31,798 bases of DNA, from positions 1 through 31,798 of IMG/VR virus record IMGVR_UViG_3300032893_000216, one strand, 5' to 3'. This document shows positions 1-31,798 of this stretch, in pieces; position 1 is the stretch's first letter, and each line of letters starts with the position of its first letter. The notes beneath the pieces were generated by a model, which worked only from the letters and a program-made list of their open reading frames with translations, was not told the origin of the DNA and did not search any database. The stretch is from a virus. A program made the position numbers and the translations under genes.

Positions 1-243
1 GGTTTCTGCTTCTCCGAAGCAAAATGTATTCGGGAGGCCACCATAAACAGCGAGCATGTCTTCAAGCGCCTCGAGCAACTCGGCAACGGCCTCGTTGCCG
101 GCCTTGCGTGCGGCGTCGCGCTCGCGCTCAACAGCAATGAGTCGCTGAGCCAGCGTGTCACACGTGTGGCATGAATCAGGCACTTTCTCGAGTGCGTCTG
201 TGCACTGCCTCAGTGCTGCTTTCGCCTGCTCAAGCAACGTCAT
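1..243 (-). CDS. Hypothetical coiled-coil phage protein, C-terminus cut by window edge
   Basis: The frame is open from the ATG at 243 to the window edge, giving at least 81 residues. The start has a good ribosome site (GGAG, five bases before the ATG). The N-terminus is a charged, Ala/Leu/Glu-rich helix starting MTLLEQAKAALRQ, broken by a CHTC-type pair at about residues 27-30. A second long helix rich in Glu, Arg and Ala follows. It looks like a small helical coiled-coil protein with a possible metal-binding or disulphide cysteine pair. I do not recognise the family. It lies at the far end of the leftward recombination operon, separated from the next gene upstream by about 310 bases without a gene. 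Confidence is good that it is coding, low for any function. Confidence 0.6.
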   Translation of the reverse strand, partial: MTLLEQAKAALRQCTDALEKVPDSCHTCDTLAQRLIAVERERDAARKAGNEAVAELLEALEDMLAVYGGLPNTFCFGEAET

Positions 244-553
244 TGTGTCTCCAGTCAAAGAAGTGGCCGTCTTTCCGACCTGTCGCGACTAAGTTCACCG
301 GTTTTAGGGGCATGAGTCGTCGTAGCCCGACTAGTCACTCACCGGCTGAGGCTGCCATCGCATACGCCGAATTCCCTCTAGCGGGCAGAATGGGTGTCAC
401 AAATTACGGCGCCCATCACAGTCAAAAAAGGTGCCACCAGCCCCAACACGGGGGAGAAGTCGAGGCCGGCGGCGGTACAGCAAGAGGTGGCAGGGCCGTA
501 ACGGAGGGGGAATCGGCCCGTTCGCGCGGTGTGGGGCCGCGCTAGCCAAAATG
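244..553. other. Intergenic stretch, no gene seen
   Basis: No convincing gene on either strand. The minus strand has only short frames, for example a 12-codon frame starting MGAVICDTHSAR near 416. A hydrophobic run upstream of it could be reached only from a GTG without a ribosome site. It is the largest gap in the leftward operon, so it could hold a promoter or a regulatory RNA for the gene below 243. I see no clear terminator. Confidence 0.4.
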
Positions 554-895
554 TCATCGCGTCTCGAGCTCCGTCTCGATGGCGTCAAGCAGCTGTTGAT
601 TGCTTTCAACCCAACGGGCCTTGGCGGGGTCATCAATCGACTTACGCAGGGCGTTCGCGACCCACTCGAGGTCTTTCGTGTCGGCATCGGCCACGAGCTT
701 GCCTCTTGAGTGCCCAAACGGAATGCGCGCATCTGAGTGGTCACCATGGTCTCGAGCCGTCGCTGGCTTGCTCGCTGCGGCCCACTGTTTCGCGGCCTCG
801 CTCAATGCAGCGGCCTCGGGTGTCGCTGGCGGAGGTGCGACGGCGTAGGCCTTGGCGGTTGCCTGGAGTTGGCGCCATGCGTCTTCGCGAGTCAT
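554..895 (-). CDS. Hypothetical phage protein of the recombination operon
   Basis: 113 residues. The ATG at 895 is chosen because it overlaps the stop of the upstream gene (ATGA) and has a G-rich ribosome site just before it; an in-frame ATG lies seven codons upstream. The N-terminus is helical (MTREDAWRQLQATAKAY), followed by an Ala-rich linker. The C-terminal part contains RIPFGHSRGKLVADADTKDL and a helical tail. The arrangement of a basic Pro-Phe-Gly loop, an acidic turn and a helix is reminiscent of the small DUF3820-like domain found beside phage nucleases. That link is by memory of the motif only. Its position directly after the RecT/YqaJ genes suggests an accessory role in DNA metabolism. 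Confidence 0.65.
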   Translation of the reverse strand: MTREDAWRQLQATAKAYAVAPPPATPEAAALSEAAKQWAAASKPATARDHGDHSDARIPFGHSRGKLVADADTKDLEWVANALRKSIDDPAKARWVESNQQLLDAIETELETR

Positions 896-1224
896 GACAA
901 CCCCCGTAGATGGCAAAGCAGCTCAACGACCTCGGCGGGGCCTACTCGGCCAACCACGTCGTCATTGACCGATTTCCCAAACACCGACTGCCAGATGTCT
1001 CGGGTCACCCACTTGCCATCAGGCGCCCAAGCAGCGATTTCAGCATCTGGCGACTGGCGGTTGAGCTTCCCGAGCCTTGCCTGCTCCATCTCTTCAACAA
1101 TCGACTCATTGTAGTTCGAGCAGTAATTGCCGGCACCGAACTGAACGCTCAGCGTGTAGTTGTTGGGCAGTGTGATGTGAAATCCCCTGCCGTCGATGAT
1201 TCTGAACCCAGGTCCGCGAATCAT
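892..1224 (-). CDS. Conserved phage protein of unknown function
   Basis: 110 residues. It is linked to both neighbours by four-base ATGA overlaps, so it is co-translated with the RecT-like gene. The N-terminal half is beta-rich, with the pattern GRGFHITLPNNYTLSVQFG followed by AGNYCSNYN. The middle has DAEIAAWAPDGKWV, and the C-terminus is a short helix. I recall this combination (an initial glycine-rich strand, a VQFG-GNYC strand and an A-W-G-W strand) from many phage genomes with no assigned function, often near recombination or replication genes. There are no catalytic motifs or membrane segments. It is certain to be coding from context; the function is unknown. Confidence 0.75.
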   Translation of the reverse strand: MIRGPGFRIIDGRGFHITLPNNYTLSVQFGAGNYCSNYNESIVEEMEQARLGKLNRQSPDAEIAAWAPDGKWVTRDIWQSVFGKSVNDDVVGRVGPAEVVELLCHLRGLS

Positions 1225-2105
1225 GACGCTGCCGCCTCCTCGGTCGCCGAGACGACGCGAGCGGACTGGAGCGCGGCCTCATAGCGGCCCTTGCGCGACA
1301 GCCAGAGGTCACGCTCGTCATCGGTCTTTGCCTTTTCGACTTTGGCGGTGGCATCGACTCGGTACCACTCGAGCTGACTTGGAGTTAGCGAGTCGAGTCG
1401 GAGGTGGCCATTCTTGCCCCAACCAACCAGGTCTGGGTCGTCGGCCTTGGGCGGTTGTGGAGGCGTGGGTTTGGTGTCTTCAAGTATCATCATCTTGCGG
1501 TGCTTGATTTCGGCCTTGAGGTCTTCAGTGGTGACGGGCGACGTCGTGATACTGGGCGTCACGTCCTTCTCGATGCGCTCAGGCGCCAGTTCTTCGGGGT
1601 CGTACACGCCCAAGAGCAGGTCTTGGTACACTGCACGGCAAATCGCCGACAATGCGCGCGCGCGGAGCATTGCGGCCGGGAAGCGCATCCAGTTGTTTGG
1701 TTCGCCGTTTCGCGTCTGAGCAACAAGGCCAGCCTGTTTCGCCTCTTCGATTGTGAAACTCAACACCGTTGGCTCGGGCTCGCCGACCCGCTGCGTCGCG
1801 TACGTCGCGACCTTGTCGGTGCTCGTCTTCAGCTGAAGGTATTGGCACACATCGCGCCGCGACTTCACCAGCGCACCCATGGCGTCAGCCGAAAGCGTGG
1901 GTTTGCCCTTGATGATCACCAACGCACGTAGCGACTGCATCGGTGCGAGGCCAAGCTCTGCGCCAGCCATCACAATCGCCAATACGTCAGCGGGTGACTT
2001 CTGGAGTGCCTCGGGAATGGTGCGCGCGCCTGACAGCTGTGCGGCCAGCTCCTTCGCCTCGGCAAGAGTCTTGGGTGAAATGATGGTGATTGCGTTCTCG
2101 TTCAT
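1221..2105 (-). CDS. RecT-like single-strand DNA annealing protein
   Basis: 294 residues. A RecT-family recombinase promotes annealing of complementary single strands at the ends produced by its partner exonuclease. The sequence supports this: an N-terminal helical region with PADVLAIVMAGAELGLAPMQ, then SLRALVIIKGKPTLSADAMG, then a WMRFPAAMLRARALSAICRA segment. These blocks are the usual core of phage RecT proteins. The C-terminal third (from about residue 195) is charged and variable, with a DLKAEIKHRKMM helix and a Pro-rich stretch, probably for partner binding. The gene overlaps the exonuclease gene upstream by ATGA, the classic two-gene recombination cassette. Length is typical. The N-terminal and core match is strong; the exact subfamily is not determined. 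Confidence 0.88.
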   Translation of the reverse strand: MNENAITIISPKTLAEAKELAAQLSGARTIPEALQKSPADVLAIVMAGAELGLAPMQSLRALVIIKGKPTLSADAMGALVKSRRDVCQYLQLKTSTDKVATYATQRVGEPEPTVLSFTIEEAKQAGLVAQTRNGEPNNWMRFPAAMLRARALSAICRAVYQDLLLGVYDPEELAPERIEKDVTPSITTSPVTTEDLKAEIKHRKMMILEDTKPTPPQPPKADDPDLVGWGKNGHLRLDSLTPSQLEWYRVDATAKVEKAKTDDERDLWLSRKGRYEAALQSARVVSATEEAAAS

Positions 2106-2755
2106 GCTCGTCTCTCCGTTCGGTAGATTGCTGCGATTCGTCGCTTGTTCTTTAAGGGCTCCATGTCTGGCGGCACCTTCTTCAGTATGTTCTCATTCCA
2201 AAACTTGGCGCCGACATCGGCAAATGTTGATTCCATCTCCTCATCACGTGTCACGCCGTACTGACGACATTCGGTGATTTCAAACTCACCATTGTCGCCA
2301 TCGACGCCGAAAGCCACATACAGAATTGCACTACGGAGCTGTGTCACCCAGAGGTTCCACAGCACTTGCACCAGGTACTCACTGGGTACACCTGATGTGG
2401 CACCCCAGCGCTTGGCTGAAAACACAGAAGCCGTCTTGTACTCAAGAAGTCGACCGCAGTCGGTGACGTCGTCTGGCGAACACGTCGCGAAGTCGTGCGA
2501 GTTATGGCGCACAATCCACGGCTCAGGCGTCCACAACGTGCTCAACCCTGGGTTGGCCTCAAGACATCGACGGCGAACCTCTGGCTCGATGGCGATGCCG
2601 CGTGCCATGCGCGGATTCATTGGCTCATTGACGCAATTGACGATGCGCTCGTAAACGTCGCGAGCGTTTCCATGTTTTGACAGGCCAAGAAGCTGGGCCG
2701 CGTCTGTGCCGCCTATGCGACGCTCTTGAGTCGTCAAGAAATTAGAAAGGGGCAT
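2102..2755 (-). CDS. YqaJ-type exonuclease (lambda-exonuclease fold)
   Basis: 217 residues from the ATG at 2755. Longer in-frame starts would run deep into the upstream gene. The enzyme should resect double-strand ends to give single strands for the RecT-like partner. Motifs fit the PD-(D/E)XK fold used by YqaJ and lambda exonuclease: IGGTDAAQLLGLSKHGN near residues 14-30, ARGIAIEPEV with Glu57/Glu59, SPDD at 93-96, LLEYKTA with Glu105 and Lys107, and Gln130 in the following helix (VQVLWNLWV). The gene overlaps the preceding zinc-knuckle gene by 14 bases and the RecT-like gene by four, so all three are coupled. The catalytic set appears complete. Confidence 0.87.
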   Translation of the reverse strand: MPLSNFLTTQERRIGGTDAAQLLGLSKHGNARDVYERIVNCVNEPMNPRMARGIAIEPEVRRRCLEANPGLSTLWTPEPWIVRHNSHDFATCSPDDVTDCGRLLEYKTASVFSAKRWGATSGVPSEYLVQVLWNLWVTQLRSAILYVAFGVDGDNGEFEITECRQYGVTRDEEMESTFADVGAKFWNENILKKVPPDMEPLKNKRRIAAIYRTERRA

Positions 2756-3035
2756 CTTCTGGCTCTGATGGAAGCGGGTTAACGCGTGACAATGTCTTTG
2801 GGAACAACTCGATGGCGCAGCGCTCGCACACAAATATTTCCTGGCCATCGTCTTCTCTAGCAATGTCTACCATATCTTGCGGCTCAACGTCTTTGCTGCA
2901 GCACTGACATGGCTCAATTCGAGCCAGGTGCTTGGCATGCTCGAGCGCATTTGAGAGCTCAAGCTTTACGCTGAGCGAGTCGGTAGCATTGGCGGCGCGT
3001 ACGATGGCGTCGCGCAGTGACTGGTAGTAGCTCAT
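2742..3035 (-). CDS. Small zinc-knuckle protein
   Basis: 97 residues. The N-terminal 40 are helical (MSYYQSLRDAIVRAANATDS and onward). They are followed by a probable treble-clef or zinc-ribbon knuckle: PCQCC at 42-46 and FVCERC at 68-73, with an acidic loop between. The tail is short and Pro-rich. Such proteins in phage recombination operons may bind DNA or a host protein, but I do not recognise a named family. The start overlaps the gene upstream by ATGA, and its 3' end overlaps the exonuclease start by 14 bases. Coding status is well supported by cysteine spacing and operon packing. Confidence 0.7.
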   Translation of the reverse strand: MSYYQSLRDAIVRAANATDSLSVKLELSNALEHAKHLARIEPCQCCSKDVEPQDMVDIAREDDGQEIFVCERCAIELFPKTLSRVNPLPSEPEDAPF

Positions 3036-3223
3036 TGCTGCCCGCCTTTCATCTGCTCCTGAATGAATGCCACAAACCAGGGCCGCCGATCTTGCTCTAG
3101 CTCTGTCTCGAGTCGTGCCTGGTTTCCTGTTTCGATTAGGGCCCTGGCCAGTCGAATCACAAAACGTGCCTCGTAGTATTCGGCTTTTTCCATGCCCTTC
3201 CGCTCTGGATATTTCAGCTTCAT
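3032..3223 (-). CDS. Small hypothetical protein
   Basis: 63 residues from the ATG at 3223. That codon forms an ATGA overlap with the stop of the upstream gene; a start four codons earlier is possible but breaks the pattern seen throughout this operon. The protein is charged and almost entirely helical, starting MKLKYPERKGMEKAEYYEAR and ending KGGQQ, with a central FVIRLARALIE helix. No motif is recognised. The role is unknown; the context is the early recombination operon. Confidence 0.55.
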   Translation of the reverse strand: MKLKYPERKGMEKAEYYEARFVIRLARALIETGNQARLETELEQDRRPWFVAFIQEQMKGGQQ

Positions 3224-3414
3224 GGCTGCCCCCAAGCCACTTCGAGCTCGCGCCGCTCGTCGCGCATCAACACTCGACCGCCGAACCCAGGAGCGACGCT
3301 ATTTTCATCCAACTCCTGCCATCCTTTGGTTGTAAGCATCCAGAGACGTGGCGCCTGAATGCGGAGAATCGAGCGCACACCAAAGGCAATCACCTCAACA
3401 ATAAGCGGACTCAT
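3220..3414 (-). CDS. Small hypothetical protein
   Basis: 64 residues. The ATG at 3414 has a very good ribosome site (GAGGTGA four bases upstream) and overlaps the stop of the 27-codon gene before it. The sequence looks like a small beta-rich domain: MSPLIVEVIAFGVRSILRIQ, then APRLWMLTTKGWQELDEN, a GFGGRVLM turn and a C-terminal strand. There is no motif I can name and no membrane segment beyond the mildly hydrophobic first strand. It is kept because of the ribosome site and the exact overlaps on both sides. Confidence 0.55.
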   Translation of the reverse strand: MSPLIVEVIAFGVRSILRIQAPRLWMLTTKGWQELDENSVAPGFGGRVLMRDERRELEVAWGQP

Positions 3415-3494
3415 AACTCACCTCGCACGCAACTTGCGGCCAAGAAAACGAGCCACCAAAAAACATCGCGAATGCTTGGAGAAATTGGAATCAT
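3411..3494 (-). CDS. 27-residue putative membrane peptide
   Basis: This gene falls below usual length cut-offs. The ATG at 3494 overlaps the stop of the gene upstream (ATGA at 3494-3491), and its own TGA overlaps the ATG of the gene downstream (ATGA at 3414-3411), so it fills an otherwise unexplained gap exactly. A good ribosome site, AAGGA, lies about seven bases before the start. The peptide starts MIPISPSIRDVF, continues with the hydrophobic stretch WWLVFLAASCV at 13-23, and ends RGEL. It resembles a single short membrane helix. A competing 82-codon frame over the same DNA is rejected because it would read through the low-complexity repeat. Function unknown; a small inner-membrane or partner-binding peptide is an inference. 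Confidence 0.55.
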   Translation of the reverse strand: MIPISPSIRDVFWWLVFLAASCVRGEL

Positions 3495-3676
3495 AAAGCC
3501 GTCCTTTCTGATTCGAGTTCAGTAAAATATTCACGCATGTCTTCTTCGTGGTCCCGCTCTTCGCTATTTCGCACCTGTGTTTTGTTGCCGTCGCCGTAGC
3601 CGCTGCCGTCGCCGCTGCCGTTGCCGTTGCCGCTGCCGTCGCCGTTGCCGTTGCTGGGGTATACAACTGGTATCAT
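3491..3676 (-). CDS. Small Gly/Asn/Asp-repeat protein, first gene of the leftward operon
   Basis: 61 residues, with a GAGGTG ribosome site ahead of the ATG at 3676. Residues 8-31 are a low-complexity run of Asn-Gly, Asp-Gly and Ser-Gly pairs, followed by an acidic helical tail (EERDHEEDMREYFTELESER). The run is encoded by tandem near-hexamers of the GCCGTT/GCCGTC/GCCGCT type. Its alternation of Gly with Asn, Asp and Ser suggests a flexible linker or a calcium-friendly turn array, but no family is recognised. It is the first gene after the divergent control region and should be expressed from the left promoter. Confidence 0.55.
   Translation of the reverse strand: MIPVVYPSNGNGDGSGNGNGSGDGSGYGDGNKTQVRNSEERDHEEDMREYFTELESERTAL
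3584..3656. repeat. Simple-sequence tract of GCCGTN-like hexamers
   Basis: About 73 bases built from GCCGTT, GCCGTC, GCCGCT and GCCGTA units, read on the minus strand as alternating glycine and Asn/Asp/Ser/Tyr codons. The period of six matches two codons, so this array is likely to be kept or varied at protein level. It could vary in length by slippage. Confidence 0.8.
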
Positions 3677-3767
3677 TCACCACCTCGATGAGTTCAGCGA
3701 AGTCGCTGACGGTCTTGTTTCTTGACTCGGTTAACTACCCCGCTCGCCACTCACGCCACCCTCGCCC

Positions 3768-3844
3768 GTCTTACATGTTGTAAGCATTTTGTAAGACGAA
3801 TGCAAGACAAAACGTAATTGACTCTGAATTCTTTTTGTCTTACG
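3768..3844. promoter_or_regulatory. Operator array with 11-bp phased half-sites
   Basis: Five copies of a half-site lie between the divergent operons: GTCTTACA at 3768, TGTAAG at 3779, TGTAAGAC at 3790, TGCAAGAC at 3801 and GTCTTACG at 3837. The first four start exactly 11 bp apart, one turn of the helix. The first two form an inverted repeat around TGT (3770-3784), and the first and third are a perfect inverted pair GTCTTACA/TGTAAGAC. The array covers the candidate leftward promoter, and the last site overlaps the candidate rightward -10 element. The likely ligand is the ribbon-helix-helix protein encoded at 3868, a family that often binds tandem short sites. Confidence 0.65.
3777..3805 (-). 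promoter_or_regulatory. Candidate leftward promoter
   Basis: On the minus strand TTGCAT (3805-3800) and TACAAC (3782-3777) are 17 bases apart, a correct spacing for a sigma-70 type promoter with moderate matches (3/6 and 4/6). It would drive the recombination operon that starts at 3676. The elements lie inside the repeated half-sites, so binding there should block it. This is a pattern match only. Confidence 0.35.
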
Positions 3845-3846
3845 GT
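3818..3846 (+). promoter_or_regulatory. Candidate rightward early promoter
   Basis: TTGACT (3818-3823) and TACGGT (3841-3846) are separated by 17 bases, and the first rightward gene starts 22 bases further on with its own ribosome site. The -35 match is good and the -10 match weak. The half-site GTCTTACG overlaps the -10 element, which suggests repression by the array-binding protein. Confidence 0.4.
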
Positions 3847-3867
3847 GCGTGAAACAAAGGAGACATA

Positions 3868-4110
3868 GTGAAGAATAATAGAACCAACGACTTAACCGTG
3901 TTTGCCCCACCAGAAATCAAGCGCAGTGTTACGGTCAGAATAAAGTGGTCCATATTCGAACGGCTTAGTGAGATTGCGGAAAGGTGGGGGGAGAGAGCCG
4001 ACCGCAACATTAGGGGCTCTGGGAGGATGAATATCTCTTATGTCGTTGAGAGGCTTCTTGATGTGGCCTCTGCCGAGGAATTGGCGACAATGGGAAAGAG
4101 GAAGCTATGA
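3868..4110 (+). CDS. Probable ribbon-helix-helix DNA-binding regulator
   Basis: 80 residues with a GTG start preceded by AAGGAG. The core has a short beta strand (KRSVTVRIKW, about residues 18-27), a first helix (SIFERLSEIAERWGE), a loop rich in Arg and Gly, and a second helix (MNISYVVERLLDVA). This is the layout of MetJ/Arc/CopG-type ribbon-helix-helix proteins, in which paired strands read short DNA sites in the major groove. It is the first gene right of the divergent region, directly after an array of phased half-sites, which fits a regulator of both operons, including itself. The loop between the two helices is longer than usual, so the fold is inferred rather than certain. Confidence 0.6.
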   Translation: MKNNRTNDLTVFAPPEIKRSVTVRIKWSIFERLSEIAERWGERADRNIRGSGRMNISYVVERLLDVASAEELATMGKRKL

Positions 4111-4382
4111 GTCAGCTACACAGGGCGAGGTTCGAGATGATTCGCCTTTCGGATGAGTTGCTGAATACTGGTCTCGATGCGCTTAAGCTTTGGGAGGAGC
4201 AGTATTCAAGCGTGTTTGCCCACAACCAGAGGATTCTGGAGGTGCTTCATCAAGTCTATCTGCTTATGTCCAACAAAAACCAGCCAACACAAGAGAACTT
4301 CGATGATGTTTTCAAGACTATCTGGGAGTTGTTGCCCGTACATATGCGGCCCCCATTTTTACCCGAAAGAAAGCGCCCATGA
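4107..4382 (+). CDS. Hypothetical helical early protein
   Basis: 91 residues, beginning in an ATGA overlap with the regulator gene. It is predicted to be almost entirely helical: MSQLHRARFEMIRLSDELLN, then a long helix with many aromatic and Leu positions (ALKLWEEQYSSVFAHNQRIL), then a C-terminal Pro-rich end. No catalytic or metal-binding motif is seen, and I do not recognise the family. Co-translation with the regulator and the following coiled-coil gene suggests an early-expressed accessory protein. Confidence 0.6.
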   Translation: MSQLHRARFEMIRLSDELLNTGLDALKLWEEQYSSVFAHNQRILEVLHQVYLLMSNKNQPTQENFDDVFKTIWELLPVHMRPPFLPERKRP

Positions 4383-4666
4383 GTAATCAGAGTGAGTCGC
4401 ACGAAGAATTAGACAGGAAAATAAAAAGCCTAGAGCATGACCTGGACTTCATGCATTCCGAAAATGATGAACTTTGGGATGAGCTCGACAAAATGCGTCA
4501 TTTGTTGTGTCACGTGCATAAAATGCTAGTGGCCCCACAACCTCCCTGCTACGACGAGAGACACAGGCTACTTGCAATGACCATGCAGCACATAATCAGG
4601 GCCACGGTCATTTCAGAGTTAGGTCTCGACGCCTCGGTCTCCATGGAGCCAGAGGCAAAGTCGTGA
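4379..4666 (+). CDS. Hypothetical coiled-coil early protein
   Basis: 95 residues, ATGA-overlapped with the previous gene. Residues 6-50 form a charged heptad-rich helix (ELDRKIKSLEHDLDFMHSEN and beyond), likely a dimeric coiled coil. A loop with two nearby prolines and a cysteine follows, then a second helix (LLAMTMQHIIRATVISELGL). There is no recognisable domain. It sits between a helical protein and a small membrane protein. Confidence 0.6.
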   Translation: MSNQSESHEELDRKIKSLEHDLDFMHSENDELWDELDKMRHLLCHVHKMLVAPQPPCYDERHRLLAMTMQHIIRATVISELGLDASVSMEPEAKS

Positions 4667-4827
4667 CGGAGTTTGGCCGCGGTGCCGTTGTGGCTGGCTC
4701 GCTGGTTGGACTGGTCGCATTTGTGCTCGGCGTTGCTTTTACTCTTTGGGGTCTTGCCGAGTTTGAAGAGCGCAAGTCCAAAAGGAGGCTAGAGGATGAA
4801 TTGGAGAGGAAACGAATAAAGCCGTGA
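4663..4827 (+). CDS. 54-residue single-span membrane protein
   Basis: A GTG start at 4663 overlaps the preceding stop (GTGA), the same junction type as in other genes here. The protein begins MTEFGRGAVVAGSLVG and continues through one hydrophobic span of about 22 residues (positions 8-30, Val/Leu/Gly/Ala/Phe-rich). It ends in a strongly charged tail of Glu, Arg and Lys (residues 33-54). This looks like a bitopic inner-membrane protein with a cytoplasmic coiled tail. It could be a small early protein acting on host membranes or a holin-like peptide, but nothing specific supports either. Confidence 0.55.
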   Translation: MTEFGRGAVVAGSLVGLVAFVLGVAFTLWGLAEFEERKSKRRLEDELERKRIKP

Positions 4828-4841
4828 CCGATGGTCCAAGA

Positions 4842-4871
4842 TTGACCGGAATACAAAGACAAGGGTAGAAA
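4842..4871 (+). promoter_or_regulatory. Weak candidate promoter ahead of the leader terminator
   Basis: TTGACC (4842-4847) and TAGAAA (4866-4871) are 18 bases apart. If active, transcripts would begin about 50 bases before the terminator hairpin at 4933, giving an attenuator-like leader for the replication genes. Only the spacing and partial matches support it. Confidence 0.25.
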
Positions 4872-4932
4872 CGAGTTGCGGTGTACCAGCCGCCTCAAAC
4901 ACCCCACAAGCAAACGGACCCATGAGGTTCGG

Positions 4933-4971
4933 CCCGTACGAGACTGGTACCTCGTACGGGTGTAGTTTTTT
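4933..4971 (+). terminator. Strong intrinsic terminator in the leader of the replication genes
   Basis: A perfect 10-bp stem, CCCGTACGAG (4933-4942) with CTCGTACGGG (4951-4960), has an eight-base loop and is followed five bases later by six T residues (4966-4971). This is a typical Rho-independent terminator. It lies directly before the ribosome site of the gene at 4982. It therefore either ends the early operon or works as an attenuator for the genes beyond. Confidence 0.85.
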
Positions 4972-4981
4972 GGAGGGTAAA

Positions 4982-5284
4982 ATGTCCAACTGTGCAGTTT
5001 GCGGCTCTTCGGACGCGCGACCCCGTTACAATCACAAAGGCATTTTCTATGGAAACTCATGTCATGGCGTGTGTGACGGGTTGCTTTGGGAGGCCCATTT
5101 TCTTGAGCAAACGAAGGCCCAAGAAGAGGAGTGTGCGCAGGTATTGAGGATGTGGCGACGCCAGCGGGCCGCCGTGGAACGGGCGACTCTTGGTGTGCCT
5201 GAGCCCAAATCAAAGGCGGAATTGGCGCTAGAGTCGGCCCTGGCAGATGCTGGCATTATAGACATTGCGAGGGAGCTGGCATGA
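4982..5284 (+). CDS. Small zinc-finger protein
   Basis: 100 residues from the ATG at 4982, which has a clear GGAGG ribosome site. An in-frame ATG at 4922 would have to be read through the terminator stem and lacks a ribosome site. Cysteines at 4 and 7 (CAVC) and 27 and 31 (CHGVC) form a likely zinc knuckle. The rest is a long basic and acidic helix, with a C-terminal helix ending IIDIARELA. It is coupled to the initiator gene by ATGA. It may assist replication, as small zinc proteins often lie beside phage initiators, but the family is not recognised. Confidence 0.65.
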   Translation: MSNCAVCGSSDARPRYNHKGIFYGNSCHGVCDGLLWEAHFLEQTKAQEEECAQVLRMWRRQRAAVERATLGVPEPKSKAELALESALADAGIIDIARELA

Positions 5285-6093
5285 CATATCTGGCCTTCGA
5301 CTTAGACGCCCTCAATGTGGCTGCAGACTTGGGCCGAGCCGTTGGAGTTCCAGAAGAGCGCATCACACACGGACTCCTTCGTCTCTGGGCGTGGTGTTTC
5401 AGATCCAAAACAGAAACCGTAGACGAGACCCAGGTTAGGGGTTTTTTCGGCGCCGAAGCCACCACAGCGCTCATTTCTTTTGGCTTCCTGGAGCCACAAA
5501 AAGACAATTTTCGAGTGCGTGGAGCAGACCGATATTTACGCATCACCGAGGCCAGAAGAAGGGGAGGGCTGATGTCTAAAAAGAATATAATTTCAGATGT
5601 TTACAGCAAAAAACAGGCACAAAAACGCACTAAAACGAGCTCCAACCCGGCTCCAGCTGGGGCTCCAGCCGAGCTCAAGCTCGGCTCAAGCTCGGCTCAA
5701 GCTCGGCTGCAGCCGGAACTCAAGCTCGGCTCAAGCCCGGCTCTTACACCGAGCACCGAGCACCGAGCACCGAATATTAAAAGACTTGTCGAAGACCAAA
5801 AAAACGATGAACCAAAAATAAGTGATTTACTTTGCGAAGATTTTGTGAGCATCATCGGTTCGAAATATTTTTGGCAAGGCGCAAAAGACTCAGTTGCTCT
5901 CGAGAAATTGAAGAAGCATTCCGGCATTGAAGAGATTCGAAGCAGATGGAAATTAGGCCTTACGCAGGACTCAAAATCCTGGAAGTCATGCAGGACGGTG
6001 GCGCAACTGGCGTTGAAGTGGAATGAGCTGGCTCCAGAAGAGAAACAAAGTTTTGTGTCTATTGAGCATCGACCATCGAGGATATTTGAGTGA
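5281..6093 (+). CDS. Replication initiator (replisome organiser)
   Basis: 270 residues in three parts. Residues 1-95 look like a winged-helix DNA-binding domain (MTYLAFDLDALNVAADLGRA, a GLLRLWAWCF helix, and YLRITEARRRGG at the end). Residues 115-165 are a Pro/Ala/Lys-rich linker encoded by DNA repeats. The rest is a helical domain with a Trp/Lys-rich C-terminus (SWKSCRTVAQLALKWNELAP). This domain order is that of phage initiators such as lambda O, which bind repeats inside their own gene and load the helicase encoded next. The helicase follows with a GTGA overlap, so stoichiometry is probably coupled. The identification rests on domain order, linker repeats and the helicase neighbour, not on one diagnostic motif. 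Confidence 0.75.
   Translation: MTYLAFDLDALNVAADLGRAVGVPEERITHGLLRLWAWCFRSKTETVDETQVRGFFGAEATTALISFGFLEPQKDNFRVRGADRYLRITEARRRGGLMSKKNIISDVYSKKQAQKRTKTSSNPAPAGAPAELKLGSSSAQARLQPELKLGSSPALTPSTEHRAPNIKRLVEDQKNDEPKISDLLCEDFVSIIGSKYFWQGAKDSVALEKLKKHSGIEEIRSRWKLGLTQDSKSWKSCRTVAQLALKWNELAPEEKQSFVSIEHRPSRIFE
5639..5774. repeat. Probable replication origin: iterons inside the initiator gene
   Basis: Ten tandem units of about 11 bp run from 5639 to 5750. Core copies GCTCAAGCTCG are at 5673, 5684 and 5695; close variants are at 5718 and 5729; degenerate copies are at 5639, 5650, 5662, 5706 and 5740. Two one-base spacers interrupt the register. Four 7-bp CACCGAG units follow at 5747-5774. Neither 11 nor 7 is a multiple of three, so the repeats are read in changing frames, which points to selection on the DNA. 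An AT-rich stretch begins at about 5773. The layout matches lambda-type origins, where the initiator gene carries its binding sites and a melting region. Confidence 0.78.
5773..5840. other. AT-rich segment next to the iterons (candidate unwinding region)
   Basis: Directly after the last 7-bp repeat the sequence turns A-rich, with runs such as AATATTAAAAG and AAAAAAACG. In lambda-type origins such a tract is where strands open when the initiator binds. Position and composition support this; no experiment does. Confidence 0.5.
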
Positions 6094-7379
6094 AAACTTT
6101 CGAACTCGAATGCCTCAAGTCCTTCGCAAGTCAAAGCCAGGTTGATTCTAAATCGGCACTCGACTCACTGAGTGAAATATCAATAACGTCCTCAGATTTT
6201 GAGTCTAACGATGCTCGGCTGTTATTCGATACATTACAGCTAGCCATCAAATCAAACACAAACTTAGACGTTATCGCCATTTCAGAGAAAACCGCTCTAC
6301 CCAAAAGCCTTGTCTCTGAGGTTGTGCTTACCGGCAACCCCGGAGTCATGGCGCACAGGTTTCAAATACTAAAAGAAGCCTCGTTGCGTCGACAATATTC
6401 CGGCGCATTACGAAACCTTCACCGCGTCGTTGTCGACTCCAATGAGCCGCTTTCGAATGCAGTGGCAGAGGCCGCGCGTCTGCTGAGTGCCTGGCAAGAC
6501 GTCACAACGCCCGTGCGAACAATGGACGGAACGGTTTTGACTCTTGTTGATGAGCTAGAGGCGGTTGCCATGGGCAAGCGGGCCGGAACTCTGCCATCTG
6601 GCATAGAGGCCCTTGACGCTTCCATTGGCGGACTTCAACCAACACTCACTATAGTTGGCGCTTTGCCTGGCGTTGGCAAGTCTGCGTTGGTGGCGGGAAT
6701 ATGTCAGCAACTCGCATCGCGTGCTGTTTCGGTTGGTTTATTGAGTCTCGAGGATGAGGCCCAATGGTTGACTCGAAGACTCATGTCTCAACTCTCCGGC
6801 ATTCCGGTTTTTGTTCTCGCAAACAAGAGACTGCATGACTCACAACAGGAAAGAGTACAGGATGCGGCCGTAAGGCTACATGCAATGCTGGCCCACATTC
6901 ACGTAGATGACAGGCCAGGACTTTCGACTTCTGATGTTGTTGCAAGTGCGCGCAGAATGATTGCGCGTGGAGCAAAAGCAATAATACTCGACCACCTCGG
7001 AGAGGTACGAATTGAGAGGACTGACAGGCACGACTTAGATATTTCGGATTGCCTACGCGAGTTGCGAAACGTAGCAAAGACAACGAGAGTTCCTGTTGTG
7101 GTACTGACTCACCTCAAGCGGCGCGACGGACTCAATGTTGATTCTGAGCCTCGATTGACTGACTTCGCATTCTCCTCTGGTGTTGAGAGAATGGCCAGAG
7201 TTGCTATTGGTCTTTGGCGAGCTCCCAACAGGAGCGGGGAATTGAATGCTACGGTGCTTAAACAGACTCAGGGTGTTTCTGGGATTACCGTCCCACTGAG
7301 GCTCAACCAGAGCGCTGGGATTGTGGTTGATTCACCTGCCCCACAAGGACTTACTCAAATCTACGGTAATGAGTCATGA
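6090..7379 (+). CDS. DnaB-like replicative helicase
   Basis: 429 residues, GTG start in a GTGA overlap with the initiator gene. The enzyme should unwind the fork as a ring. An N-terminal helical domain (residues 1-140) is followed by a RecA-type core. Motifs: LPSGIEALDASIGGL (DnaB entry motif), Walker A GALPGVGKS at 190-198, the SLEDE strand, AIILDHLGEV as Walker B at about 290, and VPVVVLTHLKRR as the next strand and sensor. Near the end is a ...SGVERMARVAIGLWRA strand typical of the family. Length is slightly short for DnaB, with a reduced N-terminal domain. Replacement of the host helicase or loading by the adjacent initiator is the expected role. Confidence 0.88.
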   Translation: MKTFELECLKSFASQSQVDSKSALDSLSEISITSSDFESNDARLLFDTLQLAIKSNTNLDVIAISEKTALPKSLVSEVVLTGNPGVMAHRFQILKEASLRRQYSGALRNLHRVVVDSNEPLSNAVAEAARLLSAWQDVTTPVRTMDGTVLTLVDELEAVAMGKRAGTLPSGIEALDASIGGLQPTLTIVGALPGVGKSALVAGICQQLASRAVSVGLLSLEDEAQWLTRRLMSQLSGIPVFVLANKRLHDSQQERVQDAAVRLHAMLAHIHVDDRPGLSTSDVVASARRMIARGAKAIILDHLGEVRIERTDRHDLDISDCLRELRNVAKTTRVPVVVLTHLKRRDGLNVDSEPRLTDFAFSSGVERMARVAIGLWRAPNRSGELNATVLKQTQGVSGITVPLRLNQSAGIVVDSPAPQGLTQIYGNES

Positions 7380-7804
7380 GTCTCTCTATGGAGTTGCTCA
7401 AACTAAAGAAGGCTTTGGTCTGGATTGATGAGCATGACGCATCAATAGACATGGAAATAAAAGTAGGCACAGTGTCTACTGCGAATGTCAGGGAACATTG
7501 GCGCACGTTGGCCAAGAGGACGAAGCTTCAGAGGGTCTTGACGAAGAATCAACTCTCTCTCGAGGCCGGTGGCTGTAACTCGCTAGATGTTTATTGCGTG
7601 CTACTGACTCGTATTATTCCACAGGGGGGCCGAAAGTACGATAGCGACAACCTCGCAAAGGCGCTCAAGCCGTTTAGAGACGGTGTTGCCGATGCATTTA
7701 AAATCAGCGATGGGCCACATGGGCCGGTGTGGGTACAAGACCAATTCAAAGACAACGAATCATTTGGTGTCAGAGTTAGAATTTGGCTTAGGGAGATGGC
7801 ATGA
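7376..7804 (+). CDS. rusA: RusA-type Holliday junction resolvase
   Basis: 142 residues, ATGA-overlapped with the helicase gene. RusA enzymes resolve four-way junctions late in replication and recombination. The family signature is visible: YDSDNLAKALKPFRDGVADA around residues 88-107, with Asp89, Asp91, Asn92 and Lys95, then Asp122 in VWVQDQF, the expected set of catalytic acids. N-terminal extension before the signature is about 85 residues, longer than in E. coli RusA, and contains beta-strand-like segments. The placement beside replication genes matches other phages. Confidence 0.88.
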   Translation: MSLSMELLKLKKALVWIDEHDASIDMEIKVGTVSTANVREHWRTLAKRTKLQRVLTKNQLSLEAGGCNSLDVYCVLLTRIIPQGGRKYDSDNLAKALKPFRDGVADAFKISDGPHGPVWVQDQFKDNESFGVRVRIWLREMA

Positions 7805-7944
7805 AATCTCAGCAGTTTTTTGAAGAATTGAAGCTCGAGTCAGAGAAGCCGCATTGTGGGGATTTCTATAAGGGATTCATAAAGGCCTTGCTCATTAGGG
7901 CCGAGGAGGCTGGCCTGTGGAAGCGAGTCGCAAATGAGTCCTAA
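7801..7944 (+). CDS. 47-residue hypothetical protein
   Basis: Starts in an ATGA overlap with the resolvase gene. The peptide is helical and charged: MKSQQFFEELKLESEKPHCG, then a second helix FYKGFIKALLIRAEEAGLW. Its end overlaps the next gene by 11 bases. There is no motif to name; the overlaps on both sides and continuous operon make it likely to be translated. Confidence 0.55.
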   Translation: MKSQQFFEELKLESEKPHCGDFYKGFIKALLIRAEEAGLWKRVANES

Positions 7945-8122
7945 GGCCCATTGCACCACTGCGTCAATTTGTTGCATGTGTCATAAAGCTGGTGGTGGCA
8001 AGCCAATTATGTCCATATTCAAAAACAGGCGCTCCATCTGCTTTGGGTGCTTCTCGCGATTCATGGATAGCGACAGTGCATTGAAGTCATTCGATGATTG
8101 GAGAGAAACTCGTGAGTATTGA
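7934..8122 (+). CDS. Small CxxC/CxxC zinc-ribbon protein
   Basis: 62 residues. Cysteines 13 and 16 (CCMC) and 36 and 39 (CFGC), 19 residues apart, form a plausible zinc ribbon, with a basic loop KNRRS between. A final acidic helix follows. It overlaps both the 47-residue gene and the next gene. Several such proteins occur in this phage. A DNA- or RNA-polymerase-binding adaptor role is possible but unproven. Confidence 0.6.
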   Translation: MSPKAHCTTASICCMCHKAGGGKPIMSIFKNRRSICFGCFSRFMDSDSALKSFDDWRETREY

Positions 8123-8402
8123 GAAGCCAGTAGAGCCAAGACTGTACACACACATAACAAGGGTGGACTTTGTTGCGCCCATTCCTATGATGGATAGCCC
8201 ATCTACCGTTATTGTTGGCCGACACGTGTCCTCTGTGCACTGCGGCCGTTTATTGCCAGACGGAAGCCCTATTGTTGTGGAGAGGGAGCAGCGAAGCGAG
8301 GGCCTGCTTCTTCGTAGGAACTCCACGACACCAGCAGGGAAAGTCACCCAACAGTACTTCGTGCCATGGAGCAACATTTCCGGCGTTACTTTTGGCGAAT
8401 AA
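8112..8402 (+). CDS. Hypothetical protein at the end of the replication block
   Basis: 96 residues from the GTG at 8112, which has a good GGAGAG ribosome site. The ATG six codons upstream lacks one. The protein is beta-rich: TRVDFVAPIPMMDSPSTVIV, a GRHVSSVHCGRLLPDG turn, and a C-terminal QQYFVPWSNISGVTFGE strand pair. It has the look of a small barrel or SH3-like fold. No family is recognised. It closes the tightly packed replication operon; a 44-base gap follows. Confidence 0.6.
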   Translation: MSIEKPVEPRLYTHITRVDFVAPIPMMDSPSTVIVGRHVSSVHCGRLLPDGSPIVVEREQRSEGLLLRRNSTTPAGKVTQQYFVPWSNISGVTFGE

Positions 8403-8446
8403 TGTGTGTATGGCGGCAGACATTCCGCATGTGCTAGTATTTATTT

Positions 8447-8767
8447 GTGACCCAGCTAGAATCAGAAGTTGCTGAAGTATTTGGTAAAGGTGAGACCCCC
8501 CTGGTGCTTGAGACACTGAGGGACACCAAGCGTGTATTGGCAAAAATCATCAGACAAATACACTTCGGCACCTTAGACCATAAACGCGGAATGGTTCTTA
8601 TTGGTGGCCTTGGCACGCTTGCGAAGATTCAAGAGGCAGAGCAAGACAGGGAGATAATTACCCACCTCCAGAAAATAGAAAGGACTAAGGTTTTACGGAG
8701 CACCGTAACCTCGACCGCCAATGTCCTTAAGTCACTCTCTCCGCCGCAGGATTCAGGCGGCCATTGA
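8447..8767 (+). CDS. Candidate small terminase subunit
   Basis: 106 residues, GTG start without a strong ribosome site. It is predicted to be all helical, starting MTQLESEVAEVFGKGETPLV, with a central IIRQIHFGTLDHKRGMVLIG region and a helical C-terminus ending in a flexible Ser/Pro tail. It overlaps the start of the large terminase gene by 47 bases. A helical protein of this size directly before TerL is the usual place and form of a small terminase, which selects the packaging site. No helix-turn-helix motif is clear, so this rests on position and size. Confidence 0.4.
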   Translation: MTQLESEVAEVFGKGETPLVLETLRDTKRVLAKIIRQIHFGTLDHKRGMVLIGGLGTLAKIQEAEQDREIITHLQKIERTKVLRSTVTSTANVLKSLSPPQDSGGH

Positions 8768-10166
8768 GCAGGGGGTGCCAAAGGCACCTTTCGACGTCTC
8801 CAGTGCGCTGTTTCAAAAGCAATTACCCTTCGTGCTTGATGGCTCTCGCTATCAAACCGTAGTGACACCCCGCCGTGCGGGCAAGACTTATGCGGTTGCA
8901 AGCAAGTTGCTCTACGTCGCGCAATCAAGGCCCGAGAGCGTTGCTCTTTACATCACTAAAAGCAGACTCAACGCGAAGAGAATTGTTTGGGAAATACTCA
9001 AGCAACTCAACCACGCCAATGACATTTGTGCCGAGGACCCAAAGGAAGCCGAATTGTGTCTGGTATTGCCAAACGGAAGCCGGATATTTCTAGCAGGCGC
9101 CTCGCACTCTGGCGAAATTGACAACTTCAGAGGTCTCCCGCTTTCTATTGCAATAATTGACGAGGCGCAGTCATTCCCGCCCTACCTTGAAAAACTAATA
9201 GACGAAGTCATTTCACCGGCGTTGACTGACTTCGGCGGCATCATGGCTCTCGTCGGCACACCTGGGGCCGTTCCAGTCGGCTATTTCTATGAAAAGGTGC
9301 AGTCACACGAATGGACACACCATACATGGAGTGTTTTTGACAACCCATTCATACAGGCAAAGTCAGGGCGTACCGCGAGGGAGTTGCTTGATGATGAATT
9401 GAGGCGCCGCGGTGTTTCTGAGTCTGACCCAGTCATTCAACGCGAATGGTTCGGCCGTTGGGTGTTGGACTCGAACTCCCTCGTTTTTCGCTATGACTCA
9501 ACTCTCAATGATGCCTTGGCGCCTCCATGCACAGACTTCGTCATAGGTATTGACTTGGGGTTTGATGATGCTGACGCTGTTTGTGTGTTGGGATGGAGCG
9601 ACTCGTCTCCAAACTGTTACCTCATTGAGGAGTGGGTAGGCGCAAAAAACGGACTCACTCCACTCATGGAAAGACTCAATGTCCTGACGTCGAAGTACAA
9701 GCCTCTAGCCGTTGTCTGTGACATGGGTGGACTCGGTAAGAAAATAGCATTCGAGCTCCAAGAGAGGACGGGAATACCAATTGAGGCTGCCGAGAAGGAG
9801 AGGAAGCTAGAGCACATTGAGCTACTCAACGACGCTATGCGCACGGGGCGGTTTTTAGCACCCAAAAGCTCCAGGTTTGCCCACGATGCGCAGCTTGTGG
9901 AGTGGGACAAGTCCAACCCAGAAAAGCCTAAAATAAGCGACAAGTTTCACTCAGACATATGTGACGCCGTGCTTTATGCCTGGCGTCGGTGTCAGCAGTG
10001 GCTGCATGTTCCAGCGAGTCCTGCGCTTCCAAGGGTTGGCACTCCGGAATGGCAAAGCTTGCAATTGCAGACAACGCTTGCTGAAATAGAGTCAGCCTTC
10101 GAGTCGCAAGCAAACGAAAACAGAAGAAGAATCCAAGAAGAAGGAGAGTTGTCTATATGGGGATGA
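8721..10166 (+). CDS. terL: Large terminase subunit (packaging motor)
   Basis: 481 residues. It packs DNA into the prohead with ATP and cuts it. ATPase motifs: Walker A TPRRAGKT at 49-56, Walker B IAIIDEA at 143-149 with the catalytic Glu, and the coupling strand LVGTPG at 178-183. Nuclease motifs of the RNase H-like fold: VIGIDLGFDD with Asp278, VVCDMGG with Asp334 and FHSDICDAVLYA with Asp412 or Asp415. All key residues are present. The start overlaps the preceding gene, and later starts are possible; the length is within the normal range. The next gene overlaps by ATGA. Confidence 0.93.
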   Translation: MSLSHSLRRRIQAAIEQGVPKAPFDVSSALFQKQLPFVLDGSRYQTVVTPRRAGKTYAVASKLLYVAQSRPESVALYITKSRLNAKRIVWEILKQLNHANDICAEDPKEAELCLVLPNGSRIFLAGASHSGEIDNFRGLPLSIAIIDEAQSFPPYLEKLIDEVISPALTDFGGIMALVGTPGAVPVGYFYEKVQSHEWTHHTWSVFDNPFIQAKSGRTARELLDDELRRRGVSESDPVIQREWFGRWVLDSNSLVFRYDSTLNDALAPPCTDFVIGIDLGFDDADAVCVLGWSDSSPNCYLIEEWVGAKNGLTPLMERLNVLTSKYKPLAVVCDMGGLGKKIAFELQERTGIPIEAAEKERKLEHIELLNDAMRTGRFLAPKSSRFAHDAQLVEWDKSNPEKPKISDKFHSDICDAVLYAWRRCQQWLHVPASPALPRVGTPEWQSLQLQTTLAEIESAFESQANENRRRIQEEGELSIWG

Positions 10167-10315
10167 GTAACGAGGAAGATTGGCCGCCCCTGGAGGAGCG
10201 CATCAAGGCAATGCGTGAGTCTGGGCTATTTAAAGACATAAAAGAAATTCTAAAGTCCTACTCAGACAAAACAACCAAGCTCTCCGAGGCGTTCTCTAAA
10301 TATGTCTCTAAGTGA
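10163..10315 (+). CDS. 50-residue hypothetical protein
   Basis: Starts in an ATGA overlap with the large terminase gene and overlaps the next gene by 14 bases. The peptide is acidic and helical: MSNEEDWPPLEERIKAMRES, then FKDIKEILKSYSDKTTKLSE. Its position between terminase and portal genes fits a small packaging or head assembly helper. No motif is recognised. Confidence 0.55.
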   Translation: MSNEEDWPPLEERIKAMRESGLFKDIKEILKSYSDKTTKLSEAFSKYVSK

Positions 10316-10589
10316 AAAGCAGATTGGCGAGCTGACGCTTGATGAATTGGAGACAATCTCCAAGCGCTTCGCTTCGGCTATAAGCACAATACAGGAAGCG
10401 CAGAGAATGCTCGGTGTTGCCTCGCCCCAGGTGCAGCCAGCCCAAGCCCAACAAGTGGCCATTCAAAACACCCAGAATACGCATCCGGAATTGCAGGCAT
10501 GGAGAAACAGTCCGGAGAGGCAAGCACTCCTAGACTCCATGCGAGACACGCAAAAGAAAGACGAAAAGGAGCTTCGTCCATATGGGTAA
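10302..10589 (+). CDS. Hypothetical protein between terminase and portal
   Basis: 95 residues. It begins with a helix (MSLSEKQIGELTLDELETIS), has a long amphipathic helix (SAISTIQEAQRMLG), a Gln/Ala/Pro-rich linker and a charged C-terminus. The linker suggests a flexible tether between two helical parts. The family is unknown; it may be a small scaffolding or packaging cofactor, an inference from location only. It overlaps the gene before by 14 and the gene after by 8 bases. Confidence 0.55.
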   Translation: MSLSEKQIGELTLDELETISKRFASAISTIQEAQRMLGVASPQVQPAQAQQVAIQNTQNTHPELQAWRNSPERQALLDSMRDTQKKDEKELRPYG

Positions 10590-10824
10590 CGGGCATGAAT
10601 TGGGCGGCAAGTACAGAGAGGACCCAATCAACTCACATAAGGATGCTGGGCGTTCAAGGGGACTCGAGGCAAAAAAGCATTCTCGAGATGGGGCTAGTTG
10701 GACTCCAACAGAGTCGCGCATTCGAGACGGGCTTATGAAACAGTTTTGTAAGTTGGGCGAAGGCTCGAGCGGAAACTCGGCCGAGTATTGCGCCAATTAC
10801 GACTTAATTGACTGGAGCAAATGA
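10582..10824 (+). CDS. Hypothetical basic protein
   Basis: 80 residues, overlapping its neighbours by 8 and 4 bases. The N-terminal half is Gly/Lys/Arg/His-rich and probably unfolded (MGNGHELGGKYREDPINSHK), the second half more helical with two cysteines (MKQFCKLGEG... EYCANYDLID). It could bind DNA through its basic end, but no domain is recognised. Confidence 0.5.
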   Translation: MGNGHELGGKYREDPINSHKDAGRSRGLEAKKHSRDGASWTPTESRIRDGLMKQFCKLGEGSSGNSAEYCANYDLIDWSK

Positions 10825-11084
10825 AGGACCTCAGTCTAAATGATGTTACTCGGCTCGTCGAGGCCATGCGCAAGCGTGGTGTTTTGAGTTTTGAGGTGGG
10901 TGGGCTCAAGGTTGAATTCTTCCCTAGCGCACCGGATGCAGACACACCACTAGCGCCGCCAAAGCTTGAAGACAATACGCCGCTTTGCGGGTGTGGACAT
11001 GCAGAGTGGAGTCACCAAAACGGGCTTTGCATTTATGGTTGCGACATAGAGAAATGCATGACCGAGGAGAAACAAGAGTCATGA
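10821..11084 (+). CDS. Small Cys-rich protein next to the portal gene
   Basis: 87 residues, ATGA-coupled to both neighbours. The first 35 residues form a helix plus two strands (LNDVTRLVEAMRKRGVLSFE, VGGLKVEFF). The C-terminal part has a cysteine/histidine cluster: CGCGH at 56-60, Cys70, Cys74 and Cys79, fitting a small zinc-binding module. I recall the VEAM-GV-FEV pattern from other phages, always without function. The position before the portal gene is conserved in feel but unproven. Confidence 0.6.
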   Translation: MKDLSLNDVTRLVEAMRKRGVLSFEVGGLKVEFFPSAPDADTPLAPPKLEDNTPLCGCGHAEWSHQNGLCIYGCDIEKCMTEEKQES

Positions 11085-13009
11085 GTCCTTCGCGGCGAGA
11101 GCCAGGCACACGAGACTATAGGGACCTCCACAAGCCAGGAGAAAAAAGCAGCAACTCAAATGGCAAGAGCGAGTCTAGGTGGTGGAATCTCGAGGGCCAG
11201 CAATGCGCCGCTGCTATTGGCGATGATGTGGAGTTTTTAAAGAAAAACCAGTCCGTGAGACTGAGACAGCACAACATCAGCGAAAGACTATATGGAAACT
11301 ATGGGATAACGACGTCCTCAGGCAGCAACTACACGCGCCTCTCCATGGGTATGCAGTCAAGCAATGACAGAGTCACATATAACGTCGTGCAATCAACAAT
11401 AGACACACTTACGGCCCGTGTTGGAGAAACGAAACCCAGGCCATATTACGTAACCTCTGGTGGAAACTACAAACAACAGAGGAAGGCAAAAAACCTAAAC
11501 ACATACGTCGAGGGTGTTTTCTATGAGAACAAGACATATGACGTAGGACTCGAGGCCTTTAGAGATGCAGCCATCACCGGAGATGGTTTCGTATATGTCT
11601 ATGGAAGCGCTGGTAGGGTTTGTCACGAGAGAGTGCTTCCGAATGAAATATGGGTCGATGAAGTCGAGGGACTTTATGGCAAGCCTCGCAACCTTCATCG
11701 AATGATGCTTGTCGACAGAGACCAGCTGGCCGCCGCATTTCCAGAAAAGAAGAAAGAAATATTCGAAGCCACCAGGGCACCGGCCACGCAGGCATATGCG
11801 CCTCGAAATATTTCAGACATGTTAACCGTAATTGAGTCTTGGCACCTTGCCTCGAAGACGGAGGACGGCGAATTTGTTGGTGGCAAGCACGCCATAGCGT
11901 TAACGGACAGTGACTCCATGCTTTTGGAGCCTGAGGAATGGGGCTATGACTTCTTTCCTTTTGCAAGAATTAGCTGGTGCAAGAAGCAAAGCGGCTACTG
12001 GGCACAAGGCCTTGCTGAGCAACTTCGCGGAAATCAAATACACATAAACAAGATGCTTTGGCTTATTCAGAGAAGCATGCATCTGGCTGGAAGCTTCAAG
12101 GTGTTTTTACAGAATGGCTCTAAGGTTGTGAAGGAGTCAATTTCCAACGAAATTGGAGCAATAGTTACCTATACGGGCGCCCCACCAACATACCTCTCCC
12201 CTCAGCCAATTCATGAGGTTTATTTCCAGGAAGTTGAAAGAGAAATAGAAAGGTGTTACCGAATTTCTGGCCTGAGTGAGTTGACCGCCTCAAGCAAGAA
12301 ACCTATGGGGCTAAATAGCGGCGTTGCGCTTCGCAACTTCGAAGACATCGAGTCTGACAGACACCGCACAATTCAGCGCCAAAATGACAACCTCTACCTC
12401 CAAATAGCCTCACTTTCTGTCGTCATTGCGAAGGAGTTGGCCGCAGCAGGGAAAATGCAGGGGGTGCGTGCGCCAGGTCGAAAGTCCTTCAACGAAATAA
12501 ACTTTAAGAGGGACATTGGGGACATCCGCGACGACGACTTTGTACAGCAATGCTTCCCTGTCTCAAGGCTCCCGAGAGACCCAAGCGGAAGACTGCAGAC
12601 AATTCAGGAATACGTACAGGCCGGGTTTATGACGCCGCGCCAAGCCCGTCGTGCGTTGGACTTTCCAGACTTAGACGCCATTGAGTCTCTCGCCAATGCA
12701 CAGGAAGAAATCATCACCATGACGTTGGATAAAATAGTTTATGACGGCAAATACAATCCGCCCCAACCAACCGACGACTTGAGTCTCTGTAAGGAGTTGG
12801 TGATTGAATACATTCAGCACTACCGCACTACTGACTTGGAAGAGGAGAAACTGAATCTTCTTCGCACCTGGAATTCTCAGGTAGACATGCTTTCGCAGAT
12901 GGCCGCCCCGCCTCCAGTTGCAGCGTCTGGCGGAGCACCGCAGGCGGCGCCAATGCCGCAACCTCAGAGTGACTTAATTGCCAACGTACCCACATCAGCA
13001 TCAGCCTAG
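11081..13009 (+). CDS. Portal protein
   Basis: 642 residues. The ATG at 11081 is chosen because it forms an ATGA overlap with the gene before; the same frame is open 32 codons further upstream. The portal is the dodecameric ring at the head vertex through which DNA enters and leaves. Support: length, position directly after terminase, and typical segments such as YNVVQSTIDTLTARVGETKP (stem-side helix), AFRDAAITGDGFVYVYGS, and LRGNQIHINKMLWLIQRS followed by a long helical crown and a Pro/Ala-rich tail. The pattern is that of podovirus portals. An extended, Ser/Asn-rich N-terminus precedes the core. Confidence 0.82.
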   Translation: MSPSRREPGTRDYRDLHKPGEKSSNSNGKSESRWWNLEGQQCAAAIGDDVEFLKKNQSVRLRQHNISERLYGNYGITTSSGSNYTRLSMGMQSSNDRVTYNVVQSTIDTLTARVGETKPRPYYVTSGGNYKQQRKAKNLNTYVEGVFYENKTYDVGLEAFRDAAITGDGFVYVYGSAGRVCHERVLPNEIWVDEVEGLYGKPRNLHRMMLVDRDQLAAAFPEKKKEIFEATRAPATQAYAPRNISDMLTVIESWHLASKTEDGEFVGGKHAIALTDSDSMLLEPEEWGYDFFPFARISWCKKQSGYWAQGLAEQLRGNQIHINKMLWLIQRSMHLAGSFKVFLQNGSKVVKESISNEIGAIVTYTGAPPTYLSPQPIHEVYFQEVEREIERCYRISGLSELTASSKKPMGLNSGVALRNFEDIESDRHRTIQRQNDNLYLQIASLSVVIAKELAAAGKMQGVRAPGRKSFNEINFKRDIGDIRDDDFVQQCFPVSRLPRDPSGRLQTIQEYVQAGFMTPRQARRALDFPDLDAIESLANAQEEIITMTLDKIVYDGKYNPPQPTDDLSLCKELVIEYIQHYRTTDLEEEKLNLLRTWNSQVDMLSQMAAPPPVAASGGAPQAAPMPQPQSDLIANVPTSASA

Positions 13010-13019
13010 GAGCTCAGCT

Positions 13020-13973
13020 ATGCCAGAAGCCGCTACCGCACAAACAACTCAGCAACAAACACAGAAGCAAACAATCTCGGCTTCACCTAGTGACACCCAG
13101 TCTGTCGCGCCACCACCGGCCACAGGAGCAACAGACGCAACCAATGAGTGGAAACAGAAGTTTGAACTGAAGACAAAGGAAAGCATCGCCCAGCGCCGAA
13201 ACCTTGAGTCCGCACTCAAAAAGGCGCAGGCGGAGGTTGCAGAGAAGACTGCCAAGCTTGTCGAGGCCGAGAAGCTTAGTGCTCTAGCCAAGAGAAACCC
13301 GACTGGCTACCTTGAGAAGGTTTATGGCGACAAATACTGGGACAAGCTAGTCGAAGCACGTGTCAACGGCGTAGCGCCCGCCGACATGATGGCTGAGGAG
13401 TTGGAGAAACTCGAGGCGAAATTCGAGTCACGACTCCAGGCGAGAGACCAAGAAGCGAAGGCGGCCGCCGAGAGGCAGCAACAACAGCAGGTTGCCCACG
13501 CAAAACAGCAACTTCTCAACGAAGCGGCGAATTTTGTCACACAGGCAGGGAAGGACTACCCCATACTTTCCGAGCTCGGTGATTCCGACGCCATTGCGCG
13601 CTCTATTGCCCAGCGCGTCGAGTCTGAGTATTTCCGCACACAGGTATGGCAGGGCAATCAACTCGTGCGTGACGGTAGAGTGCTTACAAACAAAGAAGCA
13701 GCCGAATTGATTGAAGGCGAGTTGGTTAAAATCGGCATTGCCGCGTATGGTACTGACAAATACAAAGCAAAATTCCAATTGCCCTTGCAAAGCAAAACAG
13801 CACCGGGTAACGTCGCCTTGTCTAGTGAGAAGCAGCAGGTTGAGAAGCAGCAGGCAAGAAAAACGCTGTCAAACAACCTGACGGGCTCGACTCAAGGGCG
13901 AAATCCACCAATCTCAGCACAAGAAAGACGCGAGAGAGCTCTCGCGCGTTACGCTGAGTTGGCTAGGAAATAA
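13020..13973 (+). CDS. Scaffolding protein
   Basis: 317 residues from the ATG at 13020, which has an AGGAG ribosome site and follows the portal stop by ten bases. The N-terminus is Gln/Thr/Pro-rich and unfolded. Residues 40-160 form a long coiled coil rich in Lys, Glu, Ala and Gln (KFELKTKESIAQRR, ALKKAQAEVAEKTAKLVE), and a Gln-rich helix follows. The C-terminus is basic. This is the normal make-up of phage scaffolding proteins, which template the capsid shell and then leave. It lies immediately before the capsid gene, as expected. The call is by composition and position. Confidence 0.75.
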   Translation: MPEAATAQTTQQQTQKQTISASPSDTQSVAPPPATGATDATNEWKQKFELKTKESIAQRRNLESALKKAQAEVAEKTAKLVEAEKLSALAKRNPTGYLEKVYGDKYWDKLVEARVNGVAPADMMAEELEKLEAKFESRLQARDQEAKAAAERQQQQQVAHAKQQLLNEAANFVTQAGKDYPILSELGDSDAIARSIAQRVESEYFRTQVWQGNQLVRDGRVLTNKEAAELIEGELVKIGIAAYGTDKYKAKFQLPLQSKTAPGNVALSSEKQQVEKQQARKTLSNNLTGSTQGRNPPISAQERRERALARYAELARK

Positions 13974-13998
13974 TTCGCTCCAAACGAAGGGCCCCAAC

Positions 13999-14013
13999 CG
14001 GCGCATGACGCCG
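13999..14013 (+). other. Small hairpin ahead of the capsid gene
   Basis: CGGCG and CGCCG pair around a CATGA loop within the 53-base gap before the capsid gene, with a short T tract (14021-14024) after it. The capsid ribosome site GAGG (14016-14019) comes just downstream. It may be a processing or stability element for the abundant capsid message; it is too weak for a sure terminator. Confidence 0.3.
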
Positions 14014-14026
14014 ATGAGGCTTTTCG

Positions 14027-15253
14027 ATGGGTGCATATTATGACTTGCCGGCAATCAATGCGGCACTCAAGGAATGGTACGACGGCCAAGTCGTTGAGAA
14101 TCTCGCCTATGACGAGAATCCACTCATGGCGATGTTGCCCAAGGAAACCAACGCCACGGGCAAATACATTCCGTTGCCAGTCATCTATGAGACAAACCAG
14201 GGGCGTTCTGCGACGTTCTCAAACGCCCAGGGCAACCAGTCGCCCGCGTTGCTTGCAGAGTTTCTCCTGCTTTTGAAGCCAGACTATGACGTCGCTACGC
14301 TTGCAAATCAGGCCATGCTTGCCTCTAGGGATGACAAAGGAAGCTTCCTCGACTTCGCAACCCAATACATAGACATTGCAATTCAGGGGTGTGCACTCTC
14401 GGCGGCCTCCGCCCTTTTTCGCGCTGGCACTGGCTCCATTGGGCAAATTTCATCAATTACCGGTGGCGGCGTAATTACTCTTACCAACCCGGCAGACATT
14501 TCTCAGTTTGGCATCAACCAGACGCTGCAGGCCTCTTCAACTGATGGTGGCGCACCTCGCGCGGCACTTGGGTATGTAATTTCAAGAAACGTACAGCTTG
14601 GTACCCTCACCGTTTCCAGCACCTCGATGAATGGCGCCGCTGGCCAGCCTTCTGGTTGGACCACCAACGACTTCTTGCTTGTCCAGGGAGATTCAAACCT
14701 GAAAATGTCTGGACTGTCGGCGTGGCTTCCTTCGTCTCCGCCCCCCGCCCCCTCCGATAACTTCTATGGGGTGAACAGAAGCCCGGACTCTCGCCTGTAT
14801 GGGTTGCCATACAACGGGGCGCAGCAACCAATTGAGGAAGCATTTATTGACGCCGCTATGCTGGTGCGTCGCGAAAAGGGCCGGCCACGTCATATTTTCA
14901 CCAACTATGGCAGCGAAGCGGCCCTCATCAAGGCGCTCGGCACTCGACGGGAATATGTCGACTGGGAAGGCGAGGCCGAAATTGGATTTCGTGGAACCAA
15001 AATCCAGGGGCCAGCTGGGCCAATTGAGGTTTTCGCAGATAGAAACTGCCAAGCAGCCACCGCTTACTTGCTTCAATTGAATACATGGAAACTGTATTCA
15101 ATCAACCCAGTCCCGCACATTCTTACGTATGGTGACGGGTTGGACATGCTTCGACTTGCAAATGCAGATGCCTCTGAGACCAGGGTTGCATACTACGCGA
15201 ATCTCGGCGGACGGGCTCCTGGTTGGAATAGCAACATTACTTTGGGGGTTTGA
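14027..15253 (+). CDS. Major capsid protein
   Basis: 408 residues, with a GAGG ribosome site. The N-terminus is typical: MGAYYDLPAINAALKEWYDG, then NLAYDENPLMAMLPKETNAT. A helix-rich part with repeated hydrophobic strands follows, and the middle contains a Ser/Gly/Ala-rich stretch at about 145-260 that may be an insertion or surface domain. The C-terminal third contains PRHIFTNYGSEAALIKALGT and a DRNCQAATAYLLQLNTWKLY segment, which I recall from HK97-type podovirus capsids. The gene follows the scaffold and precedes structural genes, the canonical place. The fold is inferred; the identity as capsid is likely. Confidence 0.8.
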   Translation: MGAYYDLPAINAALKEWYDGQVVENLAYDENPLMAMLPKETNATGKYIPLPVIYETNQGRSATFSNAQGNQSPALLAEFLLLLKPDYDVATLANQAMLASRDDKGSFLDFATQYIDIAIQGCALSAASALFRAGTGSIGQISSITGGGVITLTNPADISQFGINQTLQASSTDGGAPRAALGYVISRNVQLGTLTVSSTSMNGAAGQPSGWTTNDFLLVQGDSNLKMSGLSAWLPSSPPPAPSDNFYGVNRSPDSRLYGLPYNGAQQPIEEAFIDAAMLVRREKGRPRHIFTNYGSEAALIKALGTRREYVDWEGEAEIGFRGTKIQGPAGPIEVFADRNCQAATAYLLQLNTWKLYSINPVPHILTYGDGLDMLRLANADASETRVAYYANLGGRAPGWNSNITLGV

Positions 15254-15256
15254 TTC

Positions 15257-15748
15257 ATGGCGAATAGAACCTTCGACCAGTATGACCTGACAATCCTAAA
15301 GCGCATCTGTACGCTTTGGGCGCAAGTGCAGGTTACTGGCACCACCCCAGCACTCCAGAAATGGAACTACCCACAGCTAAACAACTCGACCGTGGCGCGC
15401 ACTTACAGCAATGCGCCGTCTTCTGGCGGAGGAACCGGATTCCCAACCAGGTACGCACAGGGCGAGTCAGGCGTATTTTCTGTTGCTAGAACTGGAACTG
15501 GGTTGTGGACTCTCACGCTTCAGGACAATTACCAAAGAGTCATAGGCATTAGGTGTGACGTCTCCATTGCCGGAGGCTTGAGCAACATTGTGGCATGCGC
15601 CGAAAACAGCACCATCTCAAACATGAGCGCTTCTGGCGGCTCCGTGGTTGGCCTTGCGCTCCTTTCTTCATCTGCAACAGCGGCGGACCCAACCTCTGGA
15701 AGCCTCGTGCGTCTCAGAATTGAATTGCATGATGCGACGGAGCCGTAA
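15257..15748 (+). CDS. Virion structural protein, beta-rich
   Basis: 163 residues, four bases after the capsid gene. It starts MANRTFDQYDLTILKRICTL and is then rich in Ser, Gly and Thr, with alternating strands (GESGVFSVARTGTGLWTLTL, QDNYQRVIGIRCDV) and ends RLRIELHDATEP. A decoration or head-surface role is likely from position right after the capsid and beta composition. No named family. Confidence 0.65.
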   Translation: MANRTFDQYDLTILKRICTLWAQVQVTGTTPALQKWNYPQLNNSTVARTYSNAPSSGGGTGFPTRYAQGESGVFSVARTGTGLWTLTLQDNYQRVIGIRCDVSIAGGLSNIVACAENSTISNMSASGGSVVGLALLSSSATAADPTSGSLVRLRIELHDATEP

Positions 15749-15751
15749 CGA

Positions 15752-16282
15752 ATGGCGCTAAACTGTCAGGTTGTACTCAACTCAACGACATATGTGGCCG
15801 GAGCCACTCCTCCGCCCTCCATTAATTTGGTTGTGTACAACCCCAATGCGTTTGCAGTGGCTGTCACTGGTGTGCAAATGACAGTCAATACATTCGGAGA
15901 TGTGCTTGTAAATCGCTCCCCGGCCTCGCCTATTCTTGTCCCAGTTGGCCCGGGTCAGACAATCTCCGTTCCAGCGGTAAGCAGCATCACAATCGGACCA
16001 ATGCTTTTCACGGCCGGGTCCGCCGCAAATGCGAGCTCAGCGCAGGCAGTTAGCCAGACAGGCAATACGTCTCCGGTAAATGTGCAGCCAAGCCAGCCGT
16101 CGAATGAGATTTACCAGGTGGGTGCGATTGTCAGCGGCAGTGATGGCAGTGTCAATGTCGCCGGCCCGGCCGGCATAACCGTCTCGTATTCACAACAGCC
16201 ACCACTTGGCTCCCAAGGCGGGTTTCTTCAATTCTCATTGCCGGCAAACTTTATTACCGGCCTCGTCACGGGGGTGCTGTAA
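15752..16282 (+). CDS. Beta-sandwich virion protein, paralogue A
   Basis: 176 residues. Beta-rich, with many Val, Thr, Ser and Asn, and Ig-like features such as NLVVYNPNAFAVAVTGVQMT. It begins MALNCQVVLN and ends with FLQFSLPANFITGLVTGVL-like residues. The start and end closely mirror those of the next gene, so the two look like a tandem duplication. They may be decoration or fibre subunits binding the capsid. The stop of this gene overlaps the next start by one base (TAATG). Confidence 0.62.
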   Translation: MALNCQVVLNSTTYVAGATPPPSINLVVYNPNAFAVAVTGVQMTVNTFGDVLVNRSPASPILVPVGPGQTISVPAVSSITIGPMLFTAGSAANASSAQAVSQTGNTSPVNVQPSQPSNEIYQVGAIVSGSDGSVNVAGPAGITVSYSQQPPLGSQGGFLQFSLPANFITGLVTGVL

Positions 16283-16785
16283 TGGCTCTCTCTGTTGTTT
16301 TGAGTAGGCCCAGTAGTGGCTCCGTCATTGTGAATCAAAACACACAATTCACGGCGGCGGTGACAAACACGAACGCCTCTGCTGTGTCTCTTTTGTCGCT
16401 GAGCATTTCCGAGTCGACAGAATCCGACGCGCAAATTTCCCAGCCTGTTATTTTTGCCCCTAATACGCCGGTGGGCACCTCCAACACCGTAATCCCCAGC
16501 GGTGCCACCGCGTACTTTAACTTCTCCGTTATCTTCAATAGTCCTGGTGTTGGGCCCTCAGTTTCAAACCCCGGTGGTGCGGCTCCATTCAATTCGGCCA
16601 TTACTGCGGACCCGTTCTTTATTCTACAGGCCATTGGACAAACATCAGATGGCAGTGTGTTTTCTTCAACTCTTTTGGTGCCCGTCCTGAGCTCCATTGC
16701 GCCCTATCAAGTCTCACAGGGTGGTGCTTTTCAGTTCTCTTCAGGGTTCAACCTCATCAATGGCCTCACCATGGGCGTGTTGTAA
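16282..16785 (+). CDS. Beta-sandwich virion protein, paralogue B
   Basis: 167 residues, starting MALSVVLSRPSSGSVIVNQN. The N-terminal part matches an Ig-like or CARDB-like strand pattern (QFTAAVTNTNASAVSLLSLS). The C-terminus GGAFQFSSGFNLINGLTMGV matches the end of the previous protein. The conserved ends and divergent middles are what a duplicated virion surface gene would show. Role as head decoration or attachment protein is inferred from position. Confidence 0.62.
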   Translation: MALSVVLSRPSSGSVIVNQNTQFTAAVTNTNASAVSLLSLSISESTESDAQISQPVIFAPNTPVGTSNTVIPSGATAYFNFSVIFNSPGVGPSVSNPGGAAPFNSAITADPFFILQAIGQTSDGSVFSSTLLVPVLSSIAPYQVSQGGAFQFSSGFNLINGLTMGVL

Positions 16786-16801
16786 ATAAAGGAGCAATAA
16801 A

Positions 16802-17428
16802 ATGGCTTTTACACCCGTAATCGCTCGCGATGGCAACAACGCCGCCCAGTCCATGGCGGCATTGCAAGACGCGAACTCTGTCAATTATTCAATGGTAAAT
16901 CTGGACTCCACTCGTCCAACCTACCGGGCTTCCGCCTCATTCACTCCGCAAGCCACTGCGGCAGTGACTGTGATTTCAATCCAAGGAAGCGCAACCAAAA
17001 CGGTCCGAGTTAAGCGCATCATTGTGGGGGGCGCCGCAACTGCATTGTCTGACACACTCTTTCAGCTTGTTCGAACGAGCGCACTCGGCGCAGGTGGAAC
17101 CACTGTCAACCCCACCATCGCCAAGCTTGACACCAATAGCGCCGCGGCCACCGCCGTAGTTGCGCACTACACCACTACACTGAAAGCGGCTGGCACCACG
17201 GTTGGAGTCCTCTCGACTGTGCGTCTGTTTCAGGACACTGTCACCACGCCCACGGTTGCGTCGAAGGAAGCCGCCTTCCTTTACCCTGAGCGCGGAATGC
17301 CGGTAGGTCAAGCCATCGTGCTTCGTGGGACCTCGGACTTCTTGGAAGTCCAAAACCAGAACGCTGGAAACTTGGCGGCCGGCTCTGTGCTTGACTACGT
17401 AATTGAGTGGGAAGAAGACGCTAGCTAA
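16802..17428 (+). CDS. Virion structural protein
   Basis: 208 residues, with a very good ribosome site (AAAGGAG eight bases ahead) showing high expression. It starts MAFTPVIARDGNNAAQSMAA and contains ISIQGSATKTVRVKRIIVGG, a strand pattern I recall from phage surface or fibre proteins, and the C-terminal SVLDYVIEWEEDAS. Rich in Ala, Thr and Val, it is probably a beta-sandwich decoration protein. No catalytic motif. Placed between the duplicated genes and the adaptor. Confidence 0.65.
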   Translation: MAFTPVIARDGNNAAQSMAALQDANSVNYSMVNLDSTRPTYRASASFTPQATAAVTVISIQGSATKTVRVKRIIVGGAATALSDTLFQLVRTSALGAGGTTVNPTIAKLDTNSAAATAVVAHYTTTLKAAGTTVGVLSTVRLFQDTVTTPTVASKEAAFLYPERGMPVGQAIVLRGTSDFLEVQNQNAGNLAAGSVLDYVIEWEEDAS

Positions 17429-17445
17429 TTGTTGGAAGTCTCTGT

Positions 17446-17474
17446 TGCCCGGGAATGCCTCTCTTTCCTGGGCA
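17446..17474 (+). other. Hairpin between structural genes
   Basis: TGCCCGGGAA (17446-17455) pairs with TTCCTGGGCA (17465-17474), including one G-U pair, around a nine-base loop. No T run follows, so it is not a normal terminator. It could set message stability between the abundant structural gene upstream and the adaptor gene. Confidence 0.45.
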
Positions 17475-17515
17475 GTGGTGACACAAAACTCGATGGTGAA
17501 TTAGGGTGGTGTTGT

Positions 17516-18238
17516 ATGACCACAACACTGCTTCAGCTTCGCGACAGATGCAAACAAGAGTCAGACAATGTCGGGCAGTCGTTTGTTTCTGATTCGGAGT
17601 GGAATACATACATAAACGCGTCATACCAAGAGCTCTATGGAATCATTGTCCAGGCTTTCGGGAACGACTACTTCGTACAGTCTCCGGCAAGTGGATACAC
17701 ATTCACAACCGACGGAGTGAATCAATTCTTCAACCTTCCGAGCGACTTTTTTAAGTTGCTAGGCGTTGACTTGTTGGTTTCTAGCCCAAATTACTGGGTG
17801 TCGCTTACTGCCTTCACGTTTCAAGAGAGAAATAGACTCAACCTATTCAACAACCTTGTGCCAATGGCCGGCCAGCAACTTCGGATGTTCTATGTTCCAC
17901 GTGCAACAGTCCTGGTGAGCGACTCGGACTCTGTGGACGGAGTGAACGGCTGGGAGGAATTCATTGTCGTTGATGCATCCATGAAGGCGTCGTCAAAGGA
18001 AGAATCTGACGTCTCTGTGTTTATGGCAAGAAAACAGGCACTCCAGCAGAGACTCGACTCCGAAATTGAAAACAGAAATGCCGCTGAGGCCGGACGCGTG
18101 GCTGATGTGCTTGGACTGCGGAGTCGTGCAATGCAGTACAGGCTCAACGGCAATCAGATTTGGCTTATTGGCAATGGGTTGCCGGCGTGGGGGCCATATG
18201 GGTATCTCATGGATGATGGGGCTTATTGGAGTTTTTGA
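17516..18238 (+). CDS. Head-tail adaptor-like protein
   Basis: 240 residues from the ATG at 17516, which has a GGG-rich ribosome site; the frame is open 29 codons upstream, but that would add an unrelated segment crossing the hairpin. It begins MTTTLLQLRDRCKQESDNVG and continues VSDSEWNTYINASYQELYGI, a pattern I know from many phage head-completion adaptors that bind the portal ring. The C-terminal ending is Trp/Gly/Tyr-rich. The protein likely bridges portal and tail nozzle. Confidence 0.7.
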   Translation: MTTTLLQLRDRCKQESDNVGQSFVSDSEWNTYINASYQELYGIIVQAFGNDYFVQSPASGYTFTTDGVNQFFNLPSDFFKLLGVDLLVSSPNYWVSLTAFTFQERNRLNLFNNLVPMAGQQLRMFYVPRATVLVSDSDSVDGVNGWEEFIVVDASMKASSKEESDVSVFMARKQALQQRLDSEIENRNAAEAGRVADVLGLRSRAMQYRLNGNQIWLIGNGLPAWGPYGYLMDDGAYWSF

Positions 18239-18256
18239 GTCTGCTATGGTTTGTTT

Positions 18257-18712
18257 ATGGCGAACCAGTCTGCATTTACAAGCCTAAGACAAGAGCCGCT
18301 CCAGAGTAGAGTGCAGGACAATATTGCAAAAGTCCTTACCCCAATTTCAAAAAACCTAAACGGCACACCAATAATGGGCGCCCCTCCCCCGGCATGGATT
18401 TCGCCCGTATTGCTGAATGTGTGGGCCAATTTCGGGGCACCGTATGCCGTTGCCGGGTACCATCTCGACGCCCTGAGGTATGTGCACATAAAGGGACGTG
18501 TCAAAAACACATCCGGCGCTGGCTCCTCTGCTGTCATTTTTACGCTTCCGTTGGGTTATAGGCCAATGGAGACTCACCGCATCTCGGCGCTTGGTGATGG
18601 CGTCACTCCAAACGCGCTCGTGATTAAGTCGGACGGCACCATTACGCCCGCCTCTGCAATTGGTGCTGGCAATTCAATCGACCTAGAAGTCACATTCCTT
18701 CAGGAGGCATAA
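18257..18712 (+). CDS. Small virion protein with tail-fibre-like C-terminal domain
   Basis: 151 residues from the ATG at 18257; a TTG two codons earlier is less likely. The N-terminal part is helical (MANQSAFTSLRQEPLQSRVQ), with a Pro-rich turn. The C-terminal half (from about 75) reads HLDALRYVHIKGRVKNTSGA, then VIFTLPLGYRP and a LVIKSDGTITPASAIGAG-type ending. This last module recurs at the tips of phage tail fibres and head fibres. It overlaps the tail nozzle gene by one base. A small fibre or appendage attached to the tail is the likely role. Confidence 0.65.
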   Translation: MANQSAFTSLRQEPLQSRVQDNIAKVLTPISKNLNGTPIMGAPPPAWISPVLLNVWANFGAPYAVAGYHLDALRYVHIKGRVKNTSGAGSSAVIFTLPLGYRPMETHRISALGDGVTPNALVIKSDGTITPASAIGAGNSIDLEVTFLQEA

Positions 18713-21700
18713 TGTCCGTTGATGGCCTCAACTTCCAGTCCGTGGAACTCAAATTCACGGAGGGAATGGATACAAAGACAAATAAAAAGCTGTCTCTCCC
18801 TGCTAAGTGGAACCTTGTCCGCAACGGCACACTGACGGCCGACTATGCCATTTCAAAAAGAGATGGAATAACTCCGCTTGTTGCGACGCAAAACAGCAAC
18901 TGTCTTGCGACGCATGACAACGAATTATTAGCAATCAGTGGTCAATTCGTGAGGTCAATTCAGCTTGCCACAAGCCCAGCCGTTTCGGTCGGCAAGCCTG
19001 GCCAACTTGGTTTCGTCGAAACAACAAGTAAGCCAATTACAAACACAGGAAGCTATCAGGACCAGTTTGATTGTGCATATGGCAACGGCTTTACGGTGTA
19101 TGTCTACAGGCAATTCACCTCATCCATTGGAATTGCCGTCTCTGGAATAAACGTGAATGTGGTTGATGAGCAAACTGGAAATGTTGTTGCCAGTTTTTCA
19201 CCCAGGTCAACGGCCACGTCGCATCATCCGAGAGTAGTTTTTTCTCATGATGTCTTTTACGTTCTGTATGCTGACTCAGCCACGGCATCTATTTATGCAA
19301 GGGTGTACATACCGACAGAAGCCACTGGCACACTTGGAGCCGAGACTGTTGTAGAAAATACAAACGTCAAGTCCCTTGCGTTTGATGCTGAGTCTTTCAT
19401 TCTCAGCGGCAACTCGAGGGGATGTTTGTTTGCGTATGGTTGGACAGATGGCGTTACGAGCGTAAGAGCCAAGTCAATATCATCGACAGCACCTAATTCC
19501 GGAACTGAATACACGGTGGCAGTTGGCTCCTCGGTAAATGTAATTACGGAGGCCCAGCTTCCAAACGCAAACCTCGTTTCTGTTGGCTGCACAATGCTAG
19601 GTGTTTGGGCTGGCATAGTCTCTCAGGGGATTGGTGCCACAGCCATGTGCGGCATCGCCGCGCGACTCATCGATAGCACCATGGCCCTGACTTCTGCAGC
19701 AGTTCAGGTCGACTCGTCCGTTGGCGTGACGGCCGGTGCAAGTCATATTTGTGGCTCTCCAATTCCATCCACCAATAGCGCACTCATTTGTGCTGACAGG
19801 CGCTCCGAAATCGGAACGAATGGACAATGGCCAATAAGAAGCGTCATCATTACAACGACAAACGGAACCAACATAAACATAAGCGTCGGTCCGCAGACTA
19901 TTGCAAATTCAAACACGTATGCTGACCCCAATTTCATTGTGGCAGCCACGCCGGTCGGCCCACAGGGCCCGTTCATTTATGGAAAGCCAATCATAATAGG
20001 CAACCCAATAACAACATTCGGAGCCTCTATTTTACCGGTGGCCGTTTCTGACACCCTAAACCCACAGACGGGGACCACCACGCTCAACCAGCAGTCTTCA
20101 TTTTTTTTGATTGATGCCGTTGCCGGGCCGGTTGTTGGCAAGGCGCAGTACGGTAGTTTTTTGGCCGAGAGTCAGACTTTTATTTCTGGCACTCCATCCA
20201 CAAACGGAGGCTCTCCGTGTTCCACGCCGGTGGTTCCATCTGGTTATGCCATAGCTGGGCCAGTGCTGACGACGCTTGCGATTGTTACTTCGGCAACTGG
20301 CACCTCAAACCTAAGCCAGTCAAACCCGACAAGGTTGACGATTTCTCCAAATACAACAAGGTCATTTATAAAGGCCCAGCTGGGCACTTCGACATACTTC
20401 GCCGGTGGCATGCTGTCGACGTTTGATGGAAACAGGGCCGTAGAACAAGGTTTCGCTCTTTTCCCGGAGGGTATATATGCAGCCGGCAACGGCGCAGGCA
20501 CTGGCAATGTCCATGATGGCACATACCAGGTTGTGGCTATTTATGAATGGATTGATGGAGCCAACCAGCGCCACCAGTCAGCCCCATCATTGCCTCAGTC
20601 CGTGGTTGTAAATACTGGAGGAGCAAACACGGGGTCCATTACGATTAAGGTCCCCACCCTTCCGCTCACTCAAAAGCAATTGTTTTATACGAAAACATAT
20701 GTGACACAAAACGCAGGCACAATATTCAACTATTCTGGCGTGACGAACTATTCCTCGTCTGGCGCCTTCAGCACCTCAACAATAACTGCCGACATTACGA
20801 CGCTGGCGTCGAATGAGATTTTGTACACACAGCCAGACCAATCAGGAACGACACTAGCCAATGATGCCCCAGGACCATGCACTGCCATCGGAGTTCACCA
20901 GGGCAGGTTGTGGGCAAATGACTCAGACAACCCACTCCTCTTCAGATATTCTCAACAACTGGTCAACACGGTTGGGCTTCAATTTAATGAGTCGCTGTCT
21001 GGAATGCTTCCAACAGAGGCCGCGTCAGTTGTTGGATTTTCATCTCTTGACGACAAGCAAATAATATTCGGCCAAAGAAAGCTGTATGTGGTTACTGGCA
21101 GCGGGCCTAATTCTGCGGGGCTCAACAACGGATACTCGGACCCGATTGAAATACCCTCAGACGTCGGCTGTAGCGAGCCGAGAAGCATTCTCAAGATGCC
21201 ATTCGGCATCATCTTCAAGTCGGCCAAGGGCTTTTACTTGCTGAGTCGAGACCTAAGCACTCGCTATATTGGCGAGGGAGTTGCTGCGTTTGATTCAAAC
21301 GACGTAACCAGTGCTGTACTCTTGGAGGACAGGCAGGAATGCAGATTCACTAGCACATCTGGAACGCAGCTTATTTACTGCTACCAGGTGAATGCATGGG
21401 CAACGACGCAGATAGCATCATCCGCAACATCCAATTCACTCTATCAACCAGCCGATGCTGTTTGGTGGCCCACCCTGGGCGTCTATGTCTCAACGTCATT
21501 GCTTGATGGCCTCAACAAGGACCAGCCTGGCGTATATTCGGACCAGGTAGGTACTGGCTCGCAGACGGCCGTCAACCTCACGCTGCGAACCTCGTTTCTT
21601 CATATGGCCTCACTTGAGGGATTCCAGAGGGTGAGATGGCTCTACCTTACCACCTCGGCCCCAAGTGCACCGAATAGCACGCTTGGAATTCTCGTTGATT

Positions 21701-21972
21701 ATGATGACATATATTCAGCGGTGACGCCGCCAGGCGCACCAGGTGAATACTCAATCTCAAAACAACTTGGAAACATCTCGTTCCCAAATCCAGCGTGCAT
21801 AGACTTGAGGCACAAGCTTGTGCGCCAGAAATGCAAGTCTGTTGCTTTTACATTTACAGACAACCCTGCTGCTCCTGGAGAACCTGGGCTCAATGGTTTC
21901 CAGGCCATCTTGATGCAAGTTGGAATCAAGAAGGGCACTAACAAACTTCCAGCAGCTCAATCCATCGGGTGA
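18712..21972 (+). CDS. Large tail nozzle or hub-type protein
   Basis: 1086 residues, the largest gene here. It is beta-rich with many Ser, Thr, Asn and Gly. Segments such as HQGRLWANDSDNPLLFRYSQ, VGFSSLDDKQIIFGQRKLYV and GIIFKSAKGFYLLSRDLSTR are typical of the propeller-like tail hubs of podoviruses (the P22 gp10 or T7 gp12 kind), which extend the portal channel. An internal YQVVAIYEWIDGANQRHQSA stretch fits a fibronectin-like module around residue 615. The protein is longer than classical members, with extra N-terminal strands. The role as nozzle is inferred from its length, position after the adaptor, and the hub-like motifs. Confidence 0.65.
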   Translation: MSVDGLNFQSVELKFTEGMDTKTNKKLSLPAKWNLVRNGTLTADYAISKRDGITPLVATQNSNCLATHDNELLAISGQFVRSIQLATSPAVSVGKPGQLGFVETTSKPITNTGSYQDQFDCAYGNGFTVYVYRQFTSSIGIAVSGINVNVVDEQTGNVVASFSPRSTATSHHPRVVFSHDVFYVLYADSATASIYARVYIPTEATGTLGAETVVENTNVKSLAFDAESFILSGNSRGCLFAYGWTDGVTSVRAKSISSTAPNSGTEYTVAVGSSVNVITEAQLPNANLVSVGCTMLGVWAGIVSQGIGATAMCGIAARLIDSTMALTSAAVQVDSSVGVTAGASHICGSPIPSTNSALICADRRSEIGTNGQWPIRSVIITTTNGTNINISVGPQTIANSNTYADPNFIVAATPVGPQGPFIYGKPIIIGNPITTFGASILPVAVSDTLNPQTGTTTLNQQSSFFLIDAVAGPVVGKAQYGSFLAESQTFISGTPSTNGGSPCSTPVVPSGYAIAGPVLTTLAIVTSATGTSNLSQSNPTRLTISPNTTRSFIKAQLGTSTYFAGGMLSTFDGNRAVEQGFALFPEGIYAAGNGAGTGNVHDGTYQVVAIYEWIDGANQRHQSAPSLPQSVVVNTGGANTGSITIKVPTLPLTQKQLFYTKTYVTQNAGTIFNYSGVTNYSSSGAFSTSTITADITTLASNEILYTQPDQSGTTLANDAPGPCTAIGVHQGRLWANDSDNPLLFRYSQQLVNTVGLQFNESLSGMLPTEAASVVGFSSLDDKQIIFGQRKLYVVTGSGPNSAGLNNGYSDPIEIPSDVGCSEPRSILKMPFGIIFKSAKGFYLLSRDLSTRYIGEGVAAFDSNDVTSAVLLEDRQECRFTSTSGTQLIYCYQVNAWATTQIASSATSNSLYQPADAVWWPTLGVYVSTSLLDGLNKDQPGVYSDQVGTGSQTAVNLTLRTSFLHMASLEGFQRVRWLYLTTSAPSAPNSTLGILVDYDDIYSAVTPPGAPGEYSISKQLGNISFPNPACIDLRHKLVRQKCKSVAFTFTDNPAAPGEPGLNGFQAILMQVGIKKGTNKLPAAQSIG

Positions 21973-21975
21973 CGC

Positions 21976-23751
21976 ATGGCCAGAATTCTCAATCCAGATG
22001 ACCCAAGCAATGGCCGCTCGAATTTAGGAACCAGTGGCGGCGTTGATAAGATTTCAACCGGGTACGGCCTAAGGCCAGACATTGGCTCCCCAGGCATGTA
22101 CAACGGGCCGGGCTCATACGGTACAGCCCCGGGCGGAATCGATTTAAACTCCGTTGTCGACAACAAAATTAGTAGCTCAGCGCCTGGCGCAAGTCTCAAC
22201 GTGTCTCAGCCAGACGAAGAGCGCATGCGAATGCAGGCCCTGCTTGCTCAACTCAACAGCACAGCGCAAACAGGGAATGGCACATGGCAACAGGCGCTTC
22301 AGAATGCGACTACTGGAGCCAATGCATCGGCCGAAGCACTTGGGCAGTCGCAAGCAGGCCAAAATCCTTTATTGGCCTTGAGAAACATAGGCAACGCCCA
22401 AGCGGCCAACAACCAACAGGCGATAGGGCAAGGCAATATTTTGCGTGCACAAACACAGCAACAAGCCTTGCAGGACTTAGCCACAATTGGAAGCGCAACA
22501 AACACCACAGACGCACAACAGGCCGCACAGGCCGCTGCGGCTCGACAGAGCCTGAGAGAAGCCAACAATGACATAGCGGCCAATAATTTCAAAAATACGG
22601 CGGGCATTCTCGGAGGAGTCGGTCAGGCGGCCATGGCGATTGGAGGCGCCTCACAAGGTGGGTCTGTGCAGGGCAAGGCCAGTGTGTTTGGAGACAGCGA
22701 GGCAAACGACACGGTTCCGGCATGGCTCTCACCTGGAGAGATTGTCCTTCCTCGCTCCGTGACACAGTCTGGCAATGCGCCTGAGGCCGCGGCGGCATTT
22801 GTGCAAGCAATTCAGCGTCAACACAACTCAAAACACCAACACCACTTTGCGCCTGGCGGAAGAGTGGACCCCAACACGGCAGGAGACCAGCCTGGGTCAA
22901 TTCCAGTAGACACAAAAGACGCCAGTGGACTCTATGGAAGTATTGGACACCCAGTTGACGCCAACGGAGTGCAGACGGATGCGCAGGGGAACCAGACTCT
23001 CTTGGAAGACCCATCTGTCACGGCTGGCTCTGGCTGGAATCCATTAAGTGGACTTCTTCCTGGCCAAACACAAGAGGCGGCCTCAACGCTTAATGGTGGC
23101 CTTCTTTCCAACATAAACTACAACCAGTCGCGCGGTCAGAATATTGACACAGCAAACGCACTTCAAAGAATGTCACAGGGGCTTGGGCCTTCGGTTGTTG
23201 GCCAGCAGGCTCAAAATGCGCGCGACAGCAATATAGCGGATGCTCTCCGTGCAATGGCTGGTGGCAGAGCCGACCAATCTCTTGCCGGGAAACTTGGGTC
23301 GGCCAACCAGGGCGTTGCTAATCAAGCAGGGCAAACGGCACAGGTGGAGTCAGAAAGAGGACTGCAGGGTTACGCAAACGCCCTTCAAAACCAGCGCGCG
23401 CAGGACTTGGCATTTGCACAGGCACAACAGCAAGCACAATGGAGGAATACTATGCTCAATTCTGGTATTGCCTCCGCACAACAAGCCACACTCGCTAATC
23501 TCTTGAGTGGTGCTGGCCAGGCGGCAACAGCCGGCTCCAGACTCTTTAAGAGCAACTCTCCAGGCGCAACATCATCACTTTCCGATGCTGGGGCGGCCAA
23601 CGGAGGTGACTTATCTTCGCTTGGTGACGTCTCCGGGGTTGAGGATGTCAGCAATATCGAGGGTGGCGAGGGATTTTCTTCAGGTGGCGAGATTGAAGAT
23701 GAGCGCGTCAAATCATTCTTGGCCGCCATGAGAAAGAGAAGGGCCGCATGA
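21976..23751 (+). CDS. Internal virion protein, Gln/Ala/Asn-rich (ejection protein 1)
   Basis: 591 residues, starting three bases after the nozzle gene. Gln, Ala, Asn and Gly dominate; long helical repeats (ALGQSQAGQNPLLALRNIGN) are mixed with low-complexity segments. A characteristic NDTVPAWLSPGEIVLPRSVT segment, known from phage internal or tape-like proteins, lies at about 240. A double-glycine element (FAPGGRV) is near 295 and another (SSGGEIEDERVKSF) near the C-terminus, which ends in a basic helix. The likely role is a protein packaged in the head and ejected with the DNA. No enzyme domain is seen. Confidence 0.62.
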   Translation: MARILNPDDPSNGRSNLGTSGGVDKISTGYGLRPDIGSPGMYNGPGSYGTAPGGIDLNSVVDNKISSSAPGASLNVSQPDEERMRMQALLAQLNSTAQTGNGTWQQALQNATTGANASAEALGQSQAGQNPLLALRNIGNAQAANNQQAIGQGNILRAQTQQQALQDLATIGSATNTTDAQQAAQAAAARQSLREANNDIAANNFKNTAGILGGVGQAAMAIGGASQGGSVQGKASVFGDSEANDTVPAWLSPGEIVLPRSVTQSGNAPEAAAAFVQAIQRQHNSKHQHHFAPGGRVDPNTAGDQPGSIPVDTKDASGLYGSIGHPVDANGVQTDAQGNQTLLEDPSVTAGSGWNPLSGLLPGQTQEAASTLNGGLLSNINYNQSRGQNIDTANALQRMSQGLGPSVVGQQAQNARDSNIADALRAMAGGRADQSLAGKLGSANQGVANQAGQTAQVESERGLQGYANALQNQRAQDLAFAQAQQQAQWRNTMLNSGIASAQQATLANLLSGAGQAATAGSRLFKSNSPGATSSLSDAGAANGGDLSSLGDVSGVEDVSNIEGGEGFSSGGEIEDERVKSFLAAMRKRRAA

Positions 23752-25508
23752 ATCCAGACAGAGTTAAACTCGTCGGTGAAGACGACAAATTCTACACGCT
23801 AAATGATGGCAAGGCCCAATTTCGGGTACCCAAGAAAGGGCTATCCGACCACATGCATGTGAAGATTCGTGGGCTTGCGCCAAAAATGGCCGACGGTGGA
23901 GAGGCTGTCCTTTCAAATGAAGAGCTCGCTGAAAAATATCCTGGTTTTGTGGCGTCGGTTCCTCCCGGAGAAACAGAATTCACTGTCGCCAACAAACTAG
24001 GCATTCCGCTCAATATCGAGAAGCCTGAGCTCATTGGCAATAGGGTCGAGGAGCCAGAGGGGCGCAAGACAGGGCTCGCCCATGAGCAATTGGCCGCCAT
24101 TGCTCTGCCGCCAGTTCCAACGCAAGCGCCGGTTCCGGTCGAGCCGCCCGCAGTAGTTGCGCCTGCTCCAACCGTACCGGTAGACATGAACATGGTGCGG
24201 AAAGCAATCTCCGCGAATCCGCGCAAATCCGTAGCGACAACTGCGCCGTCCATACTCGACTCGACGGCCCAGGCTGAGCTCGAGGGCAAAAGACAAGAGG
24301 CGGGCGTGCAGGCCAAAATGGGCGAGGAGCTTCAAAACATCGAACTTGGGCGACAGCGCGCACTTGAGAAACACATGGCTGAGCAACAAAAACTCTGGAC
24401 AGATTCTCAAGCCGAGACACGTGCGGCAATTGAGCAACACAAACAACTCTCGGACAAGATGGCCTCAGAAAGCGTAGAAATAGACCCAGGAAGATTCTGG
24501 TCAAGTCGTTCAGCGCCTCAAAAGATTGCCGGCGTTATAGGTCTCGTTCTTGGTTCTCTTGGTGCCAGCAGGGACGGCGTCAACAGGGCTGCCGGAATGC
24601 TTGATAACTATATTTCTCAAGACCTGGAGCTACAGAAGGCAGAGCATGAGGCGCGACTAAAAAAGGGCGCCCAGGCGCTTGAGGCCGCCAATTCTAATTA
24701 CTCAATGAATCGACGACTCTTTGAGGACAAAGAGGCCGCCATGAATGCCGCGCACGCAACGCAGCTAGACATTGTTGCGAGCCAGGTTGCGCAAGCTGGT
24801 GCCAAATTCTCCAGCCCCATGGCTCAGGCACAATTGAAGACACTAGAGGGCCAACTTCGAGGCCAAAGCGAGGCGAGACGACAGGTTGCCGGCGAGGCTT
24901 ATTTTAAGAATAAACTTGAGACTCGTAAGCTTGACCTGGAAGAAAAGAAAATCAACATGGAGGCGGCGGCCAAGAATGCCGGGAGTGAATTTGTATCGCC
25001 AGGGTACACACTCATGCCTGGAGCAAAGCCAAAACAAGAGGAACTTGGAAACTGGCGACAAGCGCTTGCTTCGAAAAACACAATTTCGACCCAGGTCGAA
25101 AATCTAAAGAAACTTATTGATGAGGGCGGCCTGAAGAATCCATTGAGCGACAATTCAAACAGAGCTGAATCTATTGTGGGAGACCTGAAGGTTGCACTGA
25201 AAGACCTCGCCAAGTTGGGCGCGCTTTCTGGCTCAGATTACGCCCTCATTGATGCTCAAATACCAGACCCTACAAAACTCAGAAACATCGTCAAGAGCGA
25301 CTCGGCCATGAAAGAGAAGCTCAATCAATTCGTGCGCAATGCGGAGTCTAAATTTGATGCACACTCGCAGTCGCTCGGCATCGTGAAGACAGGAGTCCCG
25401 AGCGCATCATCACAGGTTGATGCGGCCAAACAGTGGCTTGCCGCCAATCCGAACGACCCAAGAGCCGCGTCGGTTCGCGCCAAGCTTGAACAGATGGGTG
25501 CACAGTGA
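23748..25508 (+). CDS. Internal virion protein with long coiled coil (ejection protein 2)
   Basis: 586 residues, ATGA-coupled to the previous gene. The N-terminal domain (1-105) is compact and contains APKMADGGEAVLSNEELAEK. A Pro/Val linker spans about 121-145. Residues 173-240 form a coiled coil. A hydrophobic stretch at 258-273 (QKIAGVIGLVLGSLGA) could enter a membrane. A further long helical region rich in Glu, Lys and Ala follows. This profile (coiled coil, one hydrophobic segment, long helices) fits a core protein that helps DNA cross the cell envelope, as T7 or P22 ejection proteins do. No lytic transglycosylase motif was found. Confidence 0.6.
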   Translation: MNPDRVKLVGEDDKFYTLNDGKAQFRVPKKGLSDHMHVKIRGLAPKMADGGEAVLSNEELAEKYPGFVASVPPGETEFTVANKLGIPLNIEKPELIGNRVEEPEGRKTGLAHEQLAAIALPPVPTQAPVPVEPPAVVAPAPTVPVDMNMVRKAISANPRKSVATTAPSILDSTAQAELEGKRQEAGVQAKMGEELQNIELGRQRALEKHMAEQQKLWTDSQAETRAAIEQHKQLSDKMASESVEIDPGRFWSSRSAPQKIAGVIGLVLGSLGASRDGVNRAAGMLDNYISQDLELQKAEHEARLKKGAQALEAANSNYSMNRRLFEDKEAAMNAAHATQLDIVASQVAQAGAKFSSPMAQAQLKTLEGQLRGQSEARRQVAGEAYFKNKLETRKLDLEEKKINMEAAAKNAGSEFVSPGYTLMPGAKPKQEELGNWRQALASKNTISTQVENLKKLIDEGGLKNPLSDNSNRAESIVGDLKVALKDLAKLGALSGSDYALIDAQIPDPTKLRNIVKSDSAMKEKLNQFVRNAESKFDAHSQSLGIVKTGVPSASSQVDAAKQWLAANPNDPRAASVRAKLEQMGAQ

Positions 25509-27742
25509 GTGGTTTTGACCCCGATGCGTTTGTTGCTGGTGGCGCGACTGGCGGCTTCGACCCCGATGCGTTCGCCAACAGCGGCCCTCTGCCGGCGGGC
25601 GCCGTCAAACAGAAAGACGGCACATACCTCGTGCCAACGCCAGACGGCCCAGCGCACGTCGATGCCGAGGGTAACCCGATTGGCGCGGCGGCGGTTGGCG
25701 AGAAATCAACCAAGGAGAAGGCGCTCGAAACGGCGCTCGCATTCACACACGGCGCCGCCCAGGGGCTGACACCCTACGTTGCCGGGGCAAAAAGCGTGGC
25801 CGAGGAGTTGTTCGGCGACAAGCGCACGCCTGGTGCCAAGACGCTTGGCGACATCTACCGACACGGGCGCGACGCTGCCGCGCAAGAGACATCGGCGGCA
25901 ACCGAGGCGCACCCAATCGCAAACATCGCCGGCAGCATCGCCACGACAGCCATGGCGCCCACATCGGTTGCGGGTCGACTTGCTGTGGCAAGTGGGCTTG
26001 GCGCTGCCAATGCGGCCACTTCAAGTAAGGCCGACCTGACGAGGGGCGAGGGGGCAGAGCTTCTCAAAGACACGCTTGAGGGCGGCGCTATTGGCCTTGG
26101 AGCTGGCGTATTAGGTGAGGGGCTTGGGTATGGCCTGCGCAAGGCCGGCAGTTACTTCACCGGGAAGGCCGGAGAAGCGGTCGCTCAGCAGGCCGCCAAA
26201 GACGCTGCAGCGGTCGAGGAGGAGATTGGGAAGCTTCGCGGCGCCCTTGGCTCTGAAACACAGCAGGGCTCGCGCATGTTGGAGAACATTCAGCGCGCGG
26301 CGGCTGGGTTGCCAGAAAAGACGGGCATAGCGGGCGCGGTTGGCGAGGGTCTACAAAAGGAGGCCATGGCGGCCCTGGAGTCGCCCGCCTCAAGAGAGCT
26401 CGCTGAGGGCGTACTGAAGCGCAACCTCGCCGAGCTGCCAGGCAAGCAGGCCTCAATCGAGGCACTTCAGGGCGAGCTCGCGGCCCGCACAGCGACGCAG
26501 GCCGAGGAGGCGGCCAAGCGCACAGCCGAGTACTTCTCGAAGCCATTGGTTGCGAGCGAGATTGTGCCACGCCTCAAGACGCTGGCGCCACGCTTTGGAA
26601 TGGCGGCCTTCGGCATGGCCACCGGAGCCCTCTACGACGCCACACTTGGCGACGGCAGCGGGCGCGGAATAGCCGGCGGTTTTGCTGGCTCGGTGCTTGG
26701 CGCACCCGGTGTCAGACAGATGCTGAAAAACGTCGCTTCGTCGCCGCGCGTCCGCGTGGCCGTCGCGAACAAGATGGCGGGGCTGCTTCAAAAGGCCTCG
26801 CAGGCCATCGGCCTTGGCTTGGTGCCAACACTCAACACGCTGGCACCACAGATGATGCATGAGAAGGACCTGGGCGAGCCGTCACTAGCGGCGGAGCAGC
26901 TTGTTGCTCGAGGTGGCCTTAAGTCAGTCATTTCAGACAACCCGCCAGACCCCGTGCGCCTCTCTGGCGTCAATGCGCCGCAGTCGGAGCTCGACAGGGC
27001 CATCATGCAGACCGCTGGCCTTATGACGGTTGCCGGCGCGCTCGACGACCACCACCAGAAAGAAGACGCGGCCTTGACCAGTGTGGCCCGGGGCGACAAG
27101 TCGGAGCCAAGTGAGAAACACGTTGTCCTGCCTGAAGACATCCACACTCTCGCGTCAAACCCAGAACTAATCATAAAACGAGCCGCCAACAACATGGGCG
27201 GGCTTGTTGATGTCGCCCCCGCCATACACGCCAATGTCGTAGCAACCACGCAGCGCGCCGTACAATACTTAGCAAAAATATCAGCAGTTCCGCCCAAGAC
27301 TGGCCCAATGGCGCCAGATTGGACACCAAGCCAAGCAGAGAAGTGGACCATCTCAAAGGCTTCGGAGGTAATTCAGGATCCTCTTTCAATACTAAAACAC
27401 GCCGCCTCTGGGACGCTTACCAAAGAGCAAATTGAAGCGCTGAAATTTGTTTACCCAATGCTAACAAGGTCAATTCAAGACAAGGCGCTCCAACTGGCCA
27501 CTGCCGGCAAAGACATGCCCTATAAATCGAGACTCTCTTTTGGGCTTCTTACTGGCATTGACTTCGATGGGACAATGAAGACATTGCAGTCAAATCAAGC
27601 CGCTATTTCTTTAGACAAAGATAAGATGCCAAATAAGTCTGGCGGAATAAAACCAACACAAAAGGGACTGTCTGACATTTCAATTGCAGACAGAACTGCA
27701 ACAGCCGGACAATCACAAGAAAACAGGGAGAGACGAGAATGA
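25505..27742 (+). CDS. Large internal virion protein (ejection protein 3), mosaic
   Basis: 745 residues with a GTG start that overlaps the previous stop. The N-terminus has a direct repeat GFDPDAF (about 4-10 and 18-24), a motif I know from phage internal proteins. Gly/Ala-rich helical segments such as GAIGLGAGVLGEGLGYGLRK could insert in membranes. The C-terminal quarter is helical and contains SNPELIIKRAANNMGGLVDV and MLTRSIQDKALQLA. The first 550 codons are much GC-richer than the rest and nearly lack the phage's favoured GAGTC words, so the N-terminal module was probably exchanged. The role is inferred from order after two other ejection-type genes. Confidence 0.6.
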   Translation: MSGFDPDAFVAGGATGGFDPDAFANSGPLPAGAVKQKDGTYLVPTPDGPAHVDAEGNPIGAAAVGEKSTKEKALETALAFTHGAAQGLTPYVAGAKSVAEELFGDKRTPGAKTLGDIYRHGRDAAAQETSAATEAHPIANIAGSIATTAMAPTSVAGRLAVASGLGAANAATSSKADLTRGEGAELLKDTLEGGAIGLGAGVLGEGLGYGLRKAGSYFTGKAGEAVAQQAAKDAAAVEEEIGKLRGALGSETQQGSRMLENIQRAAAGLPEKTGIAGAVGEGLQKEAMAALESPASRELAEGVLKRNLAELPGKQASIEALQGELAARTATQAEEAAKRTAEYFSKPLVASEIVPRLKTLAPRFGMAAFGMATGALYDATLGDGSGRGIAGGFAGSVLGAPGVRQMLKNVASSPRVRVAVANKMAGLLQKASQAIGLGLVPTLNTLAPQMMHEKDLGEPSLAAEQLVARGGLKSVISDNPPDPVRLSGVNAPQSELDRAIMQTAGLMTVAGALDDHHQKEDAALTSVARGDKSEPSEKHVVLPEDIHTLASNPELIIKRAANNMGGLVDVAPAIHANVVATTQRAVQYLAKISAVPPKTGPMAPDWTPSQAEKWTISKASEVIQDPLSILKHAASGTLTKEQIEALKFVYPMLTRSIQDKALQLATAGKDMPYKSRLSFGLLTGIDFDGTMKTLQSNQAAISLDKDKMPNKSGGIKPTQKGLSDISIADRTATAGQSQENRERRE

Positions 27743-28083
27743 AATGCATGCATTGTGGTGGCCCGGTTGGGCATGATGGAAAATACGCAGAAGGTGGCAT
27801 GGTTGAGTCAAATGAAATGCCATCTGACGAGTATGAAATGGAATACTCTGGCCCAAAGGAATACGAGGAAAACGAAATAGAGGAATACCCAGAGTCAGAC
27901 CAAAAACAGGCCTCCGACGCGATGAAGAATATGGCTTTCGCCGCTGCCATGCGTAGCCGAAACTCATGGGATGATGGGGCCTCTGTGCGCAACGATGGGC
28001 CAGAGGATGAGGGGCCCATTTCGGTAGAGGATGAATTGCATCGCAAGAAACGTGAGCGCTATTCATTCGGAAAGAGAGGCTGA
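27739..28083 (+). CDS. Acidic protein with N-terminal zinc knuckle
   Basis: 114 residues, ATGA-coupled to the gene before. It begins MKCMHCGGPVGHDGKYAEGG, with a CxxC pair at 3 and 6 that could bind zinc, and the YAEGGMV element related to motifs in the ejection proteins. The middle is strongly acidic and Tyr-rich (EYEMEYSGPKEYEENEIEEY). The C-terminus is Arg/Lys-rich (HRKKRERYSFGKRG). The opposite charges of middle and end suggest binding to basic and acidic partners. It is probably a small virion or assembly protein, but the family is unknown. Confidence 0.55.
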   Translation: MKCMHCGGPVGHDGKYAEGGMVESNEMPSDEYEMEYSGPKEYEENEIEEYPESDQKQASDAMKNMAFAAAMRSRNSWDDGASVRNDGPEDEGPISVEDELHRKKRERYSFGKRG

Positions 28084-28084
28084 A

Positions 28085-28498
28085 ATGGCTGGCACTACCT
28101 ACGCCCCACTCAGGCCACCAACTGAGAGGGACACGATTCATCTACTCAATGGCGCCCCAATCTATCTCGGAGCCCTCGTTTCCACGGGAGCGGCCGTCAA
28201 CAACGCAACAACCGCCACGCCATTCAATGCCTCGGCCACAACCACAGCCTCGCTTTCTGGCACGCTGGCCGGAAAGGTGTTGCTCCTTCAGCCAACTGGG
28301 GCCGGTCTCATTTCTCCGGCAACGTCAACAACGCTAACCATTGCGGTGCAAACAACCATTCCACCACTTCTTGGAACAACGCCCGGTTTTCTCATTCAGA
28401 ATGCGTCTGCTCAAATCATTGTTATGCGGCCAGACACAGGGTGGTTGCAATGGCTCCCGTCCGCGAGCTCCAACCTTCTGGTGTGGGAATTGACGTGA
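28085..28498 (+). CDS. Small Ala/Thr-rich virion protein
   Basis: 137 residues from the ATG at 28085, one base after the previous stop; the frame is open further upstream but those codons overlap the previous gene. It starts MAGTTYAPLRPPTERDTIHL and is rich in Ala, Thr, Ser and Leu with alternating strands (TTTASLSGTLAGKVLLLQPT). It ends in QWLPSASSNLLVWELT. A beta-structured decoration or fibre-base protein is likely. It ends in a GTGA overlap with the first exported gene. Confidence 0.6.
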   Translation: MAGTTYAPLRPPTERDTIHLLNGAPIYLGALVSTGAAVNNATTATPFNASATTTASLSGTLAGKVLLLQPTGAGLISPATSTTLTIAVQTTIPPLLGTTPGFLIQNASAQIIVMRPDTGWLQWLPSASSNLLVWELT

Positions 28499-29808
28499 TT
28501 CGACTCATTGCCATGTCGGCCGCGCTTGCTTCCACGGCCTCCATGGCATGGCCAGGCTGGGGAAACACCTCGCTAGGCCCGTGTCCGGCTGGCTATGTTG
28601 GCGGCGGCCTTACTCCGTGTAGACCCAGCGGGTATGCTGGGTTTGAATTTGCGCCGTCTTCGGGGGCTGGCTTGGGCTCTCTGTGTGGGTGCTCTACGGT
28701 TACGGGCGCCAACGGGGAGGCGCTGACTTTCTCTCGCGCTGGCAATGCAACATGTAGTCTCACAAATTTCGACACACCTAGGGTTGGTGACTTTCTTACG
28801 TGTGCCGCCAACTTCCCCAGAATCATGAGAAACGCGAAAGGCACTCTTGGTTATTTCCAAGAGCATGGGCGCACCAACCTCGTGCTTTGGAGTGAGGATT
28901 TCTCTAACGTGGCTTGGACGACTCTAGCCACAGTGACAACAGACACAGACTTGTCGCCAGATGGAAGCCAAGACGCGGACACCATAAATGACATAGATGT
29001 TGGCTCCAACCAAACCGTTTGTCAGTTGGTCACAAGCACGGCGCAGGTGCAATATGCCGGCTCCATCTACCTGAAGGCCAAGTCGCTTACTTCTGCCTCT
29101 CTCTCTGTTGTTGGCGTTGGAAACTCAGCCGGAGACTGTGCCACAGGAGTGCAGGCTCTTGACGGTGGGTACAACAAGCTCTCATGTCTCTCGCCGGCAG
29201 TTTATGGCGCTGGAAAAACTGGCCTTATGCTGTGCCTCAGCATTGGCAATGCGGCTAGTGATACCGGGACAATAGTCGCATGGGGTGCCCAACTCGTGGC
29301 CTTTACCGTACCAGGAACGGACTACATTCGAATACCTGATTCATACATCAAAACAACCTCAGCATCTGTTGTGCGCGGCACCGACTCGATGACGTTTCAA
29401 TACTCTCCAGCATCATCAAATGTTATGTCTGTGTCTGCAGTATTCTCTGTACCATCAATCCCAAACACAGACGGCGGAATTGTTCAGGTGGCCGGCAACG
29501 ACGCCGGAAGCGTTGCGGAACTACGCCAATTCACCACGGGCACAATGACGGCCACTGTTGGCGGAACAAGTTCGACACCAACCGGGCTCTTGTCTCTTGG
29601 CGCAGTCAATAGGGCCTCTATTTATTGGGACGGCGCCAATCAAAACTCGTGCAGCAACTCTAGCTGTGTTTCGGCCACATCAATCAACGCCCTACCAGGC
29701 ACCCCATGGACCGTGTGGATTGGTAGAGAGTCTTCCTCATTGAGAACCATAGAAGGAATTGTCAGCCAAGTATGCCTAGACAATGTCAGCGCTACGAGGT
29801 GTCAGTGA
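28495..29808 (+). CDS. Exported Cys-rich protein with tail-appendage-like module, paralogue 1
   Basis: 437 residues from the GTG at 28495, chosen because it overlaps the previous stop (GTGA) and starts a clear signal peptide: MIRLIAMSAALASTASMA, then WPGWGN, with an A-x-A-type cleavage site. The mature part has CPAGYVGGGLTPC, then CGC, and 14 cysteines in total, an even number suited to disulphides outside the cytoplasm. A central RTNLVLWSEDFSNVAW element and WGAQLVAF-type strands belong to a beta-sandwich module I know from phage tail appendages and lectin-like proteins. It ends VCLDNVSATRCQ. It resembles the next protein in layout and cysteine positions. Host-surface binding is a possible role; nothing proves it. 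Confidence 0.65.
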   Translation: MIRLIAMSAALASTASMAWPGWGNTSLGPCPAGYVGGGLTPCRPSGYAGFEFAPSSGAGLGSLCGCSTVTGANGEALTFSRAGNATCSLTNFDTPRVGDFLTCAANFPRIMRNAKGTLGYFQEHGRTNLVLWSEDFSNVAWTTLATVTTDTDLSPDGSQDADTINDIDVGSNQTVCQLVTSTAQVQYAGSIYLKAKSLTSASLSVVGVGNSAGDCATGVQALDGGYNKLSCLSPAVYGAGKTGLMLCLSIGNAASDTGTIVAWGAQLVAFTVPGTDYIRIPDSYIKTTSASVVRGTDSMTFQYSPASSNVMSVSAVFSVPSIPNTDGGIVQVAGNDAGSVAELRQFTTGTMTATVGGTSSTPTGLLSLGAVNRASIYWDGANQNSCSNSSCVSATSINALPGTPWTVWIGRESSSLRTIEGIVSQVCLDNVSATRCQ

Positions 29809-31097
29809 GACTCCTTATTCTTCTGGCTTCGCTTCTTTCTGTTGATGTCATGGCTTGGCCATTCGGACGAGGCGGAGGCCTCACGTGTCCAGCTGGATTT
29901 GTCGGCGGAGGCCTTGTGCCATGCACTCAGGCGCCAGCGTTTTTTGAATTCGCAAATGTCACCGCTAACGGACTGGGCGCAGCATGTGCCTGTACTGCTG
30001 TGACTGGCTCCAATGGCGAGACGGTGACATTTACACGCTCCTCTTTGGGTACATGCACCGCAACCCCGGCCGGAGGCCTTTCTGTTTCAGGAATAAGGGC
30101 CAATGATTTAATAAACTGCATAAACAACAAGCCGAGAACGGAATATGATGGCTCTGGCGTGCTTGGTCTTCTTGTCGAAGAGGCCAGAACCAATCAAATC
30201 CTACGCAATACGTCAATGGACAACGCCGCATGGTCATCAACGGCCACCGTAACGGCAGACCAGGGCGCATCTCCTGCTGGAGGACAAACAGCGGACCTCC
30301 TCACAGACAACAGTGCTGGCTCAATGCAGGGAAGTTCGCAGTCGGTAGGTTCCGCCACTCAAGTCCTAGACACCGTCAGCTGCTACGTGGAGGCGGTGAC
30401 AGCATCCTCGGCCACAATTCAGTTAGTCGGTTCTGGAAACTCGGCCGGCGACTGCACTGCCTCAATAAACACACTCAGCACAACGACATGGAATAGGCTT
30501 TCATGCACAAGCGCTGTCGCGTATGGCGCCGGGATTCTAACAAAAACACTCAACATTCTTGTTGGAGACAGCGCCTCTGTTACTGGGTCAATTCTGGTAT
30601 GGGGATGTCAGCTTGAGGATGGAGCGTTTATGACGTCTCCGATTGCAACCATTGCCGCAGCAGTGACTAGAGTTGCGGACCAAGCTACTGTCACTTTATC
30701 CCCATCGCCAATTACAACCATTAGCGTCGCTCTTAACGCCGGGCTTCCAACAACCACAAACACAAGCGCAGATGTCATTTTTATAACCGGCTCGTCTGGC
30801 GTTGTTGAAATGTCGCTTCTAACTCCCACGTCACTCAGGAGCTATTTCGCAGTCGCAAACACCGTTGACGGACCCATCTCATTCACCAAAAACACAAATG
30901 TCAGATTTGCTGCATTTTATGACGGAACAAGTCGGGCCTCATGCATCAATGGCGCTTGCGCCACAACCTCAGGCGCCATTTCGTTTTCAGCAACACCGTG
31001 GACAACTTACATAGGCGGATTTAGCTCGCTCAGCTTCAACTCTAACGCCATCATCTCTAGGGTGTGTGTTGACCCCGTCTCATCGAGGTGCCGCTAA
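29805..31097 (+). CDS. Exported Cys-rich protein with tail-appendage-like module, paralogue 2
   Basis: 430 residues from the GTG at 29805 (GTGA overlap). Signal peptide MRLLILLASLLSVDVMA is followed by WPFGRG, matching the paralogue's AWP start. Mature motifs: CPAGFVGGGLVPC, ACACTAV, then RTNQILRNTSMDNAAW and SILVWGCQLEDGAFMTSP, the known order of the appendage-type module (R-T-N ... W ... W-G-Q-L-E). The end is VCVDPVSSRCR. There are 14 cysteines here too, in a similar order. The two genes are therefore a tandem duplication. Export is suggested by the signal sequence and even cysteine number. What it binds is unknown. Confidence 0.65.
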   Translation: MRLLILLASLLSVDVMAWPFGRGGGLTCPAGFVGGGLVPCTQAPAFFEFANVTANGLGAACACTAVTGSNGETVTFTRSSLGTCTATPAGGLSVSGIRANDLINCINNKPRTEYDGSGVLGLLVEEARTNQILRNTSMDNAAWSSTATVTADQGASPAGGQTADLLTDNSAGSMQGSSQSVGSATQVLDTVSCYVEAVTASSATIQLVGSGNSAGDCTASINTLSTTTWNRLSCTSAVAYGAGILTKTLNILVGDSASVTGSILVWGCQLEDGAFMTSPIATIAAAVTRVADQATVTLSPSPITTISVALNAGLPTTTNTSADVIFITGSSGVVEMSLLTPTSLRSYFAVANTVDGPISFTKNTNVRFAAFYDGTSRASCINGACATTSGAISFSATPWTTYIGGFSSLSFNSNAIISRVCVDPVSSRCR

Positions 31098-31690
31098 TGC
31101 AACGAGTACTGGTTACAATCGCAATAGTCGGTGGTCTTTCGTATTCTGTTTACCTTGTGACTGGCGGCACCGTCTCACAGCAAACCGCCTTTCTCCAGGA
31201 TGCCGGGTACACCGGGGCCACGCATGTCGCATCTTGCCCAGTCATTTTCAACACAACATGTCTGGCGCAGGCACAGGACGCCGGAATACCTGTACACAAG
31301 TACGAGATGCTGCGATTCCCCGTTGCTGTGCGCCTACTTTCCGATGGCGGCCGCGACGTGCAATTACCTCCGATGAATGTTGATGCTGTGCGTGCGTGTT
31401 TTGAGGTTATGGATTGGACTCAATGCACTCTCGTGACAGCCGCCAGCGCACCGTCAATTGCGGCACTTATAGGACAACAGCTCCCTTTTTCTTTGGCTGG
31501 AGCTGTGCGCATGTGCGTGCGTCCAAACATGGACGCGGGCCTGACATGCATGCGTCGCGGTGTTGATGGCGGCCCATTCTCATTTGGCGACAGAAACGTT
31601 TTTCAACTCGGAGACGCTGTTAATTCGAATGACTGCGAGTCTGTTCAATGTGCGGTTTATTTCGGAGATGACCCAGAGGTGGACCTATGA
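31097..31690 (+). CDS. Exported or membrane-anchored Cys-rich protein
   Basis: 197 residues from the ATG at 31097, overlapping the previous stop by one base (TAATG). The N-terminus MQRVLVTIAIVGGLSYSVYL is a signal sequence or membrane anchor. The mature part has eight cysteines, among them CPVIFNTTC and CESVQC, and a repeated Ala/Gln pattern (CLAQAQDAGIPVHKYEMLRF). It follows two exported Cys-rich genes, so it may work with them at the cell surface. I do not recognise the family. The even cysteine number again suggests disulphides. Confidence 0.55.
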   Translation: MQRVLVTIAIVGGLSYSVYLVTGGTVSQQTAFLQDAGYTGATHVASCPVIFNTTCLAQAQDAGIPVHKYEMLRFPVAVRLLSDGGRDVQLPPMNVDAVRACFEVMDWTQCTLVTAASAPSIAALIGQQLPFSLAGAVRMCVRPNMDAGLTCMRRGVDGGPFSFGDRNVFQLGDAVNSNDCESVQCAVYFGDDPEVDL

Positions 31691-31798
31691 GCTCCGAAGA
31701 AGAGATGCGGGTGCTGAGGGCAGAAATGCTTTATTTGCGCGAGAGGCACCTCAAGCTTGAGAGGCGATTCGACGAGTACACAGAATCTGTCAACAGCC
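31687..31798 (+). CDS. Coiled-coil protein, cut by window edge
   Basis: The ATG at 31687 overlaps the stop of the previous gene (ATGA). The visible 37 residues are a charged coiled coil (MSSEEEMRVLRAEMLYLRER, then HLKLERRFDEYTESV). The rest lies outside the window, so its size and role are unknown. Small coiled-coil proteins with a C-terminal membrane segment often belong to phage lysis cassettes, but that cannot be checked here. Confidence 0.5.
   Translation, partial: MSSEEEMRVLRAEMLYLRERHLKLERRFDEYTESVNS

Follow-up and report, generated by a model that had tools for sequence, protein, structure and literature searches.

Probably exported, cysteine-rich lectin-type proteins within a proposed adhesion module of Myxococcota phages

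The present study analyzes a cassette of three genes in a viral DNA stretch of 31,798 nucleotides (the window; IMG/VR record IMGVR_UViG_3300032893_000216), together with its relatives. Rather than a unit of three genes, as the initial annotation had it, the cassette belongs to a larger module of exported adhesion proteins that is common to a lineage of Myxococcota phages. Sequence supports the signal peptides, the disulphides, the kinship with virion adhesins, the host phylum and the conservation. The reading that Sec exports the module, that it folds and acquires disulphides in the periplasm, and that it joins particles when the cell lyses has, in our judgment, an even chance of being correct.

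The cassette genes and their kinship

The three genes overlap (28495-29808, 29805-31097 and 31097-31690, all on the plus strand), and re-checking of frames, starts and counts upheld the 14, 14 and eight cysteines first reported. Lectin 1 (gene 1, 28495..29808, 437 aa), an exported lectin-type protein related to the phrog_5939 tail proteins, starts at GTG 28495 in a GTGA overlap with the stop of the preceding gene; its predicted signal peptide (18 aa, 28495..28548, rule-based) reads MIRLIAMSAALASTASMA and would be cut between SMA and WP, leaving WPGW at the mature end. Lectin 2 (gene 2, 29805..31097, 430 aa), likewise exported and lectin-type, starts at GTG 29805, again with a GTGA overlap, and its predicted signal (17 aa, 29805..29855, rule-based) reads MRLLILLASLLSVDVMA, cut between VMA and WP ahead of WPFG. 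This start was preferred because the longer ATG 29772 would add one cysteine and bury the signal. Gene C (gene 3, 31097..31690, 197 aa) starts at ATG 31097 in a TAATG overlap with gene 2, has the N-terminus MQRVLVTIAIVGGLSYSVYLV and combines a probable N-terminal membrane anchor with a cysteine-rich "DAG/DGG" domain. In a simple hydropathy scan the three N-termini were the most hydrophobic among all called window genes (2.3, 3.1 and 2.9, the next being 2.0). By rule-based reading the signals of genes 1 and 2 look cleavable: they share a junction, small-x-A followed by WP, with small residues at -3 and -1.

Of the three signal sequences originally proposed, that of gene C is less clear; it has no AxA site and the appearance of an uncleaved anchor or type II membrane protein, and the gene C product is probably membrane-anchored, not secreted. 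The uncleaved-anchor look would be odd for a virion part, a point against the adhesion-module reading. A shallow model drew its N-terminus as strands and is ambiguous, and this model (m6e46e0a81498) had no match below E 0.28 in the PDB and no known fold. Syntenic relatives of gene C occur in nine loci (L004, L005, L007, L009, L010, L011, L013, L022 and L043), and in L014 the gene in this position has a lipobox-like variant; there were no relatives in the phage collection and none in viral contigs when gene C was used as a single-protein query. A Pfam search of genes 1-3 gave nothing useful.

Kinship of the lectins was clearer from profiles. The phrog_5939 profile matched over the conserved domain with E 1.3e-20 (lectin 2, in a 441-aa reading) and 1.4e-6, while a family profile placed the RcGTA head spike fibre 6tb9 as the closest solved structure (E 1.3e-22), with E217 gp45 and Pa193 gp46 as further virion relatives. 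Lectin 2 contains an inserted carbohydrate-binding-like domain (30132..30629, plus strand, approximately residues 110-275) that is homologous to virion spike proteins, and the model of this domain aligned with the Pa193 tail protein at Z 14.3 (rmsd 3.1, 158 residues aligned). The lectin model resembles CBM40, laminin-G and pentraxin folds (Z 13-15.6); because its pLDDT is 54 and its pTM 0.47, claims about fold are kept at domain level. Judged by profile and model, genes 1 and 2 are akin to the sugar-binding spike proteins of virions, with polysaccharide binding predicted at fold level.

Signals and cysteines across relatives

A hydrophobic signal opened all 17 lectins whose start lay in the sequence, i.e. 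lectins 1 and 2 of the window and 15 relatives (L003-L007, L009-L014, L021, L022 and the two Myxococcota prophages L043 and L044), even though the lectin bodies are only about 25-53% identical across this set. Such uniformity among the 15 relatives exceeds chance. The signal in L003 is of lipoprotein type (LLLGAMGC). More distant lectin relatives (L017, L019, L020) are ordinary fibre-like proteins with no signal, and signals were also found on other tail-fibre families of the same phages.

Signal-bearing lectins contain 6-17 cysteines. An even number occurred in 61 of 69 signal-bearing proteins with at least two cysteines (p 3e-11) vs 66 of 117 such proteins that had no signal (p 0.2), at densities of 2.4 and 0.9 cysteines per 100 aa, respectively. 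Five pairs of cysteine columns had identical presence patterns, when permutation expects 0.09 and never reached five in 20000 trials. This paired gain and loss, with even counts in signal-bearing proteins, makes disulphides in the exported proteins very likely. For lectin 2 the predicted pairs are 61-84, 63-105, 193-268, 217-234 and 380-385. The early observation that nearly all other genes of the phage have few cysteines needs one exception, a 1086-aa tail protein at 18712-21972 that also has 14 but no signal.

Tailed-phage particles are normally assembled wholly in the reducing cytoplasm. Secretion signals and disulphides together indicate that the lectins leave this usual building site, and export of the window lectins is well supported by the comparisons. 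Export also places the lectins across a membrane from the assembling particle, a point that counts against the module reading. The initial description of these proteins as exported, disulphide-type and tail-appendage-like was borne out by the phrog_5939 and 6tb9 matches, the uniform signals and the cysteine parity.

The same trait was found in cultured phages. In Mx8 p64 and Mx9 p14, annotated as tail fibre, a signal lies directly ahead of a domain beginning RNxxGTY, which in 73 of 80 viral loci sits no more than 5 aa from the start codon; all five Myxococcota prophage copies bear a signal. The signals ahead of this one domain are mutually unrelated, and p64 retains a complete ordinary N-terminus behind its own, with TRNSVGTY as the predicted mature end. 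Fibre-region genes of Mx4, a contractile Myxococcus phage, have no signals, so export is not imposed by the host; this too counts against the module reading. Since cultured Mx8 has the trait, the puzzle of exported fibres is testable. An alternative explanation could be that nothing is exported, the hydrophobic N-termini arising by chance or serving as anchors inside the virion and the cysteines being reduced. The signals were indeed read by rule, many are short and uncharged (e.g. MLTALLLILA ahead of Q), and strands were modelled, if shallowly, at the gene C N-terminus, but this would not account for the hydrophobic start in every lectin, the lipobox variant, the AxA-type junctions, cysteine parity and paired loss that are tied to the signal, or unrelated signals ahead of one fibre domain, and we consider it very improbable.

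The host is placed in the Myxococcota by sequence kinship. Two prophages with cassette relatives were found among 195 Myxococcota genomes, and the best cellular relatives of the endolysin are in Myxococcus and Pyxidicoccus. A first profile search of genome contigs gave no match with the lectin alignment, but the endolysin alignment did find matches.

Genomic position and the proposed mechanism

Genes for internal virion proteins precede the cassette and lysis genes follow it, which is the usual slot of tail-fibre genes. Upstream are three large, signal-less proteins of internal-virion-protein type with no cysteines (21976..27742, plus strand), and the gene order agrees with that described for Mx8-like podoviruses (PMC10386132). 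There follows a gene A homologue (28085..28498, plus strand) with no signal and no cysteine, matched by BLASTP to gene A of L004 (E 4e-9) and L007 (E 6e-7); in contrast, gene A in relatives is exported and contains cysteines. Endolysin and holin-type genes adjoin the cassette. This adjacency, and the type II membrane-protein look of gene C, could fit an envelope or lysis role in which a periplasmic lectin and anchored gene C weaken the myxobacterial envelope with endolysin and holin, in a spanin-like manner. The lectin domains, however, are akin to virion receptor-binding proteins and not to fusogens, and in several loci the lysis block contains small genes of its own for exported and membrane proteins, so that we regard such a role as improbable.

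In the reading we prefer, lectins 1 and 2 would be the receptor-binding module of a Myxococcota virus related to Mx8 in gene order. Their Sec signal peptides would carry them across the inner membrane and be removed, several disulphides would form in the periplasm, and gene C would act as a membrane-anchored periplasmic partner. Before lysis the mature lectins would most likely remain periplasmic or associated with the outer membrane; at lysis their N-termini would dock on particles set free from the cell, and the outcome would be oxidised, protease-resistant adhesins for host surface polysaccharide. We infer the folding site, the docking at lysis, the ligand and the role of gene C. Among the options first listed for the cassette, the comparative evidence favours addition to particles after lysis. 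A hint of docking comes from a mature N-terminal peptide, NPxGPIF, that is confined to the four genomes having a full T7-like adaptor fibre as well, although their lectin bodies are no more alike than the rest. Against the module reading, some of these phages have an additional, non-exported T7-like fibre, so the exported set may be extra. We rate as somewhat short of even the possibility that a lineage of tailed phages finishes its particles outside the cytoplasm, with secreted fibres that are oxidised in the periplasm and attach only once the inner membrane is breached.

The main alternative is display at the surface or in the periplasm, where an exported receptor-binding lectin would mask receptors or exclude superinfection, so that infected cells or debris no longer capture phage, with gene C as anchor or guide. 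The signals, including the lipoprotein type in L003, the anchor-like gene C and the lectin folds are consistent with this, as are the presence of the cassette in prophages, where an altered surface would matter, and the T4 precedent of Spackle, a periplasmic exclusion protein (PMC7677548). But display would not explain why the genes are placed late, between virion and lysis genes, a position that also disfavours the earlier suggestion of blocking competing phages; why export extends to entire sets of different fibre families, one of them amid structural genes (L003, L004, L013, L014); or why the Mx8 fibre keeps an ordinary N-terminus that display does not need. We regard display as unlikely, though to be taken seriously.

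Comparison with known systems

The literature, covered mostly through non-subscription papers, offered no precedent for a tailed phage that exports its tail fibres and none for one whose fibres dock late. PMC3556154, considered as a possible precedent for exported fibres, gives none, and phage DGR proteins, whose lectins were also considered, have no signal peptides (PMC6199706). The initial statement that no described system with this exact arrangement was known agrees with these searches. The same trait is present in Mx8 and Mx9. These phages of the same host phylum share the order of internal virion proteins, then a signal-bearing fibre and cysteine-containing proteins, then lysis genes; they differ from the window in that their adhesins come from different families, and tblastn with the window lectins returned neither. 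The Mx8 and Mx9 literature examined makes no remark on export, and the Mx8 record names p49, p54, p56 and p57 as virion proteins and p64, p66 and p67 only as hypothetical, which counts against a virion role.

The RcGTA spike Rcc01080, like phrog_5939, has a homologous carbohydrate-binding domain with PRxxY...LLxExxxTN at its start and SxIPTxxxAVTR at its end. The RcGTA head spike fibre binds capsule and is a particle protein fixed by its N-terminal residues (PMC10218006), whereas the window lectins and their relatives have signal peptides and 6-17 cysteines. T4 Spackle and other periplasmic superinfection-exclusion proteins likewise come from phages and have their action in the periplasm, but Spackle is an early product inhibiting incoming tail lysozyme (PMC7677548), not a late-operon lectin. 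If the lineage exports fibres, then either assembly continues across a membrane or fibre genes became secreted effectors, and each would be new; a compartment-split assembly pathway, if true, is not described for tailed phages.

Finally, the mosaic adhesive trimer (MAT) proteins of predatory Bdellovibrio are, by description, signal-bearing, phage-tail-fibre-like and glycan-binding, with a signal peptide followed by a conserved beta domain of ~130 aa and a trimeric fibre (PMC10769870). They suggest a further alternative of lysogenic conversion, in which exported fibres serve the host bacterium in attachment or prey recognition; two cassettes are prophage-borne, but both complete environmental genomes encode DNA polymerases of their own, their examined portions contain no annotated integrase, and the genes stand in a late operon beside lysis genes, and we give this little credence. 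Unlike the window lectins, MAT adhesins are encoded by the bacterium itself and serve on the predator's own surface, and the exported phage fibres suggest a possible source for such secreted phage-like adhesins of predatory bacteria.

Hydrophobic starts and paired cysteines

Three consecutive frames occupy 28495-31690 as the initial annotation had proposed, and their starts (28495, 29805 and 31097) are taken to be natural because each overlaps the stop of the preceding gene, in GTGA, GTGA and TAATG respectively. Genes 1 and 2 (28495-29808 and 29805-31097) encode 437 and 430 residues and gene C (31097-31690) encodes 197, with the 14, 14 and 8 cysteines counted earlier. Their N-termini rank as the three most hydrophobic among all called genes of the window. 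Signal sequences had been claimed for all three; judged by hydropathy and the -3/-1 rule, on which every signal call rests, this holds for genes 1 and 2, which have a typical three-part signal and a common junction (SMA before WP in gene 1, VMA before WP in gene 2); gene C lacks a cut site and resembles an anchor that stays uncleaved. Gene C relatives have in common a hydrophobic start and a cysteine-rich domain with DAG/DGG motifs. A model of gene C from a seven-sequence alignment (pLDDT 72, pTM 0.65) found no match in the PDB and renders the hydrophobic start as two strands and not a membrane helix, a weak indication from so shallow an alignment, but one that makes export less certain for gene C than for the lectins. 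Another gene (31687-31798) starts at the ATG at 31687, overlaps the gene C stop and runs past the window end, so the exported module may extend further.

In 17 genome segments, leaving out the first 22 residues of each protein, cysteine number was even in 61 of 69 signal-like proteins with at least two cysteines (p 3e-11), compared with 66 of 117 other proteins (p 0.2). Cysteines per 100 residues were 2.4 in the signal-like set, a rule-based selection that takes in some membrane proteins, and 0.9 in the others. A 1086-residue tail protein in the window (18712-21972) has 14 cysteines and no signal, so cysteine number alone is no marker of export. Five pairs of variable cysteine columns in the lectin alignment had identical presence patterns (in 10, 5, 2, 6 and 7 sequences); a permutation that ignores relatedness gave an expectation of 0.09 such pairs, and none of its 20000 trials reached five. 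Disulphides would predict just such a joint loss of the two partners from one and the same sequence.

Lectin-type adhesins and their phage cassettes

Genes 1 and 2 match the tail-protein family phrog_5939 (E 1.4e-6 and 1.3e-20), and a family profile search best matched the RcGTA head spike fibre (E 1.3e-22), followed by phage E217 gp45 and Pa193 gp46, all of them particle proteins. For the RcGTA spike fibre the ligand is capsular polysaccharide (PMC10218006). A low-confidence lectin model (pLDDT 54) has two beta-sandwich domains. The outer domain resembles laminin-G, CBM40 and pentraxin domains (Z 13-15.6, with 140-170 residues superposed at an rmsd of about 3); the inserted domain resembles the Pa193 tail protein (Z 14.3). 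Family matches and modelled folds together place genes 1 and 2 among the lectin-type adhesins that virions carry.

Relatives with the start covered occur in two circular Manatee Spring phage genomes (MW202637 and MW202477), 11 other environmental virus loci and two prophages. Each begins with a signal, of lipoprotein type in locus L003; bodies are about 25-53% identical and signals differ. An extra fragment, L008, reads like locus L005 over its first 260 residues. Three distant relatives with the start covered (L017, L019, L020) have no signal and an ordinary fibre-type look. The siphovirus-like contig L021 carries an exported lectin, so the trait does not seem to be confined to one tail type.

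In most of the clade a small exported gene A is followed by the lectin and a gene C relative, and then by more signal-bearing, cysteine-rich proteins until the lysis genes; large proteins upstream of the cassettes lack signals and are nearly free of cysteine. The window gene A (28085-28498) is an exception: its homologues in loci L004 and L007 are exported, yet it has neither signal nor cysteine. An alignment scan of 195 genomes in the phylum of Pyxidicoccus found two prophages, and the endolysin family adjoining several cassettes has its top three cellular relatives in Myxococcus and Pyxidicoccus, pointing to Myxococcota as host phylum. In chromosomal proteins of these genera (L027, L028, L029) the phage endolysin domain recurs with an identity of about 42-44%.

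Signals placed before ordinary fibres

In phages Mx8 and Mx9 the internal virion proteins are followed by a run of proteins that bear signals. In Mx8 p64 and Mx9 p14, annotated as putative tail fiber proteins, a signal precedes a fibre domain, which in p64 begins RNSVGTYTLPGGNPVVSGTTISSTWANSTL. Homologues in Stenotrophomonas phage BUCT555 and Bradyrhizobium phage ppBjS10J-1 start at the fibre-domain start. The longest frame starts within five residues of this domain in 73 of 80 viral loci (63 distinct sequences); a signal precedes it in five of the 80, namely Mx8 and four other viruses. Of the Myxococcota prophage copies, five reach as far as the N-terminus, and each of these has a signal. A signal has thus been placed before an ordinary fibre N-terminus, which cleavage would give back nearly exactly. 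Locus L131 (2432-3394) has a signal-bearing fibre in a virus possibly outside Myxococcota. Short fibre-type proteins (KTW..GE.ITANDLNANF and variants) amid the structural genes of L003, L013 and L014 also bear signals, as does a relative in L004. No signals were seen in the fibre region of the contractile Myxococcus phage Mx4, so the signals are a trait of a phage lineage and not of the host. Adjoining the exported fibres are an exported GDSL-like hydrolase in Mx8 (p67, 38819-39367) and an exported lipase-type protein in Mx9 (p15, 6467-7192).

From export to the particle, and known systems

Signals, paired cysteines, virion-adhesin kinship and host phylum are supported by sequence. We infer that the adhesins would be exported through Sec, oxidised in the periplasm, held there until lysis and then attached to particles through the N-terminus. 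The predicted docking is favoured by two points: Mx8 p64 keeps its fibre N-terminus intact, and the cassette sits in the slot that fibre genes occupy in such podoviruses (PMC10386132). It is also favoured by co-occurrence: the mature N-terminal peptide NPxGPIF, just after the signal, is present only in L006 (9923), L009 (7440), L012 (9914) and the prophage L043 (10571-12481), and a full T7-like adaptor fibre gene is likewise confined to these four. Lectin bodies of these four are 26-46% alike, no closer mutually than to the rest, and L010, with a short adaptor fibre gene, lacks the peptide. Against docking are the membrane parting adhesin from particle and the anchor-like gene C. The main alternative, which we consider rather unlikely, is that exported adhesins displayed on the infected cell mask receptors; this would better explain the gene C anchor and the lipoprotein-type signal but would leave unexplained why an ordinary fibre N-terminus is kept and why the genes lie late.

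The literature searched held no description of exported fibres encoded by tailed phage, in keeping with the earlier remark that no described system has this exact arrangement. Assembly of particles with phage-encoded exported fibres, a reading we hold only tentatively, would if true be a categorically new route. Bdellovibrio MAT proteins are likewise secreted, phage-fibre-like adhesins but are encoded by the host (PMC10769870), whereas those here are encoded by phage; the homologous domain itself, common to the window lectins, is already known from the RcGTA spike and phrog_5939.
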